Of a stretch of 64,000 bases of DNA, positions 1 to 64,000 are shown piece after piece. Within the stretch, counting starts at the first letter, position 1; each line of letters starts with the position of its first letter. The stretch covers positions 62,001-126,000 of the forward strand of contig JAQBPO010000076.1 of the NCBI GenBank assembly GCA_028287465.1. Reading direction: 5' to 3'. A program made the position numbers and the translations under genes. Below the pieces are notes generated by a model. The model did no database searches. It was not told the DNA's origin and was given only the letters and a program-made list of their open reading frames with translations. This DNA comes from Fibrobacterota bacterium. GTDB lineage: Bacteria; Fibrobacterota; Fibrobacteria; UBA11236.

Positions 1-44
1 GCCTTCAAATCGACTTACGGTCCGGGGAATGGTACCCTTTCGCC

Positions 45-659
45 ATGGCAATACCCTATCAGGAAACCTGGAATTTCGAGTCCCTGGAACGCATCGGCGG
101 GCATCCCGCGAGTCCGGACGGTTCCCCGGAAATCATCCAGACCGATCGCGGTCCGGCCCTGTTCCTCGACGGCATCGGGGACCGGCTGTTGGTGCGGGGA
201 AATCCCCTCAAGGATGCCGCCGCGTTCACGGTCGAGATCCTCTTCAAACCGGGTGCGGGCCCGAACCGGGCCAACGAGCCGCGCTTCCTCCATATCCAGG
301 ATCCGGACGATCCGCAATCCAAACGGCTCATGGTGGAAATCCGCGTCAATGAGCAGGCGCGCTGGTCCCTGGACGCCTTCCTGCTCACGGACGCAGGGGA
401 CAAGGCCCTGCTCGATCTGGGAAAGACCCATCCCACGGACGTGTGGGCGCATGCGGCGGTGACTTACGATGGAAGGGCCCTTAGGACCTACGTGAACGGC
501 GTGGAGGAATTGAGCGGGCCCCTAGCGCACGAGGCGCGCATCCTGGATCCGGGCGCGATCGTTTCCGTCGGATCCCGGATGAACAAGGTCCATTGGCTGT
601 TCGGGACCATCCATTCGATCCGGTTCACCCACGCCGCGCTGACGGTGTTCCAGGCCTGA
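45..659 (+). CDS. Stand-alone LamG/concanavalin A-like jelly-roll protein
   Basis: The 204-residue product is essentially one LamG-type beta-sandwich domain. It contains the typical pattern of a ligand-facing FDGIGDRL-like strand (here FLDGIGDRLLV near residue 46), a WAHAAVTYDG strand near residue 140 and a YVNG turn, as in the LamG_3 family. No signal peptide or transmembrane segment is visible, so it is probably cytoplasmic or part of a non-classical export route. The reading frame stays open to the left edge of the window, so a longer protein cannot be excluded. The ATG at 45 fits other stand-alone LamG proteins that begin just before an ETWNF-like strand. The ligand and function are unknown. 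Confidence 0.72.
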   Translation: MAIPYQETWNFESLERIGGHPASPDGSPEIIQTDRGPALFLDGIGDRLLVRGNPLKDAAAFTVEILFKPGAGPNRANEPRFLHIQDPDDPQSKRLMVEIRVNEQARWSLDAFLLTDAGDKALLDLGKTHPTDVWAHAAVTYDGRALRTYVNGVEELSGPLAHEARILDPGAIVSVGSRMNKVHWLFGTIHSIRFTHAALTVFQA

Positions 660-721
660 GGCCCTGGACCACCTGACCTTCGGCTACCCCTACGCGGGGC
701 AACCGCAGGGCGGTAATGGCT

Positions 722-1549
722 TTAAGGCGCGGGTTGCACGATGGCGTTCGCGTCCAGCACGACCGCCGTCTGCGCCAGCAGTCTGCCGTTGACCGTGGCC
801 CCGGTGCGCATGGTAATGGAGGTCTGGCTGAGCTCGATGCCTTCGAAGTGCGAAGTGGTCCCGTGTTCGGCCGCGCCGGCGACCTGCCAGAAGATATTCT
901 TGGCCAAGGCGCCGCCTTTCAGGATGACCTTGGCCGAGGAGGCCTGGGTCAGGTTGCCGGCGACCTGGAAAATCCAGACATCGTTCGGCCCGCCCGACAA
1001 GGTGACGTCCGTGGAAATCAGGACCGTCGTGCCCCATTTGTAGACCGCGGGCGCGAGCGTCCGGCCGCCGATGCTGCCGGCGCCCAGTTCGATATAGTCC
1101 GGGGCGCGTCCCGCCGCATCGGTAAAGGCCGTCATCATGTTGGAGACCGCCGTGGTCAGGTTGGCCGGGGTCGGGGAATCGAAGTCGGCGGCATAGACCT
1201 TGCCGGTAATCAAGGCCGAGGTCGAAAAGGTGGAGGGAGGGGCGAGGAGGGAGAATCCCGTGATGAAACTGGCGGCCGCGGGGCTCACGCCCACGTCCCC
1301 GGTAACGACCGTGGTACCCGTGGTCGAGACCGCGCTTTTCGCCAGGATCACGAAATCGCCGGACTTTCCGAGCAGGACGGGGGCGGGCCCCTTTCCCATA
1401 CCGGCCAAACCGGTCCCGGGACCGGGCTTGGTCGGCTCGGAGACGGAATCGTTCGCGTCGCTGACGCATCCGATCATGGAGGCGCCCAACATCAGGGCCA
1501 GGGCCATCATCACCGATAGCGACGGACTTTTCGAAATCAAGTTTTTCAT
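722..1549 (-). CDS. Ice-binding-like lipoprotein (DUF3494)
   Basis: The 275-residue product starts with a lipoprotein signal (hydrophobic stretch ending in MIGC, about residue 28) and is then almost entirely a DUF3494 ice-binding-like domain. The domain begins near GDFVILAKSAVSTTG (residue 64) and ends near ANAIVQP at the C-terminus. DUF3494 proteins form a discontinuous beta-solenoid; several bind ice and others act as adhesins. The start is preceded by AAGGAT at good spacing. The gene lies 28 bases downstream of a second DUF3494 gene with the same orientation and strong similarity, so the two look like a tandem duplication and probably one transcript. Family assignment is firm; ice binding itself is inference. 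Confidence 0.85.
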   Translation of the reverse strand: MKNLISKSPSLSVMMALALMLGASMIGCVSDANDSVSEPTKPGPGTGLAGMGKGPAPVLLGKSGDFVILAKSAVSTTGTTVVTGDVGVSPAAASFITGFSLLAPPSTFSTSALITGKVYAADFDSPTPANLTTAVSNMMTAFTDAAGRAPDYIELGAGSIGGRTLAPAVYKWGTTVLISTDVTLSGGPNDVWIFQVAGNLTQASSAKVILKGGALAKNIFWQVAGAAEHGTTSHFEGIELSQTSITMRTGATVNGRLLAQTAVVLDANAIVQPAP

Positions 1550-1577
1550 GTGAGTATCCTTAATTCGTGGTGAAGAA

Positions 1578-3428
1578 TCATTTTACCTGGTACAGGAATC
1601 CGTTCACGGGAGCCAACGAAGCGGGTACCGTGGCTTTGGATTCGCCTGCGGGAACGACGAGGCGATGCTTGAGCGAGCCGCTTGTGCCGAATATCGAAAC
1701 CGTCCGCGAAAACGGGGAAAGGCCCAGGTCAAGCGCAAGCCCGGATCCGGACCGGACGATGCGGATGCCGCGGGCCCCGGATGCCAGCAAAGGATCGATG
1801 GAGGTCACGGCGAAATTGAAATCGACCAGTACCGTCGCGCCGGAAGCGACGATGATGTTCTCACGCGTAGACGTTCCGTTGGCGCTTATCACCGTGATCC
1901 AGTAGTTGGGGGTTCCCGGAACGATGCTGTCGAAAACATACGCTCCGGAAGCGTTGGTCCGGGCGCTGTCGAGAATGGCTCCCGTCGCCGAGCCGCGCCT
2001 CAGCAATACCAGGGCGTTTACGATGGGTTTGTCCGCTTTGTCCTTCACGGTTCCCTTCAGTTTCCCGGGCACCTTGAGCACGAGTTGCAGGGTAACCGAC
2101 TTGGGCGTTCCCGCGATGACGGCGACCGTGGCCGTGGTCGGGAAGTAGTCCGGCGCGCTCGCCGTGACCGAATAGTTGTCGGCGGCGGTCAAGTGGTCGA
2201 ACATGTATTTCGCCGTGGAATCCACCTTGACGCTCTCCACCCGGAAGGAGCCTCTCCACAAGACCAAGGTCGCGCCCGGAAGAAGCGCTCCATCCTTGGA
2301 TTTCTTGACCGTGACCGTAAGGGTGGCGGCCGAGGCGAAGGAGAAGTTCACCGTGGCGGTCTGGGTCGGGGAGGTGATGGAGACCTGGGACGTAAGCGTT
2401 CCGAATCCGGCCTTGGCGGCTTGGACCTGCTTGGCCCCCACGCCGACCTGGGTCAAAGCATAGGCTCCCAGGGAATCCGAGGTGGTGGAATCGATGCGGG
2501 TTTCCCCGGAGAGCAGGACTATTTTGGCGCCGGCTACGGGAGTCGAGCCACCGGAGGTCACGACTCCGGAAATGACGGCCGCGCCCTGGGCCTCGGACAT
2601 GTCCGGTTGCACCACGGTATTGGCATCCAGGACCACGGCGGTCTGGGCCAATAGCCTTCCGTTCACCGTGGCGCCCGTCTTCAAGATGATAGCGGTCTGG
2701 GAAAGCAGGATGCCTTCAAAGTGCGTGGTCGTTTCATGGGTCGCGGCGCCGGCCACCTGCCAGAAGATGTTCTTGGGCAAAGCGCCGCCATGGAGGGTGA
2801 TTTTGACGCCGGAATTCTGGGTAAGGTTGCCGGCGATCTGGAAGATCCAGACATCGTACGGTCCTCCCGAGAGGGTAAGGTCGGACGGGATGAGGAGGTC
2901 CGTGCTCCACTTATATACCGCGGGCGCCAGCGTCATGCCGCCGATGTCCCCCGCGCCCAGTTCCGTATAGTCCGGAGCCCGGCTGGCGGCATCGGTATAG
3001 GCCGTCATCATGTCCTCCACGGCCGTGGTCAGATTGGCCGGAGTCGGAGAATCGTAGTCGGAGGCGTATACTTTTCCGATTACCGTCGCCGAGGTCGAAT
3101 AGGTGCTGGGCGGCGCGTTCAGTGAGAATCCGGTGATATAACTGGCGGCTACGGGGCTCGCGCCGATATTCCCGGTAATGGACGTGGTACCCGTCGTGGA
3201 GATTCCGGTTTTGGCGAGAATCGCGTACTCGCCCGCCTTGCCGAGCATGACGGGAGAGGGACCTTTTCCCGCGCCGGAAAGACCGGTGCCCGGACCCGGA
3301 TTGGTGGTATCGGAAACCAGGTTGCCGGATCCCGGGCGTCCGTAGCTTGCGCCGGTCATAAGAACATTCAACACCAAGGCCGCGATTATGGCGCCCCTCG
3401 ACGAAGTCCGAATCATACGACTTTTCAT
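1578..3428 (-). CDS. Secreted DUF3494 ice-binding-like protein with carboxypeptidase-regulatory-like repeats
   Basis: From the ATG at 3428 (GAGGAT ribosome-binding site nine bases upstream) the product has 616 residues: a signal peptide, a DUF3494 domain starting near GEYAILAKTGIS and ending near ANTVVQP, then three carboxypeptidase-regulatory-like beta-sandwich repeats (AAVISGVV, TLTVTVKKS and KLKGTVKDK starts). It ends in a short beta-rich domain finishing in GFLYQVK that resembles a sorting domain. A longer reading frame reaches 3494 but begins with a charged, unlikely leader. The repeats would act as a stalk that holds the ice-binding-like domain away from the cell. It is the larger paralogue of the gene just downstream. 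Confidence 0.84.
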   Translation of the reverse strand: MKSRMIRTSSRGAIIAALVLNVLMTGASYGRPGSGNLVSDTTNPGPGTGLSGAGKGPSPVMLGKAGEYAILAKTGISTTGTTSITGNIGASPVAASYITGFSLNAPPSTYSTSATVIGKVYASDYDSPTPANLTTAVEDMMTAYTDAASRAPDYTELGAGDIGGMTLAPAVYKWSTDLLIPSDLTLSGGPYDVWIFQIAGNLTQNSGVKITLHGGALPKNIFWQVAGAATHETTTHFEGILLSQTAIILKTGATVNGRLLAQTAVVLDANTVVQPDMSEAQGAAVISGVVTSGGSTPVAGAKIVLLSGETRIDSTTSDSLGAYALTQVGVGAKQVQAAKAGFGTLTSQVSITSPTQTATVNFSFASAATLTVTVKKSKDGALLPGATLVLWRGSFRVESVKVDSTAKYMFDHLTAADNYSVTASAPDYFPTTATVAVIAGTPKSVTLQLVLKVPGKLKGTVKDKADKPIVNALVLLRRGSATGAILDSARTNASGAYVFDSIVPGTPNYWITVISANGTSTRENIIVASGATVLVDFNFAVTSIDPLLASGARGIRIVRSGSGLALDLGLSPFSRTVSIFGTSGSLKHRLVVPAGESKATVPASLAPVNGFLYQVK

Positions 3429-3624
3429 GGGAACATCCTCTTTATCCGGAGCATGGGTTTTAACCTCAGCACTGCGCCTCGTGCTGATCTGCAATAACGG
3501 GGATACGGGAGGATCGGCAAGGAAAATCTTTTAAGGCCCAAACGAGCCTGATTGGAGCACATTAATGGATCGGTGAGCGGCCCATAAACGCTTATGCCGC
3601 TATAACCACTACCAGCCGAGGCGC

Positions 3625-6555
3625 CTAGTTCGGGTTCAGATCCTGGACGGTCAGCTTGGAGACGACCGCGTTGTTATGGGAGGTGAGGGCGACGCCTATA
3701 TACACGGACACGGCCATGGGAATGGTTTTGGATCCGACCTGGGTCCAGGTCGTCCCGTTGTCCGATACATAACCCGTGAACGAAGATCCCACCCGGGTGA
3801 TCCGGACCCATTTGGGAACGGTTGCCGCGGTCGTGATTGAAGCGGAGACCGCGCCGGATCCGATCCGGGATTGGAAGGTCGCGCCGCTGGCGGGAGTGAC
3901 TGCCATGAAGGCATTGCTGGAGCCGGCCGAAAGGCTTTCGCGGATCATGACGCCGGCCTTGGCCCAGGCATTGGTGTTCTGGAGCGACGTCACCTTGGCG
4001 ATCAATTGGGCGTTCCCGTTCACGGGGAAATACACGAAGCGGAAGGCGTCGGCCGCGCCCCAGATGTCCGCTCCGGACGCGTTCACGGTCAGTACCCCAT
4101 TGGTGATCGACGCATCGCCCGCGGGCCCTACGCTCCCGACGTTGCGGCTCACCCAAGGCGAAGGGAGCCGGGTGGAGGGAACCACGGTGGCATTGGCGAA
4201 TCCGGCCGTGGTGGATAAGGCGTTGTTATGGCTGGTCACGGCGATCCCGGCGAAGACGTTCGCGGCCATGGGCAGGGAGACGGGCGCGCCGAGCACGGTC
4301 CAGAGCGATCCATCGGCGGAAGTCGAGGCGGTGATGACATCGGCGTTGCGGGAAAGCTTCACCCAGAGGGGCGCCGCGGCGGCCCGCTTGACGTTCACCG
4401 TGGCTCCGCCCGTGGCCGCGCGGGTCTGGAAGTCCGCCTGGCCCCCGGCCATCAGGCCCATGAAGGCATTCCTGGATCCCGAGAGGAGGGATTCCCGGAT
4501 CATGACGCCGGCCTTGGCGGCGCTGTTGGTATTGGCCAGGGTCAGGAGTTTCGCGGTCACTTCGCCGTTCCCGTTGAGGGGCAGGTAGGTGAAGCGGAAT
4601 CCATCGGATGTCCCCCAGATGTCCGCTCCCGAAGCCTGCACGGACAGATCCTGCTCGCCGAACCGGGACAGGGATCCGGGCAGGGCGGTATTCCCGATAT
4701 CCTGGCTGGTCCAGCCGACCGGACCTGGAAGGGATTGGTATTGGCTCCAGGGATGGACGGGTATTCCGCCCGCCGCGAAATCCACGCGGTAGGTCGCGGC
4801 CATCGGATTGGATCCCGCGGGCGCGGTCCATTGGAAAGGCGAGGCGGAATTGGAGGCGATGGACCCGGCTTCGCCGAAGCCCGAGATCCAGAAATGCGTG
4901 GTCAGGCCGGTCCTGCCGGCCAGGGCCGCGGGAACGGCCGGGACGGGGAACAGGAAACGATTGGCCGAGGAGGCCGCGGCCGGGGCGGGCGTGAAGGTGA
5001 CCGGGGCGAGATCGCCGGCCATGGGATAAGCGTACCCTTTGGCGATATCCAGTTCGTACGCGCCGGGTACCCCATAGGCATAGAGGCAGGCGATGGTCCT
5101 GCCGGCGGGAAGATCCACCTGGGCCGTGGTCAGGTCGCCGGGATAGACATGTTCCGCATGGAACTCGGCGCCGGTCACGGGATTCCGCAGTTGGAGATAG
5201 CCGTCGAAAATGCCTTTGGAAATGAGGGTGATGCGGACGGCGTCCGGTGCGGGCAGGTCGAACCGGAGGCAATCGATGTCCTGATCCGAAGTCGTGGGAA
5301 CGTTACCGGTGACGCGGACGGGATAGGGCACCGTAAGGGCGTTCAGGGGATCGTGCGGGTATTCCGCCGTCTCCTTGACGAGAGGATCATCCTTGACCCC
5401 GTCGCAATCGTCATCCGTTCCGTTCAGGGTTTCGACGGCGCCGGGGCGGATGGCCGCCGAAGCGTCGTTGCAATCGTGACGGAGCCGGGTATAGCCGTCG
5501 AAATCCGCGTCCGCGCAGAATGCCGAGGCGGCGCCGTACCGGGCCAGGCGGCCGCGCAGGGCGGATCCCACCGGCCAGTTCAATTGATCGAAAAAGCAGG
5601 ACAGGTCCGCTTTCAGGGTCATGGCGAGGGATTCGGCGAAGAACTCCTCCTTATCCAGATCGGAAACGGGAGGCGAGGCCCGTTGGGACAACAAGGTCCG
5701 GACATTGGCCAGCCAGGGGGTGATGGCGGCCGAACCGTATAGCTCCACGATCCGCATGACCAGACCGCCCTGGCCGCCCATGGCGACCCCGGTCTGATCG
5801 ACGATTCCATCGGGGTCGCAATCGCCGGCGCTGATGCATCGGCTCCAGGACGCGCCCGCGAAGGTTTCATACGGCTCGAAGACCTTGCGCATGCGCCAGC
5901 GGAAGAAATCCGGAGCGTTCATGCCTTCGAAGGAGAGGCCCAGGTAGAGCTTGACGTAGTTGTCGAAGAACATGGTCCAGGAATGCTGGATGTCCGGGCC
6001 GGAATACAGGATGCCGCTGTAGTTGTCGTAATTATGCCCCATCTCATGGATCACGAAGAACAGGTAGTCCGGGAGGTAAAGGACGTCACGGTTCAGTTCG
6101 ATCCCCTTGGATCCGATCCAGCCGCAACCCGCCCCGCAGGTCGAATCGATGATCGCCACCTGGAGCAGGCCGGCTCCGGCCGGTTCCACGCCGACCAGGG
6201 TCCTATAGGCTTCATAGACGATATCCTGCTCATCGATGATCTTGCGTACACGGGCGATGCCCACGGCGTCCAGATCGGCTTGCCGCAGGACCAGGGCCGT
6301 GTACCTTCCGTTGAACTGGCGCATGGGGAGGGCCGGTCCCTTCCACGCGGCGTACGAAAAGGCGCCGCCGTCGGGAATATCCGCCGCTGCCGCCGCGGCC
6401 ATGGCCGGGGCGGTGCGGGAAGGCTTGGCGGCGGTAAGGAAATCTTCCGAGGTCCCCAGGGATTCCCAGGACGGTCCGCTCCGCGCGCCGGAATCCGGCG
6501 CCGCGATCAGCAGGGATGAAAAGGCCAAGGCCGGGAGAAGGATTCTTTTGATCAT
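3625..6555 (-). CDS. Large secreted zinc metallopeptidase with MopE-like motif and twin C-terminal domains
   Basis: The 976-residue product has a signal peptide, then a zincin-like catalytic region with HEMGH at residues 170-174, the first two zinc ligands and the catalytic glutamate. Four cysteine-rich residues precede it (TCGAGCGW). A calcium-binding MopE-like stretch follows (DADFDGYT, then DDDCDG), then a pre-peptidase-like beta-domain, and finally two related domains of about 170 residues, each with SGADIWG and AKAGVMIRESL, a signature of DUF1349-like jelly rolls. It probably digests external protein or binds glycans near a substrate surface. The ATG at 6555 has GGAG six bases upstream; the TTG at 6567 is less likely. 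The third zinc ligand was not located with certainty. Confidence 0.8.
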   Translation of the reverse strand: MIKRILLPALAFSSLLIAAPDSGARSGPSWESLGTSEDFLTAAKPSRTAPAMAAAAAADIPDGGAFSYAAWKGPALPMRQFNGRYTALVLRQADLDAVGIARVRKIIDEQDIVYEAYRTLVGVEPAGAGLLQVAIIDSTCGAGCGWIGSKGIELNRDVLYLPDYLFFVIHEMGHNYDNYSGILYSGPDIQHSWTMFFDNYVKLYLGLSFEGMNAPDFFRWRMRKVFEPYETFAGASWSRCISAGDCDPDGIVDQTGVAMGGQGGLVMRIVELYGSAAITPWLANVRTLLSQRASPPVSDLDKEEFFAESLAMTLKADLSCFFDQLNWPVGSALRGRLARYGAASAFCADADFDGYTRLRHDCNDASAAIRPGAVETLNGTDDDCDGVKDDPLVKETAEYPHDPLNALTVPYPVRVTGNVPTTSDQDIDCLRFDLPAPDAVRITLISKGIFDGYLQLRNPVTGAEFHAEHVYPGDLTTAQVDLPAGRTIACLYAYGVPGAYELDIAKGYAYPMAGDLAPVTFTPAPAAASSANRFLFPVPAVPAALAGRTGLTTHFWISGFGEAGSIASNSASPFQWTAPAGSNPMAATYRVDFAAGGIPVHPWSQYQSLPGPVGWTSQDIGNTALPGSLSRFGEQDLSVQASGADIWGTSDGFRFTYLPLNGNGEVTAKLLTLANTNSAAKAGVMIRESLLSGSRNAFMGLMAGGQADFQTRAATGGATVNVKRAAAAPLWVKLSRNADVITASTSADGSLWTVLGAPVSLPMAANVFAGIAVTSHNNALSTTAGFANATVVPSTRLPSPWVSRNVGSVGPAGDASITNGVLTVNASGADIWGAADAFRFVYFPVNGNAQLIAKVTSLQNTNAWAKAGVMIRESLSAGSSNAFMAVTPASGATFQSRIGSGAVSASITTAATVPKWVRITRVGSSFTGYVSDNGTTWTQVGSKTIPMAVSVYIGVALTSHNNAVVSKLTVQDLNPN

Positions 6556-6774
6556 GTCGGACTCCAAACGGATTCGGGAAGTTGTGGAAACTTAAGCGTA
6601 TGTCGGGGGAGCCGCGTGATCCCCGGCATAATTCCGGTGACATGCGTTTCACCACTTGTTCCCTGATTTCAATCGAGCCGATAAGTGCGAAGTTTCAGCC
6701 TGACCGGGCCATTGTCCCGTGCGCGTTTCCCGCGCCACCCTTATATTCCCCTGTATATGGCGGCTGGACCGGGC

Positions 6775-7671
6775 ATGCGTTTTATCGGACTTATGGCCTG
6801 GGCGGCCTGTGCGGCTTGCGCGGCCTTCTCCGCGCCATCCACGGCCTCCTCCACGGCCCTGGATCCGTCCCTGCCTCCCGGCGGCAATTTCGCCTTGTCC
6901 AGCTGGAAGCTGCAGCTTCCCGTGGCATCCGGCGGTAGCGTCCAGGAAATAAAATCCACTGACCTGGTGGCAGGATATTCTTCCAACTGGTTCTCCACGG
7001 CCGCGGACGGTTCCATGTCATTCTGGTGTCCCGTTACGGGCGGCACCACGGAGAATAGCCATTACCCGCGTTCCGAACTCCGGGAAATGTGGACCGGCGG
7101 CGATTGGACCTTCACCGGCCGGCATGTCCTGACGGCCAAATGCCGGGTCACCAAGGTGCCGGACAATGGCCGGGTCATCATCGGCCAGATCCACGGGCAT
7201 CTGGACGGCTCGGAGATCATCAAGCTCTATTGGGACAACGGTTCCCTCCGCGCGGCGGTGGAACCGGATCGAAGCAGCGAAATCTCCCTGGCGCTCGGGT
7301 CCAACAGGCTGGGAGATACCGTGGAGTACCGGCTGGAAATGCAGGACGGGAAACTCAAGGTCACGGCCGGAACCAAGACGGTAACATACGACTATACCGG
7401 CTCCACATGGAAGACCGACACCTACTATTTCAAGGCCGGCGCCTATGTCCAGGACAATACCGGAACCAGCGCCGTCGGGGGACAGGTGCAGTTCTACCAG
7501 TTGGGGATCGAGCACAATGGCCAGACGGTTCGGATAGCCGATCCGGGCCGGGGCATCCGCATCCTGTTTCCCGATGCGGAGTCGGACGGGGCTTCTATCG
7601 CCCGGGACCTCAAGGGTCGCGTTCGGGATTTCGCGGCTTTTCGGCGCGAAATCGGGCGATTTATGCCATGA
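6775..7671 (+). CDS. Polysaccharide lyase family 7 (alginate lyase)
   Basis: The 298-residue product carries the three PL7 signatures: RSELRE at residues 99-104, QIH at 138-140 and YFKAGAYVQ at 218-226. These hold the arginine, glutamine, histidine and tyrosine residues used for beta-elimination in alginate lyases. A signal peptide of about 20 residues precedes the domain. About 50 residues follow it and look like a short C-terminal tail (IRILFPDAESDG onward) related to the sorting-like tails seen elsewhere in the window. The start at 6775 is chosen because it gives the best signal peptide; 6757 is possible. A TATATT element lies at 6742-6747. The precise uronate preference cannot be read from sequence. 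Confidence 0.88.
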   Translation: MRFIGLMAWAACAACAAFSAPSTASSTALDPSLPPGGNFALSSWKLQLPVASGGSVQEIKSTDLVAGYSSNWFSTAADGSMSFWCPVTGGTTENSHYPRSELREMWTGGDWTFTGRHVLTAKCRVTKVPDNGRVIIGQIHGHLDGSEIIKLYWDNGSLRAAVEPDRSSEISLALGSNRLGDTVEYRLEMQDGKLKVTAGTKTVTYDYTGSTWKTDTYYFKAGAYVQDNTGTSAVGGQVQFYQLGIEHNGQTVRIADPGRGIRILFPDAESDGASIARDLKGRVRDFAAFRREIGRFMP

Positions 7672-7781
7672 AAGGCCGGAAAGGGCGGCTTCCCGGAAGG
7701 CCGGCGCCGAGGTTTGCTAACTTGTCCTTACCCCGGATACCAATGCGGACCGGGTCCCGGTCCCTTTTAGGAGCAGTTGAA

Positions 7782-7958
7782 ATGGTCGACAAGAAACCCG
7801 ATGGAAAAGCGCCGGATGGCGCGCAACAGGCGGCGGAGAAGAAGAAAAAGCAGAAGCCCTCGATCGATCCCGCCCAGCGGGGACCCGGCGGATTCGACCG
7901 CTCGCAATTGAGGGGCAAGGCGCCGATCTTCAGGACGTTGAAGAAGTCGGGACGCTGA
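7782..7958 (+). CDS. Small basic lysine-rich protein of unknown function
   Basis: This 58-residue reading frame has a clear AGGAG ribosome-binding site eight bases before the ATG. The product is very rich in lysine, proline and glutamine (AEKKKKQKPS in the middle) with no hydrophobic core, so it is probably disordered and may bind nucleic acid or ribosomes. No family is recognised. Its stop codon lies three bases from the stop codon of the convergent TonB-dependent receptor gene. The strong ribosome-binding site and its own upstream gap after the lyase gene support a real gene. Confidence 0.6.
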   Translation: MVDKKPDGKAPDGAQQAAEKKKKQKPSIDPAQRGPGGFDRSQLRGKAPIFRTLKKSGR

Positions 7959-7961
7959 TCC

Positions 7962-10223
7962 TCACATCCGCCAATCCATCGTAACCCCGAAGGTACGGTG
8001 GACCTGGTGCGGAAAGGCGGGAACGGTGTATTTGTAGTATGACTCCACGTAGGGGTCGGCCAGCAGGTTGCGGCCCCATGCGGAAACCTCCATCCTCTCC
8101 CCGAATAGCGACTTCCGCAGGACCAGGTCCAGATGGTATTGCATGGCGGGAGGATCCACTATCAACCCGCCGTCCTCGTCCCCGGACTGGGTCAGGTAAT
8201 TGAAGGGCGTTCCGCGGGCGAAGGGCGAGGTCACCATCAGGTTCGCGCTGAGCATGGTGTTCCAGGGCAGTTCCAGGTCCGCCTTCACCCGTTCGATATG
8301 CCGCGGGGTCCTGCGATCCTCATCCTTGGGCTGCACGTAGGTCGCGCCGTCCGGATCGCCAGGTATGGGCAGGCCCTTGTAATTCCAGGTATAGAACAGG
8401 GTATAGGACATTTCCAGGCTCAGGTACCGCGTCGGGAGGAGCCGTAGGACGGACTCGCCGCCGAAGTCCTCCCGATCGATGAGGTTGGCCAGGTAGAGGG
8501 GGACTATGGTATCCCCAGGATGGGATTTCGACAAGGCCACGGTCTGCAGGGAATTGTCGAAGGGCATGACGGCTACGCGATTGAGCCCCCATTTGTAAAA
8601 GGCGCTTACGTCCCATTGGATTTTCGAACCCCGGGAACCGCGATGCCCGGCTTCCAGGGTGTAATAATCCACCGGCTTGACGTCGTCACCGGTCAGGACC
8701 GTCGCCCATTTGCCGGCCGCGGGAGGAGCCTGGGTCGCGAAGCGGGGATCCTGCTTGAGGTACCAGGCGGGCGGGACCTGGGAAACGCGGAAATCCGTCT
8801 CCGACTGGATATAGGTCGCGGTGGTGATGCTGCGTGATGCCGCGCCCCAGAAGGTCATCTCCTTGGATGGGAGGTAAGCCAGCCTCAGGCTGGGGGAAAC
8901 CTCGGGCAGTTTCCCCGTCAGGGTATAGGACTCGGCCTTCGCGCCCAGGGTAATCCGCCACCGGGGTCCCAAGGACATCTCATCCTGCGCGAAGGCGCCG
9001 AAAAGGAAATCCTCCCTCTCCGGGTGCCGGAGGGAAAGAGGCCCATCCTCCGGTAAATCCCTGAACGCGCAGTGGATGCGCCGTACGTTCGAACCCGCGC
9101 TGAGGTGGTTGGCCGGATTCAACCGGTACTCGTTCTGGAATTCCAGATTGGTAACGTCGAAGTTGAATCGCGCCCCCCCGGCGAAAGCCGATAGCAGGTC
9201 ATAATGCCAATGGGACAGGTTCAGGAAGAGGGATTCCCTATCGTTCGCGATCCAATCCACGCGCCCGTCGGCCAGGATCTGGCCCATGTCCTCACGTTTG
9301 AAGTAGACGCTGTCGGGAGGTTTGGCGTCCGCTCCTGCGGACGGGGCGGAATCCGGGTAGGCGGAAGGCAGGATGGTATACTGGCCGCTCTCCATCCCGT
9401 AATGCGAAACCCACCCGGTCCATTTCCACGTATCGCTCGGCTGGTAGTCCCAATTGATCCCGCCGCTCAGGCCGCGTTGATCGTCGTCCGGCTCCGTGAA
9501 CCCGTTCTTGATCCGGAACCGCGCGCCGTTCGCGAGGGGGGCCCATACCGAATCCCCTTTGAAGGCCGGAGCCTGATCGTAACCCGCATGGTTCTTGAAC
9601 TTGCTCCAAACGGTCAGGAAAAGGTTTTCCCTGGCTTCCCATCCGTATCGGACCAGGGGCGCGAAGTATTCCTGGGTGCCCGCTTCCACGGAAGCATGCA
9701 GGCCTTCCGCGTCCAGGCCCTTTTTGGTGAAGATGCTGATGACGCCCGTGGCCGCGTTCGCCCCATAGATGCTCCCGCCCGGGCCCTTGATCACCTCGAT
9801 GCGCTCGATTTCGCCCAAGGGAAGATCGAAGACTTCGAACATGATCCCGGAACTGACCGGATTCATGATATGCACGCCGTCCAGGATCCACAAAAGGGTA
9901 TTCGGCCCTCCGATGGCGTTCTCCCGGATCTCGCCCGTCGGAACGGAATGGGTGATATCCCCGAACCAGACGCCGGGTACCAGGTTGAGGACATCCTGGA
10001 TCCGGGTGGCGCCGGAGCGCCGGATATCCTCGCCATGGATGACATAGATGGAACTGGCCACCTCCATCATCTTCTGGGGGCGCATCGAAACCGAGGTGAT
10101 GTCCAGATCGAGGAGCCTCTCCAGGGAAAGCTGCCTGGAATTGGGATCCTCGGCGCGCGGGGAAAGGGCGGCAAGGCCGGCGAGGAGGGTAAGGGAAAAG
10201 GCAAGGAACCTGGGCTGTTTCAA
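7962..10223 (-). CDS. TonB-dependent outer-membrane receptor
   Basis: The 753-residue product has a signal peptide, then a plug domain that starts around SSIYVIHGEDIRRSGA and contains LNLVPGVWFGD, the ILDGV strand and RIEVIKGPGGSIYGANA, all standard for TonB-dependent receptors. The rest is a beta-barrel with alternating aromatic strands, ending in the aromatic-rich FGVTMDWRM. Such receptors take up siderophores, cobalamin or oligosaccharides, using energy from TonB-ExbB-ExbD in the inner membrane. No partner genes sit beside it. The alginate lyase gene is close by (converging), which makes oligosaccharide uptake an attractive but unproven idea. Confidence 0.9.
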   Translation of the reverse strand: MKQPRFLAFSLTLLAGLAALSPRAEDPNSRQLSLERLLDLDITSVSMRPQKMMEVASSIYVIHGEDIRRSGATRIQDVLNLVPGVWFGDITHSVPTGEIRENAIGGPNTLLWILDGVHIMNPVSSGIMFEVFDLPLGEIERIEVIKGPGGSIYGANAATGVISIFTKKGLDAEGLHASVEAGTQEYFAPLVRYGWEARENLFLTVWSKFKNHAGYDQAPAFKGDSVWAPLANGARFRIKNGFTEPDDDQRGLSGGINWDYQPSDTWKWTGWVSHYGMESGQYTILPSAYPDSAPSAGADAKPPDSVYFKREDMGQILADGRVDWIANDRESLFLNLSHWHYDLLSAFAGGARFNFDVTNLEFQNEYRLNPANHLSAGSNVRRIHCAFRDLPEDGPLSLRHPEREDFLFGAFAQDEMSLGPRWRITLGAKAESYTLTGKLPEVSPSLRLAYLPSKEMTFWGAASRSITTATYIQSETDFRVSQVPPAWYLKQDPRFATQAPPAAGKWATVLTGDDVKPVDYYTLEAGHRGSRGSKIQWDVSAFYKWGLNRVAVMPFDNSLQTVALSKSHPGDTIVPLYLANLIDREDFGGESVLRLLPTRYLSLEMSYTLFYTWNYKGLPIPGDPDGATYVQPKDEDRRTPRHIERVKADLELPWNTMLSANLMVTSPFARGTPFNYLTQSGDEDGGLIVDPPAMQYHLDLVLRKSLFGERMEVSAWGRNLLADPYVESYYKYTVPAFPHQVHRTFGVTMDWRM

Positions 10224-10350
10224 CTATCCCAGTATAGGGTAGGAGACTTTGGGGTTCAAGCAGGGAAAGGTTGTCCGCCAAGGCGGCCAGGCGTTAGGAT
10301 CCCAAGGAACGGGTACGGGCGGGTCCCGGCCAACCGCGGAGAAGCCGAGT

Positions 10351-10824
10351 ATGGGTATGCAAAGATTGAACACATCTACCGGGGCGACCCTCGGCTTTCT
10401 GCTGGCGGGTATCCTGCTGGGTTGCGGCAAGGAGGCAACCGGACCGGAAGCCCCCGCGGCCATCACCGAGGCCGACGTGGCGGGCACCTGGCATACCGTG
10501 GTGCCGACCCCGGGCTTCATCGTCAAGGTGGACATGGAGGTCAAGGCCGATCATTCCATGAACTTTTCCCAACAATACCTCGGCCTGATCCCGGGTAAGG
10601 CCGACTCGGCCGTGGACTGGTCCTACGAAAGCGGGACCTGGTCCCTGAGCGACAACGTCTTGACGAGCAACAAGCTGGAATGCCGCTACGCCGACACGAA
10701 GACGTACGCCATGAAGGACTCGGCCTGCGCGGCCCCGGTTTCGAAGGCCTATTCCCTGGCGATCAAGGGGAATACCCTGACCGTGGTGGAAGGCAAGGCC
10801 GTCTACGTTTTCAATCGGGATTGA
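10351..10824 (+). CDS. Small lipoprotein of unknown function
   Basis: The product of 157 residues has a lipoprotein signal with the lipobox LLGC (cysteine near residue 25) and then about 130 residues of beta-rich sequence that begins VAGTWHTVVP and includes SYESGTWSLSDN. That layout is reminiscent of small lipocalin-like lipoproteins, but no family is claimed. Two cysteines (LEC and SAC) may form a disulfide. GGAGAAG precedes the ATG; the longer frame from 10249 lacks a signal sequence. The gene is divergent from the TonB-receptor gene and its stop codon abuts the stop of the next, convergent gene with no base between them. Confidence 0.66.
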   Translation: MGMQRLNTSTGATLGFLLAGILLGCGKEATGPEAPAAITEADVAGTWHTVVPTPGFIVKVDMEVKADHSMNFSQQYLGLIPGKADSAVDWSYESGTWSLSDNVLTSNKLECRYADTKTYAMKDSACAAPVSKAYSLAIKGNTLTVVEGKAVYVFNRD

Positions 10825-11454
10825 TCAGTCCGCCTTCGGGGGCGTGACCGGCTCCGAAACCCCTTCGAGGAACTCGGGCTTGAGGTAACGCACCCGTTCC
10901 CCCAGCTGATCGACCTCGCCCTTGATCTTGTCCCATTCCAGGAGCCGCAGGACTTCCGCCAAGGGCTTCTTGGGCAGCAGGAAGGCGGGGCGATGGATTT
11001 CCGCGACCAGGCCGGCCTTGAGCGACGGCAAGGTCACGGCATATAACGGCGCCTTCAACTTGGGATGCAGGGCCACCAGATCGGCCAGGCGGCGCACGCT
11101 TTCCCAGCCGCCGAAACCGCTCTCCGCAACGAAGCATGCCACCACCTCTTCCCCGTCCATCCAGACCGCGTCCAACCCCTCGAGGGATTTCCGCACGGCT
11201 TGGTCCGCGAAGACCGGCGGGACCGCGTCCGCGTCCGCATCCGGAAAGCCTTCGTCCTTGCGGGCGAGCAGGGTCATGCCGAGGTTGGCGCCCAGGGTCC
11301 GTAAAAGCTCCCGGACGGCATTGCGATCGAGGGCTTCTTCCCGGGAAAGGGAAACCAGGTCCGTATCCGGGACGGAGACCAGTCCCAGTTTGGAGGAGAG
11401 GATCAAGGCGGTTGCCGCGGAAACGGCGGAACCCTGGGGCACGCGTGCGATCAT
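10825..11454 (-). CDS. Possible PD-(D/E)XK-fold protein under an SOS-type promoter
   Basis: The 209-residue product has no signal peptide. Its central part (about residues 93-160) reads DAVWMDGEEVVACFVAESG, followed by a helix with VRRLADL and then LYAVTLPSLKAGLV and EIHRPAF. That order matches, by eye, a group of PD-(D/E)XK-fold proteins in which an acidic residue is followed by a FEVE-type strand, a helix with R..DL and an LY.V strand. The classic E-x-K is not intact, so it may be inactive or a wrong match. The N-terminal 90 residues are unrecognised. The promoter just upstream contains a LexA-type dyad, so damage induction is likely. Function is inference. Confidence 0.6.
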   Translation of the reverse strand: MIARVPQGSAVSAATALILSSKLGLVSVPDTDLVSLSREEALDRNAVRELLRTLGANLGMTLLARKDEGFPDADADAVPPVFADQAVRKSLEGLDAVWMDGEEVVACFVAESGFGGWESVRRLADLVALHPKLKAPLYAVTLPSLKAGLVAEIHRPAFLLPKKPLAEVLRLLEWDKIKGEVDQLGERVRYLKPEFLEGVSEPVTPPKAD

Positions 11455-11489
11455 GGCTTTTCCCTTTCAATAGGAGGATGGTCGCCAAG

Positions 11490-11518
11490 AATATACTGCA
11501 CATAGGTGCAGGTGTCAA
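11490..11518 (-). promoter_or_regulatory. Sigma-70-type promoter with an embedded LexA (SOS) box
   Basis: On the minus strand a perfect -35 TTGACA (11513-11518) is separated by exactly 17 bases from a -10 TATATT (11490-11495). The spacer holds the dyad CTGCAC-CTAT-GTGCAG (11496-11511), whose core TGCAC-N4-GTGCA fits the LexA recognition motif reported for Fibrobacter succinogenes. A repressor bound here would block RNA polymerase. The start codon of the downstream gene at 11454 lies about 29 bases after the predicted transcription start, with AAGGG in between. Binding by LexA is inference; lexA is not in the window. Confidence 0.75.
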
Positions 11519-11799
11519 TAGGGCTGATCCAAGGGTATCAAGACCCGCTTTTGGGAGGCTTTTAGGGTAATGCCGGGACCGGCCCCGGTTTCCCTCCAGG
11601 ACCAGGGAAGTGATTTGCGGCTCGAACGAGAAGGTGCATTCGCCCAGGGTCCAGGTTCTACGGCCATCGCTCTCTTCCATCGCCCCATCCGATGTTCCGG
11701 TGCGCGATGCGCCGCGCCATTCCTTGGGAGGTACTCGCGTAGCCTGCGGGTTACGGGTACGTTATCGGCGTAAGCGGAAGATCCGTTCCACGAGCGTTT
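11512..11799. other. Non-coding stretch between the SOS-type promoter and the GH16 gene
   Basis: No convincing gene is visible. Several open frames cross it, but none has a ribosome-binding site and a plausible protein composition. It is the tail region of the GH16 gene and the far upstream region of the possible nuclease gene. No terminator hairpin with a T-run was found. Confidence 0.5.
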
Positions 11800-12726
11800 T
11801 CAGGGGACCGGGGCCGGGAGGATATCCGCGGCAGGGTTCCGCGCGGGCGCGATTTCCCTTCCGTCGACCTTGTATCCTATGGCGCTCTCGAGGGCCGGGA
11901 GGGACCGGGGTGACCGCCTGGTTACGGGACGGAGGAGCCCCGTCGGCACGCCCTGCTTGTAGACGCGCACGTAATCGATCACCCATTGGGTCGGGAAGAT
12001 CGCATTGTCGATGGGTCCCCCGTAACCGCCGCCCAGGGCTTCGTTCAGGATGATGTACTGCGGATTGAAATAGGGCCATGATCCCGCCCCCTTGCCCGCA
12101 TCCTTGAAGGTCATCACCTTGGAGGAATCGAAATAGAATTCCATCCGATCCTTGTACCATTCCACCCTGTACGTATGGAATACGTTCGACACGTCCTCAA
12201 GGGTCTTGCTTCCGCGGGGATTGTTGCCCAGCTTGTAGTTGATGTCCTTCATGTGCATGGTGCAATTGACCACGTTGGGGTTCTTGCCCGCGTATTCCGC
12301 GATGTCTATCTCGCCGCAATCGGGCCAGCCCCCGTGCTTGTCGCATTCGTGCCCCAGCATCCAGAAGGCCGGCCACGAGCCCTTGCCGCCCGGCAATTTG
12401 GCGCGGATCTCGAACTTGCCGTAGGTCCAGAACGCCTTGGTTTCGGTATCCATGCGGCCCGAGGTATAATTGCGTCCCCCGAAGTTCTCCTTGCGGGCGA
12501 TGATGTACAGGTTGCCGTCGGCGACCTTCAGGTTCTCGATGCGGTTGGAGTAGTACTCGGCCTCATTGTTGACCGTGCTTGGCCCCACCTGGATGCGCCA
12601 CTTGGCGGAATCGGGCGAACCCGGCTTGTCGAACTCATCGGACCAGACCAGGTCCCAGGCGTCCGCCTTGGCCGGAGAGGAGGAAAGGAACAGGCATGCT
12701 GCAAGGACCGAAAGGGATTTCGTCAT
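11800..12726 (-). CDS. Secreted glycoside hydrolase family 16 (beta-glucanase-like)
   Basis: The 308-residue product has a signal peptide and a GH16 jelly roll starting at WDLVWSDEFD (residue 24). The catalytic motif GEIDIAE gives the nucleophile E139 and acid/base E144 with D141 between them, and the W-x-A-FWMLG strand precedes it. GH16 enzymes cut beta-1,3- or beta-1,3-1,4-glucans, agar or related polymers; the exact substrate is not clear. About 45 extra residues at the C-terminus (IGYKVDGREI) look like a worn-down version of the sorting-like tail seen in neighbours. The ATG at 12726 has GGAG at ideal spacing. Confidence 0.9.
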   Translation of the reverse strand: MTKSLSVLAACLFLSSSPAKADAWDLVWSDEFDKPGSPDSAKWRIQVGPSTVNNEAEYYSNRIENLKVADGNLYIIARKENFGGRNYTSGRMDTETKAFWTYGKFEIRAKLPGGKGSWPAFWMLGHECDKHGGWPDCGEIDIAEYAGKNPNVVNCTMHMKDINYKLGNNPRGSKTLEDVSNVFHTYRVEWYKDRMEFYFDSSKVMTFKDAGKGAGSWPYFNPQYIILNEALGGGYGGPIDNAIFPTQWVIDYVRVYKQGVPTGLLRPVTRRSPRSLPALESAIGYKVDGREIAPARNPAADILPAPVP

Positions 12727-13201
12727 GGCGTCTCCGTATGTTGCTCCCCCTGAATGCGGTAGTAACCTAGGTGTTTCCTCCAGAGGCACACAGGCCGGAG
12801 GTCCGGCGGGTAAGGGAAATTAATTCACAAGTGTGAATGGCGTAACGCGGGCGTCCGGAAAAAGCGCCGCGCAGGCTATGCCGGAAGTATTGGACGGCCG
12901 GCGGCCGGCGGGCAGAGGGGGAACGGAAGCGGGACGCCGGGAAAAAATGGGACGTCGGAGGAGCATGATCCAGGCGGGGGATCCCAGGACCGGAGGGACC
13001 TGGACCTCGTCGATGCTCCCATCTCGTCGCCCTCGAAGGTTCCGGACACCGGGTGCCGGGTCGGATCGAAACCGGAATCCACGGATGCCAAGGTCCAGGT
13101 ACGGCCGGGCGGCCCACGAGGGCGGGGATCCGCTCGAGGAATGGATGGCAGCGGACCTGGAGTTGGCGGGAGGATCCCTAAAAATCTACGTTAGACCTCC
13201 C
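12727..13201. other. Divergent intergenic region between the GH16 and ABC genes
   Basis: About 475 bases without a supported gene. An open frame that joins the ABC ATPase gene runs through much of it, but its translation is low-complexity and arginine-rich, unlike a protein. The notable element is a 16-base palindrome at 12823-12838, listed separately. Confidence 0.5.
12823..12838. promoter_or_regulatory. 16-base palindrome, possible operator of the GH16 gene
   Basis: ATTCACA-AG-TGTGAAT is a perfect inverted repeat with seven-base arms in an AT-rich patch about 100 bases upstream of the GH16 start codon. It is not followed by a T-run, so it is more likely a protein-binding site than a terminator. 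The binding protein is unknown. Confidence 0.4.
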
Positions 13202-13993
13202 ATGCAGGTCCTTTCCGTCCAATCCCTCGCCAAACGCTACGGCTCAACCGAGGCGGTGCGGGACATCTCCTTCCACGTGGGCCCGAACGAGATCGTAGGC
13301 CTGCTGGGCCCCAACGGCGCGGGCAAGACGACCACCATCAACATGATCCTCGGCGTACTGGAACCCACCTCGGGCGCCATCCATATCGAAGGCCTGGACC
13401 TGGCCGCCCGCCGGACCCAGGCCTTGTCGCGCACCAACTTCGCCGCCGTGTACGCGCCCCTTCCCGGCAACCTGACGGTCTACCACAACCTGCGCATCTT
13501 CGGCCTCATCTACGGCGTGGAAGGCCTGCGCGACCGCATCGAAGAGCTTTTGATCCATTTCGATCTCGTGGGCTTCCGGAACGCCAAATGCGGCGTCCTG
13601 TCATCCGGGGAGCAGACCCGGGTGGCCCTGGCGAAGGCCATGCTCAACAAGCCGCGCCTGCTGCTGCTCGACGAGCCCACCGCTTCCCTGGATCCCGCCA
13701 TGGCCAGCGATATCCGCCGCCATATCCGCGCGTTCGCGGACGAGGGAAAGGGCGGTGTGCTTTGGACGTCCCATAACATGTACGAAGTGGAAGAGGTCTG
13801 CGACCGGGTCCTGTTCCTGTCGCGCGGCAGGATCCTGTTGGAGGGCGACCCCAAGGCCTTGGCCGGCAAGTACGGCAAGAGGAGCCTGGAAGAGCTATTC
13901 ATCGCCGTAGCCCGGGACACGGGCCTCTCGGAAAACGGCGCGGATGGGATACTCGGCGCGGGTGGCGCGGAAGACGCGGAGCCGGCCGCATGA
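13202..13993 (+). CDS. ABC-2 type exporter, ATP-binding subunit
   Basis: The 263-residue product has every ABC ATPase motif: Walker A GPNGAGKTT at residues 36-44, signature LSSGEQTRV, Walker B LLLLDEPTASLD and the switch histidine in TSHNM. Its length and the permease that follows mark it as the ATPase of an ABC-2 (drug, polysaccharide or lipid) exporter. The start at 13202 is chosen because the domain begins three residues later; the upstream extension to 12833 is arginine-rich and improbable. Its last codons overlap the permease start (ATGA), so the two are translationally coupled. The transported substrate cannot be inferred. Confidence 0.92.
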   Translation: MQVLSVQSLAKRYGSTEAVRDISFHVGPNEIVGLLGPNGAGKTTTINMILGVLEPTSGAIHIEGLDLAARRTQALSRTNFAAVYAPLPGNLTVYHNLRIFGLIYGVEGLRDRIEELLIHFDLVGFRNAKCGVLSSGEQTRVALAKAMLNKPRLLLLDEPTASLDPAMASDIRRHIRAFADEGKGGVLWTSHNMYEVEEVCDRVLFLSRGRILLEGDPKALAGKYGKRSLEELFIAVARDTGLSENGADGILGAGGAEDAEPAA

Positions 13994-14793
13994 ATTTCGA
14001 CCGCACCTTCGCCATCGTCCTCCGCCAATATTACCTGATGCGCGGCAGCCTGTCGCGCTTCCTTCCCCTGTTCCTTTGGGTGGCCATCGATATGGTGCTC
14101 TGGGGATTCCTTTCCAGGTACCTGAACACCGTGACCACCGCCGGTATGGATTTCGTCCCCAAGCTCCTGGGCGCCGTGCTCCTGTGGGATTTCCTGACGC
14201 GCGTCATGCAAGGGGTGACCATCGCCTTCCTCGAGGACGTCTGGTCGCGCAACTTCCTCAACTTCTTCGCCTCGCCCCTGCGCGTCTCCGAGTACGTGGG
14301 AGGGCTGGTGATCACGAGCATCCTGACCAGCCTTGTGGGATTGGCCGTGATGCTGGTCCTCGCGACCACGGTATTCGGATTGTCCTTCTTCATCTATGGG
14401 CTGGCCATCATCCCCTTCGTGCTCATCCTATTCGTGTCGGGCATCTCCCTGGGCATCCTCGGCTCGGCCATGGTCCTGCGCCTCGGCCCATCATCGGAGT
14501 GGTTCATCTGGCCCATCCCCATCATGGTCTCGCCCTTCGCGGGCGTCTTCTATCCGGTGGCGACCCTGCCGGGCTGGATGCAGGCGGTCTCCAAGGCCAT
14601 CCCGCCTTCCTACGTTTTCGAAGGCATGCGGACCTTCCTGGCGACCGGAACGGTTTCGGGTCCCTCCCTGGCGCTGGGCGGGGCCCTTTCCCTGGGTTAC
14701 CTCGCCCTCGCCTGCTGGGTTTTCCAGCGGACCTACCGCCATGCCATCCGCACGGGCCTGATCGCGAGATACAGCGCGGAAAGCGTCGCCTAG
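13990..14793 (+). CDS. ABC-2 type exporter, permease subunit
   Basis: The 267-residue product has about six hydrophobic helices (for example around VGLAVMLVLATTVFGLSFF and ALGGALSLGYLALACWVF) and the general layout of the ABC-2 permease family, including a conserved FSPIAGVFYP-like segment here seen as SPFAGVFYPVATLP. It sits in the inner membrane and pairs with the ATPase encoded immediately upstream, whose gene it overlaps by four bases. Substrate is unknown. Confidence 0.9.
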   Translation: MNFDRTFAIVLRQYYLMRGSLSRFLPLFLWVAIDMVLWGFLSRYLNTVTTAGMDFVPKLLGAVLLWDFLTRVMQGVTIAFLEDVWSRNFLNFFASPLRVSEYVGGLVITSILTSLVGLAVMLVLATTVFGLSFFIYGLAIIPFVLILFVSGISLGILGSAMVLRLGPSSEWFIWPIPIMVSPFAGVFYPVATLPGWMQAVSKAIPPSYVFEGMRTFLATGTVSGPSLALGGALSLGYLALACWVFQRTYRHAIRTGLIARYSAESVA

Positions 14794-14834
14794 GAAAGCC
14801 GGACCCCGCGATAACCAGAACGTATTTTCTGATC

Positions 14835-15329
14835 ATGAAGATCCGGATCCCCTCCGGGCTGGTCGCGGGAACCCTTTCCGGACTGGCCGCGACCCTTCCC
14901 ATGACCGCCGCCATGCGCCGCATCCGCCGTCGCGAGCCGAGGGAATGGCTGAAAGCCCTTCCCCCGCGCAAAATCACCTTGAGGCTGGCGCACCGCGCGG
15001 GGCTCGGGAAAAAACTCGATCGTGACGATAAAAGAAGATTGATCGCGCTTTCCCATTACGGATACGGCGCCGCGGCGGGAGGGTTGTACGGCCTGCTCCC
15101 CGGGCGGATGCCCGGGATCCTTTACGGTCTGGCGGTTTGGGCCATCAGCTATCTGGGATTGATGCCGGCCCTTTCCCTGTACCGCCCGGCGAATCGGGAC
15201 GCGTCATCGCGGAACCGGCTCATGATCCTGAGCCATCTGGTATGGGGCGCATTCCTGGGGATGGGGATGAGGCTGCTGGCCGCTCAGGCCGGTACGGAGG
15301 ATTCCGCTTCCGCCACGGCGGTGAAATAA
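14835..15329 (+). CDS. Small membrane protein, DUF1440/DUF6789-like
   Basis: The 164-residue product has four hydrophobic segments and the pattern SHYGYGAAAGGLYGLLPG, then LAVWAISYLGLMPAL and HLVWGAFLGMG, which resembles the YagU/DUF1440 and DUF6789 membrane-protein families. Its role is unknown. A TATTTT element ends six bases before the ATG and no Shine-Dalgarno sequence is visible, so the transcript may be leaderless. The 3' end overlaps the convergent NTF2-like gene by 46 bases. Confidence 0.68.
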   Translation: MKIRIPSGLVAGTLSGLAATLPMTAAMRRIRRREPREWLKALPPRKITLRLAHRAGLGKKLDRDDKRRLIALSHYGYGAAAGGLYGLLPGRMPGILYGLAVWAISYLGLMPALSLYRPANRDASSRNRLMILSHLVWGAFLGMGMRLLAAQAGTEDSASATAVK

Positions 15330-15712
15330 CGGTCGGCCGCCTGGGGATCCGCGAAGAAATGGCGGCCCTCCACGATCCTGCCGTCCTTGAATTTCCAGAG
15401 GATGCAGGCCTGGTGGTCGATATTGGGACCATCGGGCCGGTTGGTCCTGGTATGCACGCATTCGATCAGGTATTCGTCGTTTTCGCTGACGATGGGCTTG
15501 ACCACGGTCGGCCTCGATTTGGACATGATCCTGCCCATGGTGTCGAAAAAGGAGACCACTTCCTCGATGCCTTTTTTGATTCCCGCATACGGATGCCGCC
15601 CCAGGAAATACCAGGTGACGTTTTCCGAAACGACCTGCTTAAGGGCCGGGAAGTCCCTCTTTCCGTAGGCCTCGAAAAACCGATCCACTATCTTCTGCTT
15701 TTCATTCGCCAT
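15284..15712 (-). CDS. NTF2-like (SnoaL-type) protein
   Basis: The 142-residue product starts IVDRFFEAYGKRDFPALKQ, a cone-fold opening helix, and continues with the VTWYFLG and HQACILWKFKDGRIVEGRHF strands typical of the NTF2/SnoaL superfamily. Members are small cytoplasmic isomerases, hydrolases or ligand-binding proteins; none of these can be chosen here. AAGG lies eight bases before the ATG at 15712. A much longer frame on this strand exists, but it is the shadow of the TrhO gene. The 3' end overlaps the convergent membrane-protein gene. Confidence 0.8.
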   Translation of the reverse strand: MANEKQKIVDRFFEAYGKRDFPALKQVVSENVTWYFLGRHPYAGIKKGIEEVVSFFDTMGRIMSKSRPTVVKPIVSENDEYLIECVHTRTNRPDGPNIDHQACILWKFKDGRIVEGRHFFADPQAADRYFTAVAEAESSVPA

Positions 15713-15865
15713 AAATCGCACCTTCCGGGGAAGTCCGACCCCACACAGAAAATAAGCCTTGCCAAGGGTCGAGGGAAGCGCAATTAGTGGGTGGGCGGGA
15801 TTGCTGCTATATTGGAGGCTTCCGATGAGCGTAGGGCGGCGGGATCGGCCGGCCCCGGGGATGCC

Positions 15866-16891
15866 ATGACCTTGCACAATACCTCCAGCGCCGCCCAGAC
15901 CGCGGCCCGCATCGATGCCTCCGGCCAGGAGCGCATCACCGTTTCCTTCTATAAATACCACCGCATCGAGGATCCTAGGGGGTTCCGGGACCGGTTGTTC
16001 ACCGCATGGAAGGACCTGGACGTCCTGGGACGGATTTACGTGGCGGAAGAGGGGATCAATGCGCAATTGTCGGTTCCCTCCGATCGATTCGGCGACCTGC
16101 GGGCCCAACTGGACGGGATCCCCTTCCTGCGGGGGATGCGCCTCAACGTGGCGGTGGAGCAGAACAACAAATCCTTCCTGAAGCTGAAGATCAAGGTCAG
16201 GCGCCGGATCGTGGCGGACGGCATCGAGGACGCGACCTTCGATGCGACCCGCACCGGGGTGCATCTCGGGGCGAAGGCGTTCAATGAAATGATCGCCGCG
16301 CCCGGCACCCTCCTGGTCGATATGCGGAACCATTTCGAAAGCGAGATCGGCCATTTCCAGGGCGCCATCACCCCGGACGTGGATACCTTCCGGGCCTCCC
16401 TGGACGTCATCGAAGCGGAACTGCGGGACCATCGCGAGGATCGGAACCTGGTGATGTACTGCACGGGCGGGATCCGTTGCGAAAAGGCGAGCGCGTATTT
16501 CCTGCATAAGGGATTCAAAAGCGTATTCCAACTGGAAGGCGGCATCATCGAGTACCTCCGCCAGGTGAAGGCGGAAGGCCTGGACAACCGGTTCCGGGGC
16601 AAGAATTTCGTGTTCGACGAACGCATGGCGGAACGGATCTCGGACGAGATCGTCTCCGCCTGCCACCTCTGCGATGCGCCTTGCGATACCCACCGCAATT
16701 GCGCGAATGATGCCTGCCATATCCTCATGATCCAATGCGCGGACTGTTCCGCGAAGCTGGAAGGCTGCTGTTCGGAGGCCTGCCGCGCGGTCGCGTCCCT
16801 GCCCGACGAGGAGCGGAAACGCCGCCGCGCCGGGATCGGGGCCCCCAAGAAATATTTCAAAAGAAACCAAAATAAGGTAAGCGGTCCATAA
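15866..16891 (+). CDS. trhO: tRNA uridine(34) hydroxylase
   Basis: The 341-residue product matches the YceA/TrhO family, which makes 5-hydroxyuridine at the wobble position of tRNA in an oxygen-dependent reaction. The N-terminal acylphosphatase-like domain includes GRIYVAEEGINAQLSVP (residues 55-71). The rhodanese domain includes LLVDMRN and the catalytic loop CTGGIRCEKAS with Cys199. A cysteine-rich C-terminus follows (CHLCDAPC, QCADC, CCSEAC). The start at 15866 is preceded by GGGG; earlier in-frame starts add an unlikely leader. A TATATT element lies about 60 bases upstream. Confidence 0.92.
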   Translation: MTLHNTSSAAQTAARIDASGQERITVSFYKYHRIEDPRGFRDRLFTAWKDLDVLGRIYVAEEGINAQLSVPSDRFGDLRAQLDGIPFLRGMRLNVAVEQNNKSFLKLKIKVRRRIVADGIEDATFDATRTGVHLGAKAFNEMIAAPGTLLVDMRNHFESEIGHFQGAITPDVDTFRASLDVIEAELRDHREDRNLVMYCTGGIRCEKASAYFLHKGFKSVFQLEGGIIEYLRQVKAEGLDNRFRGKNFVFDERMAERISDEIVSACHLCDAPCDTHRNCANDACHILMIQCADCSAKLEGCCSEACRAVASLPDEERKRRRAGIGAPKKYFKRNQNKVSGP

Positions 16892-17103
16892 AGGGTCAAG
16901 CCCATTCCGGACCCCGTCATTCCGCATCCAAAGCGGAACTCCACAACCAAACGTTCCAAATGTCACATCGAAGCAGCTTCCCCAGGGTAAGCGGAAAATC
17001 GGCCTTTCCGGCCCGCCGGAGGGATTTTACGTGGCTTTGACTTTTTTTACCCCTAAACTGGTTGCTGCGGCAATTTTCCGCCGGCAGGGAAAAGGGGAAG
17101 AGA

Positions 17104-18879
17104 ATGGGAAAGCGGATATCCGAGCGGGCGCTCACCGCGTTGATCATATTGTTAATGGCGGCAGGGATGTGTTTCGCCGACGACTTTTCTGCCTGGTCGC
17201 ACTCCGCCGATTTCCGCCTCAACACTACGGCGTCCGGGGCGGACATCGCGGGAGACGTGGCCGATTTCCCTTTGCTGCTCCGCCTCGACTCCTCCCTGTT
17301 CCCTTTCGGCGAGGCCAAGGCCGACGGCGGGGACATCCGTTTCTCCGGAGCGGACGGGACGGCTCTGGCCTTCCGGATGGAGAGATGGGACGCATCCCTC
17401 CGGCGCGCGGAAATCTGGATCCGGATCCCCTTGGTGAAAGGCGGCAGCGATACCGGGCTGGTCCGCATGCATTGGGGCAATGCCGCGGCGGATCCGGTAG
17501 CCGGCGGGGCGGCGGTTTTCGATCCCGCCCTGGGTTATTCCGGGGTATGGCATATGCAAGGCGACGCCTTGAAGGACGCCACAGGGAATGCCGGCGATGC
17601 GGATGGAAGCAAGACCGTGAAGGCCGCGGGTGTCATCGTCGATGGACGCGCCCTCACGGGTAACAACCAGGGGATCCTCGCGCCCAATGCGGCCGGCCTG
17701 AATCCGAAGTCCGCCATCACCCTATCCGCCTGGGTCCGCCCGGACGGTTGGTCCGGAGGGATGCAATGCATCCTCGAGAAGGGCGGCTCGCAAATCCAAT
17801 ATTCCCTGGCCCCGGATCCATCCTCGGATTCCCTGTCCCTGAGCCTGGGCGGCCTGACCCAGGGCTCGATCATGCGGGGTCCCTTGCCCGCGGCGGGAGC
17901 CTGGCACCTGGTCACCGCCACATATGACGGGTCGTTCAGCCGGATGTTCCTGGACGGCGTCCTCGTGAAATCCCAACCCGCGGCCGGCGAACTCGCTTCC
18001 ACCGGCGACGAACTGTGCATCGGCTGCCGGGCCGTTTCCTCCAAGCCGCGCAATTCCTTCAAGGGGATCCTCGACGAAGTCACCGTTTCCGGAGTCGCGC
18101 GCTCGGCCGATTTCATCAAGCTGTCCTACGCCAACCAGAGGGCCCAGCAGGTCCTCGTCCACCTTCCCGCCCTGGTGGAATGCCCCGCCTTCTTCTCGGC
18201 TCCCAGGGATACGGTCGTGTCCGAAGGCGGGACCCTCGTCCTGAAGGCCAGGGCCGACTGCGCCTCCGGCTTCACCTGGTCGCCGGTCTCGGGCCCGGTC
18301 CCCCGGATCCTGGACCCGGAGGTCAAGAACCTGACCATCGGCATCCCCCGTATCTCCAAGGATACCGTCCTGGTGTACCGGTTCACGGCGAGGTTCGGGG
18401 AAGCCTATAAGAGCGGGGACGTTTCCGTACGCGTGAGGGAGTCCATTCCGGATCCGCTTTTCTCCCTTCCCTCCTTGGCCGCCTGGAACGGCAAGGACTC
18501 CCTGGTGCTGCGGCCCTCCATATCCAATCTCTCCGCGATCAAGGGCAGTAAGGATTCCGTCATCCATCTCGTCTGGACCCTCACCGGTCCCGAAGCCGAT
18601 ACGGCATGGCGAGCGGGAGCCCTGGTCCTCAAGCATGCGTCGGCCAACGGCCCCCTGACCGTCGGATTGTGCGCGGACAACGGGGGCCAGGCCCTTTGCA
18701 AATCCACCGTACTCGTGGTCAATCTGGCCGTGGGCCTGGCCGATGCGCCGGCGTCCGCCATGAAGGCCGGGCGCATCCGGGAATGGCGCGATGCGACGGG
18801 CAGACGGCGCGCCGGGGAAGCCGGCCTCGGAGCCTTTCACGAGGCCGCCACCGGGATTTCGCCCCGCTTCGCGAGGTAG
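17104..18879 (+). CDS. Secreted DUF2341 plus LamG protein
   Basis: The 591-residue product has a signal peptide, then a DUF2341 domain (DFPLLLRLDSSLFPF onward, with WIRIPLV and MHWGN), which is often found in Fibrobacterota and Bacteroidota secreted proteins. Next comes a LamG-type domain (GVWHMQG, ITLSAWVRP, WHLVTATYDGSFSRMFLDG). The remaining 250 residues are beta-rich and unassigned, and could be Ig-like repeats. It probably binds a glycan or belongs to a surface assembly. The ATG follows GGGGAAG. A strong hairpin sits just after the stop codon. Confidence 0.84.
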   Translation: MGKRISERALTALIILLMAAGMCFADDFSAWSHSADFRLNTTASGADIAGDVADFPLLLRLDSSLFPFGEAKADGGDIRFSGADGTALAFRMERWDASLRRAEIWIRIPLVKGGSDTGLVRMHWGNAAADPVAGGAAVFDPALGYSGVWHMQGDALKDATGNAGDADGSKTVKAAGVIVDGRALTGNNQGILAPNAAGLNPKSAITLSAWVRPDGWSGGMQCILEKGGSQIQYSLAPDPSSDSLSLSLGGLTQGSIMRGPLPAAGAWHLVTATYDGSFSRMFLDGVLVKSQPAAGELASTGDELCIGCRAVSSKPRNSFKGILDEVTVSGVARSADFIKLSYANQRAQQVLVHLPALVECPAFFSAPRDTVVSEGGTLVLKARADCASGFTWSPVSGPVPRILDPEVKNLTIGIPRISKDTVLVYRFTARFGEAYKSGDVSVRVRESIPDPLFSLPSLAAWNGKDSLVLRPSISNLSAIKGSKDSVIHLVWTLTGPEADTAWRAGALVLKHASANGPLTVGLCADNGGQALCKSTVLVVNLAVGLADAPASAMKAGRIREWRDATGRRRAGEAGLGAFHEAATGISPRFAR

Positions 18880-18899
18880 CGATCCCATTAATGGACGTT

Positions 18900-18930
18900 C
18901 ATGATCCGGCCAAGGCCCGGCCGGATCATG
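18900..18930 (+). terminator. Terminator-like hairpin after the DUF2341/LamG gene
   Basis: The 12-base arms CATGATCCGGCC (18900-18911) and GGCCGGATCATG (18919-18930) pair perfectly around a seven-base loop, 20 bases after the stop codon. The tail is only CTTTAG, so intrinsic termination may be weak. A role in RNA stability is also possible. Confidence 0.5.
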
Positions 18931-19033
18931 CTTTAGGCAAGCCGCAGCCCATACCTGGGATATTGGAAGAACGATCATGCCGGTCCTCCCTGGCCGCGCC
19001 GGCATAATTTACCCGCCATTCCAGGGAGTCCCC

Positions 19034-20461
19034 ATGTCCGCCATCTTACGCGCTCCGTCCATCCTGCTCGCGGCGATTACCGCCTTCGCGGGCCTGGCCG
19101 CTTTCACCGCCACGACGGCCCACGGCCAGATAGGCTTCAAGGACGCCTTTCCGGGCCTGGTCTTCGATCGGGTCACCCGTATCGCGGAAGTTCCCGGCAT
19201 GCCGGACAAGACCTTCCTCGTCCTCGAACAGCACGTGGCGCAGATCTCCCTGGTCACGAGGAAGAACGGAGCCTGGGTCAAATCCGTTTTCTTCGGCCCG
19301 GTGGCCGTGAACCAGCAGAATGAAATGGGATTCCTGGGCCTAGCCGTGCATCCCGATTTCAGGAACAACCGCAAGTATTACCTCAGCTGGAACCCCGTGG
19401 CCAAATACTCCGACATCATCGACGAACGCCAGGCCGACGCCACGTTCACCAAGGACGCCGGTACCGTCAGGAACATCCTCACCATCAAGGATCCGGAATG
19501 GAACCATAACGGGGGGACCCTGCATTTCGGCAAGGACGGATTCCTCTACGCGGGCTTCGGGGACGGCGGCGGCGGCGACAACCAATTCGGCAACGGCCAG
19601 AACAAGGGTTCCCTGCTGGCCAAGATCCTGCGCCTCGACGTGGACCATCCCGCCGACGGCAGGAACTACGGGATTCCGGCGGACAATCCCTTCGTGGGCC
19701 AGGCCGGATTCGCGCCCGAGATCTGGGCATGGGGTTTCCGCAATCCCTGGAAATGGAGCTTCGACCCGCTCAACCAGGACATGTGGGTCGGCGACGTGGG
19801 GCAGAACGCCACCGAGGAGGTGGATATCGTCGAGAAGGGCCAGAACTACGGCTGGCCCAACATGGAAGGACCGAACAATTACAAAGGGGCGAACGACGGC
19901 ACCATGAAGCTTCCCGTATACTCCTATGGACGCGCCCTGGGATCCTGCGTGATCGGCGGGGTCGTCTACCGCGGCAACCCCGCCTCCAAATACTACGGGA
20001 CCTATTTCGCCGCCGACCTGAGCGGGCACCAGCTGTTCGGCCTGAAGAAGAACGGGACCGGACCGGCCGCCAGGACCGATCTGGGAGCGATCCCGGGAGG
20101 GAACCCCATCACCTTCGATCCGGATGCGGAAGGGAACATCTACATGGGCGTCGAGAAGCTCGCCCCGATCTACATGCTGGACAGCCCGGATCTGAAACCC
20201 GCGCCCGTGTCGAACCTGTCCGGCGCTTCCGGCCACCAAGGTTATCGCCTGGTCCAGGGTGGACAGGGCGGAAAAGCCGCGCTTCCCCCGGGAGACGGTT
20301 CCGGAAAGGCGGATCGCTTGGGGATTTTCAACCTGTCGGGGAAACGGATAGGTTACCTCGCGGCGGAGGACCTCCGTTTTCCCGAAGGCATCCGTACCGG
20401 GCTCTATATCCTGAAACCGCTGGAAGCGGCGCCCGAAGACCGCCCGGAGGGAGGGCGATAG
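19034..20461 (+). CDS. Secreted PQQ-dependent sugar dehydrogenase-like protein
   Basis: The 475-residue product has a signal peptide and a six-bladed propeller of the glucose/sorbosone dehydrogenase family: GFLGLAVHPDF, then WNHNGGTLHFGKDGFLYAGFGDGGGGD with the likely catalytic histidine, then AWGFRNPWKWSFDP. It ends in a short C-terminal domain (RLGIFNLSGKRIGYL to TGLYILKPL) of the type-IX-secretion-like kind. Such enzymes oxidise sugars in the periplasm or outside the cell using PQQ. It heads an operon with the beta-helix gene, one base downstream. GGGAG precedes the ATG. A paralogue lies at 37317-38765. Confidence 0.88.
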   Translation: MSAILRAPSILLAAITAFAGLAAFTATTAHGQIGFKDAFPGLVFDRVTRIAEVPGMPDKTFLVLEQHVAQISLVTRKNGAWVKSVFFGPVAVNQQNEMGFLGLAVHPDFRNNRKYYLSWNPVAKYSDIIDERQADATFTKDAGTVRNILTIKDPEWNHNGGTLHFGKDGFLYAGFGDGGGGDNQFGNGQNKGSLLAKILRLDVDHPADGRNYGIPADNPFVGQAGFAPEIWAWGFRNPWKWSFDPLNQDMWVGDVGQNATEEVDIVEKGQNYGWPNMEGPNNYKGANDGTMKLPVYSYGRALGSCVIGGVVYRGNPASKYYGTYFAADLSGHQLFGLKKNGTGPAARTDLGAIPGGNPITFDPDAEGNIYMGVEKLAPIYMLDSPDLKPAPVSNLSGASGHQGYRLVQGGQGGKAALPPGDGSGKADRLGIFNLSGKRIGYLAAEDLRFPEGIRTGLYILKPLEAAPEDRPEGGR

Positions 20462-20462
20462 C

Positions 20463-22094
20463 ATGGCCCGGAACCGGGCCCTCCTGCGTATCGACCATGC
20501 CCTCATGCGGAACGCGGCCCTTCCGATGCTCGCGCGCGCTCTCCCGATGCTGCTCGGCGCCCTCTCCGCATCGGCCGCGACCTATTACGTGGATGCGGCG
20601 GCCGGGAACGACGACGCCGCGGGCACCGCTCCGGCCCTGGCCTGGAAGTCCCTGCCCAAGGCGAACGGCGCCGCCCTGAAGGCCGGGGATTCCCTCCTGT
20701 TCAAATCGGGCGGCATGTGGACCGGGCAGCTGCACCCCAAGGGCTCGGGCGAGGCCGGGAACCCCATCGTCATCGCCGCCTATGGCGGCGCCCAAAAGGC
20801 CTTGATCAACGGCAACGGGCTCATCGGCCAAGGCGTCCTGTACCTGAACGCGCAATCCGATTGGGATATCGGCGGCCTGGAAATCACCGATGAGGCCGGG
20901 GAGCCGGCGGACCGGCGCGGCGTATCCGTCGTCGGTCCCGGCGCCCGCATCCGCCTCCATGACCTGTTCGTCCACCATATTTCCGGAACGCCCGCCCTGC
21001 CCCAGTTCGGGGACGGGAACCTGGCGGCGAAGGCCACGGGAGGCATCGCGTTCAGCGGAGGCGGCGCGGACATCCTGGTCGAGAACTGCGAGATCTTCCA
21101 TGTGGACAATACCGGCCTGTTCACGGACAAGGGGCGATATCCCGGCCTGCGCGTACGAAACAACGTGGTCCACGACATCGCGAAGAACGCCATGATCATC
21201 CGCGGCGCGGACTCGGAATCCGTGATCGAATACAACGTATGCTACCAGACCTGCGTCCGGGGCGTTATCACGGGCAACACCATCTTCTCCTCCAACTGCA
21301 AGGGCACCACCTTCCAGTACAATGAAGGGTACCTCAACAACAGCACGGGCGGGCATGACGGCAGCCTGTACGATTGCGATATCAACGGCGGCTCGGACAC
21401 CAAGTGGCAATACAGCTACAGCCACGACAACAACCACGGCCTGATGTGGTTCTGCACCAACGCGGACGACGTAGGCATCAAGGTCCGCTACAATATCAGC
21501 CAGAACGACAAGGGCCGCATCTTCACCTTCGCCTTCCCCCTGGGCCATGCCGACATCTACAACAATACCGTATTCATCGGTCCGGACGCGAATCCCGTGA
21601 TCCTTTACGAGGAAGGCCAGAAGTACGGGTACTCCTTCCGTAACAACATCATCTACAACCTGAGCAAAGGCGCCGGCTACCATTACGGGAATGCCGCGCG
21701 CCTGTTCGACTACAATGTCTTCTACGGACAGCATCCCGCCGGGGAACCAGCGGATCCCCATAAGATCACGGCCGACCCCATGTTCGCCGCGCCGGGCTCC
21801 GGCAAGATCGGGATCGGATCCGTGGCAGGCTACGGCCTGCTGCCCGGTTCCCCCTGCATCAATTCCGGGATGGCCATCCCGGAAAACGGCGGCCGCGATT
21901 ATGCCGGCAATCCCATCTACCAGGGACCCGACCGCGGGGCCTTCGAATGGCAGGGCGGCACCTCCCTCACGGATCCGGCCAGCGCAGGGCCTGGCCGGAT
22001 TCCCGTCCCGTACTCCCGGAATCCCGGAACGGGACCGAGGTTGATCTTTCCCCTGGGGCCGGGAAGGGAATTCGATGCCCTGGGAAAACGCTGA
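20463..22094 (+). CDS. Secreted right-handed parallel beta-helix protein
   Basis: The 543-residue product has an N-terminal hydrophobic leader, then ATYYVDAAAGNDDAAGT and GDSLLFKSGG, the usual entry to a right-handed beta-helix. Several repeats of the form RVRNNVVHDIAKNAMIIRG and YNNTVFIGPD follow. Such folds serve polysaccharide lyases, pectinases and phage tailspikes; no catalytic set of a lyase family was recognised here. GGAGG lies eight bases before the ATG, one base after the upstream stop codon. The gene overlaps the following lipoprotein gene by 20 bases. Confidence 0.82.
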   Translation: MARNRALLRIDHALMRNAALPMLARALPMLLGALSASAATYYVDAAAGNDDAAGTAPALAWKSLPKANGAALKAGDSLLFKSGGMWTGQLHPKGSGEAGNPIVIAAYGGAQKALINGNGLIGQGVLYLNAQSDWDIGGLEITDEAGEPADRRGVSVVGPGARIRLHDLFVHHISGTPALPQFGDGNLAAKATGGIAFSGGGADILVENCEIFHVDNTGLFTDKGRYPGLRVRNNVVHDIAKNAMIIRGADSESVIEYNVCYQTCVRGVITGNTIFSSNCKGTTFQYNEGYLNNSTGGHDGSLYDCDINGGSDTKWQYSYSHDNNHGLMWFCTNADDVGIKVRYNISQNDKGRIFTFAFPLGHADIYNNTVFIGPDANPVILYEEGQKYGYSFRNNIIYNLSKGAGYHYGNAARLFDYNVFYGQHPAGEPADPHKITADPMFAAPGSGKIGIGSVAGYGLLPGSPCINSGMAIPENGGRDYAGNPIYQGPDRGAFEWQGGTSLTDPASAGPGRIPVPYSRNPGTGPRLIFPLGPGREFDALGKR

Positions 22095-22806
22095 CCCGGC
22101 GCCTCCCGGGATCCCATCGTCCTCCCTGGCCATGCTGGCCCTGATGCTTTCCCTGACGGCGGGGCCCGTCCTCTCCGGTTGCCGGAAACCGGAAGCGGCG
22201 TCCGCGGCCCCTGGAGCCGGTGAGGTCCTGAGCGTGGCGGGAGAGGCGGTCGCGCCGGAGGAATTGGCCTTGTTCCTGGATCCCGAGAGGGCCGCCGTAT
22301 TCGGGTACTTCCACCGGAAATACGCGGCCGAGGACTCGCCGGATTTCTGGGGACACGACTTCGGCGGGGAGCGCCCCGCGGAGATGCTGCTGGCCCTGGC
22401 GCGCGGCAACCTCGCCCGGATCAAGATCGAGCAGAAGCTGGCCCGCCGGGAAGGCCTGCTTCCGGATATCGGCTGGAAGGCCTTCCTGGATGACCTGGAC
22501 AGGGAAAACCGGGGACGGGCCCGGGCCCTCCGGGCCGGGGAGGCGGTGTACGGCCCGACGGCCATGGACGCGCGCGCTTATTACCTGTACCGCCACAGCA
22601 ACATGGTCATAAGGCTCAAGGAAAGCCTGGCCCGCAACGGAATGGAGCCGGGCGAAGACCGGATCAGGCACGCATACGATTCCTTGAAGCGTTCCAGGTA
22701 CGCGAAGGCTCCCGTTCCCTATGCGGAAGCCAGGGCCGTGATCCGCCAGGAATTGCTGGATGCGGCTTATGAGCGCGAAATCGACTCCCTCACCCTGGAC
22801 CCCTGA
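22075..22806 (+). CDS. Lipoprotein with SurA/PpiC-like N-terminal helices
   Basis: The 243-residue product has a lipoprotein signal with the lipobox LSGC (cysteine near residue 36) followed by a short linker, a VLSVAGEAVAPEELALFL stretch and several amphipathic helices ending in ARAVIRQELLDAAYEREIDSL. That layout resembles the chaperone part of SurA/PpiC-type periplasmic proteins without the isomerase domain. The match is by layout only, and is not firm. The start overlaps the end of the beta-helix gene and has GGGAAGG upstream. It may assist folding of the exported proteins of the same operon. Confidence 0.6.
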   Translation: MPWENADPAPPGIPSSSLAMLALMLSLTAGPVLSGCRKPEAASAAPGAGEVLSVAGEAVAPEELALFLDPERAAVFGYFHRKYAAEDSPDFWGHDFGGERPAEMLLALARGNLARIKIEQKLARREGLLPDIGWKAFLDDLDRENRGRARALRAGEAVYGPTAMDARAYYLYRHSNMVIRLKESLARNGMEPGEDRIRHAYDSLKRSRYAKAPVPYAEARAVIRQELLDAAYEREIDSLTLDP

Positions 22807-22868
22807 TTGGAAGGCGTGCGCCGATAACCGCGGGGGGTGCGGAACCTATCCCGTTTCCGGGTACGGAA

Positions 22869-22898
22869 AAGGGCGGCACCCTTCCGGATGCCGCCCTT
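22869..22898 (-). terminator. Intrinsic terminator of the CBM6/BNR gene
   Basis: AAGGGCGGCA and TGCCGCCCTT pair perfectly around a ten-base loop. Read on the minus strand the hairpin ends in CCCTTTTCC, a short T-run, about 26 bases after the stop codon of the large minus-strand gene. The convergent plus-strand lipoprotein gene ends 60 bases away, so it may also act in that direction. Confidence 0.72.
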
Positions 22899-22923
22899 CG
22901 AGTTTCGAATGTCCGGAACCGGG

Positions 22924-25900
22924 CTATTTCAGGACGACGTTGTCCAGCCAGGCATCGTTCACGTTGTTGAGCCCGAAGTGGAAGCCCAACCGGACCGCGG
23001 CGTCCGTGGCCGATTGCGTCCACGTGATCGTGTAATGCTGATAGGTATTCGCGGCCGCGGTCACGGTGTATTGCAGCTCATGGTACTTGGTCCAGGGATC
23101 CGCATTGTGCTCGACCACCACCTTGAAATTCTTCGGGGTGACCTCGCCCTTCATGTCGAAATCCAAGGTGTAGACCTTTCCGGCCGTCAGGGAGACCTGC
23201 TGGAAAATCTGGATTTCCCAGGTATTGGCTCCCTGGTTGGTGATGCTGATCCGGGCCGCTCCCGCCTCGTTCGCGATGGTTCCGGTCGCGGGTGCGGTGA
23301 CGCTGGTCTGCCAGGAGACGATCCCGTTCGAGAAATCCCCGTTCTGGATCAGGTTGGCCGTCGCGGCCTGGACGTCCACGTAGTTGATGTTGAAGCCACC
23401 CGTGGTCATGGACATGCGGAGCACGTGGGCGCCGGCGGTCAGGTTGACCCCGGACACCACGACGTCCTTGAAGGTCTGCCATCCCGTCGCGTCGGTGGTA
23501 TTGAAGGTCGCGATGGCGGCCCCGCCGTCCACGGAGATGGCCATGGTCTTGGTGCCCGCATTGCCCGAGGCGATGCGCGCCGTGAAGGTATAGGACCCGG
23601 CGGTGGCGACGTTCACGTCGAACGCAAGCCATTCACCCGCATCGATCCAACCCACGTTGTAGCCCGCGCCCCCGTCGGTGGTGGCTTCGATATCCACGGC
23701 TTCGGCGGTGCGGTAGGCGCCGCCGAGATTGGTCGCGGTCAGGTCATGGTATCCCACGTTCTCTCCGCCGGTCTTGAAGGCTTCCGCCTCGATGCGGCCG
23801 GGAAGCGCGATGCCCACCGGCGCGGAACTCACGACCACCTGGATGTCATCGGTGGCGCTTGCGGCGCCGTCGCTGACGGTAAGGCGGAATACGTAGGTGC
23901 CGGTGGTGGCCGGAGTGAAGTTGGGCTGGGAGGTGTTGGCATTGTTCAGGGTCGCGGCCGGCCCCGAGAACTTGGTCCAGGAATAGGTCAACGGCGAGGG
24001 GCCGTTGTCCGGGTCGGACGAAGCGCGGCCGTCCAGGGTGACCAGGGTGTTCACGTTGACGGCCTTGTCCGCGCCGGCGTTCGCGACCGGTACCTGATTG
24101 CCCGCGGCGGTGGCGAAGTCCAGGTAATTGAGATTGAAGTCGGCCGTGTTCATGGTGATGCGCAAGGTGTGGTTTCCGGAGGTCAGGCTGATCCCGGATA
24201 CGACAACGTCCTTCCAAACCTGCCAGCCGCTCGCGTCCGTGGTGCTGAAGGTTCCCTTGGCCGCGCCGTCCACGGTCACGGCCACGGTCTTGGTACCGAC
24301 GGCGCCGGAGGCCATGCGGGCGGTAATGGTGTAGTTGCCGGTGGTGGCCACGTTCACGTTGTACTCCAGCCATTCGCCGGCCTGGGTCCAACCCACGTTG
24401 TATCCCGCGCCGACATCCGTCGTCGCCTGGATATCCACATCGTCCGTACGATAGACCGCGCCCGTATTCCCGGCGGTCAGGTCATGGTAGCCCACGCCCT
24501 CGCCGCCGGTCTTGTAATCCTCGACCTGGAGCCTGCCGGGCAGGTTGATGTAGACGATCCCGGAAGTGACGTTCACGAGGACGGTATCCTTGGCGGAAAG
24601 CACGCCATCCTTGACGACCAACTCGAACCCGTAGGTGCCCGTGGCGGTCGGGGTGAAGTTGGGCTGGGAGGTCGTGGGGTTGTTCAGGGTGACCGCGGGA
24701 CCCGCGACCTTGGTCCAGGCATAGGTGAGCGGCGAGGGGCCGTTGTCCGGATCCGAGGAACCGCGGCCGTCCAGGGTCACCAGGGTGTTCACATTTGCAT
24801 TCTTGTCCGCGCCCGCATTGGCGATCGGCGCCTTGTTGGCCACGCCCGCGACGTCCACGTAGTTGAGGTTGAAGCCCCCGGTGGTCATGGACATGCGCAG
24901 GACATGGGCGCCGGCGGTCAGGTTGACTCCCGAAACGACCACGTCCTTGAAGCTCTGCCATCCGGTCGCATCCGTGGTATTGAAGGTCGCGATGGCGGCC
25001 CCGCCGTCCACGGAGATGGCCATGGTCTTGGTGCCCGCGTTCGCCGAAGCGATGCGCGCCGTGAAGGTATAGGACCCGGCGGTGGCGACGTTCACGTTGA
25101 ACGCGAGCCATTCGCCCGCGTCGATATAGCCTACGTTGTAGCCCGGGCCGCCGTCCGTGGTGGCCTCGATGTCGACGGCTTCAGCGGTGCGGTAGGCCCC
25201 GCCCTGGTTGGTCGCGGTCAGGTCATGGTAGCCCACGCCTTCCCCGCCCGTCTTGAACTCTTCGGCCTGGATCCGGCCCGGAAGCGCGATCCCGGAAACG
25301 GTGCCGACCGTGATATTGACCGCGGCCGAGGTGAAGGTACCGTTGTCATTGTCGGTGGCCTTCGCCGTGAGGGTATAGCTGCCCGCCGGGGCGTTGGCGA
25401 AGGTCGCCTGGTAGGGGCTGGTGGCGTCCTCGCTGATCTTGATCCCGTTCTGGAAGAACTCGACCTTGGTGATGGACCCGTCCGGGTCGCTGGCCGTGGC
25501 CGTGATGGCGATATTGGAACCGACCGCGAAATTGGCGCCGTTGACGGGAACCGTCACCGAAGCGGTGGGAGGCGTATTGACGGTGATGCGGAACATGCCG
25601 CGGCCGTGGGTGGCGGCGTACAGGCGGTTGCCGACCCAGAAGAGCTCGTCCACCGAAGCGTTGGCGGGGCCTTCATTGCTGGGCGACCAGGCGCCGCCGC
25701 GGTTCTCGCTGGCGAAGACGCCGAGTTCCGTGCCGATGTAGATGCGGTTGGTGTTCCATTTGTTCACCACCAGGGTGCGCACGGGGACGTCCGGCAGGTT
25801 GGAAGTGATATCCGTCCAGGTCAGGCCGGCATCTTCGGACTTATAGACATTGTTGGCTTCGAAACCGCCGAAGGTCGCGTAGACGCGGTTGGTATTGGTC

Positions 25901-27843
25901 GGGTCGATGGTGATGCGCGTGCACATGCGGTACTGCGGATTGGAGCCGATGGTGCGGGTGGTCCAGGTGGGCACGGCGGCAAGGCCGTTCGTCGTCATCA
26001 TTACGGTGCCGCCGGCATGCCCGACCCAGATGATATTGGAATTGCCCGGGGCCACGGCGATGGCGCTGATGGTCTCGCCGGTCTCGCGGACCACGCTCCA
26101 GGGCGCTTCGGGAAGGGCCGTGCGGGCGTTGTCCAGGCGCCAGAGGCGTCCGCCGCCCTTGTACAGGCGCTGGGGATCGTTCGGGTCCAGGATCATGGGC
26201 GGGATGAAGAGCTCCTGGTTCTCATCGGAACCGTAGAAGTAGGTATTGTCGAGAACGTTGCCGGCCGCGTCCAGATGGACCCGCACGGTGCTCCAGTACT
26301 GGGTTTCGCCGTACCAGAAGGAAGAACCGTCCCCGCCCAGGTTGGGATCGGAAGCGGTCCAGCCGCCGTCCGCGCCGATGATGTCGATCCATCCGTTATA
26401 GGTCCCATTGTAACGGGGGGTGCCGTTGTCCTGGGTTCCGCCCATGACCATGCCGTTGTTGATGTTTCCCGCGCCGGCGTAGAACTGGGTCACGCCCAGG
26501 TCATGGTTCAGGCTCACCCAGTAGGAGGAGTTGGGCAGGTTGAGGAAATTGTCCGACTTGAAAATGCCGCCGTCATTGACGACGTAGACCCCGCGGTTGG
26601 TGGCGGAGTACCCGCCCACTTCCACTATCAGGTGCTGGTCCGCATGCAACTCGCCCACCCAGACGTAGTCCCAGGCGACTCCGGCATTCGTGGATTTCAA
26701 CAGGCCGGTTCCACCGAGCAGGAGGTTGTTCTCATTGAGGGGATCGACCCAGATGGCATTGTCGTACCAGCCCTGGCCGCCCGTAAGGGCGTTGCCCGTG
26801 TTCTGCGCGGCCCAGGTATGGCCGCCGTCCGTGGAACGGTACAGGTCGCCGTTGTTGTTGTAGACCGAAGCGTACATGACGTTGGGATTGGACTTGGCGA
26901 TGGCCAGTTCCGAGCGGCCGCTGAAGCTGGGCATGCCGGTGGAAACGTTCCAGGTCGCGCCGCCGTCCGCCGACCACATTGCCGGATTCGCCGAGGTCGA
27001 CGCCACGGCCTTGTTTCCGTCGGTGGGATGGAAATGCACGTCGACGCCCACATCCGAGGTGGTCAGGGACCAGGTGGCGCCGCCGTCCGTGGTGCGCCAG
27101 ATGCCGGTCTGGGTGCAGGCGAGCAGGACCTGGCTGTTGGTAGGGCTGATGGCCAGGCGGGGAACGTAGTACCAGTTGGGATTGGCGGTGAAGGACAGTT
27201 GGGTCCAGGTGACGCCGGCATTGGTGGACTTGAAGATGCCCGCGCCCCGGAGGCCGTCATAGGGGTAGATTTCGCCCGTGCCGGCGTAAAGGATGTTGGG
27301 ATTCTTCGGATCGATGACCAGGCTGCCGATGGCGATGCTGGCCATGAAATCCGAGAGAACGGTCCAGTTGGCCCCGCCGTTCACGCTCTTCCACAGGCCG
27401 CCGCCCACGGCGCCCAGGTACAGGATATTGGGATTGGTCGGGTCGACCACCAGGGAGCGGGTGCGTCCGCCGATATTGCCGGGACCGATGGCGGTCCAAT
27501 CGGTACGCTGGATCCCGGCGGTCAAGGGCATGACGGCCCCGGAAGGCGCCGCCTGGGTCGTGTTGGGCCATGCGGTCGAGGAGGCCTGCATGGTCTTCAC
27601 ATGGGACTTGGCCTTGACGAGATCGTTCGGGTTGAAATCCTTCTTCCCGGACTTGAGGCTCAGCAACCGGAACTGTGTCCGGGCCGCGGGATCTTCCTTG
27701 TCCTTGTCTTCCTCCTCATCCGGCCTCGCCGATACGCCGGTTCCGGTCGGTTCCACGCGGGCATGGAGCGGAGCTCCGAAACCCAGCCAAAGGGCGAAGG
27801 CCGAGGCCATGCCGATTTTCAGAAAAGGGGGAAGTTTTCTCAT
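22924..27843 (-). CDS. Giant secreted BNR-propeller protein with Ig/PKD, three CBM6 and one CBM4/9-like domain
   Basis: From the ATG at 27843 (GGAG upstream) the product has 1,639 residues. A signal peptide and propeptide are followed by a long Asp-box propeller of the sortilin/BNR type (many LWKSVNGGANWT and YRSTDGGHTW turns), an Ig-like domain (TASDPDGSITKVEFFQNG), then CBM6, PKD, CBM6, PKD, CBM6 and a CBM4/9-like C-terminal domain that begins NLIQNGDFSNG. BNR propellers of this sort occur in xyloglucanases (GH74) and sialidases, but no catalytic aspartate pair was assigned. It probably binds plant or fungal polysaccharide. The CBM6 copies are noted as repeats. Confidence 0.85.
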   Translation of the reverse strand: MRKLPPFLKIGMASAFALWLGFGAPLHARVEPTGTGVSARPDEEEDKDKEDPAARTQFRLLSLKSGKKDFNPNDLVKAKSHVKTMQASSTAWPNTTQAAPSGAVMPLTAGIQRTDWTAIGPGNIGGRTRSLVVDPTNPNILYLGAVGGGLWKSVNGGANWTVLSDFMASIAIGSLVIDPKNPNILYAGTGEIYPYDGLRGAGIFKSTNAGVTWTQLSFTANPNWYYVPRLAISPTNSQVLLACTQTGIWRTTDGGATWSLTTSDVGVDVHFHPTDGNKAVASTSANPAMWSADGGATWNVSTGMPSFSGRSELAIAKSNPNVMYASVYNNNGDLYRSTDGGHTWAAQNTGNALTGGQGWYDNAIWVDPLNENNLLLGGTGLLKSTNAGVAWDYVWVGELHADQHLIVEVGGYSATNRGVYVVNDGGIFKSDNFLNLPNSSYWVSLNHDLGVTQFYAGAGNINNGMVMGGTQDNGTPRYNGTYNGWIDIIGADGGWTASDPNLGGDGSSFWYGETQYWSTVRVHLDAAGNVLDNTYFYGSDENQELFIPPMILDPNDPQRLYKGGGRLWRLDNARTALPEAPWSVVRETGETISAIAVAPGNSNIIWVGHAGGTVMMTTNGLAAVPTWTTRTIGSNPQYRMCTRITIDPTNTNRVYATFGGFEANNVYKSEDAGLTWTDITSNLPDVPVRTLVVNKWNTNRIYIGTELGVFASENRGGAWSPSNEGPANASVDELFWVGNRLYAATHGRGMFRITVNTPPTASVTVPVNGANFAVGSNIAITATASDPDGSITKVEFFQNGIKISEDATSPYQATFANAPAGSYTLTAKATDNDNGTFTSAAVNITVGTVSGIALPGRIQAEEFKTGGEGVGYHDLTATNQGGAYRTAEAVDIEATTDGGPGYNVGYIDAGEWLAFNVNVATAGSYTFTARIASANAGTKTMAISVDGGAAIATFNTTDATGWQSFKDVVVSGVNLTAGAHVLRMSMTTGGFNLNYVDVAGVANKAPIANAGADKNANVNTLVTLDGRGSSDPDNGPSPLTYAWTKVAGPAVTLNNPTTSQPNFTPTATGTYGFELVVKDGVLSAKDTVLVNVTSGIVYINLPGRLQVEDYKTGGEGVGYHDLTAGNTGAVYRTDDVDIQATTDVGAGYNVGWTQAGEWLEYNVNVATTGNYTITARMASGAVGTKTVAVTVDGAAKGTFSTTDASGWQVWKDVVVSGISLTSGNHTLRITMNTADFNLNYLDFATAAGNQVPVANAGADKAVNVNTLVTLDGRASSDPDNGPSPLTYSWTKFSGPAATLNNANTSQPNFTPATTGTYVFRLTVSDGAASATDDIQVVVSSAPVGIALPGRIEAEAFKTGGENVGYHDLTATNLGGAYRTAEAVDIEATTDGGAGYNVGWIDAGEWLAFDVNVATAGSYTFTARIASGNAGTKTMAISVDGGAAIATFNTTDATGWQTFKDVVVSGVNLTAGAHVLRMSMTTGGFNINYVDVQAATANLIQNGDFSNGIVSWQTSVTAPATGTIANEAGAARISITNQGANTWEIQIFQQVSLTAGKVYTLDFDMKGEVTPKNFKVVVEHNADPWTKYHELQYTVTAAANTYQHYTITWTQSATDAAVRLGFHFGLNNVNDAWLDNVVLK
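23375..23813 (-). repeat. CBM6-encoding repeat, copy 3
   Basis: This part of the large gene encodes the CBM6 unit that begins IALPGRIEAEAF and ends NINYVDV. It is nearly identical at DNA level to copy 1 over long stretches and clearly less like copy 2. Confidence 0.75.
24115..24550 (-). repeat. CBM6-encoding repeat, copy 2 (diverged)
   Basis: The unit begins INLPGRLQVEDY and ends NLNYLDF. It keeps the fold-defining residues (YHDLTAG, GWTQAGEWLEYNV) but differs from copies 1 and 3 at many positions. Confidence 0.72.
24855..25297 (-). repeat. CBM6-encoding repeat, copy 1
   Basis: The unit begins IALPGRIQAEEF and ends NLNYVDV. It shares the run ATFNTTDATGWQ and flanking DNA with copy 3 almost base for base. 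Confidence 0.75.
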
Positions 27844-28279
27844 GAAAGGATTCTCCGAGTTGGTAGGATATGCGCCGATATTCGGGTAGGGCGAAAACCG
27901 GCAACGTAAAAATCCTTCCACACGGTTCCAACACTATTCGCATGGCGTGAACAACATGTTGCTTCCGGGTCCCAATACTTCAAATTGGGAAGGGAAATGG
28001 CGGTATTCGACCGACTGCGATGATGGTTTTTTCCGGATCTGGAGAAAGGAATTGCCGAACCCGATAACCCGGGGCGGGATTTGGGTTTTTGACCTTTTCC
28101 GGCCGTTTCCCTTCCTGGTAATGGGGTCATGATGATGAAAAATCACCATGGGATGATGAATTCATCCCATGCCCGACGTAAACTCCCATTGGGGCCGGGT
28201 GGGGTGGAATCCATCCAGGGTCGCGGCAGTAGATAGGCTTAGTGCCTGGAAAGACAAGTCCCGAAAGGTGGGCCGGGGA
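27844..28279. other. Divergent intergenic region between the CBM6/BNR gene and the amylase gene
   Basis: About 436 bases with no supported gene, and visibly richer in A+T than its surroundings. It must contain promoters in both directions. A 25-base inverted repeat at 28147-28171 is the most regular element. Confidence 0.5.
28147..28171. promoter_or_regulatory. Inverted repeat, possible operator upstream of the amylase gene
   Basis: CATGGGATGA and TCATCCCATG are perfect ten-base arms around TGAAT; an inner GATGAATTCATC is also palindromic. It lies about 110 bases before the amylase start codon and has no T-run, so a repressor or activator site is likelier than a terminator. Confidence 0.42.
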
Positions 28280-29866
28280 ATGCAGAAAGAACATCCGATT
28301 CCGGGATACGAGGCCCGCGGCGCCTTCAGGGCCCTGGCCATCCTAGTCGCATCGGCCCTGGCGGGAATGGGCAATGGGGCCGCGTCCGCGCCTCCCGCCT
28401 GGTCCTTGAACCAACCCATCTACGAAGTCAATCTCCAGCTCTTCACCGCCGCGGGAACCTACAAGGCCTTGCAGCAGCGCCTGCCCCAACTCAAGGCCCA
28501 AGGCGTCGGCATCCTATGGCTCATGCCCATCATGACGCGCGGCCAGGTCAGGGCGTTCGGGAGCCCGTATTGCGTCAAGGACTACAAAGGCTTCCACGCC
28601 CCCTTCGGCAGCGAAAGGGATTTCAGGGACCTTGTGGCCGCCGTGCATGCGGCGGACATGCATATCATCCTGGATTGGGTCCCCAACCACACTTCATGGG
28701 ACAATGCCCTCACCGTGGAGCACAAGGACTTCTACAAGCGGGACGGCACGGGCAATATCCAGCAAGCCTATGGCTGGAGCGACGTCGCCCAGCTCGATTA
28801 CTCCAATCCGGACCTCCGCACCTGGATGATCGACGCCCTGAAATACTGGGTTGCCGGATTCGACGTGGACGGTTTCCGCTTCGACGTGGCCTGGGGCGTG
28901 CCCAACGATTTCTGGGATCGCGCCCGCGCGGAACTGGAAGCGGTCAAGCCGATGTTCCTCCTGGCCGAAGACAATAATCCCGACAACCAGACGGGCTTCC
29001 ACAGCAATTACGATTGGGACATGATGCCGGTAACCGAGACGACACCCCTGATCGAGATCGCCAAGGGCGCGAAGCCCCTCAGCCTGCTGGACGATTTGCT
29101 GGCGAAGGAGGCGCGCGCGTACAAATCCCCGTTCATGCGCATGCGCTTCACGAGCAACCATGACGAGTTCGCCAATTTCGGCACGCCTGCGCAACGCCTG
29201 GGCGGGGCCGTGCGCCCCTTGGCGGTGCTGACCGCCACCTTGCCCGGCAAGCCGCTCATCTACAATGGCCAGGAGATAGGCTGGAACCCCGGGAACCGCG
29301 GAACCCCGATAACCTGGAACGATACGAGCTCCTTCCTGGATTTCTACGGCCGCCTGTTCCGCCTCTTCCAGGCCGATCCGGCCCTGCATGCCGGAAGCTA
29401 TCTCAAGCTGAAGTCCTCCCAGGACGCGGCGGTATTCGCCTATGCGCGCTCAAAGGACAAGGATCGGGTCGTGGTCCTGCTCAACCTGACCGCCCAGGCG
29501 CGCGACTTCACCTTGACCGGCCTGGATCTGACCGGGGCGTACAAGGATTTGTTCTCGGACCAGGCCGTGGATCTGAACGCTTCGCCGTCCTTCAACCTGG
29601 GTCCGTGGGGCTACCGGGTCCTCGTGATGGGCGCGGCGCACGTGGGATTGACATCCGGCCCGCCCGAAAGATCCTTGCGCTCCGCATCCCGTTCCTCCAT
29701 CGCGAGGAACGGATCGGGTTCCGCCTTGCGCGCCCGCTTCCGCCGCGCCGGCCAGAGCGACGCCGGGGCCAAGGATGCCTTCGATGCCTTGGGCGCGTCC
29801 CGCCCTCCCGATGCGCCAAGCGCGCCAGGGGTTTCCGGCCCCGGGAAAAGCGTGTCGCGTCCCTAG
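28280..29866 (+). CDS. Secreted alpha-amylase family (GH13) enzyme
   Basis: The 528-residue product has a signal peptide and a GH13 barrel with the four conserved regions: DWVPNH (132-137), GFRFDVAW with nucleophile D202, LLAED with acid/base E230 and TSNHDE with D295. The enzyme should cleave or transfer alpha-1,4-glucosidic bonds outside the inner membrane. A beta-sheet domain C follows (VVVLLNLTAQARDFTLTG). The last 70 residues are rich in alanine, serine and arginine and look disordered. The start at 28280 gives the shortest leader with a plausible signal; a longer frame begins at 28169. Confidence 0.9.
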   Translation: MQKEHPIPGYEARGAFRALAILVASALAGMGNGAASAPPAWSLNQPIYEVNLQLFTAAGTYKALQQRLPQLKAQGVGILWLMPIMTRGQVRAFGSPYCVKDYKGFHAPFGSERDFRDLVAAVHAADMHIILDWVPNHTSWDNALTVEHKDFYKRDGTGNIQQAYGWSDVAQLDYSNPDLRTWMIDALKYWVAGFDVDGFRFDVAWGVPNDFWDRARAELEAVKPMFLLAEDNNPDNQTGFHSNYDWDMMPVTETTPLIEIAKGAKPLSLLDDLLAKEARAYKSPFMRMRFTSNHDEFANFGTPAQRLGGAVRPLAVLTATLPGKPLIYNGQEIGWNPGNRGTPITWNDTSSFLDFYGRLFRLFQADPALHAGSYLKLKSSQDAAVFAYARSKDKDRVVVLLNLTAQARDFTLTGLDLTGAYKDLFSDQAVDLNASPSFNLGPWGYRVLVMGAAHVGLTSGPPERSLRSASRSSIARNGSGSALRARFRRAGQSDAGAKDAFDALGASRPPDAPSAPGVSGPGKSVSRP

Positions 29867-29906
29867 GGAATCTTTTTGTTTATAGGGATAACCTTCCCGA
29901 TCGATC

Positions 29907-31013
29907 ATGGACTCCCTCCGATATCCCAGCGATTTCCGCGATCCTGGCGGCCGCGACGGCAAAAGCCGCGGCGGCCGGAAATGGGCCGGCGCGTTCCTCA
30001 TCATCGCCTTGCTGCTGGGACTGAGGGCCCTGCTGCCCTGGTTCGCCGAAGCCTGGATCAACCATAATCTCAAGGACATCGCCGGCTACCGCGCCCATGT
30101 CGAAGATGTCGATCTGCACGTCCTCCATGCGGCCTATGACATCGAGGGATTCCGGTTGGTAAAGGCTTCGGGCTCCATTCCTGTGCCTTTTTTCCAGGCG
30201 GATCGGATCACCGCTTCCGCGAAGTGGCGGAAAAACCTGGGCAAGCCGCTCACCGCGGACATGGAGGTCATCGGGCCCACCCTCACCTTGGTCCATGCCG
30301 AGGATGAGCGGCATTCCCAATTGGGCCTGGATCTGGATTGGCCCGAGGTGTTCCGCAAGTTGTCCTTCCTGAGGGTGGGGCGTTTCCACGTGATGGACGC
30401 GGAGATCCGTTTCCGGGACTCCAAGGCGAATCCGCACGTGGATATCTACGCCAAGGACGTGGACGCCTCCCTGGACAATCTGGTGCGTACGGGCGGCTCC
30501 CATGCCGCGGATTTCCGGGCGGACGGCAGGGTCATGGGCCAAAGCGCCATCACCATGCGCCTGCGCATCGACCCGGAAGCGGAACGTCCCAGGTTCAAAA
30601 TGGACATGGCCCTGGATTCCATGGCCCTCAAGCCGATGAACCGGGCGCTGAAAGCCTATTCCGGCATGGACGTGGAAAGCGGCACGCTCGACATGACCAC
30701 CCATGCAACGGCCTCGGGAGGGCGGTTCCATGGTAAGGTGCGGGCGCAACTCCACGACTTCGATATGGGGAACCAGGTCAAAGAGGCCTTCGACGAGGAC
30801 AAGGGTCCCGTCCAGGCCCTGAAGGAAGGCGTGGTGGAAGGGGTCGGGAACCTTTTGGAAGGCCGGACCGAGGCGAAGGAGGAGGCCGGGCGCAATCCGC
30901 CGGAAATGTCCTTCTCCGGGCGGTTCCCCGATCAGGTGCAGGAGGTCTGGACCATGTCCGGATACATGCTGAAGGAATCCTTCGACAAGGCGGTGAAGAC
31001 CAAGGGCGGTTGA
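29907..31013 (+). CDS. AsmA-like DUF748 envelope protein
   Basis: The 368-residue product has a charged N-terminus, one hydrophobic helix (FLIIALLLGLRALLPWF, about residues 31-47) and then a beta-rich periplasmic part with the DUF748 pattern (VDLHVLHAAYDIEGFRLVKASG and ADRITASAKWRKNLG). DUF748 proteins belong to the AsmA-like group, several of which bridge the periplasm for lipid transport; a full bridge would need a longer protein. No clear Shine-Dalgarno sequence precedes the ATG. It is probably its own transcription unit. Confidence 0.82.
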   Translation: MDSLRYPSDFRDPGGRDGKSRGGRKWAGAFLIIALLLGLRALLPWFAEAWINHNLKDIAGYRAHVEDVDLHVLHAAYDIEGFRLVKASGSIPVPFFQADRITASAKWRKNLGKPLTADMEVIGPTLTLVHAEDERHSQLGLDLDWPEVFRKLSFLRVGRFHVMDAEIRFRDSKANPHVDIYAKDVDASLDNLVRTGGSHAADFRADGRVMGQSAITMRLRIDPEAERPRFKMDMALDSMALKPMNRALKAYSGMDVESGTLDMTTHATASGGRFHGKVRAQLHDFDMGNQVKEAFDEDKGPVQALKEGVVEGVGNLLEGRTEAKEEAGRNPPEMSFSGRFPDQVQEVWTMSGYMLKESFDKAVKTKGG

Positions 31014-31114
31014 CGGCCCGGGTGACCCGCGTTTCGGGCTCGGGAGCCCTGGGGACCCGATAGTGGGCGGGCTGCGGGGCGATTCGTAATTTAAAAGCGG
31101 GCGTGCCGGTTCTC

Positions 31115-31136
31115 ACAAGCCATTTACAAGCCATTT
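31115..31136 (+). repeat. Tandem 11-base repeat in the McrB promoter region
   Basis: ACAAGCCATTT occurs twice head to tail (31115-31125 and 31126-31136), 23 bases before the McrB start codon and downstream of a TAATTT element at 31087-31092. Direct repeats of this size can be operator half-sites. No Shine-Dalgarno sequence is visible for McrB. Confidence 0.5.
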
Positions 31137-31158
31137 ACCGGACCGGCCGCCCCGATTT

Positions 31159-32967
31159 ATGATCCAAGCCGTACATGCCGACCGCGACGCCATCTGGGAC
31201 GGATTCCTCCGGACCTGGCCGATCGATCGCGTCGCCTCCATGTCCCTGGCGGACTATGCCGGTTCCGGAAGCGAGGAATCCGGCGGCGAGGAGGATCACG
31301 GGACCGGGGACGGATTCGCCTATTGGCTGGAGACCCGGACCCGGGAACTGGGCCGCTTGGGGGGCGGGACCGGATTCACCTTCGGCATTTTCCGGATGGA
31401 CCGGGCGAACCGGCGCGCCTACCGTCCCGGCGACCGGCACCGATCCGACGGCGAATACGCCTGGTACGCCAGATACGGCGGGACGAAGGGGGAAGCCTTC
31501 TCCCGGATCCGGCGTTCCATCCTCCAGGTGATCGAGGCCGCGCGCTCCGGGCGCATCGAAGACATAGAGCCAATCGGCCTGGGTCGCGCCCTGAAATGGA
31601 AGATCGCCTCCCTTTACCAGATCCGGCTGGACCCCATGATCACGCCCATTTTCAGCAAGCAGGCCCTCCGATTCATCCTGGACGCGCCCGAAAGGCGGAT
31701 ATCCCTCGCCGAGCTGCAACGGCGCGCGGGTCGGCTGCGCGGCAACCAGGATTTCTGGTCTTTTTACGAGAGTGTCGCGGGGAAGTGGTCGGGCTATGAA
31801 GCGGCGCGCCGGGACCTTCTGGCTTGGGACGGCGGGGACGGGCAAGGCGGCCTTCTTCAGGAAGCGGAGGAACCGCGTCAGGAAGCGGAGGAACCGCCTC
31901 AGGAATCGGAAGAACCGCGGGAACCGGAGGATTCTGACTGGAGCGCGGGGCCGCCCGGGAACCTCATCCTATACGGACCTCCGGGCACGGGGAAGACCCA
32001 TCACCTGCAGGCCCATCTCATGCCCCGCTACCGGGACGGGGAGGGGGATTGCTTCGAATTCGTGGCCTTCCACCCGGGCTATTCCTACGAGGATTTCGTG
32101 GAAGGCATCCGCCCGGGACCCGATCCGGAAACCGGCGCCTTGCGGTACGACGTTAAGCCCGGGGTTTTCCTGCGGCTCTGCGCGCGCGCCAAGGCGGATC
32201 CCTCCAGGCGCTACGCCCTGTTCATCGATGAGATCAACCGCGGGAACACGGCGGGGATTTTCGGGGAACTCATCGCCCTGATCGAGGACGATAAGCGCTG
32301 CGCATGGGATTCCAGGGGCCGCCTCCTGCCCGGGAAGGGATTGGAGGCCACCCTCCCCTATTCCGGCAAGCGCTTCGGCGTCCCCGCGAACGTGGACATC
32401 TACGGCACCATGAACACGGCCGATCGCTCCCTCGCCTCCCTGGACATCGCTTTCCGGCGGCGGTTCCGCTTCCGCGAAATGCCGCCGGACCCCGGAACCA
32501 TTAAGGGAACCCTTGGCGATGGCGGGATTCCCGACGGGGAAGGCGGCTGGCTGGACCTGCGCGCCATGCTGGAAGCCCTCAACCGGCGCCTGGTGGCGCT
32601 CCGCAGCCGGGACCGCCTGATCGGCCAGTCCTATCTGATGCGATGCCGGAACCTCGAGGAGGTCCGGCTCGCCTTGCGGGACGGGATCCTGCCTTTGCTC
32701 GGCGAATACTTCAACGGGGATTACGGCCGCATCCAGAGGGTTCTGGGCGATATCGGTCCGGACGGTTCGGAATATCCGGATGCCATGGTGCGGAGCGGAA
32801 TCCTGCCGGATCGGGAACTCCAGGGCGGAACCGGGATCGGCGCTTTCGGCTTCGATGAAGGCGATGGGAACGGTGAAGCCGGCCCGGCGCAAGGAATCAA
32901 AACCTGGCATGTCAGCGAATCCGGCGCCTGGACCGCCGCCATCCTCAAACGCATCTACCGGGGTTGA
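31159..32967 (+). CDS. mcrB: McrB-type AAA+ GTPase of a modified-DNA (type IV) restriction system
   Basis: The 602-residue product carries the McrB AAA+ motor: Walker A GPPGTGKT at residues 273-280, Walker B ALFIDEINRGN at 353-363 and the McrB hallmark GTMNTADRSLASLDIAFRRRF at 416-436. McrB uses GTP to translocate DNA and works with the nuclease McrC to cut DNA that carries modified cytosine. The N-terminal 220 residues would recognise the modified base, but match no domain I recognise. An acidic linker of three seven-residue repeats (QEAEEPR-like, 234-254) joins the two parts. McrC follows directly. Confidence 0.9.
   Translation: MIQAVHADRDAIWDGFLRTWPIDRVASMSLADYAGSGSEESGGEEDHGTGDGFAYWLETRTRELGRLGGGTGFTFGIFRMDRANRRAYRPGDRHRSDGEYAWYARYGGTKGEAFSRIRRSILQVIEAARSGRIEDIEPIGLGRALKWKIASLYQIRLDPMITPIFSKQALRFILDAPERRISLAELQRRAGRLRGNQDFWSFYESVAGKWSGYEAARRDLLAWDGGDGQGGLLQEAEEPRQEAEEPPQESEEPREPEDSDWSAGPPGNLILYGPPGTGKTHHLQAHLMPRYRDGEGDCFEFVAFHPGYSYEDFVEGIRPGPDPETGALRYDVKPGVFLRLCARAKADPSRRYALFIDEINRGNTAGIFGELIALIEDDKRCAWDSRGRLLPGKGLEATLPYSGKRFGVPANVDIYGTMNTADRSLASLDIAFRRRFRFREMPPDPGTIKGTLGDGGIPDGEGGWLDLRAMLEALNRRLVALRSRDRLIGQSYLMRCRNLEEVRLALRDGILPLLGEYFNGDYGRIQRVLGDIGPDGSEYPDAMVRSGILPDRELQGGTGIGAFGFDEGDGNGEAGPAQGIKTWHVSESGAWTAAILKRIYRG
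31858..31920 (+). repeat. Three 21-base repeats encoding an acidic linker in McrB
   Basis: Three copies of a 21-base unit encode QEAEEPR, QEAEEPP and QESEEPR. They form a glutamate-rich hinge between the recognition part and the AAA+ motor, and could expand or contract by slippage. Confidence 0.7.
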
Positions 32968-32971
32968 ACCA

Positions 32972-34222
32972 TTGCCGACCCGGACCCTGTTCGAGAATGA
33001 CGTCCTGGAAGCCGGGGACATGGGCGGTCCCGCCACCTTGTCCCTGCACCAGAAGCGCGTGCTCGCCGCCTTGGAACCCTCCTTGCCCAAGGGCATGCTC
33101 AACTGGACGGCCCAGGGCGTGCGGCTGGGGCCCTTCTGCGGCGTACTGCAGGTGGGATCGGAAACCTGGGAGATACTCCCCAAGATATGGCGGGACGGAA
33201 AGCTCCCGGAACGGAACCGGGGCGCCCTGCTCCGCCTGCTCCGGTATTCCCGCAGGCTTCCCTGGCTGGAATCCTGGCCCGGGGCCCTGAGCCTGCAGCG
33301 CCACCACCTCTTGGACGTTTTCATCGCCCGCTTCTGCCGGGACCTGGAAGCGGCCCTTGCGGCCGGTCCCCTGCGCGCCTATCATCCCGTGGAAAAGGAA
33401 ACCGCCTTTCTGCGCGGCCGGCTCAATGTCGCCGCCCATTCCCGCCGCCTTCCCGGCCGGCAGCATCGGCTGGATTCCCGCTTCGATGAATTCGACCTGG
33501 ACATCCCCCTGAACCGGGTCCTGAGCCACTGCCTGGAAAGGCTCTCGATGCTGGCGGTCTCTCCCCTGCTCCGCTCCGTCCTGGAAACCCTGCGTTCCAG
33601 GTTCGGCGGGGTCTCGCCGTGGCGTTTCGATCCTCTGGAACTGGAGCGCCTGCGGCCGGACCGCGCCCAGGCCGCGTTCGCGGCGGTTTGGGAACAATGC
33701 AAATGGCTTTTGCGCGGTCTGTATCCCGATGCGTCATCAGGGTCCCATCCCCGCGCCTCGCTCCTGTTCGATCTGGAGGAACTGTTCGAAGAAGCGGTAA
33801 GCCGCGCCGTAAGGCGGGAGCTATCGCCCCTGGAATACCAATGCCGTTTCCAGGGCCCGCGCCGTCCCCTGCTCGCCGATGCCGGTGGCATCCGCAAATC
33901 GAGGCCCATGAGGCCGGATATCCACGTGGTCTCCCGGCTCGGGCGCCGCATCGTCATCGATTGCAAATGGAAAAGCCTGGATGCCGCGCGCGGCATGTTC
34001 GGCGTGTCCCAGGCCGATTTGTACCAGTTGCATACCTATGCCGCCGAATACGGCGCCCAGGCCGCCGGGCTCATCTACCCCTGGGCCAAGGGCCTGCCGA
34101 CGGAACCCGTGCCGTACCGGTTCCGCGAGATCGATGTCCCGGTCTGGCTCGTATTCGTCCCCCTGGAGGATTTCGCGCCCGGCCGCATCCTGGCCCGCAT
34201 CCTGGAGGACCCGGAAAAATAA
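32972..34222 (+). CDS. mcrC: McrC-type nuclease subunit
   Basis: The product of about 416 residues shows the McrC layout: an N-terminal beta-rich part (LFENDVLEAGDM, WEILPKIW), a helical middle and a C-terminal PD-(D/E)XK nuclease core, seen as RPDIHVVSR followed by IVIDCKWK, giving D, D-x-K. It binds the McrB ring and cuts DNA. The start is the TTG at 32972, four bases after the McrB stop, with CGGGG upstream. An in-frame ATG at 32909 inside the McrB gene is the alternative. Sequence similarity to McrC is strongest around WEILPKIW and the nuclease core. Confidence 0.86.
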   Translation: MPTRTLFENDVLEAGDMGGPATLSLHQKRVLAALEPSLPKGMLNWTAQGVRLGPFCGVLQVGSETWEILPKIWRDGKLPERNRGALLRLLRYSRRLPWLESWPGALSLQRHHLLDVFIARFCRDLEAALAAGPLRAYHPVEKETAFLRGRLNVAAHSRRLPGRQHRLDSRFDEFDLDIPLNRVLSHCLERLSMLAVSPLLRSVLETLRSRFGGVSPWRFDPLELERLRPDRAQAAFAAVWEQCKWLLRGLYPDASSGSHPRASLLFDLEELFEEAVSRAVRRELSPLEYQCRFQGPRRPLLADAGGIRKSRPMRPDIHVVSRLGRRIVIDCKWKSLDAARGMFGVSQADLYQLHTYAAEYGAQAAGLIYPWAKGLPTEPVPYRFREIDVPVWLVFVPLEDFAPGRILARILEDPEK

Positions 34223-34269
34223 GGGCGGATCCCCCCGCAATCCTTATTTTCAAAATAGGGGGGCCACCC

Positions 34270-35046
34270 ATGCGGCAATCGGAACGGCAACAGCGCGGCT
34301 CGGCCGAAGTTCTGGAGCAAGGGGACATCTTTTTCTTCTACCGTCCCAAGGCCGACGAGGACGTTCCCGGAAGCGGGGAGGATCTGGAACGGTTCTTCCT
34401 GATCCTGCATCCCCATCATGAACCGCTTTTCAGGTTGCTGACCTTGGGCAAGAAGCGCCTGCCCCCGGTCGGGAAAAAAGGCGTGATGGGCAAAGGCGGG
34501 GAACGCTTCTGGGGCCTGGTCGACCGGGTTTTCGGAGACCCGGACGAGGTGCGCAGGGCCCTGGCGGAAGAGCGCTACGCCACCCGTACGCGCGGCATCC
34601 GCACCCGGCCCGCTGCCCGGCCCGCCGGTGAAGGCGTGTACGCCATCGCCCGCCATGGCGATCATGTCCACCTGGCCTATGCCCTTGAGCTGCCGAACCG
34701 ATCGGGACCGGTGCAAAAGGACTTGGGCATCGGGGAAGAGGCCAGTTACATCCTCAACGTCAAGAACCCCGACGCCATCGACCGGCCCGAAAAGCCCCGC
34801 CTTCCCAAGCGCTTGCAGGACCGGTTCCGGGGCCGAAAATTCCTTCCCGCGGATCCCGTCGCCTTCCTGGACCATGAGCGGTCGGAGTTGCTTTTCATCG
34901 CCGTGCGGCGGACCGTGGAGAAGGAGTTGGGGATCGAATTCCAACGCCAGGAAGAGACCCGGCGGAGCGCCGAAATGTTCCGCGACCTGAAGGTCCAGCG
35001 CCTGGACACGCCGGTGCAGCCGCTGTTCGAAGGCGAGTGGGCTTGA
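34270..35046 (+). CDS. Conserved protein of unknown function linked to McrBC
   Basis: The 258-residue product begins with EQGDIFFFYRPKADED, then RFFLILHPHHEPLFRLLTLGKKRLP. It belongs to a family I recognise only as conserved and uncharacterised (a short GDIFFFYRPK opening with an RFFLIL strand). It has no signal peptide. A strong GGGGGG ribosome-binding site precedes the ATG, 48 bases after the McrC stop codon, so the three genes are probably one operon. A role in the restriction locus is inference from position alone. Confidence 0.75.
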   Translation: MRQSERQQRGSAEVLEQGDIFFFYRPKADEDVPGSGEDLERFFLILHPHHEPLFRLLTLGKKRLPPVGKKGVMGKGGERFWGLVDRVFGDPDEVRRALAEERYATRTRGIRTRPAARPAGEGVYAIARHGDHVHLAYALELPNRSGPVQKDLGIGEEASYILNVKNPDAIDRPEKPRLPKRLQDRFRGRKFLPADPVAFLDHERSELLFIAVRRTVEKELGIEFQRQEETRRSAEMFRDLKVQRLDTPVQPLFEGEWA

Positions 35047-35084
35047 CCGCCCGCATCGCGCCGCCTTATCCCCTTATCGGCCCA

Positions 35085-35342
35085 TCAGTATAAAAAAGGG
35101 ATGAGCTTCTTCACGCGGGCCTTATACTCCGCGTATCCCGGGAACCGGGCCGACAGCCATTTCTCCTCCGCCTTCGATTTGCGATCGAGGAAAACGAAAA
35201 CGCCAACCGCCAGGATGATGCGCGCGACATCGCCCTCCCATAGGGCGTACCCCATGGCCAAGGCGCTCAAGCCGGAATAGGTGGGATTGCGCACCCAGGC
35301 TCTTCCCCGACCTCTTTCCGAATCGGTCTTTTCCCGCCTCAT
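35085..35342 (-). pseudogene. Truncated isoprenylcysteine methyltransferase-like (ICMT) remnant
   Basis: The 85-residue frame matches only the C-terminal part of the ICMT/phospholipid methyltransferase family: VRNPTYSG, a hydrophobic helix, then EEKWLSARFPGYAEYKARVKKLIPF. Family members normally have one or more further helices before this part, and none is visible upstream on this strand in any frame that continues well. It is therefore probably a decayed copy, although a minimal working protein cannot be ruled out. It lies between the McrBC locus and the sigma operon. Confidence 0.6.
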
Positions 35343-35447
35343 TCCCGCTGCGACGGCTCCGGTTCGCCTGTCCGGGCGGGGAAATAGGTAATTCCCCTGT
35401 TTTCTAGTTTTACCAGGGTAAGGGGTCCGCGGAAAGTCTCCCGCCCT

Positions 35448-35475
35448 TGTCCAAATCCCCCATTCCCCGTTCGTC
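35448..35475 (+). promoter_or_regulatory. Possible ECF42-type promoter of the DGPF/sigma operon
   Basis: TGTCCA (35448-35453) is one base off the TGTCGA reported as the -35 motif for ECF42 sigma factors, and CGTC follows after 18 bases. The DGPF gene starts 60 bases downstream. Self-activation would fit the family, but this single-site match is weak. Confidence 0.28.
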
Positions 35476-35535
35476 ATTGGGCAGGCGGAAAGCCTACCGG
35501 GCCGGTCCCGGTTCCAAACCCTATAAGGAGACCTT

Positions 35536-35898
35536 ATGAAAGAGTATATGTTCCTGTTCCACGGCCCCCGCGAACCCATGTCCATCCTGAAGTCCCCGGA
35601 GAAGATGCAAGCGCATATGCAGAAATGGGCGGCCTGGATGGGCGACCTGGGCCAGAAAGGCAAGCTCGTCTCGGCCCAGCCCTTGGAAGCGGCCTCGGGA
35701 AAGCAGATCCACTCCGGCAAGCAGGCCATCACCGATGGGCCCTTCATGGAGGGCAAGGACCTGATCGTGGGCGGCTATCTCATCTGCAAGGCGGAAAGCT
35801 ATGACGAGGCCGTCTCCCTCGCCAAGGGCTGTCCCATCCTCAGCGAGTTCGACAATGCCGTGGTCGAAGTGCGCGTCGTCCAAGAAATGAAGCCGTGA
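35536..35898 (+). CDS. YCII/DGPF-domain protein
   Basis: The 120-residue product is a YCII-type alpha/beta protein with ITDGPFMEGKD, the DGPF signature, at about residues 65-75. It starts MKEYMFLFHG, as these proteins do. DGPF proteins are the usual companions and targets of ECF42 sigma factors; their biochemical role is not known. AAGGAG lies seven bases before the ATG. The stop codon overlaps the GTG start of the sigma gene. Confidence 0.9.
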   Translation: MKEYMFLFHGPREPMSILKSPEKMQAHMQKWAAWMGDLGQKGKLVSAQPLEAASGKQIHSGKQAITDGPFMEGKDLIVGGYLICKAESYDEAVSLAKGCPILSEFDNAVVEVRVVQEMKP

Positions 35899-37217
35899 TC
35901 GACGGGCCGGGAGAACGCGATGCCGGTAAGGGTCCCCCTCCCGGGGGCGCCCCCCTGGCCGCGCATTTCTTCCGCCATGAGTCGGGAAGGCTGGTCGCCC
36001 TGTTGACCCGCATCCTCGGCACCGAGAACCTGGAAATCGCGGAAGACGCCGTCCAGGAAACCCTCATCCAGGCGATGGAGACATGGAAGCTGGCGGGTCC
36101 TCCCGAGAACCCGCCGGCCTGGCTTTTCCGCGTGGCCAAGAACAAGGCCATCGACGTGATCCGCCGGCAGCGGCATTCCGTCCGTTTCGACTTCAGCGAC
36201 GGGGACCGCATCCTCCTCAACTCCGAATACACCCTGGCCACGACCATGGAAACCCTCTGGAACAAGAGCTCGATCGAAGACGATATGCTGGGGATGATGT
36301 TCGCCTGCTGCCATCCCGGCCTCAACGGAGAGAGCCAGATTTCCCTGGTGCTCAAGACCCTGTGCGGATTCAGCACGGCCGAAATCGCCCAGGCCTTCCT
36401 CGCTTCCGAAGACACCGTGAGCAAGCGCTTGTTCCGCGCCAAGGAGTTCTTCCGCAAGGAACGGATCCGACCGGGCATCCCTCCCGATGCCGAACTGAAA
36501 GAGCGGCTGGGGGTGGTGCTCAACTCCGTCTACCTGCTTTTCAACGAAGGCTACCGCTCCACCCACGATGAGAACCCCATCCGCACCGACCTCATGGGAG
36601 AGGCGCTCCTGCTCGGGAGGTTGCTGGCCGAAAATCCCCACACCGCGGAGCCGCGGGTATTCGCGCTCATGGCCCTCATGTGCTTCCACGCCTCGCGCAG
36701 CGACAGCCGCGTGACCTCCGAAGGCGGGCTGGTGCTCCTCCCCCAACAGGACCGCGGATTGTGGGATGAACGGCTCATCACGGAAGGTTGCGCCTACCTG
36801 GATCGGGCGTCCACCGGCGAGGCGATGACGTCCTATCACCTTGAAGCGGCGATCGCCTACGAGCATTGCAGGGCCGAATCCTTCGCCGCCACCGACTGGG
36901 CGCGCATCCTGCACTACTACCAGTGGCTATGCCGCATCGCCCCGGGCCCCATGGCCGAACTGAACCGCATCATAGTGGTCATGCAGGTATCGGGCCCGGC
37001 CGAGGCCCTGCGGGAACTCGAAGGCCTATCGGACATGAAGGGCGACCCGAAAGGCATGCAAGGCCGATGCCTGTACCACTCCCTGCTCGGGGAGATCCAT
37101 GCGCGGCTGGGCGATTCGGAACGGGCCCGGGCTGGATTCGAAACCGCAGCGGGCCTTACGCAAAACGAGGCCGAGCGGAAGGTGCTGCGGGACAAGGCGG
37201 AGCGGCTGGGAAGATAG
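35895..37217 (+). CDS. ECF42-type RNA polymerase sigma factor with C-terminal TPR-like extension
   Basis: The 440-residue product has an N-terminal sigma-2/sigma-4 pair (GTENLEIAEDAVQETLIQAMETWK and AFLASEDTVSKRLFRAKEFFRKE) followed by a 250-residue extension with helices such as PRVFALMALMCFHASRSDSR and YHLEAAIAYEHC. That extension, and the DGPF partner four bases upstream, are the marks of the ECF42 group, which lacks an anti-sigma factor and is controlled through the extension. The start is the GTG at 35895 (GTGA overlap). Its regulon outside this pair is unknown. Confidence 0.88.
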   Translation: MIDGPGERDAGKGPPPGGAPLAAHFFRHESGRLVALLTRILGTENLEIAEDAVQETLIQAMETWKLAGPPENPPAWLFRVAKNKAIDVIRRQRHSVRFDFSDGDRILLNSEYTLATTMETLWNKSSIEDDMLGMMFACCHPGLNGESQISLVLKTLCGFSTAEIAQAFLASEDTVSKRLFRAKEFFRKERIRPGIPPDAELKERLGVVLNSVYLLFNEGYRSTHDENPIRTDLMGEALLLGRLLAENPHTAEPRVFALMALMCFHASRSDSRVTSEGGLVLLPQQDRGLWDERLITEGCAYLDRASTGEAMTSYHLEAAIAYEHCRAESFAATDWARILHYYQWLCRIAPGPMAELNRIIVVMQVSGPAEALRELEGLSDMKGDPKGMQGRCLYHSLLGEIHARLGDSERARAGFETAAGLTQNEAERKVLRDKAERLGR

Positions 37218-37316
37218 CCGCGGTCGGGCTTCCTGATGGGCAATGGCGGGAAATGGCGGCGATGGGGAAACGGTGGAGCGCGTCCGTGTCGTAGCGCCGG
37301 GTTTCCCTGCGGCTCC

Positions 37317-38765
37317 CTATCGAACCAGCGGAATCAACAGCACCACGCCTTCGCCGGATCCCGGAACGCTTCCGGCCCCCGGAGGCAGAGTAACGCCATA
37401 GTTACCATCCGGAGAAACCACCCCGAGCCGCCTCCCCTGCGGGCTCACGGCCTCGAAACGGCCCTTGCTGCCCGGAGGCAAGGCTACGCGTCCGTCCCGG
37501 GCATAAGCGATTAGCGCCTTACCGCGGGAGGAGGCCGCCGAGGCGCCGATGGGCGCGCCGCCGATACCGGTGGTGGCTTGCGGCATCAACTGCGCGTGCG
37601 TGAGCTTGTAGATGGTTCCCGCATCGTAGGTCACCATGTAGATGTTGTTCATCGCGTCCAGGGTGAAATAGATGGGGTTGGAGGGCGCGGCGCCCATGTC
37701 CTTGAATGAGGCGGCCGGACCCGCGCCGGCGGATTTCTTGAAGGCCATCAGGCGACCGAGCGTATAGTCCCCGAAAAGGTAGACGCCGTAGAAGGGCGAG
37801 GCGGAATCGCCCCGGTAGACCTGTCCGCCGATGAGGCATTTCACGATGGCCGGGTTCGCGCCGTAGCCGATCGGGTCAAGGATGCCGGCGTTGTCGCAAT
37901 TGGCCCCGGGCAGGCAAAAGGACCCTTCCTTCAGGCTCCAACCGAAGTTGCCGCCCTTCTGCGCGATGTCGATCTCGTCGAACTTGGTCCAGCCGATGTC
38001 GCCGATGTACATCTCCTTGGTCGCGCGATCGAGGGCCAGCCGGTACGGATTGCGAAGGCCGTAGGAATAGATCTCGCGCTTGACGCCAGGGTCCGCATCC
38101 GTCACGAACGGATTGTCCGCGGGGATCGCGTAGGGCAGGCCGGCGTCCCTTTTGTCCACGTCGATGCGCAGCAGCTTGCCCAGGAATACGGAGCGGTTCT
38201 GCCCGTTCTTATGCGCGTCCGGGGTGATTTGATCCCAGCCGCCGTCGCCGAAGCCGATGTAGAGGTATCCGTCCGGGCCGAAGATGGGCGGGCCGCCGTT
38301 ATGATCGCTGAACTCCTCGGGCTCGTTGACGGTGAGCAGGCGGCGCCCCGGGGTACCCGAATCGCGCAGGTTGTCGGCCGCGGCGATGCGCTCGTCGAGG
38401 AAGTTCTGGCGCGGAGGCCGCTGCGCGCCCCCGTACCTCACGTAATACTTGTGGTTGTTCGCGTAGTCGGGATGGAAGGCCAATCCCGTAAGGCCCATGT
38501 CGGCCTCGGCGGCGTTTCCCTTCACCGTGCCGAAGAGGCTCTTGGCATAACCGTTGGGCCCCGGCGACAGCACGTAGATATTGCCGGATCCCATTTCGGT
38601 GACGATGAAAAAACCGGGCTTGCCGGGGATCTCTTCCATCAGCCCCGGATGGACGAAGCGGTTGGCTCCATCGGTGCCGAAGACGGGCGCGTAGGTAATG
38701 CCGCCGGGGATTTGCGCCAGGACGGCGGGCGCGAAAATCAGGGCGGATAGGATGAAACCCCTCAT
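37317..38765 (-). CDS. Second secreted PQQ-dependent sugar dehydrogenase-like protein
   Basis: The 482-residue product has a signal peptide and a glucose/sorbosone dehydrogenase-type propeller: MGLTGLAFHPDYANNHKYY, the SDHNGGPPIFGPDGYLYIGFGDGG strand and YSYGLRNPYRLALD. It ends in a short C-terminal domain (EAVSPQGRRLGVVSPDG). It is a paralogue of the protein at 19034-20461 with the same fold order but clearly diverged. Its start overlaps the stop of the upstream gene (ATGA), so it is translated together with the DUF6259-like protein. Substrate is not known. Confidence 0.87.
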   Translation of the reverse strand: MRGFILSALIFAPAVLAQIPGGITYAPVFGTDGANRFVHPGLMEEIPGKPGFFIVTEMGSGNIYVLSPGPNGYAKSLFGTVKGNAAEADMGLTGLAFHPDYANNHKYYVRYGGAQRPPRQNFLDERIAAADNLRDSGTPGRRLLTVNEPEEFSDHNGGPPIFGPDGYLYIGFGDGGWDQITPDAHKNGQNRSVFLGKLLRIDVDKRDAGLPYAIPADNPFVTDADPGVKREIYSYGLRNPYRLALDRATKEMYIGDIGWTKFDEIDIAQKGGNFGWSLKEGSFCLPGANCDNAGILDPIGYGANPAIVKCLIGGQVYRGDSASPFYGVYLFGDYTLGRLMAFKKSAGAGPAASFKDMGAAPSNPIYFTLDAMNNIYMVTYDAGTIYKLTHAQLMPQATTGIGGAPIGASAASSRGKALIAYARDGRVALPPGSKGRFEAVSPQGRRLGVVSPDGNYGVTLPPGAGSVPGSGEGVVLLIPLVR

Positions 38766-41299
38766 CGGCCGCGAGCCTGGGCCGGCGACGGCGCCTGCAC
38801 GGCCCTTCCCCTTCCCGCGAGGATTTTCCGGACGCTCGTTCCCGCCTTGCTCTCGACTTTCATGAAATACGTGCCTCGCGGAAGCCCAATGGCCCGGCTG
38901 CCGAGCCGGGAGACCGCGTCCTTCCCGAGGTTTGCCGGGTTCGAGGGGTTAGCGGAAGCGCTTTGGTAATCGAGCACGATTTTCCCGAAGCCGTCATAAA
39001 CGGTGATGTGCGCCGGAAGGCCATCGTCGTTCAGGGTTGGCTTTCCGGGAATGCCCGATGCCACCTGATCGCTCACCAGACGGTAATACCCGCCGGGGCC
39101 TCCATTGAGGTTTTCCGCGGCCGTGAACGTTACGGTCTGGCCATTCTTGGTGAACGGGACATCGCCGATCGGCGCATCGCCCAGGGAATAGGATTTCATC
39201 GTGTACGTCTTCCACTCCGGCGGAAGCGTCAAAGTGATCGGCGTTGCCGCGCCTTTCGGATGGAAAAGCTTGATGGAGGTCGAGTCCCGGACCATGGCGA
39301 TATAGTGATCGCCCGCGGAAAGCGGGGATCCGTTGAAAGCGGTGAAAACGCCCGCCACGGCCGAACCATTATTCGATATCGTAGCGACGCCGTTGGCGGA
39401 AATCGTATGGCCGTTGACGGCATAGGGCTGATTGTTCCAACTCGAATAGGTCGTGAACGTCCTGAATGAGGTTTTGAAGATGCCGTTCCCGAGCGCTTGG
39501 TAATCCGTGATCAGTTCATCGGCATACCGCGAAAGGACGTGCTTTTGGAACACACCCGCGACCTTTATCCAGGGATTGTCTTCGATGTGCAGGCCGTCCT
39601 TCGGGAAATCCTCCGGCGCCGGCGAGGTCGGCGAGGCCTCAGAGATGAAAAGCGTACTGCTCAATTGGAAGCCAAGGGCGAGATTCCAACGCACCATCGC
39701 CTTGCTGTGGGTCCATCCGATCTGCGAAAGGCCGTGCTGGTAGGTCAGCACCTTATCGCGCAGCATTACGCCCCACATGGGGAAAAAGGTCGCGTAGGGA
39801 GTCACGACCGACGGCCAACGGACATCCCAATCGTACATGGAACCGAAGAACGTCGCCAGGTATTGCGCCTGCACGTCGATGCCGCATTCGGTGCCCAGGT
39901 TATAGGCTTTGCCCGCGGCCAGGTTCTTCTGCACGCCGTTGAAATGCGCGGTCGAGGCCATCGAGTGGACGCCCCATTGGTCTTCCAGCAGCCCATCCAG
40001 GCCGACGTTCCCGCACAACAGGTCCCGCTCCTTCATCGTCCGCTCCAGGACGAAAGGATGGTCCGGAACAACGGTGATCCCGGCGGTTCCGTTGTAGGTT
40101 TCGGGCCTGCTCGTGAGACTGGCCAAGGTCGTTCCCGCGGGAAGGTTCTTGAGCGTCGGGGAATTCACGTCCCACCACGAGAAATTCACGTAAGGGTAGA
40201 CGAGGCTCCCTTTCTGGTGGGCATAGGCGACCATGTCCTTCATCTGCTCCGTCGTCCCGAAGAGCGGGTTGGGAGGAAGGAAGTCGGGATACAGTTCATC
40301 GTGCTTGGCGTTCTGGAAGGTCACCGGAATCAGGATTCCCGGGAGCGGCAACTTGTCGATGACGCCGGCCTTGGATACGGCGAAGGACATGTTCACCGCG
40401 GGCATGTTCCACTTGTAGGCGACCCCGCCGAAGAATCGGTCCTTTTTGACGCCCAGCTTTTCCGAGAGGCTGGGGAATTTGTCGAAGCCGTTGTCGGTGC
40501 GGTAGGCCATTCCGGACTTGATGTAGGTTTCCCCGATGCGGATGGCCATCGGCGGGAAAATCCGGGTCTGCCCGGGAGCCACGGAGCAGGCGAACCGATG
40601 CTGCATGGTGGCGACCGTTCCGGTTCCGGGGTCCACGTATCCGATCATGGCCATTTCGAGATTCTTGTCCTTACCCTTGGAGTAGAGGGCCAGGGAGCCA
40701 TTGGTGGTCTGGACCGCGAGGAAATCGGAGGAGATGTGCCCGGGGTAGATTTCCGCGAAGGACTTGCGCGTGGTGAAAAAGGGCTTCGAAATGGTGATGC
40801 CGGGGTCGCGCGGGAAAAAAGCGTCCTTGACCTCGTTGACGTCGATGAGCAGGTCGGAGGGGAAGCTGAAGGTATCGATGACCGCGGCGCGCGTATTCGT
40901 CACCTGGGCGGCGAGCTCGATCCACTCCGCGTCCGATGCCGTCACGTTGACGTCGACCGTCATGGCGCCCGTATACTTGAAGGTCAAGGAGTTGGTGGCC
41001 GCCTGCCAGGCATAGGTCATGGCGCAACTCTTCGATTGGATGAATTCGGTAGGCGAACCTCCGGCCCTGGAAAACCAGAGCAGGCTGCCCCGGTCGCCAT
41101 AGGTCACCTTCCCGTTGGTCGACTTGTCGATGATCCAGGCGATGCCGCCGTTGGTTTTGTCGAACGCGATCTGGTATTTGGCGGCGTCGATGGTGAGTTG
41201 CGCGGCGCCGTCGGTGAATTGCAATGCCGAAACCTTGCCGCCGCTCGCGAATATCGCAAGCAGGCCGATCCGCAGAATCTTGTTCAAGGTGCGTGCCAT
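38762..41299 (-). CDS. Secreted DUF6259-like putative glycoside hydrolase
   Basis: The 845-residue product has a signal peptide, an N-terminal beta-sandwich (QFTDGAAQLTIDAAKYQIAFDKTNGGI), a middle part that looks like a TIM barrel (SLVYPYVNFSWWDVNSP, LDGLLEDQWGVHS, NLGTECGIDVQ) and a C-terminal beta region that ends in a sorting-like tail (HITVYDGFGKIVLDY, GTYFMKVESKAG). The layout resembles DUF6259 proteins, a poorly characterised glycoside hydrolase-like group. No catalytic pair can be named with certainty; the ED in LLEDQWG and the TEC in NLGTEC are candidates. It is the first gene of a two-gene operon. Confidence 0.7.
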   Translation of the reverse strand: MARTLNKILRIGLLAIFASGGKVSALQFTDGAAQLTIDAAKYQIAFDKTNGGIAWIIDKSTNGKVTYGDRGSLLWFSRAGGSPTEFIQSKSCAMTYAWQAATNSLTFKYTGAMTVDVNVTASDAEWIELAAQVTNTRAAVIDTFSFPSDLLIDVNEVKDAFFPRDPGITISKPFFTTRKSFAEIYPGHISSDFLAVQTTNGSLALYSKGKDKNLEMAMIGYVDPGTGTVATMQHRFACSVAPGQTRIFPPMAIRIGETYIKSGMAYRTDNGFDKFPSLSEKLGVKKDRFFGGVAYKWNMPAVNMSFAVSKAGVIDKLPLPGILIPVTFQNAKHDELYPDFLPPNPLFGTTEQMKDMVAYAHQKGSLVYPYVNFSWWDVNSPTLKNLPAGTTLASLTSRPETYNGTAGITVVPDHPFVLERTMKERDLLCGNVGLDGLLEDQWGVHSMASTAHFNGVQKNLAAGKAYNLGTECGIDVQAQYLATFFGSMYDWDVRWPSVVTPYATFFPMWGVMLRDKVLTYQHGLSQIGWTHSKAMVRWNLALGFQLSSTLFISEASPTSPAPEDFPKDGLHIEDNPWIKVAGVFQKHVLSRYADELITDYQALGNGIFKTSFRTFTTYSSWNNQPYAVNGHTISANGVATISNNGSAVAGVFTAFNGSPLSAGDHYIAMVRDSTSIKLFHPKGAATPITLTLPPEWKTYTMKSYSLGDAPIGDVPFTKNGQTVTFTAAENLNGGPGGYYRLVSDQVASGIPGKPTLNDDGLPAHITVYDGFGKIVLDYQSASANPSNPANLGKDAVSRLGSRAIGLPRGTYFMKVESKAGTSVRKILAGRGRAVQAPSPAQARGR

Positions 41300-41543
41300 T
41301 TTGGTGGGTCTCCGGATGCCGGTATCAAATTGATACGGGCCCTATCCGGGAAACATATCTCCAATGGGGGCCAACCACGCGGCGGAGGCCCAAGAACCGT
41401 TCTCTAAGCAGTGAACGAAAGGCCATGCACGCGGCGTCGGAGCGATTTCCTTCCCCGCCTTTTGGCGGCTGCGGGGCCGGATTCCACCGGAATCCGGCGC
41501 AAATCGCCGCGACTTGGCCTTACCTGCGGATTAGATTACCTGC

Positions 41544-42641
41544 ATGTCCAATCGTTTTCCGGCCCATCGCCCGGGCCACCGCCTTTCCGTGCCCTGCTTG
41601 GCCGCCCTTCTATTCCTCGCGGCCGCCCGGGTAGAGGCCGCAACGGCGGACTCCTCCCGCATCTACTGGCTCGATCTGCGCTCCAACGGCGCGGTGATGA
41701 CCGCGGCCGCCGATGGCTCCAATCCCAAGGCCTTAATCACCGGGCAGGGACTCAAAGGCCCGGACGGCGTGGCCGTCGACGCCCCTCACGGCAAGATCTA
41801 CTGGACCAACATGAACGAAGGCACCGATCAGGGCAGCCTGCAGCGGGCCGATCTCGACGGATCGCATGTCGAGTACGTCATCAAGCCCGGGGGCGCGCAT
41901 ACGCCCAAGCAGCTTCAGATCGATCCGGTCCATGGCCGCCTGTACTGGTGCAACCGCGACGGTTTCACCCTGGCCCGGTCCCGGCTCGACGGAACGGAAC
42001 CGGAGATCCTCGTCACCGGGCTGCAGAATCCGGTGGGCATGGCGCTGGACGTGGGCAAGGGGCTGTTCTATTTCAGCGACAAGAACGCGCAGACCATCCA
42101 GCGCGCATCGATGGACGGGGCCCCGGGGAGCCTCACCGGCCGCAAGGATATCGAGATCCTGTTCTCCGGGCTGACGCGCCCCATCGACCTGGCGCTGGAC
42201 TTGGGGCAAGGGAAGATCTATTGGACCGATCGCGACGAGGGCACCGTGCATCGCGCGCCCATCGGGATTCCCGCGGGCAAGACAGCGGCGGACCGCGGCG
42301 ATATCGAGACTTTGGCGCGCGGGCTGAATACCCCGATCGGAATGGCATTGGACCTGAAGGCCGGGAAGATGTATTGGACCGAAGGCGGCAACGGCGCGGT
42401 GGGCCGGGCGAACCTGGACGGATCCGGGAAGGAAATCCTGGTGCCGGGCAGGACGGGATCATTCGGGACCGGCATTACCTTGGTGGCGGTGGGGGAAAAC
42501 GTGACGGCGATGGCGCCACCGAGAAACGCTCGGGATTACCTCACCGGCGGCGGGCCTGGACGGATAACGGCGCGGCCGTCATGGGATGCCTTGGGCCTTC
42601 CCTTGCGCGCGGCGGCCCCCAGAATCCTATTCTCAAAATAG
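41544..42641 (+). CDS. Secreted YWTD-type beta-propeller protein
   Basis: The 365-residue product has a signal peptide and a six-bladed propeller of the LDL-receptor class B (YWTD) kind. The repeats read RIYWLDLRSNGAVMTAAADGS, then KIYWTNMNEG, RLYWCNRDG, LFYFSDKNA, KIYWTDRDEG and KMYWTEGGNG, about 50 residues apart. Bacterial YWTD propellers are thought to bind proteins or act as scaffolds. A TAGATT element ends six bases before the ATG and there is no Shine-Dalgarno sequence, so the transcript may be leaderless. It is divergent from the DUF6259-like gene. Confidence 0.85.
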   Translation: MSNRFPAHRPGHRLSVPCLAALLFLAAARVEAATADSSRIYWLDLRSNGAVMTAAADGSNPKALITGQGLKGPDGVAVDAPHGKIYWTNMNEGTDQGSLQRADLDGSHVEYVIKPGGAHTPKQLQIDPVHGRLYWCNRDGFTLARSRLDGTEPEILVTGLQNPVGMALDVGKGLFYFSDKNAQTIQRASMDGAPGSLTGRKDIEILFSGLTRPIDLALDLGQGKIYWTDRDEGTVHRAPIGIPAGKTAADRGDIETLARGLNTPIGMALDLKAGKMYWTEGGNGAVGRANLDGSGKEILVPGRTGSFGTGITLVAVGENVTAMAPPRNARDYLTGGGPGRITARPSWDALGLPLRAAAPRILFSK

Positions 42642-42686
42642 ATAGGCCTCGGCGTCGGATCTCGGGCGCGGGCGGACCGACCGGAC

Positions 42687-43976
42687 CTAGTTCATCTTTT
42701 TGATTTCCGTAAGCTTGTATGCCAGCCTCGGAGCATCGTGGCCATCGGCGCTGGCGCCATAACCCCAGGGGACCGAACCTTCTTCGCCCACCGTGGTTTT
42801 GCGTACGAACCCGTCGAAGATCGGCCTGCTCTTGTAATCCTGCAGGCTGAGGGAACCGTCCCCCTTGGCCCCGACGTAATAGATAATGGGAGGCTCCGAA
42901 GGCGGCAGATCGCCATCGGTAGGATAGGACTGGGCCATGCTCGCCACCACGTTATCGCCGATGAGGTATAGTTCCAGCCGCATGCCATAGGTTCCCTCGA
43001 CTCCGACGCTTACCGCCTGCATCGTGAACTCGTACGTTTCGCGCATCACATCCTCCCCTTCGCGGTAGGGCACGGCCGTCGCCCTCAGGAAAGGGACATT
43101 GACGGAAGCGGACGAATCCGGAGACCGGATGGAAGGATTGAAGCTCCGATTGCCGTCCACCTGGGCCCAGAGGAGATCCTTGGGGTCGAAGACGAGCATG
43201 ACATTCCATTTTCCGGAAGGAACCTGCTTGACGATGGGGTGGTTGTCTGAATCCATTCCCACGGTGTCGGCGATGGTCGTGCCGCTGTCCAGGTCGGCCT
43301 CCGTCAACCGGAGCGGCTTGAGAAAGCGGAACCAGGTTATCGTACTGTTCTTGCGGACCAAAGCGTCCTGCGAAGGGCCTTGCCGCAGATCCTGAGCCGA
43401 CTCGGTGACATAATAGTCCACCTTGCTGCCGGGAAAGAAGTGCTGGCCGATGGGCCCATCATGGGTGAATATCGTATCGCCTCCCGGTAACGGGATGGTG
43501 GCGCGGATTTTGAAAAAAGGCGACCAATCCAGTACGGCCCAGTAGTAGTCGCCGGTATCGCGGAGGGTGAAAGGTTTGCTGGAGGCGAGACGGGAGACGC
43601 TGTTCGGATCGCAGAAATCGATATAGTGCGGGCTCCAGGCCGGGTCGCGCACCGCCGCCTCATCCAGGGTGCTGATATCGCCGAGATCCTGGGAAAAAAG
43701 CGTGAGCGATTTGCCCATGCCCGACAAGGCGGTCTGATCGGTCGTGATACCCTTGGCCAGCCGGATATCTCCCACGGCGACCTGAAAGCTTTCCAGGCCC
43801 GTGCTCCCGCTGGTACCCACCTTCCCCAAGCCCGTTCCTCCGCCGCTGATGGCGGGAACCAGGTGGATGCGGCCGCTCCGGGACCCGGAGACGCCCGATG
43901 TGCCAATATCGAAGCATCCGGTTGCGAGCAAGGCGGTCAAGCATCCCACAAAGGTCAATCTTCTATCCATGCGCAT
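42687..43976 (-). CDS. Large lipoprotein of unknown function
   Basis: The 429-residue product has a lipoprotein signal (LTALLATGC, lipobox cysteine near residue 20) and then a beta-rich body. The first part, GLESFQVAVGDIRLAKG, somewhat recalls DUF4382 lipoproteins, but no family is claimed. The C-terminal half contains SSEPPIIYYVGAKGDGSLSL-like strands. GAGG sits five bases before the ATG at 43976; the frame upstream to 44087 is a less likely extension. It lies alone between a convergent propeller gene and the tRNA. Likely location is the outer membrane. Confidence 0.68.
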   Translation of the reverse strand: MRMDRRLTFVGCLTALLATGCFDIGTSGVSGSRSGRIHLVPAISGGGTGLGKVGTSGSTGLESFQVAVGDIRLAKGITTDQTALSGMGKSLTLFSQDLGDISTLDEAAVRDPAWSPHYIDFCDPNSVSRLASSKPFTLRDTGDYYWAVLDWSPFFKIRATIPLPGGDTIFTHDGPIGQHFFPGSKVDYYVTESAQDLRQGPSQDALVRKNSTITWFRFLKPLRLTEADLDSGTTIADTVGMDSDNHPIVKQVPSGKWNVMLVFDPKDLLWAQVDGNRSFNPSIRSPDSSASVNVPFLRATAVPYREGEDVMRETYEFTMQAVSVGVEGTYGMRLELYLIGDNVVASMAQSYPTDGDLPPSEPPIIYYVGAKGDGSLSLQDYKSRPIFDGFVRKTTVGEEGSVPWGYGASADGHDAPRLAYKLTEIKKMN

Positions 43977-44199
43977 GAAAACCTCGTAGGGGCGGGTATA
44001 TGGATTCCATAGGATGGATATCGGCAAGTCCCGGGTCGCGGCCAAGCCTCTTTTTCCAATCGGCATTTGCGTAACTCGGGGATTCAACGGATCTTCAATG
44101 GAATTCCGCCATCACATATAGATTCGCAAGTATGGAAAGAAGGAAAGAGTGGGGAGAGGAGAATCACGGATCGGTTTTTATTTTGCCGGGGAGGACAGC

Positions 44200-44233
44200 A
44201 AAAAGCCCCCGGTCCTGCGACCGGGGGCTTTTT
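44200..44233 (-). terminator. Intrinsic terminator of the tRNA-Ala gene
   Basis: AAAAAGCCCCCGGTC pairs with GACCGGGGGCTTTTT around a four-base loop, a perfect 15-base stem followed on the minus strand by a T-run. It begins at the last base of the encoded CCA of the tRNA, so processing and termination are tightly coupled. Confidence 0.9.
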
Positions 44234-44308
44234 GGTGGAGTCTGGGAGAGTCGAACTCCCGACATCCTGCTTGCAAAGCAGGCGCTCTACCAACTGAGCT
44301 AAGACCCC
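44233..44308 (-). tRNA. tRNA-Ala (anticodon UGC)
   Basis: The minus strand reads GGGGTCTTAGCTCAGTTGG onward with a full cloverleaf. The acceptor stem GGGGTCT pairs with AGACTCC (one G-T), the anticodon stem CCTGC pairs with GCAGG around TTTGCAA, and the T-arm contains GTTCGACTC. The anticodon TGC reads alanine codons. CCA is encoded. It is a lone tRNA gene with its own terminator. Confidence 0.97.
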
Positions 44309-44367
44309 GAAGCCCTAAAGATGCTTTTTTTTCCGCGGATTCCAACCGAAATTACGCGGCCGGAAGG

Positions 44368-44982
44368 TCAAAGATCCGGAAACAAGCGGTGATTGAGGGC
44401 CTCAGGCAGGCATTGCCCCGCGGCCAGCTGCGCCGCGCCCCATATCCGTTCCAGGGGATCCGGCCCCGTCCCGACCACGGAAATCCGTTTCACCCGGTCC
44501 GGCAAGGTCAGTTCCAGCACCCTCAGGGACCTGCCCTTCGGCTCCCCCCCTATCTGATCCTCCATGTCCAGGATGCCGGCGCCTTCCATGAAATCCAACA
44601 GGCGGGTGGTCGTCTCCGCATCGCAATCCCTCTCAAGGATCCTGGGGCTTTTGTCCTGCATGGATCGCGAGAAGGACAGGCGGACATGGCCCACACCGGA
44701 AAGGGTGATTTCCTGGGTGCCCGCTCCCGACTTCGCGCTCAGAAAAGCGAGCTTGATCCGGACTTGTTCCAAATCCGGAATCTTGCCCAAATTGAACGGA
44801 AGCTTCGGGGGAATCTCGTCTTCCACTTTAACCTCCGGTGCGATTTCCCCTTCGATTTGCCGGTGGTCCGCCAAGGCAATGCCCAACACCCCCGGAATCA
44901 AAGCGATTAATATCGCCGCAAACCGCCCATAAATACCCTTGGGGCCCTTATTATCCGGGACAGGACCGAGGTTTGGATTCAT
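44368..44982 (-). CDS. Membrane-anchored protein of unknown function
   Basis: The 204-residue product has a short cytoplasmic start, one hydrophobic helix (FAAILIALIPGVLGIALA, residues 21-38) and then a mixed alpha/beta outer part with no recognised domain; it includes LSGVGHVRLSFSRSMQDKSP and RLLDFMEGAGILDMEDQIGG. It is probably anchored in the inner membrane facing the periplasm. A TATATT element lies nine bases before the ATG, with no clear Shine-Dalgarno site, so the leader may be only a few bases. It is divergent from the FHA gene. Confidence 0.65.
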   Translation of the reverse strand: MNPNLGPVPDNKGPKGIYGRFAAILIALIPGVLGIALADHRQIEGEIAPEVKVEDEIPPKLPFNLGKIPDLEQVRIKLAFLSAKSGAGTQEITLSGVGHVRLSFSRSMQDKSPRILERDCDAETTTRLLDFMEGAGILDMEDQIGGEPKGRSLRVLELTLPDRVKRISVVGTGPDPLERIWGAAQLAAGQCLPEALNHRLFPDL

Positions 44983-45063
44983 GTACCCGGAAATATAGCT
45001 CGCCCGCCTCCCGGCAGGATATAATCGGAGGGCTTATCCGGTTTTCCATCGGCGGAGGATTTC

Positions 45064-45840
45064 GTGGTCAATACATGGCGCTTTGGTCCCAATGATCTGA
45101 TCATCAGGGAGAACGACCCGGGGGAATCCGCCTACATCATCGAGTCCGGAAAGGTGGCGGTCACCAAGGAGAGCAACGGCAAGAACGTGCCCATCGCGTA
45201 CCTGGGCAAGGGAGCCACCTTCGGCGAAATGAGCATGGTGGACGATCTGCCGCGCAGCGCCAGCGTCTGGGCGGTGGAGGAGACCGTCGTGCGGGAATTC
45301 CACCGCGACGATCTCTACGGGGCGATGAAGGAGAATCCGGAAGTATTCGGCAAATTCCTGAAGAGCATCTTCGAGCGGCTGCGCGAGTCCAACCGCATCA
45401 TCGCCAACATGGATCCGGACCTGAAGAATCCCGCCCGGCTCGCCAACCTCAAGGATCCGGGCGGCAAGGTCGAAGCCTTTTCCATAGAAGGCATCACCCC
45501 GCAAGCGATCGCCGCCATCCCGGCCAATCCCTTCGCCATCAAATCCTTCCCCTTCAAGATCGGACGCAAGAGCAGCGATCCGTTCCTGTACAACCATTTC
45601 GAGATCGAGGATCAGGACCCGGCCCAGATCGCCAGGCACCATGTGAGCATCGTATTCGACAACGGCCGGATCGGCGTGATCGACCGCGGCAGCGAACACG
45701 GCGCGAACGTGGGCGGGACCCGCATCGGCGGGAGGAACGGGCCCGGCCCCGTCTACTTCGAAGGCAAGGAAGGCGTGCTCATCCTCGGCAAGGACGACTC
45801 GCCCTTCCAATTCCGGATCAAGGTGACCTGGGCGGCCTGA
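45064..45840 (+). CDS. Cyclic-nucleotide-binding domain fused to an FHA domain
   Basis: The 258-residue product starts with a cNMP-binding domain (GESAYIIESGKVAVTKES, then GATFGEMSMVDDLPRSASV with the FGE..M...PRSA phosphate-binding pattern) and ends with an FHA domain: FKIGRKSSD (164-172), ARHHVSI (190-196) and DRGSEHGANVGG (207-218), the G-R / S-x-x-H / N-G-like positions that hold phosphothreonine. It has no DNA-binding domain, so it may link a second messenger to phosphoprotein signalling. Start is the GTG at 45064, with GGAGG five bases upstream; TATAAT lies further up. It converges on the CsgG-like gene. Confidence 0.84.
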   Translation: MVNTWRFGPNDLIIRENDPGESAYIIESGKVAVTKESNGKNVPIAYLGKGATFGEMSMVDDLPRSASVWAVEETVVREFHRDDLYGAMKENPEVFGKFLKSIFERLRESNRIIANMDPDLKNPARLANLKDPGGKVEAFSIEGITPQAIAAIPANPFAIKSFPFKIGRKSSDPFLYNHFEIEDQDPAQIARHHVSIVFDNGRIGVIDRGSEHGANVGGTRIGGRNGPGPVYFEGKEGVLILGKDDSPFQFRIKVTWAA

Positions 45841-45848
45841 TCCTGCTT

Positions 45849-45875
45849 TCGCCTCCTTGAGGCGGCTTTCCTTCC
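45849..45875 (+). terminator. Short terminator-like hairpin between convergent genes
   Basis: CGCCTC (45850-45855) and GAGGCG (45859-45864) pair around CTT, followed by GCTTTCCTT. It sits ten bases after the stop codon of the cNMP/FHA gene and in front of the convergent CsgG-like gene end, so it may serve both. Confidence 0.4.
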
Positions 45876-45881
45876 GGAGCC

Positions 45882-46877
45882 TTAAAGCCCTTCGCCAAGC
45901 TCCACCCTGTCCGCCCGCGTGATGCTGTCGCCGCGCACGATGGCGCAAACCGATACATCGTCGAAATTCCCCGTACCGTATTGGGTGAGCACCTTGATGC
46001 GGCCGACCTCGTCCCCGGGCAGCTCCAGGAATACCCCGCTGGACGGCTCCCGGAACCGCCTTCCCGGCCGGATGAGCCGCAACTCCTGGCCCGGTCTGAG
46101 GCCCGCCCGGGCTCCCGCCGAGATGACCACATTGCCCGGTGCCACATCGAGGATGCCCGCGCGCCAGGGATGGGAGCGCAGGGAAGCGGCCATGTCCGAC
46201 GCGAGGGAGGCGATGGCCGCGTTGAGGGCGCGATCCTTCAGGGAGGCGCCGTCGATCGCGTTGGCGGATCGGGAGGAACGCCGGAATATCCGGGTCGTGC
46301 CGGCGTCGGATCCGGGGCCTTGCGCCTGGGCCGCGTCCGCTTCGACGGTATCCGAATAGAAGGCCATGCCCGTCAGGGGATCCATCATGCGGACGGCCAC
46401 CTTGGCATGCGCCGCGAGCTTCCCGGCCGGTTCTCCCGGAATAAGGGCGCCGGCATCGATGCCGTACTCGAGGACGGTTCCGTAGACGAGGGCGTTGGCC
46501 CCCGTGAATCCGCTTTCCGAATCGCCCGGAGCCGTTCCGGCACCCGCGGGATCCCGCCCTCCGCGGCCGAGCACCATGAATTCGCCGCTCCTCGCGAGAT
46601 GGAAGAAAAGCATGTCCCCCGCGAGGATGCCCGGATCCTCCGGCATGCGGATTTGGCCCGATCCGTATCCGGAAACGTCTTCCACCCGCACGATGGCGAC
46701 GCGGCGCTTGGGACCCTTGGCCGCGGGCGATGCGGCCGTTGCGTCTCCGCCCGGGACCGCGCGCGTTCCGGGACCGGCGGCGCTTCGCATTGGGGTTGCG
46801 CAACCCGAGAGGATGAGGCCGGCGCAAAAGCAGATGGCGGGGAATAAGATCCCCGTTCGGGAAGGAAGGGTTCGCAT
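45882..46877 (-). CDS. CsgG/HfaB-like outer-membrane lipoprotein
   Basis: The 331-residue product has a lipoprotein signal ending in LILSGC. Next comes an alpha/beta domain of the CsgG/FlgO-like kind: RRVAIVRVEDVSG, DMLFFHLARSGEFMVLGRGG, ALVYGTVLEYG and AKVAVRMMDPLTGMAFYSDTVE, then a helix (LNAAIASLASDMAASLRS). The C-terminal part PGNVVISAGARAGLRPGQEL is a small beta-domain found in similar lipoproteins. CsgG forms secretion pores for curli; this protein could form a pore or bind another component. It ends the five-gene caspase operon, 43 bases after the barrel gene. Confidence 0.78.
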   Translation of the reverse strand: MRTLPSRTGILFPAICFCAGLILSGCATPMRSAAGPGTRAVPGGDATAASPAAKGPKRRVAIVRVEDVSGYGSGQIRMPEDPGILAGDMLFFHLARSGEFMVLGRGGRDPAGAGTAPGDSESGFTGANALVYGTVLEYGIDAGALIPGEPAGKLAAHAKVAVRMMDPLTGMAFYSDTVEADAAQAQGPGSDAGTTRIFRRSSRSANAIDGASLKDRALNAAIASLASDMAASLRSHPWRAGILDVAPGNVVISAGARAGLRPGQELRLIRPGRRFREPSSGVFLELPGDEVGRIKVLTQYGTGNFDDVSVCAIVRGDSITRADRVELGEGL

Positions 46878-46920
46878 GACGGTTTCCATCAATGCCTCGA
46901 GTCCGGCCGGAAGCGACCGG

Positions 46921-47544
46921 CTAAAAGAGGTAGTAGCCTATGGACATTCCCACGGTGAAACCGGATTCCGCGCTCGTGGCGCTCACTCCCGGCTCCGCGT
47001 CGATCCTCGGGCTCACCGTGACCCCGCCCCCGCCCAGTACGTAGAAGTAGCCGGCCGAGGTCGCGAAATAGAATCCGCGGCGATGCCCGAACTCATAGCC
47101 GACATGCACGGGGATGGCCTGTTCGGTCCGGGACGCCAGCCTGACCTTCTCGGACTGGATTTGCTCCGCCTTGGTCGTCTTGCGGGCGTATCCGGTCTCC
47201 AGGTAGAGATGATCGAAGTAATACTTCCCCATGAGGAAGTAGCTGTCGGTGCGGCTGCGATCGAGTATGGCCAGCAATTCGCTGGTGCCTCCGCCGCCCG
47301 CGCAGAGTTGCAGATGGCGCGACGGGTTCCACGCCAGCTGGATGCCCATGGGTCCCGCGGCCGCGCCGGTCTTGAGCCCCAGGCCGAACCGTCCGAAGTC
47401 CTGATCCTGCGCCGGTACCGGCCGGCCGGAAAGGAGCGCCGCGGCGAGCAATACCCATGCGGGAAACGCGCGGCATCGGCCCCTGACGGCATAAGTCGCC
47501 CGCAACGGGCCTTGGCTGATTTCGATCTTGCTCATAACGGCCAT
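46921..47544 (-). CDS. Outer-membrane barrel-like protein, free homologue of the caspase-linked domain
   Basis: The product of about 207 residues has a leader with a hydrophobic stretch (AFPAWVLLAAALLSG) and then an eight-strand barrel-like sequence: FGRFGLGLKTGAAAGPMGIQL, QAIPVHVGYEFGHRRGFYFA and SAESGFTVGMSIGYYLF, ending in phenylalanine as outer-membrane proteins do. It is clearly homologous to the C-terminal 160 residues of the caspase-like protein encoded just upstream, strand by strand. The start may be 47544 or 47535; both are ten to 20 bases after the caspase stop codon. Function is unknown. Confidence 0.72.
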   Translation of the reverse strand: MAVMSKIEISQGPLRATYAVRGRCRAFPAWVLLAAALLSGRPVPAQDQDFGRFGLGLKTGAAAGPMGIQLAWNPSRHLQLCAGGGGTSELLAILDRSRTDSYFLMGKYYFDHLYLETGYARKTTKAEQIQSEKVRLASRTEQAIPVHVGYEFGHRRGFYFATSAGYFYVLGGGGVTVSPRIDAEPGVSATSAESGFTVGMSIGYYLF

Positions 47545-47554
47545 GCCCAAAGGG

Positions 47555-49237
47555 CTAGAAGAGGTACATCCCCAGGGCGATGCCGAAGCTGAGCCCGGAT
47601 TCCGCGGTATGCCCATGGGTAAAGGCCCCCGAAGGGGTCCGCGCGGTGACGAATTCCCCGCCTTCGGTCAGCATCAATAGATAACCGACGGAAATCGTCC
47701 CGAAAATGGATTTGCGCGGCCCTACTTCCATGCCGAAATGGACCGGGACTCCCACCTCCCAACCGGAGTTGGAGGCGGTCTTCCCCGAATCGGAAATCGA
47801 AACCGTGGTCACCTTGAGGTTCAGGCCGGTGTCGAAGAAATAGGCGCCTTCATATTTCCGGATCAGGGCGAAGAGGGAGTTCTCGGTGACGCTTTCCTCG
47901 AGGAGGTTCGAGACCTGCAGGGCCGGGGGCGGTCCGGGAAATCCGAATCCGCCCTGGAATTGGAGTTCCGGATGGAGGTTGTACATGAAGGCCAGGCCCA
48001 GGATGCCCGTTCCCTCCCCTACCTTGGCGCTGAGCCCCCATTTGCGATCCGGCCCGGTCGGAAGGATATAGGAGGGCGGCCCGGGTATCACCTGGTAATT
48101 GTCCTGCAGGCTTCCCTTGATCTGATTCACCACCTGGGCCTGCTTCTTGAGGGAGGCCGGGCTGAAGTCCGAAACCCTTCCCGCGGAAACGGAAACGTCC
48201 GCCACGCGCCACTGGTCCTTCTCCACCTTGAGCACGTTGTATTCGCCTTCCGGCAGGGAGATCAGCAGCTCGCGATCGGGGCCCTTGTAGAAGTCCGCGA
48301 GGATGGATCCGCGTCGCTTGTCCACCACCAGGTATTTGCCGTCCTGCCGGAATCCGAAGACCAGGCCTCCGCTTCCCTGGGTGAGATCAGCAAGCACCAG
48401 ATCCCCTTCGCCATAGATGCGGAACTGGTAGGCCGGATGCTGGATGCCCGCGCGCGTGCGCGAAGTGGTTTCGATGGTCATCTGGTAGGCGTATTGGTAC
48501 GCCTCGTTGAGGGTGACCTTGCGGTCGCCGGAAAGATCGGCGCTGCCGCGGAGGCCGTTCAGCCAATGGTGGGTGAAGACGGAACCTTCCAACTGGTCGG
48601 ATTCCTGGGAGCGCTCGTCCATCGCGCTGGAGGCGATGATGACCTGGCCATAGACGTTCTTGAGGCTCTCGAGGGAGATGGGCCGGGTTGCGGATCCGCC
48701 CTTGAAGCGGGTGAGCATGCCGCTCTGGCAGGCATCGAAAATGCCGATCTTGACCTGGCTGGGCACGGCCTGGAACGATTCCCGCAATTTTTCCAGGGGA
48801 AACCGCGTTGCCCCCAGGCGCAGGGCGTCCCGGTCGGAATGGCCGGAATAATAGAAGAGGAAAAGATCGTCGCCATCGGGGGCCGGGGCGGGCGCGCCCG
48901 CAGCCCGGGTGGCGGCTGCCGATGGCGCCATGGGCGATCCGGAAATGCCCGCGCCCTTGCCCGGCACGGGCCCGCGGGTCAGCTTCTTCTTCATGGCCTG
49001 CAGGGCGCGATCCAGGCCAGCGCTGTCGCAGTCCATCAGCACCTGGACGTCGGCGGCGTCGAATCCGGCCAAGCGGGTGAGCACATCCTGGAAGCGGCGG
49101 GCGTCGGTCTGGGCGAAACGGAGGGAATCCACGTCCGCGCCCCCGTAGTTGTTGCCGACCAACAGGGCATGACGGCGCGCGGCCGCGTCCCCGGCGAGCA
49201 CCGCCAGGGCCAATGCCCATACGGCCGCCTTGTTCAT
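47555..49237 (-). CDS. Exported caspase-like (C14) protease fused to an outer-membrane barrel-like domain
   Basis: The 560-residue product has a signal peptide, a caspase/metacaspase fold (RHALLVGNNYGG, 22-33) with the catalytic histidine in YYSGHSD (H133) and the catalytic cysteine in DACQSG (C170), and an EF-hand-like loop DLSGDRKVTLNE (235-246). A beta-rich linker domain follows (280-360), then from about residue 401 a barrel-like domain that ends in LGMYLF. Caspase-like enzymes cut after lysine, arginine or aspartate; secreted bacterial ones are rare. Its ATG overlaps the anti-sigma stop codon (ATGA). The fusion suggests a protease tethered to the outer membrane. Confidence 0.84.
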   Translation of the reverse strand: MNKAAVWALALAVLAGDAAARRHALLVGNNYGGADVDSLRFAQTDARRFQDVLTRLAGFDAADVQVLMDCDSAGLDRALQAMKKKLTRGPVPGKGAGISGSPMAPSAAATRAAGAPAPAPDGDDLFLFYYSGHSDRDALRLGATRFPLEKLRESFQAVPSQVKIGIFDACQSGMLTRFKGGSATRPISLESLKNVYGQVIIASSAMDERSQESDQLEGSVFTHHWLNGLRGSADLSGDRKVTLNEAYQYAYQMTIETTSRTRAGIQHPAYQFRIYGEGDLVLADLTQGSGGLVFGFRQDGKYLVVDKRRGSILADFYKGPDRELLISLPEGEYNVLKVEKDQWRVADVSVSAGRVSDFSPASLKKQAQVVNQIKGSLQDNYQVIPGPPSYILPTGPDRKWGLSAKVGEGTGILGLAFMYNLHPELQFQGGFGFPGPPPALQVSNLLEESVTENSLFALIRKYEGAYFFDTGLNLKVTTVSISDSGKTASNSGWEVGVPVHFGMEVGPRKSIFGTISVGYLLMLTEGGEFVTARTPSGAFTHGHTAESGLSFGIALGMYLF

Positions 49238-50061
49238 GCCTGGGTTTTCCGGAGCAGCAGGCTTTTGAATTCGGGCTTTGCGGCGCGGTCCGTCCCGGCC
49301 GGCGCGGAGGCCGTGGAGCCGGGAGGCGGCGGCAGCACGGAGGTCAAGCCCTCCAGGTTACCGGAAGCCCGGGTAAAGGCCTCCATCAACCAGCTTTCCA
49401 CCGCCCCTCCGGCCAAGGGCTCCGGCCCGTAGATCATGACGAACAGTTCCGAACCCGGCGAGTCGTCGAGCGTGACCGCGAAAGGCATGGACTGCTTTTC
49501 ACCGGCCTTGGCCGCGAGGCTCAGGGGCGCGTCCGCGCCTTCGGCCTTGTACAGGCTCACGTGGCCGCGGGAATCGACGCTGGCCAGGGTAACGTAGGCA
49601 TGGCTTCCCGCCGCGTAGACGAACTGCAGCTCGTCCCCGGACCGGTAGGGCTCCTTGGAGGATCCGGGCGTAACGGTTTCGCCGCGCTTGACATAGTATT
49701 CCATCACCGTCCCGCCCTTGGCGCGGATCCCGTCCTCCGAGACCGCCGAGGCCGTCTGATTGTAATGGATCACCACCGGCACCAGGGCCAGGCAGGCGGC
49801 CAGGCCGGCGAGGGCGGGCATCCAGCGCGTGGACATGGAAGGCCTGCGGGCGTCCCTGCCCTCGGGCAGATGCTTGGCCGCGAATTCCCGGAAGGGATGG
49901 GCGATCAGGTATTCCCGTTTCCGGTTCTCCAGCGTCGCCATATGGCCGCGGCAGCCGGGGCATCCGTCCAGGTGAAGGCGCACCGAGCGTTTCTCTTCGG
50001 TTCCGCTTTCGCCCAGAAAGTACCGCTCCACCAGGACGCGATTGCATTGTTCAGTAGGCAT
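49234..50061 (-). CDS. Anti-sigma factor with a zinc-binding N-terminus and DUF4384-like outer domain
   Basis: The 275-residue product begins with a zf-HC2 zinc motif (H30-x3-C34-x2-C37, with C6 as a likely further ligand) that would hold the sigma factor. A transmembrane helix follows (WMPALAGLAACLALVPVVI, about 80-98). The outer part contains YVKRGETVTPGSSKEPYRSGDEL and AYVTLASVDSRGHVSLYK, strands of the DUF4384 kind known from caspase-linked signalling loci. It overlaps the sigma gene by 11 bases and the caspase gene by four. Release of the sigma factor by an envelope signal would switch on the operon. Confidence 0.84.
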   Translation of the reverse strand: MPTEQCNRVLVERYFLGESGTEEKRSVRLHLDGCPGCRGHMATLENRKREYLIAHPFREFAAKHLPEGRDARRPSMSTRWMPALAGLAACLALVPVVIHYNQTASAVSEDGIRAKGGTVMEYYVKRGETVTPGSSKEPYRSGDELQFVYAAGSHAYVTLASVDSRGHVSLYKAEGADAPLSLAAKAGEKQSMPFAVTLDDSPGSELFVMIYGPEPLAGGAVESWLMEAFTRASGNLEGLTSVLPPPPGSTASAPAGTDRAAKPEFKSLLLRKTQA

Positions 50062-50581
50062 GCTGCCCCTCCAATTTCTCGAGTTTCCACTGAGCCGTCT
50101 GGCGGCGGAAGCGCGTGAGGTGTTTCCGGATGGTGGAAGGCGCTAGTCCGGTCATGGTCGATATCTCATCCTGGGTGTAGCCGTCCCAATAGGTGTACAT
50201 CACGATGTCCCGGACCATCTTGCTCCAGGGCATCATCAGCTTCCTCAGGATGTCCCGGAGGATGATGCGTTTCTCCTCCGAATCGTCCGCGTGCAGGGGG
50301 CTGTCCTCCCACCCGTCCTCGTTGTCCGGCCCCACGAACTTCCTACGACGCCAAAGTGAAATACAATGGTTGGTCGTGGTCCGGTGGATCCAGAACAACG
50401 CCGATTCCCGGTTCTGCACCGAATCCCAGTGTTCCAACAGTTTCAGGAACACTTCGCTGGTCGCATCCTGGGCTTCTTCCTTGGAACGGAGGAATCGCAG
50501 GCAGCGGCGATAGATCATGGGAGCGTACTTTTCGTACAACTCCTGTTGTGTGGCCCTATCGCTTGCTGTCATGCCTTCCAT
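50051..50581 (-). CDS. ECF-type RNA polymerase sigma factor
   Basis: The 176-residue product has the sigma-2 and sigma-4 regions of a short ECF factor: ELYEKYAPMIYRRCLRFLRSKEEAQDATSEVFLKLLEHW and the wing of the -35 binding helix DGYTQDEISTMTGLAPSTIRKHL. It begins the five-gene minus-strand operon with anti-sigma factor, caspase-like protease, barrel and CsgG-like lipoprotein. The start at 50581 has GGAG at short spacing; 50572 is possible. It should transcribe an envelope-stress regulon that probably includes its own operon. Confidence 0.88.
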   Translation of the reverse strand: MEGMTASDRATQQELYEKYAPMIYRRCLRFLRSKEEAQDATSEVFLKLLEHWDSVQNRESALFWIHRTTTNHCISLWRRRKFVGPDNEDGWEDSPLHADDSEEKRIILRDILRKLMMPWSKMVRDIVMYTYWDGYTQDEISTMTGLAPSTIRKHLTRFRRQTAQWKLEKLEGQHAY

Positions 50582-51086
50582 TCCGCTCCGGAAACCCAAG
50601 ACCCGCCTTTTCAGGGGCGGTCGCGCGCCAGGGCGCAGGTTTCTTTCGCTTCCAACCGGTTTTACGCTTTAGACGCTTCGATCCGCTACGCCGTCCCGGA
50701 AAGATCCGGGTAAAATCGCTCAAGCCCGGCGCGGGGATCCGTTATCGGAAAGTTAGCTAACCCACGGAAAGGAATGGAGTAATAGCGATAAAGACCGGCC
50801 CGGAATTGCCCGGTAATTTGAGGATTCCCTGCCTGATCGTAAACATCCAAACCCTTGGTCGAAGGGTTTAGGGGATTTTCGGTGTTGTACGATAAAGGGG
50901 TAGGGATACGGATTTTGTACAAATTTACGCCGCAAGCGTACTCGATTGAAAAATCGTTCGGGCCTAGGTTAGGACATCGCCGGGCCCATTTCGGAGCCGA
51001 GGCGCGGAGCACCCGATAAAGCCTTCCGCCGATTCGGGCGACCGCTTCCCGCGCCAACGACGATTCAAACAGAGGGAGTGGGGAAA
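50582..51086. other. AT-richer intergenic region between the sigma and ThuA genes
   Basis: About 500 bases, noticeably lower in G+C than the flanks, and the divergent promoter region of two operons. A 123-residue frame on the minus strand (50686-51057) is present but its composition, with many asparagine and proline residues and no ribosome-binding site, argues against a gene. It holds the hairpin at 50849-50869. Confidence 0.5.
50849..50869. promoter_or_regulatory. Perfect 8-base-pair hairpin in the sigma/ThuA intergenic region
   Basis: AAACCCTT (50849-50856) and AAGGGTTT (50862-50869) pair around a GGTCG loop in an AT-rich stretch; the plus strand continues AGGGGATTTTC. It could be a terminator-like element, a regulatory RNA hairpin or an operator. 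Confidence 0.38.
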
Positions 51087-52190
51087 ATGGTCGACATCAG
51101 CAGGTTTCTTTCGGTTTCGGTAGGTTCGGCTTTGGCGCTCTCCGTCGCCGCATCCGCGGCGCCCATTCGCGTCCTGATGTTCAACCCCTGCGGCCCTGGC
51201 GGTTACATCCACCCCATCAGCCAACAGACGCCCCTCATCAAGAAGATGCTGCTCAATCCCGCGGCCGCCAATCTGCAGAATCCGGTCATCCCGCCGGACG
51301 GATTCACCGTGGACTCCCTCGGATCCGCCACCCAGAACGGGACGACGACCGACGGCCATAACCTCATCGTCGCCTTGGCCACCCATGACGTGGTCGTCTG
51401 CGTGAACAATACCGCCTTCACGGGCCTGTTCACCCCCACCGATCAGAAGGCCTTCCTGGCCTGGGCGGCCGAAAAGGGCCACGGAGTGGTGGCCTTCCAC
51501 GGCGCCACGGACGACAACGGCAACTGGCCCGAGAAGATCACCTATTTCGGCGGCAAGTTCACCACCCATACCACCGCGCCCGTCATGGTTCTCGCCGACA
51601 GCACCCCCGCGAACGTAGCCGACAAGAACTTCCAGGCCCTCAGCCTGGGCATCCCGAAGAGCCTGACCGTCACGGACGAGTGGTATAGCTACCAGAGCGC
51701 CCCGCGCGCCATTCCCGGCATCAAGGTCCTGAGCACCCTCAACGAGGCCACCTACAATCCGGACAGCAAGATGGGCGACCATCCCATCAGCTGGTTCCGC
51801 GCCCCTGAAAACGGAGGCCGCCTCTACTATACGGGAGCGGGCCATGACTGGCAGTATTTCCGGGACACCTACTGGCTCCGCCGCCAGATGTACAACGGAA
51901 TCCTGTGGGCATCGGGCTGGTCCCCTTCCTCCACGGCCAAGTTCATCGACCCGAAGCCCGGCGCCCTGAACAGCTCCTCCCAGGTTTCCGGTTCCTCGCT
52001 GCTGGTCAACGTGGATCGCGCCGGAGCCCATGCGGTTGAAATCCGCGGCCTGGACGGCAAGCGCGTCGCCATGGAAAAGGGCGCCGGAAAGCGGTCCTAT
52101 ACCTTCACCAACCTGAAACCGAATTCGGTCTACGCCCTGCTCGTCTCGACTCCCCGCGAGAAGACCCGCCAGCTCATCAAGACCCGCTAA
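51087..52190 (+). CDS. Secreted ThuA-domain protein, copy 1
   Basis: The 367-residue product has a signal peptide, then a ThuA domain (glutamine-amidotransferase-like fold, of the trehalose-utilisation family): PIRVLMFNPC, HGVVAFHGATDD, HPISWFR and LYYTGAGHDWQYF. ThuA proteins are linked to sugar metabolism, but their reaction is not settled. It ends in a C-terminal domain (VEIRGLDGKRVAMEKG to LIKTR) of the sorting-like kind, with a LIKTR ending shared with its paralogue. GGGAGTGGGGA precedes the ATG at 51087. Start of the cluster that continues with two outer-membrane proteins. Confidence 0.86.
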   Translation: MVDISRFLSVSVGSALALSVAASAAPIRVLMFNPCGPGGYIHPISQQTPLIKKMLLNPAAANLQNPVIPPDGFTVDSLGSATQNGTTTDGHNLIVALATHDVVVCVNNTAFTGLFTPTDQKAFLAWAAEKGHGVVAFHGATDDNGNWPEKITYFGGKFTTHTTAPVMVLADSTPANVADKNFQALSLGIPKSLTVTDEWYSYQSAPRAIPGIKVLSTLNEATYNPDSKMGDHPISWFRAPENGGRLYYTGAGHDWQYFRDTYWLRRQMYNGILWASGWSPSSTAKFIDPKPGALNSSSQVSGSSLLVNVDRAGAHAVEIRGLDGKRVAMEKGAGKRSYTFTNLKPNSVYALLVSTPREKTRQLIKTR

Positions 52191-52258
52191 GCGAAAACCT
52201 TCCATCCCTTTCATTCGCGCCCGCAGGATCCATTCCCGCGGGTGCCTCAGGAGCAAGA

Positions 52259-53647
52259 ATGAGCAAAAGGCCTTCCTTTTCCCTTTCCCCGGCTTTACCG
52301 GCAACGCTGACCACCCTCCTCCTCGCTGGCTTTTTCGCGACCGCGCATGCGGCCGATGAAGCGGACGGCGGAGTCCGTTACAGCCCGATCTCCATCGCCG
52401 GGCAGATCGACGTCGGCCAGGTCATCAACGGGGAGACCGGTTGGCATGAATCGGGAAGCCTCAACGGCGTGAAGTTCGACGGCGACTTCTTCCAGCGCAC
52501 GGGCGTGTGGATCACCCAGGAAGCGACGGTAAGGGATCGCCTGAGCCTCACCATGGGCGTCGGCGGCCTCTTCTGGTACGCGCTGCCGACCGGCGGCGAT
52601 CCGAGCAGCAAGCTCACCCAGTTCGGCCCGGGCATCTCCCAGGCCCAGGCGATGTACAAGTTCGGGGATCTTGCCGCCCCCAAGGCCAGCCTCCAGATGG
52701 GCCTCTTCCCTTACAAGTACAATCCGGACGCCAAGGATCTCGGGGAGTACCTCCTGCGTTCCGGCGCGTATCCCAACTACGTCATCTCCGGCGGCTGGAA
52801 CATGATTTCCAGCGCCGCCTACATGGTGGAAGGCTTCCGCTTCAACCTTTCCCTCATGGACGGCAGATTCCAATCGGATTTCATCCTGCCCATGGAACAT
52901 GACATCCCCCCCATGTTCGACCTCTCCCCCACCTACGTGGCCACCCTGAGGGCCGTTCCCGGAGTGGAGTTCGGCGCCGGCATCGATTGCAACCATTGCA
53001 TCGCCATCAAGCCCAGCAAGCTGAGCCCGCATATCCCCGAGAACCAGGTGATCGTCAAGGACTCCGCCGACGTGGACGGCAACCATACCTACTTGAGGGA
53101 TTCCACCAAATTCTACACCTTCATGGGCCTGAAGCTGATGGGCCGCCTCTCCCTGGACCCTAAGGCGTTCTTTACCGCCTCCATCCTGGGCGAAGAGGAT
53201 CTGAAACTCTACGGTGAAGTGGCCGTGCTCGGCCTCAAGAACTACGGCTTCCTATACGAAAAGGTTTCCGAGCGCATGCCCCTCATGGTCGGCTTCAACG
53301 TCCCGGCCTTCAAGCTCCTGGACGTACTCTCGGTGGAGTTCGAATATTACCCGACCAGGTTCCCCACCAGCCTCTACCAGCCCATCGCCAACCAGCTGCC
53401 CACCCTGGATCTGATGCAGGGCCCGGCGGATAAGGCTTCGTACGATCGGGCCAACAAGGACGACGTGAAATGGGCCATCTACGCCAAGAAGGAAGTCATC
53501 AAGGGCATCCAGCTCTACGCCCAGGTGGCCAGCGATCATCTCCGCTCCATCGCGTACAATGCGGGACCGCAACCGACCTTCGTTCCCATCACCAACCGGA
53601 ACGGCAAGGATTGGTACTACATCCTCCGCCTCCAATTCGGAATCTGA
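52259..53647 (+). CDS. Outer-membrane-protein-like, copy 1 of a tandem pair
   Basis: The 462-residue product has a signal peptide and then alternating hydrophobic strands typical of a beta-barrel (SLTMGVGGLFWYALP, ASLQMGLFPYKYNPD, GRFQSDFILPMEHDIPPM, FYTFMGLKLMGRLSLDPK), ending in YYILRLQFGI. A conserved CNHCI motif (DCNHCIAIKPS) gives a close cysteine pair, unusual in a barrel. No known family is recognised. It follows the ThuA gene by 69 bases and is followed by a paralogue after 24 bases, so the genes look co-transcribed. Substrate or partner is unknown. Confidence 0.75.
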   Translation: MSKRPSFSLSPALPATLTTLLLAGFFATAHAADEADGGVRYSPISIAGQIDVGQVINGETGWHESGSLNGVKFDGDFFQRTGVWITQEATVRDRLSLTMGVGGLFWYALPTGGDPSSKLTQFGPGISQAQAMYKFGDLAAPKASLQMGLFPYKYNPDAKDLGEYLLRSGAYPNYVISGGWNMISSAAYMVEGFRFNLSLMDGRFQSDFILPMEHDIPPMFDLSPTYVATLRAVPGVEFGAGIDCNHCIAIKPSKLSPHIPENQVIVKDSADVDGNHTYLRDSTKFYTFMGLKLMGRLSLDPKAFFTASILGEEDLKLYGEVAVLGLKNYGFLYEKVSERMPLMVGFNVPAFKLLDVLSVEFEYYPTRFPTSLYQPIANQLPTLDLMQGPADKASYDRANKDDVKWAIYAKKEVIKGIQLYAQVASDHLRSIAYNAGPQPTFVPITNRNGKDWYYILRLQFGI

Positions 53648-53670
53648 GAAAGAAGGAGGGAGGGAATACC

Positions 53671-55089
53671 ATGGGTAAACGATATCCTGCCGGCGCGAGC
53701 CTGGCCGCCATTCTCGGGATCCTGATGTCCGCAGCCTCCGCCGAGGCGACGGAAGGGACCGGCAACGATGCGGACGTCCGCGCGCTCCCCTTGTCCATGT
53801 CCACCCAGGTGGACGCGGGCCAGGTGGTGCACGGGCACGTGAACGATCAGCCTTTGAAAGAGCAGTTCCTGCAGCGCACCGCGGTCTGGCTCACCCAGGA
53901 AGTGGTGATCAAGGACCGCCTGAGCGTCAAGGCCGGCATAGGCGGCGTATTCTGGTACGCCATCCCGGGCGGCGAACTCAACGGGGACGCGGCCCATAAG
54001 AACCTCACCCGTTTCGGCCCGGGCATCTCCCAGGTCCAGGCGATCTATTCCTTCGGCGCCCTGGAATCCCCGAGCGCCAAGATCCAGATGGGACTGTTCC
54101 CGTACAAATACAATCCCGACGCCATGAACCTGGGCGAGTACCTTCTGCGTTCCGGGACCTACCCGGGCATCCTCCAGACCGGCGGATGGAACATCGTTTC
54201 CAAGGCCGCCTATATGATGCAGGGCGTCCGCTTGAACGTCCCCCTGTGGGACGGCAGATTCCAATCGGATTTCCTCCTTCCCATGGAACGGGATATCGCT
54301 CCCATGGGCGATCTTTCCCCGACCTATGTCGCTTCGCTCCGGCCCGTCGCCGGGCTCGAGATCGGAGCGGGAGCGGACTGCAACCATTGCATCGCGTTCA
54401 AGCCCAGCCGGACCTCGCCGAAAAAGCTGGCCGATCCAAACGATCCGAGCGGCAATCCCGGCAACGCCTATATCATCGCCAATCCGGACGTGGCGGGACG
54501 CGATACCCTGCCCTATATCCGGGACACGACGCGCTTCTACACCTTCCAGGGCGTGAAGCTGATGGGCCGCGTCTCCCTGGATCCCAAAGCCTATTTCGCG
54601 TCCGACCTCCTGGGCGCCGAGGACCTTAAGGTATTCGCCGAACTCGCGGTGCTGGGCGTCAAGAACTACCCCTTCCTCTACGAGAAGGTCGGGGAGCGCA
54701 TGCCCATCATGTTCGGGGTCAACCTGCCCACCTTCAAGCTACTGGACGTCCTCTCCTTCCAGATGGAGCATTACAAATCGAAATTCCCCAACAGCTCCTA
54801 CGACCTGTACTATTTCAACCTGCCCATCGTGAACGGCGTGACCAAGAACGGCATCCGGACCCAGAATCCCAATACCTACGATATGGAGAATTCCGCGGTC
54901 CGCAGGGACGATTGGAAGTGGTCCGTCTACGCCAAGCGGGAAATCGCCAAGGGCATTTCCATCTACGCGCAAGTGGCCAATGATCATCTGCGCGTGCCCG
55001 CCTTCGATCTGAAGCCTTCCTGGACCCAGATCACGGATCGCAACGGCAAGGATTACTACTACATGGTCCGCTTCGAGATGGGCATCTGA
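53671..55089 (+). CDS. Outer-membrane-protein-like, copy 2 of a tandem pair
   Basis: The 472-residue product is a close paralogue of the one encoded upstream: shared strands include VFWYAIPGG, QMGLFPYKYNPDAMNLGEYL and GRFQSDFLLPMERDI. It keeps the cysteine pair (DCNHCIAFKPS) and ends in YYMVRFEMGI. A signal peptide begins the protein. AGGAGGGAGG sits just before the ATG at 53671. The two proteins may form a hetero-oligomeric channel or divide ligand range. Confidence 0.75.
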   Translation: MGKRYPAGASLAAILGILMSAASAEATEGTGNDADVRALPLSMSTQVDAGQVVHGHVNDQPLKEQFLQRTAVWLTQEVVIKDRLSVKAGIGGVFWYAIPGGELNGDAAHKNLTRFGPGISQVQAIYSFGALESPSAKIQMGLFPYKYNPDAMNLGEYLLRSGTYPGILQTGGWNIVSKAAYMMQGVRLNVPLWDGRFQSDFLLPMERDIAPMGDLSPTYVASLRPVAGLEIGAGADCNHCIAFKPSRTSPKKLADPNDPSGNPGNAYIIANPDVAGRDTLPYIRDTTRFYTFQGVKLMGRVSLDPKAYFASDLLGAEDLKVFAELAVLGVKNYPFLYEKVGERMPIMFGVNLPTFKLLDVLSFQMEHYKSKFPNSSYDLYYFNLPIVNGVTKNGIRTQNPNTYDMENSAVRRDDWKWSVYAKREIAKGISIYAQVANDHLRVPAFDLKPSWTQITDRNGKDYYYMVRFEMGI

Positions 55090-55097
55090 TGGCTGGA

Positions 55098-55113
55098 GGC
55101 CGGAGCTCCGGCC
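55098..55113 (+). terminator. GC-rich palindrome after the OMP pair
   Basis: GGCCGGAGCTCCGGCC is a perfect 16-base palindrome eight bases after the stop codon of OMP copy 2. It has no T-run, so termination is possible but weak. Confidence 0.35.
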
Positions 55114-55125
55114 GTCCGCCCACTT

Positions 55126-55145
55126 CCGTTTACTTATGTAAACGG
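55126..55145 (+). promoter_or_regulatory. Hairpin with TTAT loop upstream of ThuA copy 2
   Basis: CCGTTTAC (55126-55133) and GTAAACGG (55138-55145) are perfect arms around TTAT, about 110 bases before the ThuA copy 2 start. The length of arms and the A/T loop suit an operator or a regulatory hairpin. Confidence 0.38.
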
Positions 55146-55253
55146 TCCCCCATTTCACCGCGGGTCCGCATCATCGGTTCGGGTTAGGTTGAGCAAGGGA
55201 TGCGCGGGAAGGCGAGTCGGCGTATCGCGGCATCGGAAATAAAGGGGGGCGTC

Positions 55254-56381
55254 ATGGGGGAATCAAAAGGCATCTTTTCGGGCATCCGCTCCGGGTTGGC
55301 GGCGGGCTTACTCGCTTTCGCCGCAATCGCCGGCGCGGCGCCCGCGGGCGCAACGCCCATCCGGGTCGTCATCTTCAATTTCTGCGGGGACGTCGGATAC
55401 CTCCATGCGGCCGTCTCATCGGGAACGGCGCGGCTCAAGACCATGCTGGAGAATCCGGCCGGCGCGGTCAACCTGACGGGGGCGGTCATCCCGAAGGACG
55501 GGTTCACCGTGGACATCGTCGGCCCGGCGGCGGGCGGGAACGGCACCACTACGGACGGCCACGCCCTCATCACCGCCCTGGCCACCCATGACGTATTGAT
55601 CCTCAACAGCAACACCGCCCTAGGGAACCTCTTCAGCACCGGCGACAAGCAGACCCTGCTGACCTGGATCTCCAAACACGGCGTGGTCGCCCTGCACGGG
55701 GCCGCCGACAGCCACAAGGTCTGGCCGTCCTGGGATTCCCTGACCGGCGGGTTGTTCACCACCCATGACGTGGCCATAGCCACCGTCGTCGCGGACAGCG
55801 TGCCGGGCAACGTGAACGATGCCGGATTCCAGGCCATCAACAAAGGCGTGGAGAAGACCGCCTCCTTCAACGAGGAATGGTACAGCTACCAGAGCACCCC
55901 CCGGATCCAGACCGGCGTTCACATCCTGACCACCTTGGATGAGAAGACCTTCACGCCGAGCTCCAGGATGGGCGATCACCCCTTCAGCTGGTACCGGGAG
56001 AGCCCCTCCGGCGGACGATTCTACTATACGGGCGCCGGGCACATGCAGGAGCTTTTCGTGAACAACCCCTGGTTCCGCCGCCAGGTCTACAACGCCATCG
56101 TATGGGCCGCGGGAACGCCGAGCGTATCCATCCGGGAGGAAAGCCGGCCCGCAGCCGGGCCGGCGAACGCGCGCGCGAACGGATCCGCCATCACCGTCTC
56201 CTTTTCCGATCCCGGCCCGCATGGGGTGGAGATCCTGTCCCTGGATGGAAGCCGCGTCGCCGCGGCCAAGGGTTCCGGCGCGCAGACGCATTCCTTCTCC
56301 GGTTTGGGTTCGAACGCCGTTTACCTGGTGGTAACCACGGCGGGCAAGCACCGCTCCGGCAACCTTATCAAGACCCGCTGA
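55254..56381 (+). CDS. Secreted ThuA-domain protein, copy 2
   Basis: The 375-residue product has a signal peptide and a ThuA domain (PIRVVIFNFCGD, GVVALHGAADSH, HPFSWYRE and YYTGAGHMQELF), and ends in a C-terminal domain with the same LIKTR ending as copy 1. AAGGGGGG lies just before the ATG at 55254; earlier in-frame starts would only add a charged leader. The two ThuA genes flank the OMP pair, so the cluster is symmetric: ThuA, OMP, OMP, ThuA. The domain is well conserved, but the reaction is unknown. Confidence 0.86.
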   Translation: MGESKGIFSGIRSGLAAGLLAFAAIAGAAPAGATPIRVVIFNFCGDVGYLHAAVSSGTARLKTMLENPAGAVNLTGAVIPKDGFTVDIVGPAAGGNGTTTDGHALITALATHDVLILNSNTALGNLFSTGDKQTLLTWISKHGVVALHGAADSHKVWPSWDSLTGGLFTTHDVAIATVVADSVPGNVNDAGFQAINKGVEKTASFNEEWYSYQSTPRIQTGVHILTTLDEKTFTPSSRMGDHPFSWYRESPSGGRFYYTGAGHMQELFVNNPWFRRQVYNAIVWAAGTPSVSIREESRPAAGPANARANGSAITVSFSDPGPHGVEILSLDGSRVAAAKGSGAQTHSFSGLGSNAVYLVVTTAGKHRSGNLIKTR

Positions 56382-56571
56382 AAGTCCGGCCCCCTCCCGG
56401 CCGCCATCCTAGGTACCCGCGAGGTTACGCGAACGATCCCGGAAAGGGACGTTTGCGGAATTTTTACACAAAAGCGCGTCCCCCGTCCGTGAAATCACGC
56501 CGGTTTTCCGCTATTCTCTGGATCATTACCCGCAGGGCTTCGAATCACGAAGCCGGTTCTGAAAGGATCCA

Positions 56572-57837
56572 ATGATTCCATCCCATGACTTTTCCGCGCG
56601 CGCCCTCCTTACCGCCGTCCTGCTCGCAGGGCCCCTGTCGACCCAGGCGCAAACCTACCGGGTCAACTGCGGGGGCGAGACTTTCGCCGACAAAAGCGGC
56701 CATCTGTGGGAAGGGGACGGGCATTTCGAAGGAGGCATGACCTTTTCCGCCTCGAGCGACATCCTGAATACGGATATCCCCAATCTCTATCAGACCGAGC
56801 GATGGAACGATCCGGGGCAGGGCGGCCTCAAGTACACCTTCAATGTGTTGCCCGGGGACTACCGGGTCAACCTCCACTTCGCGGAAATCTACGACAGCTC
56901 CTTCGCCACGGGGAAACGGGTCTTCGACGTATTGCTGAACGGAATGGCCGTGGCCGCGGATCTGGACATCTTCGCCCAGGCCGGCGCGAATACGCCCTTG
57001 ATCCTCGACTACCTCGCCACGGCCGTGGACGGCAAGATCACGGTGGAGTTCGGGAACAAGATCGGCAACGCCAAGGTGGCGGGCATCGAAGTCATCCCCC
57101 AGGCCCCGTTCCACGCCACCGCAGCGCCCTACCGCATCCATTGCGGCGGGGATGATTACATCGACCCTCAAGGGAACTATTGGGAAGCGGACGGCCATGC
57201 CACCAACGGATACACCTACCTGACCTCCAATCCGGTGACCAATACGGACAAATCCTGGCTCTACCAGAGCGAGCGTTGGAACAGCGCCGATATCGGGGAC
57301 ATGACCTATGCCTTCGACGTGGCGGAAGGCTCCTATACCGTAAAGCTCCACTTCGCCGAGATCTTCTTCCAGGCCGCCGGCGCGCGTACCTTCAGCGTGG
57401 ACCTCAACGGATTGAGCGTGATCCAGGATCTGGACATCGCGGCGGAAGCCGGTCCCAATGCGGCCCTGGTGAAAGAGTTCACGGCCCAGGCCCAGGAAGG
57501 CAAGATCACCTTGGCGTTCCACAACGGGTTGCAGAACGCGAAAATCGCCGGCATCGAGATCCTGCCTGCGGATCCGGTGGGCAACCGCCCTCTCAAGGCC
57601 CTGGCCGCCGCCTCCGGCGCGCAAGTCCGGTCACCCGGCGCGGGCTCCCTGTCGGTGCGCTGGCCCGGCCCGGAACGGTATACCGTTTCCGTGAAGGATT
57701 CCCGAGGCCGGGAAATCGGGCGCCTGTCAGGAACCGGTAACGGAGAGCAATCCGTAACCGGCTTGCGTCCCGGGCTGTATATGGAGGAAGTGCGCGCCGG
57801 AGCCCGGTCCTTGGGTTACCGCGTTCCCGTTCTCTGA
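56572..57837 (+). CDS. Secreted twin-malectin protein
   Basis: The 421-residue product has a signal peptide and two malectin domains: YRVNCGGETFADKSGHLWEGDGHF with YQTERWND, and YRIHCGGDDYIDPQGNYWEADG with YQSERWNSADIGDM. Each ends in a NAKVAGIEV- or NAKIAGIEI-type strand. Malectins bind short glucans. A C-terminal sorting-like domain follows (RYTVSVKDSRGREIGRLS, then RPGLYMEEVRAG). Its 3' end overlaps the convergent phosphatase-family gene by 22 bases. AAAGGAT precedes the ATG. It probably serves as a surface carbohydrate binder. Confidence 0.87.
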   Translation: MIPSHDFSARALLTAVLLAGPLSTQAQTYRVNCGGETFADKSGHLWEGDGHFEGGMTFSASSDILNTDIPNLYQTERWNDPGQGGLKYTFNVLPGDYRVNLHFAEIYDSSFATGKRVFDVLLNGMAVAADLDIFAQAGANTPLILDYLATAVDGKITVEFGNKIGNAKVAGIEVIPQAPFHATAAPYRIHCGGDDYIDPQGNYWEADGHATNGYTYLTSNPVTNTDKSWLYQSERWNSADIGDMTYAFDVAEGSYTVKLHFAEIFFQAAGARTFSVDLNGLSVIQDLDIAAEAGPNAALVKEFTAQAQEGKITLAFHNGLQNAKIAGIEILPADPVGNRPLKALAAASGAQVRSPGAGSLSVRWPGPERYTVSVKDSRGREIGRLSGTGNGEQSVTGLRPGLYMEEVRAGARSLGYRVPVL

Positions 57838-58793
57838 AGCTTCCGTTTCCGTCCCGACGCGTCCACTCCCCGCCAGGGCAGTCCATGGGCCGGCGCCCGC
57901 CCCGTCAGGAGCGGCGCATCGGCCAAGGCCGAGCCCGGCGCCGGGAGGCGCAGGGTGGCCTGCAAGGGATAATGATCCGATGGATACTGGGTCCCGATAT
58001 GATCGCGCAGGATGCGCGCGTCCAGGGCGGTAACGCTGTCGAAGGACATGATATGGTCGATCGGCCGCCCCAGGGTATCCCCCTTGAAACCGTTGAAGGT
58101 GGCCGAAGCCGCCACTCCCGGATGGAGCTTATCGTAGGCGGAGTACATCGCGACCGGTGATCCGCCGGCGCCGAGCAGGTATTTCACCGGGGCCTCGGTC
58201 GCCTCCGAGTTGCAATCGCAGACGAAGATGACGGGATCCTGTTTGTACTTCCTGCCGACGATGCGTTCCGCGATCAGTTTGGCGCTCAGTTGGCGCGCCT
58301 CCTCCGAAACGTGATCCCAATGGCTGGAATGGAAGTACAGGTAACCGCCGGCCTGGATCCGCCGCAGGCGCGCCCAGGTATCGATACGGGTGTTGGCGGC
58401 GCCCGGGCCCATGGAACCCGGCTTTTCGGGGGTCGCGGAAAGCCAGAAGGTCGCGGTCGTATCCACTTGGAACACCGAGGTGCGATAGAGGATGGGGGAA
58501 TATTCCCCCGCCGTCTTCCCGTCATCGCGGCCCACGCCCACGGCCGCGTAACCAGGCAGCGCCGCGAGCAGCTCATCCAGCTGGTACTTGAAGACCTCCT
58601 GCAGTCCCGCGGCGTCCGGCGCATAGGTCTTGAACAGGCCGAACACCTGGGCTTTGCGCTTGTCCCAGTCCGCCCGGTCCCCGCCATTGCGGATATTGAA
58701 GGTCATGATCTTCAGATCCTCGGCATGGAGCGCTCCGCATGCCATCAGGGCCGCAACCCCCATCCACCGTTTCAACGTCGTGTTACGATCCAT
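57816..58793 (-). CDS. Exported endonuclease/exonuclease/phosphatase family protein
   Basis: The 325-residue product has a signal peptide and an EEP fold: LKIMTFNIRNGGD (metal-binding N), AGLQEVFKYQL (the metal-binding glutamate), YLYFHSSHWDHVS, VIFVCDCNSEA (the D-x-N motif) and YPSDHYPLQA (the D-H pair). Members cleave phosphodiester bonds in nucleic acids or phosphoinositides; this one may scavenge phosphate or DNA outside the cell. Its C-terminal 40 residues are arginine-rich. GGGGGTG precedes the ATG at 58793. It forms a divergent pair with the cytoplasmic-looking paralogue. Confidence 0.84.
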   Translation of the reverse strand: MDRNTTLKRWMGVAALMACGALHAEDLKIMTFNIRNGGDRADWDKRKAQVFGLFKTYAPDAAGLQEVFKYQLDELLAALPGYAAVGVGRDDGKTAGEYSPILYRTSVFQVDTTATFWLSATPEKPGSMGPGAANTRIDTWARLRRIQAGGYLYFHSSHWDHVSEEARQLSAKLIAERIVGRKYKQDPVIFVCDCNSEATEAPVKYLLGAGGSPVAMYSAYDKLHPGVAASATFNGFKGDTLGRPIDHIMSFDSVTALDARILRDHIGTQYPSDHYPLQATLRLPAPGSALADAPLLTGRAPAHGLPWRGVDASGRKRKLQRTGTR

Positions 58794-58823
58794 CACCCCC
58801 CCTGGTCGCGGACTTAAGGTATT

Positions 58824-58856
58824 CCCCGGAACCGGGGCCCGCCCGGCATTTATATT
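58824..58856 (+). promoter_or_regulatory. Palindrome and -10 element between the divergent EEP genes
   Basis: CCCCGG-AA-CCGGGG (58824-58837) lies where the -35 region of the plus-strand gene would be, and TATATT (58851-58856) is only six bases before that gene's ATG. The transcript would therefore begin at or near the start codon. The dyad could be bound by a regulator of both genes. Confidence 0.42.
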
Positions 58857-58862
58857 AACGGA

Positions 58863-59720
58863 ATGGACTCGAAACGACCCTATTACCGCAAACTATCCCT
58901 TATGTCCTTCAATATCCGGTACGGAACCGCCGATGACGGCGCCAACTCCTGGCCCATGAGGCGCGACCAGGTCTTCGCCTTGATCGAGGACCCGGCTTTG
59001 GACGCCATCGGCCTTCAGGAATGCCTGGCCTTCCAACTCGAGGAGATCCTGGATCGCGTCCCCGGATACGCCTGCATCGGGGTGGGCCGGGATGATGGAC
59101 GGGATGGGGGGGAATTCAGCCCGATACTGTATCGGACCTCGCGTTTCCGCGAAAGGGCCGGCGGGGCCTTCTGGTTTTCGGACACCCCGGAGGTACCCGG
59201 CTCCGCTTCCTGGGGCAACCGGATCCCTCGCATCTGCACCTGGGCAACCCTGACCGAAAGGGCGGGCGAAGGCGCCTTCCACCTGTTCAATGTCCATCTC
59301 GACCACGGTTCCCAGCCCTCACGGGAACGGAGCGCGGTCTACCTGATCCAAAGGATCCAGGCCATGAAACCCGGGACCGAGCCGGTTTTCATCCTGGGGG
59401 ATTTCAATGCCGATGACGAGAATCCCGCCCTCCGGTACCTGAAGGGCGAACGCCCATTGTACGGGAAGGACAACCCCATGCCTTTCCGCGATTCCTTCGA
59501 CATGCTGCATTCCGGGGAGAAGAACGCGGCGACCTTCCATGCCTTCACGGGCATCCCGCTCTGGGGAAGGATCGACAATATCTTCATCACACCCGGCGCG
59601 GTCCCGGTGAAAGCGGATATCGTGCGGACCCAGGTGAACGGCCGTTTCCCTTCGGACCATTTCCCCGTGACCGCCACCCTTGACCTGACCGGTTCCTCGG
59701 GATCGTCCCCTCCGGCTTAG
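58863..59720 (+). CDS. Endonuclease/exonuclease/phosphatase family protein, cytoplasmic form
   Basis: The 285-residue product matches the EEP family: LSLMSFNIRYGTADDGANSW, IGLQECLAFQLEEI (the metal-binding glutamate), HLFNVHLDHGSQ, PVFILGDFNADD (D-x-N) and RFPSDHFPVTATL (D-H). No signal peptide is present, unlike the divergent paralogue, so it probably acts in the cytoplasm. Similar small proteins include nucleases and phosphatases. The ATG follows a TATATT element directly and no Shine-Dalgarno sequence is visible. Confidence 0.86.
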   Translation: MDSKRPYYRKLSLMSFNIRYGTADDGANSWPMRRDQVFALIEDPALDAIGLQECLAFQLEEILDRVPGYACIGVGRDDGRDGGEFSPILYRTSRFRERAGGAFWFSDTPEVPGSASWGNRIPRICTWATLTERAGEGAFHLFNVHLDHGSQPSRERSAVYLIQRIQAMKPGTEPVFILGDFNADDENPALRYLKGERPLYGKDNPMPFRDSFDMLHSGEKNAATFHAFTGIPLWGRIDNIFITPGAVPVKADIVRTQVNGRFPSDHFPVTATLDLTGSSGSSPPA

Positions 59721-59835
59721 GCGTTTGCTCCCAGATGCGTTCCCAGGCGGTCGAGGCGGCGTCCGATTTACGGCGTTTTCAGGACTTCCCCCATATTTAT
59801 TGACAAGCCCCCTTTCGGCTACTTTCTTTGCGGAT

Positions 59836-61197
59836 GTGATACCCTTGCCCAACCCCATCCGCTTCTTTACCCGCGATATCTGGAAGATCGACGCAGACGC
59901 ACTCCCCCGGCCGAAACGCTGGTCCCTGAGGATCCTAAAGACCTTCCTCCTGGCCTTCCGTTCCTTCGCCGGGGATCGCGCAAGCGTTCGCGCCGCGGCC
60001 CTGACCCTGTACACCCTGCTTTCCATCGTACCGGTCATGGCCCTGCTCTTCGGCATCGCCAAGGGGTTCGGCCTCGAAACCAAGCTCGAGGATTGGCTGC
60101 TCACCCAATTCCCGGAACAGGAAGCCCTGATGGAACAGGCCGTGGTGTTCGCGCGCCGCATGTTGAACAGCACCCAGGGAGGCGTGGTGGCCGGCGCCGG
60201 CGTGGCCTTCCTCATCTATTCCGTGGTCATGGTGATCGGCAACATCGAAAAGACCTTCAACCATATCTGGTCCATTTCAAAGCCGCGCAGCCTCGGCCGG
60301 AAGCTCAGCGACTATCTCTCCCTGATCCTGGTGGGCCCGTTCATGGTGGTGGGAGCGAGCAGCCTGAACGTCTACCTGGCCACCGTCCTGGGCAAGGTTT
60401 CCGAGGCCTCCCCCCTGACCGTCCTGGTCGGCCCCATCATGCAGATCGTCCTGCGCGCCCTGCCCCTGCTGCTCCTCTGGTTCCTGTTCACCTTCATCTA
60501 CGTCTTCCTGCCCAATACCAAGGTCCGTCTCGTCTCGGGGATGTTCGGCGGGGCCGTGGCGGCCCTATCCTACCAGGTGGTGCAAAGCTTCTACATCAAC
60601 CTGCAGTTCGGCGTCTCCAAGGCCAATGCCGTCTACGGCAGCTTCGCGGCCCTGCCCCTGTTCCTGCTCTGGGTGCAGACCAGCTGGCACATCGTCCTGT
60701 TCGGCGCGGAACTGACCCATCAGCACCAGGACTTCGAGAAGAGCGACAAGATGCAGGCCCCGCCGGAACTGTCCTTCCGGGCCATCAAGCGGCTGAGCCT
60801 GATCGTCTGCGCCCGCATCGTGAAGCTGTTCCTGAACGGCGAACCCCCGCCCAATGCGGAGCGCTTGGGTAAGGATTTAAGCATCCCCTCCCGCACCCTC
60901 GCCGAAATCCTCCGGCGCCTGAACCTGGCCGGCGTGGTTTCGGAAATCGCGACCCCGGAACCGGACGTCTACGCCTACCAGCCCGCGCGCGATCCGTACC
61001 AATTGAAACCGGTGGAAATCCTGGCGGCCCTGGAACGCCAGGGCGAGGATCTCAAGGAGCAGGAAGGCGAGGAACGCGAACGGATCGAAGCCCTGCTGGC
61101 CGAGTTCGAGCGCGCCTTGGAAGCGCATCCTGAGAACCGGCCCTTGAGCGCCTGGTCGGGGATGGCCCAGATCCGGGAATCAGCGCGCCGGAATTAG
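59836..61197 (+). CDS. YihY/BrkB family membrane protein with C-terminal winged helix
   Basis: The product of about 453 residues has six transmembrane segments with the family hallmarks: VRAAALTLYTLLSIVPVMALLF, GGVVAGAGVAFLIYSVVMVIGNIEKTFNHIW and FALPLFLLWVQTSWHIVLFGAELTHQH-like stretches (here AALPLFLLWVQTSWH). After the membrane part, a cytoplasmic winged-helix-like domain follows (AERLGKDLSIPSRTLAEILRRLNLAGVV). YihY/BrkB proteins are of unknown function. The GTG at 59836 is the likely start; TTG at 59845 is an alternative. Its 3' end overlaps the convergent chitinase gene by 18 bases. Confidence 0.86.
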   Translation: MIPLPNPIRFFTRDIWKIDADALPRPKRWSLRILKTFLLAFRSFAGDRASVRAAALTLYTLLSIVPVMALLFGIAKGFGLETKLEDWLLTQFPEQEALMEQAVVFARRMLNSTQGGVVAGAGVAFLIYSVVMVIGNIEKTFNHIWSISKPRSLGRKLSDYLSLILVGPFMVVGASSLNVYLATVLGKVSEASPLTVLVGPIMQIVLRALPLLLLWFLFTFIYVFLPNTKVRLVSGMFGGAVAALSYQVVQSFYINLQFGVSKANAVYGSFAALPLFLLWVQTSWHIVLFGAELTHQHQDFEKSDKMQAPPELSFRAIKRLSLIVCARIVKLFLNGEPPPNAERLGKDLSIPSRTLAEILRRLNLAGVVSEIATPEPDVYAYQPARDPYQLKPVEILAALERQGEDLKEQEGEERERIEALLAEFERALEAHPENRPLSAWSGMAQIRESARRN

Positions 61198-62265
61198 GAT
61201 AACCGGAACTTCCATGCGCCGCGAGGCCGGAAGCCGGATCCCCAGAGCCGAGAACCAGTCCCCTGATGCGGCTTTGACGGTGGGCGCGGATGCGCTACGC
61301 ATTACCGATACCGCGGGGATATCCGGGAAACCGGCGGCCTTTTTCGCGATGGCGGAAAGCAGGGACGTCTCGTCGCGGGTATCCTGGGCCACTTCCCAAA
61401 TCATGATGCCGCCGCCGAAATCCGCCGCCAATTGCGCCTTCTTCTGCAGGGTCGCGGCCCCGTTGTACCAGATGTTCCCGGAATTGTCCCGCGTCGCCAC
61501 CGCCCGGTCCTGATAGGCTATATCCTTATAGGCCGTTGCCGGTTCCTTGCCGTCCGGCTTGAGCTCCTTGCCGTAGAAAGGCACCCCCAGCATCACCTTG
61601 GCGCGCGGGCAGCCCCGGGTCTTGACCCAATAGTCCAGCTCGGCCGCGGCCTTATCGTAAGGCGAGTGGTTGGTCCCCCCGTAATCGTAGGCCATGACGT
61701 TGATGAAGTCCGCGGCCGCGAAGATCCCGGACCGGAAGTTCGGGCCGATATCGGGATCCTTCATGTAGATGTCCTGGTTCTTCACCGCGATGGACAGGTA
61801 CCGGTTGCCCTTGTGCAAGGCCGCCCCCAGGGCCTTCATCAGGCTTTCGAAAACCTCCGCCTGGGCGGGCAAGGGATATTCCCAATCGATGTCGATGCCG
61901 TCCAGGGAAAAGCGGTCGCAATAGGCCACGGCATTGGCGACGAACTTGTCCCGGCCGGATTGGGTGGAGGACATGGCGATGAAGGTCTGTTCCGCACCGT
62001 AACCTCCGATGGCGACGCCCACCTTGGTCCCGGCCTGGTGGCCGCGCGCGACCAGATCCCGGAGCTTGTCCTCGTCGACCGATCCGATCCCGCCGTCCGC
62101 GCCCGTGCCCGCGAAGGAATAGTTGAGGTGGGTCAGCTTGGAATACTGGATGTCGGCGGTCCCATCGTTCCAGCTGGCGAAGTATCCGATGACGGGAAAG
62201 CGGGCATGGGCCGAGGCGGCGAGGCCGATGCAGAAGGCGGCGAGGAGGATTTTTCTATTCACCAC
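61180..62265 (-). CDS. Secreted GH18 chitinase-like enzyme
   Basis: The 361-residue product has a signal peptide and a GH18 barrel: FPVIGYFASWNDG, THLNYSFAGTG, KVGVAIGGYG and the catalytic DGIDIDWEYP with E129 as acid, then MAYDYGGTNHSPY. It should cut chitin or related beta-1,4-GlcNAc chains. The C-terminal end (IRLPASRRMEVPVILIPAR) resembles a short sorting-like tail. The start is GTG at 62265 or 62262. A hairpin lies just upstream. Exact specificity is not visible. Confidence 0.9.
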   Translation of the reverse strand: MVNRKILLAAFCIGLAASAHARFPVIGYFASWNDGTADIQYSKLTHLNYSFAGTGADGGIGSVDEDKLRDLVARGHQAGTKVGVAIGGYGAEQTFIAMSSTQSGRDKFVANAVAYCDRFSLDGIDIDWEYPLPAQAEVFESLMKALGAALHKGNRYLSIAVKNQDIYMKDPDIGPNFRSGIFAAADFINVMAYDYGGTNHSPYDKAAAELDYWVKTRGCPRAKVMLGVPFYGKELKPDGKEPATAYKDIAYQDRAVATRDNSGNIWYNGAATLQKKAQLAADFGGGIMIWEVAQDTRDETSLLSAIAKKAAGFPDIPAVSVMRSASAPTVKAASGDWFSALGIRLPASRRMEVPVILIPAR

Positions 62266-62274
62266 GCAATGATA

Positions 62275-62301
62275 TCGCCTGCGCCCGGATCCCGCAGGCG
62301 A
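62275..62301. promoter_or_regulatory. 9-base inverted repeat upstream of the chitinase gene
   Basis: TCGCCTGCG (62275-62283) and CGCAGGCGA (62293-62301) pair perfectly around a nine-base loop, ten bases before the chitinase start codon. It could be the end of the upstream lipoprotein transcript (same strand) or an operator of the chitinase gene. No T-run is present on either side. Confidence 0.4.
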
Positions 62302-62405
62302 CTTCGCCGTTGCCGGAGGAGCGACTGCTTACCGGACGCGTTTTTGACGCGTGGGCGCAGGCGGGACCGTGGTTACCGGAGATTCTGGGAAGATCCCGAA
62401 TTCCC

Positions 62406-63146
62406 CTAGGGCCCGATCGCCCCCGCCTCCGCCACCTCGCCGCTGCCGACGGGGATGGGCCTCATCTTGAGCGAGACCGGGGAAGCGCCTGGGCCGTGGA
62501 TCAAGGTCAGGAGGTATTCGCCGGGATAAAGGCCGTCCAACCGGAACGTCCCCTTCCCCGTTCCGGCCGCGCTGGGGACAGGGCGTTCCACCTTCATGAA
62601 ATTGCCGGTCCCTTCTATCCCGACCCAGACCACGCTATCACTCCCCAACAAGGGCCACGAGGAGTCCCGGATCGATCCCCGCAAGGCGCCCGGCGCGGCC
62701 AGCCGCAAGGTACCCAGGGTGGCGGCACCGCCCGTCCCTGCCGGAAATTCTTTAAGGAAAACCCCGGATATGGAATCGCCCATGCACGCCGACCTTCCGC
62801 CGCAGCGGACTTCCACGGAAAAACCGCCGGGATGGGACGAGAGCCGGAACCGGCCTCGGGCATCGGCCACGGTGGAATCGACCAAGGCGGTCTGGGGTTT
62901 CCCGTCCCGGAAAACGATTCCGCCGGATCGCATCAGGACCGAGGCGCCTGCTGCCGGGCTCCCGTCCGCGAGCAGGGCCGTGCCTCCGATGGACGTGCCC
63001 ACGGAGGTGGAAGTCCCCGCCACGCGATCGTTTCCTTCGCATCCCAACAGCAGGAGCAAGGCCGCCAGGGCGGGCATGAATCCGCCCAGGGCGGGAAGGT
63101 CGGGGCCCGGCGTGACCGGATCCGGGGCGGGCGGATTACAGGGCAT
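62406..63146 (-). CDS. Lipoprotein with carboxypeptidase-regulatory-like domain, partner of the TIGR02147 protein
   Basis: The 246-residue product has a lipoprotein signal (LAALLLLLGC, cysteine near residue 36), then a Ser/Thr-rich linker and a carboxypeptidase-regulatory-like domain (SIGGTALLADGSPAAGASVLMR, then GRFRLSSHPGGFSVEV) and a second similar domain (GTFRLDGLYPGEYLLTLIHG). The start overlaps the end of the upstream TIGR02147 gene by 11 bases, so translation is coupled. Its function is unknown; it sits in the outer or inner membrane. Confidence 0.75.
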   Translation of the reverse strand: MPCNPPAPDPVTPGPDLPALGGFMPALAALLLLLGCEGNDRVAGTSTSVGTSIGGTALLADGSPAAGASVLMRSGGIVFRDGKPQTALVDSTVADARGRFRLSSHPGGFSVEVRCGGRSACMGDSISGVFLKEFPAGTGGAATLGTLRLAAPGALRGSIRDSSWPLLGSDSVVWVGIEGTGNFMKVERPVPSAAGTGKGTFRLDGLYPGEYLLTLIHGPGASPVSLKMRPIPVGSGEVAEAGAIGP

Positions 63147-63990
63147 CGGCGTTCCCGATCCGGGTGAGCGGGAATACCTGGAGGTTGATCTGCATCACCC
63201 GATCCTCGCCGCTATCCGCCTGGACGGTTTCCAGGACGCGGCGGTGGAAATCCTCCAGGTAGGCCATGACCCGTTCCATCCCCGCGGGGGAAACGCTCAT
63301 GGTGATGCAGGAACTGTTCTGCCTGTGCGCGGGGAAGCGGTCCAGGGCCTCCAGGGCCTTGAGGATCATTTCCTTGCGATAAGCGCGATACAGCAGGGTC
63401 TCGGCCTCGTCGCCTTGGGAAACCAGGGAGACATGGCTGGCCTTCCAGAATCCTTCCGCATCCCTTTCGATCAAACCCAACCCCGCAAGAAGCTTGAGGG
63501 CCGCCTTCGCCTGGGGGACGGTGATGGCCGGAGCCAGGCGCGCGGCCAGGGATTCGCAATCCTCCCCCTTCAACTTGTGGATGGAAAGGGTTTCCCGGAT
63601 GGCCACATGGTACCACTTGGAGAAATAATCCAGATGCGATCGCCGCAAGCGCTGGGTCCGCAAAGGCAGGGCTTTCACCATGAGCTCGTAAAGGGCCTGC
63701 TTGTCCTTATCCGTCACGGCCTGATTGAATGCGACCATCGATCCGAAGAAGGCGGCCTCTTTTTCATCGAGACCCAGGGCCTTGGTGAACTTCGGCAGAT
63801 AGGCCTTGGACAGGTTGCGGGAACCGCCGATGACCTGGGAAACGAGCCCGGGCGAATTGATCCCGGCCTTGCGGCAGAACAGCCGGTAGGAGAATCCCTT
63901 GTTCACGCTTTTCTTATACCCGAAGAAATCCCCGAGGAATTTCCGGTAGTCCAGATACTCGAAGAGATTGATGGTCTTATCCGCGTTCAT
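63136..63990 (-). CDS. TIGR02147 family protein (Fibrobacter-type)
   Basis: The 284-residue product starts NLFEYLDYRKFLGDFFGYKKSVNKGFSYRLFCRKAGINSPGL and continues with FTKALGLDEKEAAFFGSMVAFNQA, the classic opening of TIGR02147 proteins, which are abundant in Fibrobacter. A helix-turn-helix-like N-terminal part and a helical second half suggest a transcriptional regulator, although no target is known. The pairing with a lipoprotein gene is common in this group. GGAG lies two bases before the ATG at 63990; the window ends ten bases further on. Confidence 0.9.
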   Translation of the reverse strand: MNADKTINLFEYLDYRKFLGDFFGYKKSVNKGFSYRLFCRKAGINSPGLVSQVIGGSRNLSKAYLPKFTKALGLDEKEAAFFGSMVAFNQAVTDKDKQALYELMVKALPLRTQRLRRSHLDYFSKWYHVAIRETLSIHKLKGEDCESLAARLAPAITVPQAKAALKLLAGLGLIERDAEGFWKASHVSLVSQGDEAETLLYRAYRKEMILKALEALDRFPAHRQNSSCITMSVSPAGMERVMAYLEDFHRRVLETVQADSGEDRVMQINLQVFPLTRIGNADAL

Positions 63991-64000
63991 GGCTCCAAAG

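Follow-up and report, generated by a model that had tools for sequence, protein, structure and literature searches.

A proposed outer-membrane caspase switch for an ECF sigma factor in Fibrobacterota

To our knowledge, caspase homologues are common in bacteria and few of them have known substrates beyond the CRISPR and gasdermin systems. In the CalpL/CalpT/CalpS cascade of type III CRISPR, a dedicated protease targets a sigma inhibitor, as we propose here for a module of Fibrobacterota. In the type III-E CRISPR Craspase (Csx29 - Csx30 - CASP-sigma, PMC10028731), a caspase-like protease likewise cuts the protein that inhibits an ECF-like sigma factor. Similarly, the E. coli sigmaE/RseA/DegS/RseP pathway relies on a periplasmic cut in the anti-sigma factor, made near the membrane upon an outer-membrane signal, as is predicted in our case, and in FecI/FecR/FecA an outer-membrane barrel protein, an inner-membrane anti-sigma factor and an ECF sigma factor are encoded together. 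Operons with a sigma-70 factor and a metacaspase, and thus likewise with a sigma factor and a caspase homologue in one unit, were recorded in Myxococcus, Anaeromyxobacter, Haliangium, Sorangium, Ralstonia and Fibrobacter (Asplund-Samuelsson et al. 2012, PMC3501461); at least in the parts of that report that we draw on, neither a mechanism nor an anti-sigma link, an outer-membrane barrel or a shared cut-site motif is named.

We have analysed by computation a stretch of 64,000 nucleotides from a Fibrobacterota bacterium, here called the window. Five open reading frames, all on the minus strand, occupy positions 45882-50581 (Table 1), and every frame and junction agrees with a preliminary description of this DNA: the sigma and anti-sigma genes overlap by 11 bases and the anti-sigma and caspase genes by 4, while gaps of 10 and 43 bases separate the caspase gene from the free barrel gene and the latter from the CsgG-like gene. 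The gene identities it gave were also right, with Sigma70_r2/r4_2, zf-HC2, Peptidase_C14 and CsgG above their Pfam cut-offs and DUF4384 just below (22.4 bits against 27). Because the 11-base overlap and the order sigma-anti-sigma-caspase-barrel are found again in four related loci, the layout goes beyond chance; this comparison of gene order upheld the first four genes of the described unit but not the link to the fifth, CsgG-like gene. The core of the operon is the sigma factor, the anti-sigma factor and the caspase. A scan for sigma-70 promoters and terminators gave no score exceeding those of shuffled sequences, and an Rfam scan gave a single match, a tRNA, and no other RNA family.

Table 1. 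Features of the locus, in window coordinates
Feature	Position	Strand	Basis
ECF sigma factor, 176 aa	50051..50581	-	Pfam Sigma70_r2 9e-16, Sigma70_r4_2 2e-7; TIGR02937 above cut-off
Membrane anti-sigma factor, 275 aa, with zinc-type N-terminus, a single TM helix and a DUF4384-like domain in the periplasm	49234..50061	-	Pfam, AF2
Zinc-binding motif H30-x3-C34-x2-C37 of anti-sigma factor	49951..49974	-	sequence; zf-HC2 match
Predicted TM helix of anti-sigma factor, residues 80-104	49750..49824	-	AF2 helix
K115-G116, predicted cleavage site in periplasmic stalk, context GIRAK/GG (cut after K)	49714..49719	-	conservation, AF2
Exported caspase, 560 aa, ending in an outer-membrane-type barrel	47555..49237	-	Peptidase_C14 6.8e-12; AF2; Foldseek
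Catalytic His133	48839..48841	-	H in 98/98 relatives
Catalytic Cys170, within D168-A-C170	48728..48730	-	Cys and preceding Asp invariant, 98/98
K179-G180, predicted self-processing site TRFK/GG, 9 residues past catalytic Cys	48698..48703	-	conservation
K374-G375, predicted barrel-release site, linker before barrel	48113..48118	-	conservation, AF2
8-stranded C-terminal barrel, caspase residues 400-560, C-terminal Phe	47558..48040	-	AF2, Foldseek
Free outer-membrane barrel homologue, 207 aa	46921..47544	-	32% identical to caspase barrel
CsgG-like lipoprotein, lipobox LILSGC, probably not core	45882..46877	-	PF03783 26.7 bits vs cut-off 20.8
ECF-type promoter candidate TAGCGGATC-N13-CGT	50664..50688	-	motif comparison of orthologous loci
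Conserved upstream box TTAGCTAACTTTC	50748..50760	-	present 5' of sigma gene, G000, G002, G005 loci

The caspase matches PF00656 with 46 bits (cut-off 21.4) and has the p20 domain and His-Cys dyad of the Peptidase C14/orthocaspase fold; in Foldseek, its AlphaFold (AF2) model, of mean pLDDT 82, matched caspases (caspase-8), MALT1 and metacaspases, and also OmpA, OprF, CarO and Ail. A signal peptide and an OmpA-like C-terminal barrel, modelled as up-down strands from residue 400 to 559 with an aromatic C-terminus, bear out the exported, barrel-fused caspase of the preliminary description, and this barrel seems to anchor the protein in the outer membrane. The C-terminal part is variable outside the window's group, and the barrel model is that of the window protein alone. 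The invariant Asp168 before the catalytic Cys fits the expectation of a basic S1 pocket; orthocaspases cleave after basic residues (PMC6426788), a specificity that is predicted here too. The protein scored below the cut-off for the EACC1-associated caspases of counter-invader systems (NF047832, 60.3 bits against 140), and no EAD partner gene was seen adjoining it.

The sigma factor has sigma-70 regions 2 and 4 only, as in the ECF group. Its putative partner, whose AF2 model has a mean pLDDT of 83, shows the features of zinc anti-sigma (ZAS) factors, namely an Hx3Cx2C motif (zf-HC2 match at residues 11-38) followed by a TM helix, in a gene placed 3' of the sigma gene; the zinc motif is missing from many relatives, several paralogous anti-sigma factors among them. 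Foldseek with the anti-sigma model gave no significant match.

What could such a caspase cut? Only one element of the anti-sigma family comes close to invariance, a Lys-Gly pair, with the consensus TRxKG, in a disordered stalk just outside the TM helix: in 92 sequences K is conserved in 98%, G in 97% and the preceding R in 79%, with poorly conserved flanks, and in a set of 22 anti-sigma factors the pair is present in all. The caspases carry the same T-R-x-K-G (T 72%, R 79%, K 97%, G 100%; [K/R]G in 98/98) in the loop that follows the catalytic Cys, where self-processing classically takes place; in the window protein this loop spans the low-pLDDT residues 179-192. The second caspase pair, K374-G375 ([K/R]G in 92/98), falls within a low-pLDDT linker (369-393) and K115-G116 of the anti-sigma factor adjoins a low-confidence segment (102-114), all three predicted sites lying in or beside such segments. 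Conservation of a basic residue and Gly is not by itself the mark of a cut site, because three more [K/R]G columns of the caspase, near residues 196, 217 and 230, sit in the folded core; needs of structure or docking, and not cutting, could also be why Lys-Gly is conserved. The Lys-Gly prediction was recorded before classes other than the window's were inspected, and it held in both families: the anti-sigma factors had KG in 32/35, plus one each of RG, KA and KS, and the caspases KG in 30/33 and RG in 3/33, with R replacing K in both proteins of one locus (L149). Unlinked plasmid caspases from our searches of other phyla served as motif controls, and none of the 12 listed loops held a TRxKG-type motif; the unlinked caspase of the own genome is also without it, and among 510 other proteins of the module loci just 2 contain [T/S]RxKG. 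Co-variation at P2, with an aromatic residue in both partners, was discarded as an argument for matched specificity and does not count as independent evidence, because the tree confines the pattern to one clade. The same cut-site-like motif in protease and inhibitor suggests that the protease activates the switch by cutting the inhibitor, and we infer that the caspase would cut itself and then the anti-sigma factor, in each case after Lys, freeing the sigma factor.

If the sigma factor were set by another signal, such as a DUF4384 ligand or another site-1 protease, the caspase could be a regulon output, an envelope protease made under stress that leaves the anti-sigma factor uncut. The caspase gene does lie downstream of the sigma promoter within the operon, and ECF operons frequently encode their own outputs; however, this explanation, which we hold to be unlikely, leaves unaccounted for why the only near-invariant feature of the anti-sigma factor copies the self-processing-loop motif of the caspase, and why the shared motif held in unseen classes. 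It is also conceivable, though quite improbable, that the stalk TRxKG docks uncut in the active site as a pseudosubstrate, so that the caspase would stay switched off at the inner membrane and both would be freed by a signal. An invariant motif is compatible with binding, so that the same motif data speak for it; against this, the active dyad is invariant in 98/98 and a bound Lys-Gly within an unfolded stalk would normally be cleaved.

We propose, as the reasonably probable reading, an outer-membrane caspase switch in which the exported, barrel-anchored caspase would cleave the anti-sigma stalk and release the ECF sigma factor. It draws on the gene order and its phylum-wide linkage, the intact dyad, the modelled barrel fold, the motif that the two proteins share in their disordered segments, and the recurring promoter motif. 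At rest, the anti-sigma factor would hold the sigma factor through its cytoplasmic zinc domain and would continue, by way of the TM helix and a short stalk, into the DUF4384-like periplasmic domain, while the eight-strand barrel of the caspase would lie in the outer membrane and its protease domain in the periplasm. Perturbation of the barrel or its surroundings may be the trigger, upon which the caspase would process itself after Lys179, may detach from its barrel at K374/G375, and would cut the stalk after Lys115 (RAK/GG), about 11 residues beyond the TM helix. Intramembrane and cytoplasmic proteolysis of the usual kind would then free the sigma factor; the site-2-protease (M50) homologue present in the genome gives no specific support, because such homologues are near-universal. 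Once free, the sigma factor would drive transcription of the operon that encodes it and, in relatives, also of the free barrel gene. Of 5 orthologous loci, 4 have the candidate promoter TAGCGGATC-N13-CGT 5' of the sigma gene, and in two relatives (G002 and G005) a second copy lies immediately 5' of the barrel gene, implying autoregulation of the operon; a control with the reversed pattern gave 0 matches, and in a looser search of six genomes the remaining sites resembled background. The upstream box TTAGCTAACTTTC was rejected as a regulon marker: the own genome has one site, and the four sites of G005 lie mostly elsewhere.

The free barrel protein is homologous to the caspase C-terminus (E about 2e-13) and adjoins the module in 5 loci, all of one genus. 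The CsgG-like protein was a component of the preliminary description, which suggested that the five genes could be an outer-membrane stress, secretion or self/non-self system with a CsgG-like pore. Its gene is co-directional and 43 bases downstream, it combines a lipobox with a CsgG domain above the Pfam cut-off, and remnants point to a past link with the module, since the G005 locus retains a CsgG C-terminal domain and the G002 module a homologue of the barrel encoded in the CsgG operon described below. However, none of the four related loci has an intact CsgG adjoining the module (three lack it and G005 keeps the C-terminal domain alone), most module-bearing genomes are without the gene, and no CsgG chain came up, at E up to 1, when PDB sequences were searched with a profile. 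We rejected CsgG as a core component for want of a conserved link in the related loci; the pore is unsupported, and the five-gene system that requires it is very improbable. Outer-membrane or envelope signalling does fit among the suggested functions, whereas nothing supports secretion or self/non-self recognition. Relatives of the window's CsgG-like protein, 33-39% identical, belong in related genomes to a separate DUF4810/GNA1162/CsgG/PEGA/OMP (barrel) operon with neither sigma nor caspase gene, which is the likely source of the window's CsgG-like gene; this gene is probably an eroding neighbour that originated in another operon.

The anti-sigma family is present in 134/168 genomes and 31/41 genera of the phylum, the caspase gene follows 3' of the anti-sigma gene in 33/33 out-of-class loci with enough sequence, and sigma-anti-sigma-caspase recurs in nearly every Fibrobacter-class genome. 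The own genome has at least 5 copies, some with their own accessory envelope protein, and one paralogue holds a conserved chromosomal place beside housekeeping-like genes (L062, L066, L072). When plasmids of other phyla were searched for caspases linked to sigma genes, no sigma-anti-sigma-caspase operon was found. Although bacterial caspases are known from defence systems and type III-E CRISPR has a caspase-like protease with a sigma inhibitor (PMC10028731), we give hardly any credence to an anti-phage or programmed-death module with the caspase as effector, given a module found in most genomes of the phylum, the conserved place of that paralogue, a best PADLOC match no better than E = 0.04 and the predicted periplasmic location of the caspase. 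As to the caspase switch, its widest form is that one Lys-Gly-specific caspase uses a single motif thrice (activation loop, barrel release, anti-sigma stalk), phylum-wide and duplicated within genomes, to turn outer-membrane state into transcription by a caspase cascade; this we advance tentatively, at somewhat less than an even chance.

What would such a switch mean? A natural caspase substrate and the exact bond would have been predicted straight from sequence and, if true, caspase-type proteolysis would relay outer-membrane information to an ECF sigma factor across a whole phylum, to which the cellulose-degrading Fibrobacter of the gut belongs, and cell death would have no part in it. FecA, a TonB receptor, signals through contact, whereas the window barrel carries a protease. 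In one Fibrobacter locus, the caspase is followed by a protein that contains a TonB plug domain. DegS, a PDZ serine protease of the inner membrane, has its gene elsewhere, in contrast to the caspase-clan cysteine protease of the window, which is barrel-fused and encoded in the same operon. Craspase is a cytoplasmic, RNA-activated CHAT/TPR protease with Cas7-11 (PMC10028731) and CalpL/CalpT/CalpS uses a cytoplasmic Lon-like SAVED protease and a cyclic-oligoadenylate signal (PMC11417357), whereas for our protease we predict export and anchoring by a barrel, and for its inhibitor a place in the membrane, with the cut site on a periplasmic stalk. Compared with the sigma-metacaspase operons recorded in 2012, the shared motif and the outer-membrane tether appear to be new, and the mechanism proposed here could account for those operons, which have been on record without one since then.

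The five minus-strand genes that the preliminary description had joined into one operon lie where it placed them, with every coordinate, overlap and gap exact. The ECF sigma regions, zf-HC2, Peptidase_C14 and CsgG score above the Pfam cut-off, and DUF4384 falls slightly under it. The window sits on contig C10 of a 5.8 Mb assembly.

The operon and its neighbours in the window
Feature	Position	Strand	Remark
tRNA gene	44236-44308	-	just 3' of the operon region
cNMP-binding and FHA domain protein	45064-45840	+	convergent with the CsgG-like gene
CsgG-like lipoprotein	45882-46877	-	
Free barrel	46921-47544	-	
Caspase	47555-49237	-	
Anti-sigma factor	49234-50061	-	
Sigma factor	50051-50581	-	
ThuA-domain protein, then two similar predicted exported proteins	51078-55089	+	divergent from the operon

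A whole-protein search found caspase matches in 52 of 61 related genomes, and gene calling around these matches recovered the sigma-anti-sigma-caspase trio throughout the class. Across the phylum, 134 of 168 genomes and 31 of 41 genera have the anti-sigma family. Most Fibrobacter genomes carry one trio, with a caspase of about 750-830 aa, and the window's genus has several paralogous copies, including those on contigs C4, C43, C50 and C51 of its own genome. The 11-base overlap between the sigma and anti-sigma genes is retained in 4/4 related loci. The five-gene order holds in part: the trio is conserved across the class and the barrel gene within the window's genus (five loci including the window, the only genus where it lies beside the trio), but the CsgG gene is not. 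Accessory proteins vary among module subfamilies. In seven paralogous modules (L061, L064, L065, L066, L070, L071 and L072) the gene for a differing exported protein or lipoprotein overlaps the caspase gene by 4 bases. Three Fibrobacter loci (L048, L049 and L052) encode a protein of ~835 aa 3' of the caspase; given the TonB plug domain of that from L048, the one protein tested (PF07715, over cut-off), the module may generally have an outer-membrane partner.

No intact CsgG gene adjoins the module in the related loci examined. Since genome G005 keeps only the C-terminal, FlgT_C-like part of CsgG, and genome G002 a small barrel with 30% identity to the terminal barrel of a separate DUF4810-GNA1162-CsgG-PEGA-barrel operon, we read the CsgG gene as belonging to an old insertion of part of that operon, one that is eroding differently in each genome. 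The suggestion of a CsgG-like pore is unsupported, because a profile search yielded no CsgG chain among PDB sequences.

We propose that the caspase cuts itself and then the anti-sigma stalk after a Lys, which would release the sigma factor. In 22 aligned anti-sigma factors (17-70% identity to that of the window), only K115-G116, the predicted cleavage site, and one Leu are invariant. K115 follows the transmembrane helix (80-104), precedes the first periplasmic strand (119) and adjoins a low-confidence segment (102-114) of the anti-sigma model. The stalk of 92 anti-sigma factors has the consensus T(41%) R(79%) x K(98%) G(97%). Nine residues past the catalytic Cys, the loop of 98 caspases has T(72%) R(79%) x K(97%) G(100%), with K179-G180 as the predicted self-processing site. 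Animal caspases have their self-processing site in the same loop following the catalytic Cys. In 92/98 caspases the disordered linker that leads into the barrel has an additional [K/R]G; as a caveat, three more [K/R]G columns fall within the folded core.

The motif prediction was fixed before the phylum's other classes were examined. There, the caspase gene lies 3' of the anti-sigma gene in 33/33 testable loci; the caspases have KG (30) or RG (3), and 32 of 35 anti-sigma factors have KG, the others RG, KA and KS. At locus L149 (genome G065) the P1 Lys is Arg in both partners (caspase loop AFRGG, anti-sigma stalk RYRGS), and its sister locus L150 pairs a caspase RG with an anti-sigma KG. A further caveat is that an aromatic P2 common to both partners is limited to one clade. 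The motif is absent from 12/12 unlinked caspase loops, the unlinked caspase of the window's own genome also lacks it, and of 510 other proteins encoded at the loci, 2 contain [T/S]RxKG. One subfamily (L045, L046 and L047) has an anti-sigma factor without the zinc domain and a barely similar sigma factor, and still keeps a TRxKG stalk motif.

The His-Cys dyad is present in every row of the caspase alignments (22, later 98 relatives), and an Asp two residues N-terminal of the Cys is likewise kept. The AlphaFold model (mean pLDDT 82; below 50 in segments 13-18, 94-120, 179-192 and 369-393) predicts a caspase fold, a beta-sandwich and, starting at residue 400 and ending with the C-terminal Phe, a barrel of 8 strands; Foldseek matched the front to caspase-8, MALT1 and metacaspases, and the back to OmpA, OprF, CarO and Ail. 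The analysis itself shows the order and distribution of the genes, the catalytic residues, the predicted fold, the shared motif and the recurring promoter. We infer that the barrel would insert into the outer membrane, that the anti-sigma factor would bind the sigma factor, and that a trigger would set off cleavage. The genome also encodes a site-2-protease homologue, a near-universal gene.

A candidate promoter, TAGCGGATC-N13-CGT, stands 5' of the sigma gene in 4/5 loci. A genome pattern search gave 11 sites in four genomes, 6 of them in this locus, and 0 for the reversed control. Among these 6, G002 and G005 each have one site immediately 5' of the barrel gene; the window, where the space between the caspase and barrel genes has contracted to 10 bases, has no second site before the barrel. 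These sites are consistent with transcription of both the operon and the barrel gene by the operon's own sigma factor.

On a plasmid of the cyanobacterium Rippkaea orientalis (L197), a caspase-domain gene is followed 70 bases on by a sigma-70 gene. A 2012 survey records metacaspase operons with sigma-70 genes in four Deltaproteobacterial genera, in Ralstonia and in Fibrobacter (PMC3501461). In the searched, partial literature we found neither a caspase tethered by a barrel nor a cut-site motif common to an anti-sigma factor and a caspase described. Craspase is a precedent for a caspase-like protease that cuts a sigma inhibitor (PMC10028731). The module yields a specific, directly testable prediction and, judged from sequence and model, probably belongs with the known protease-activated anti-sigma pathways.
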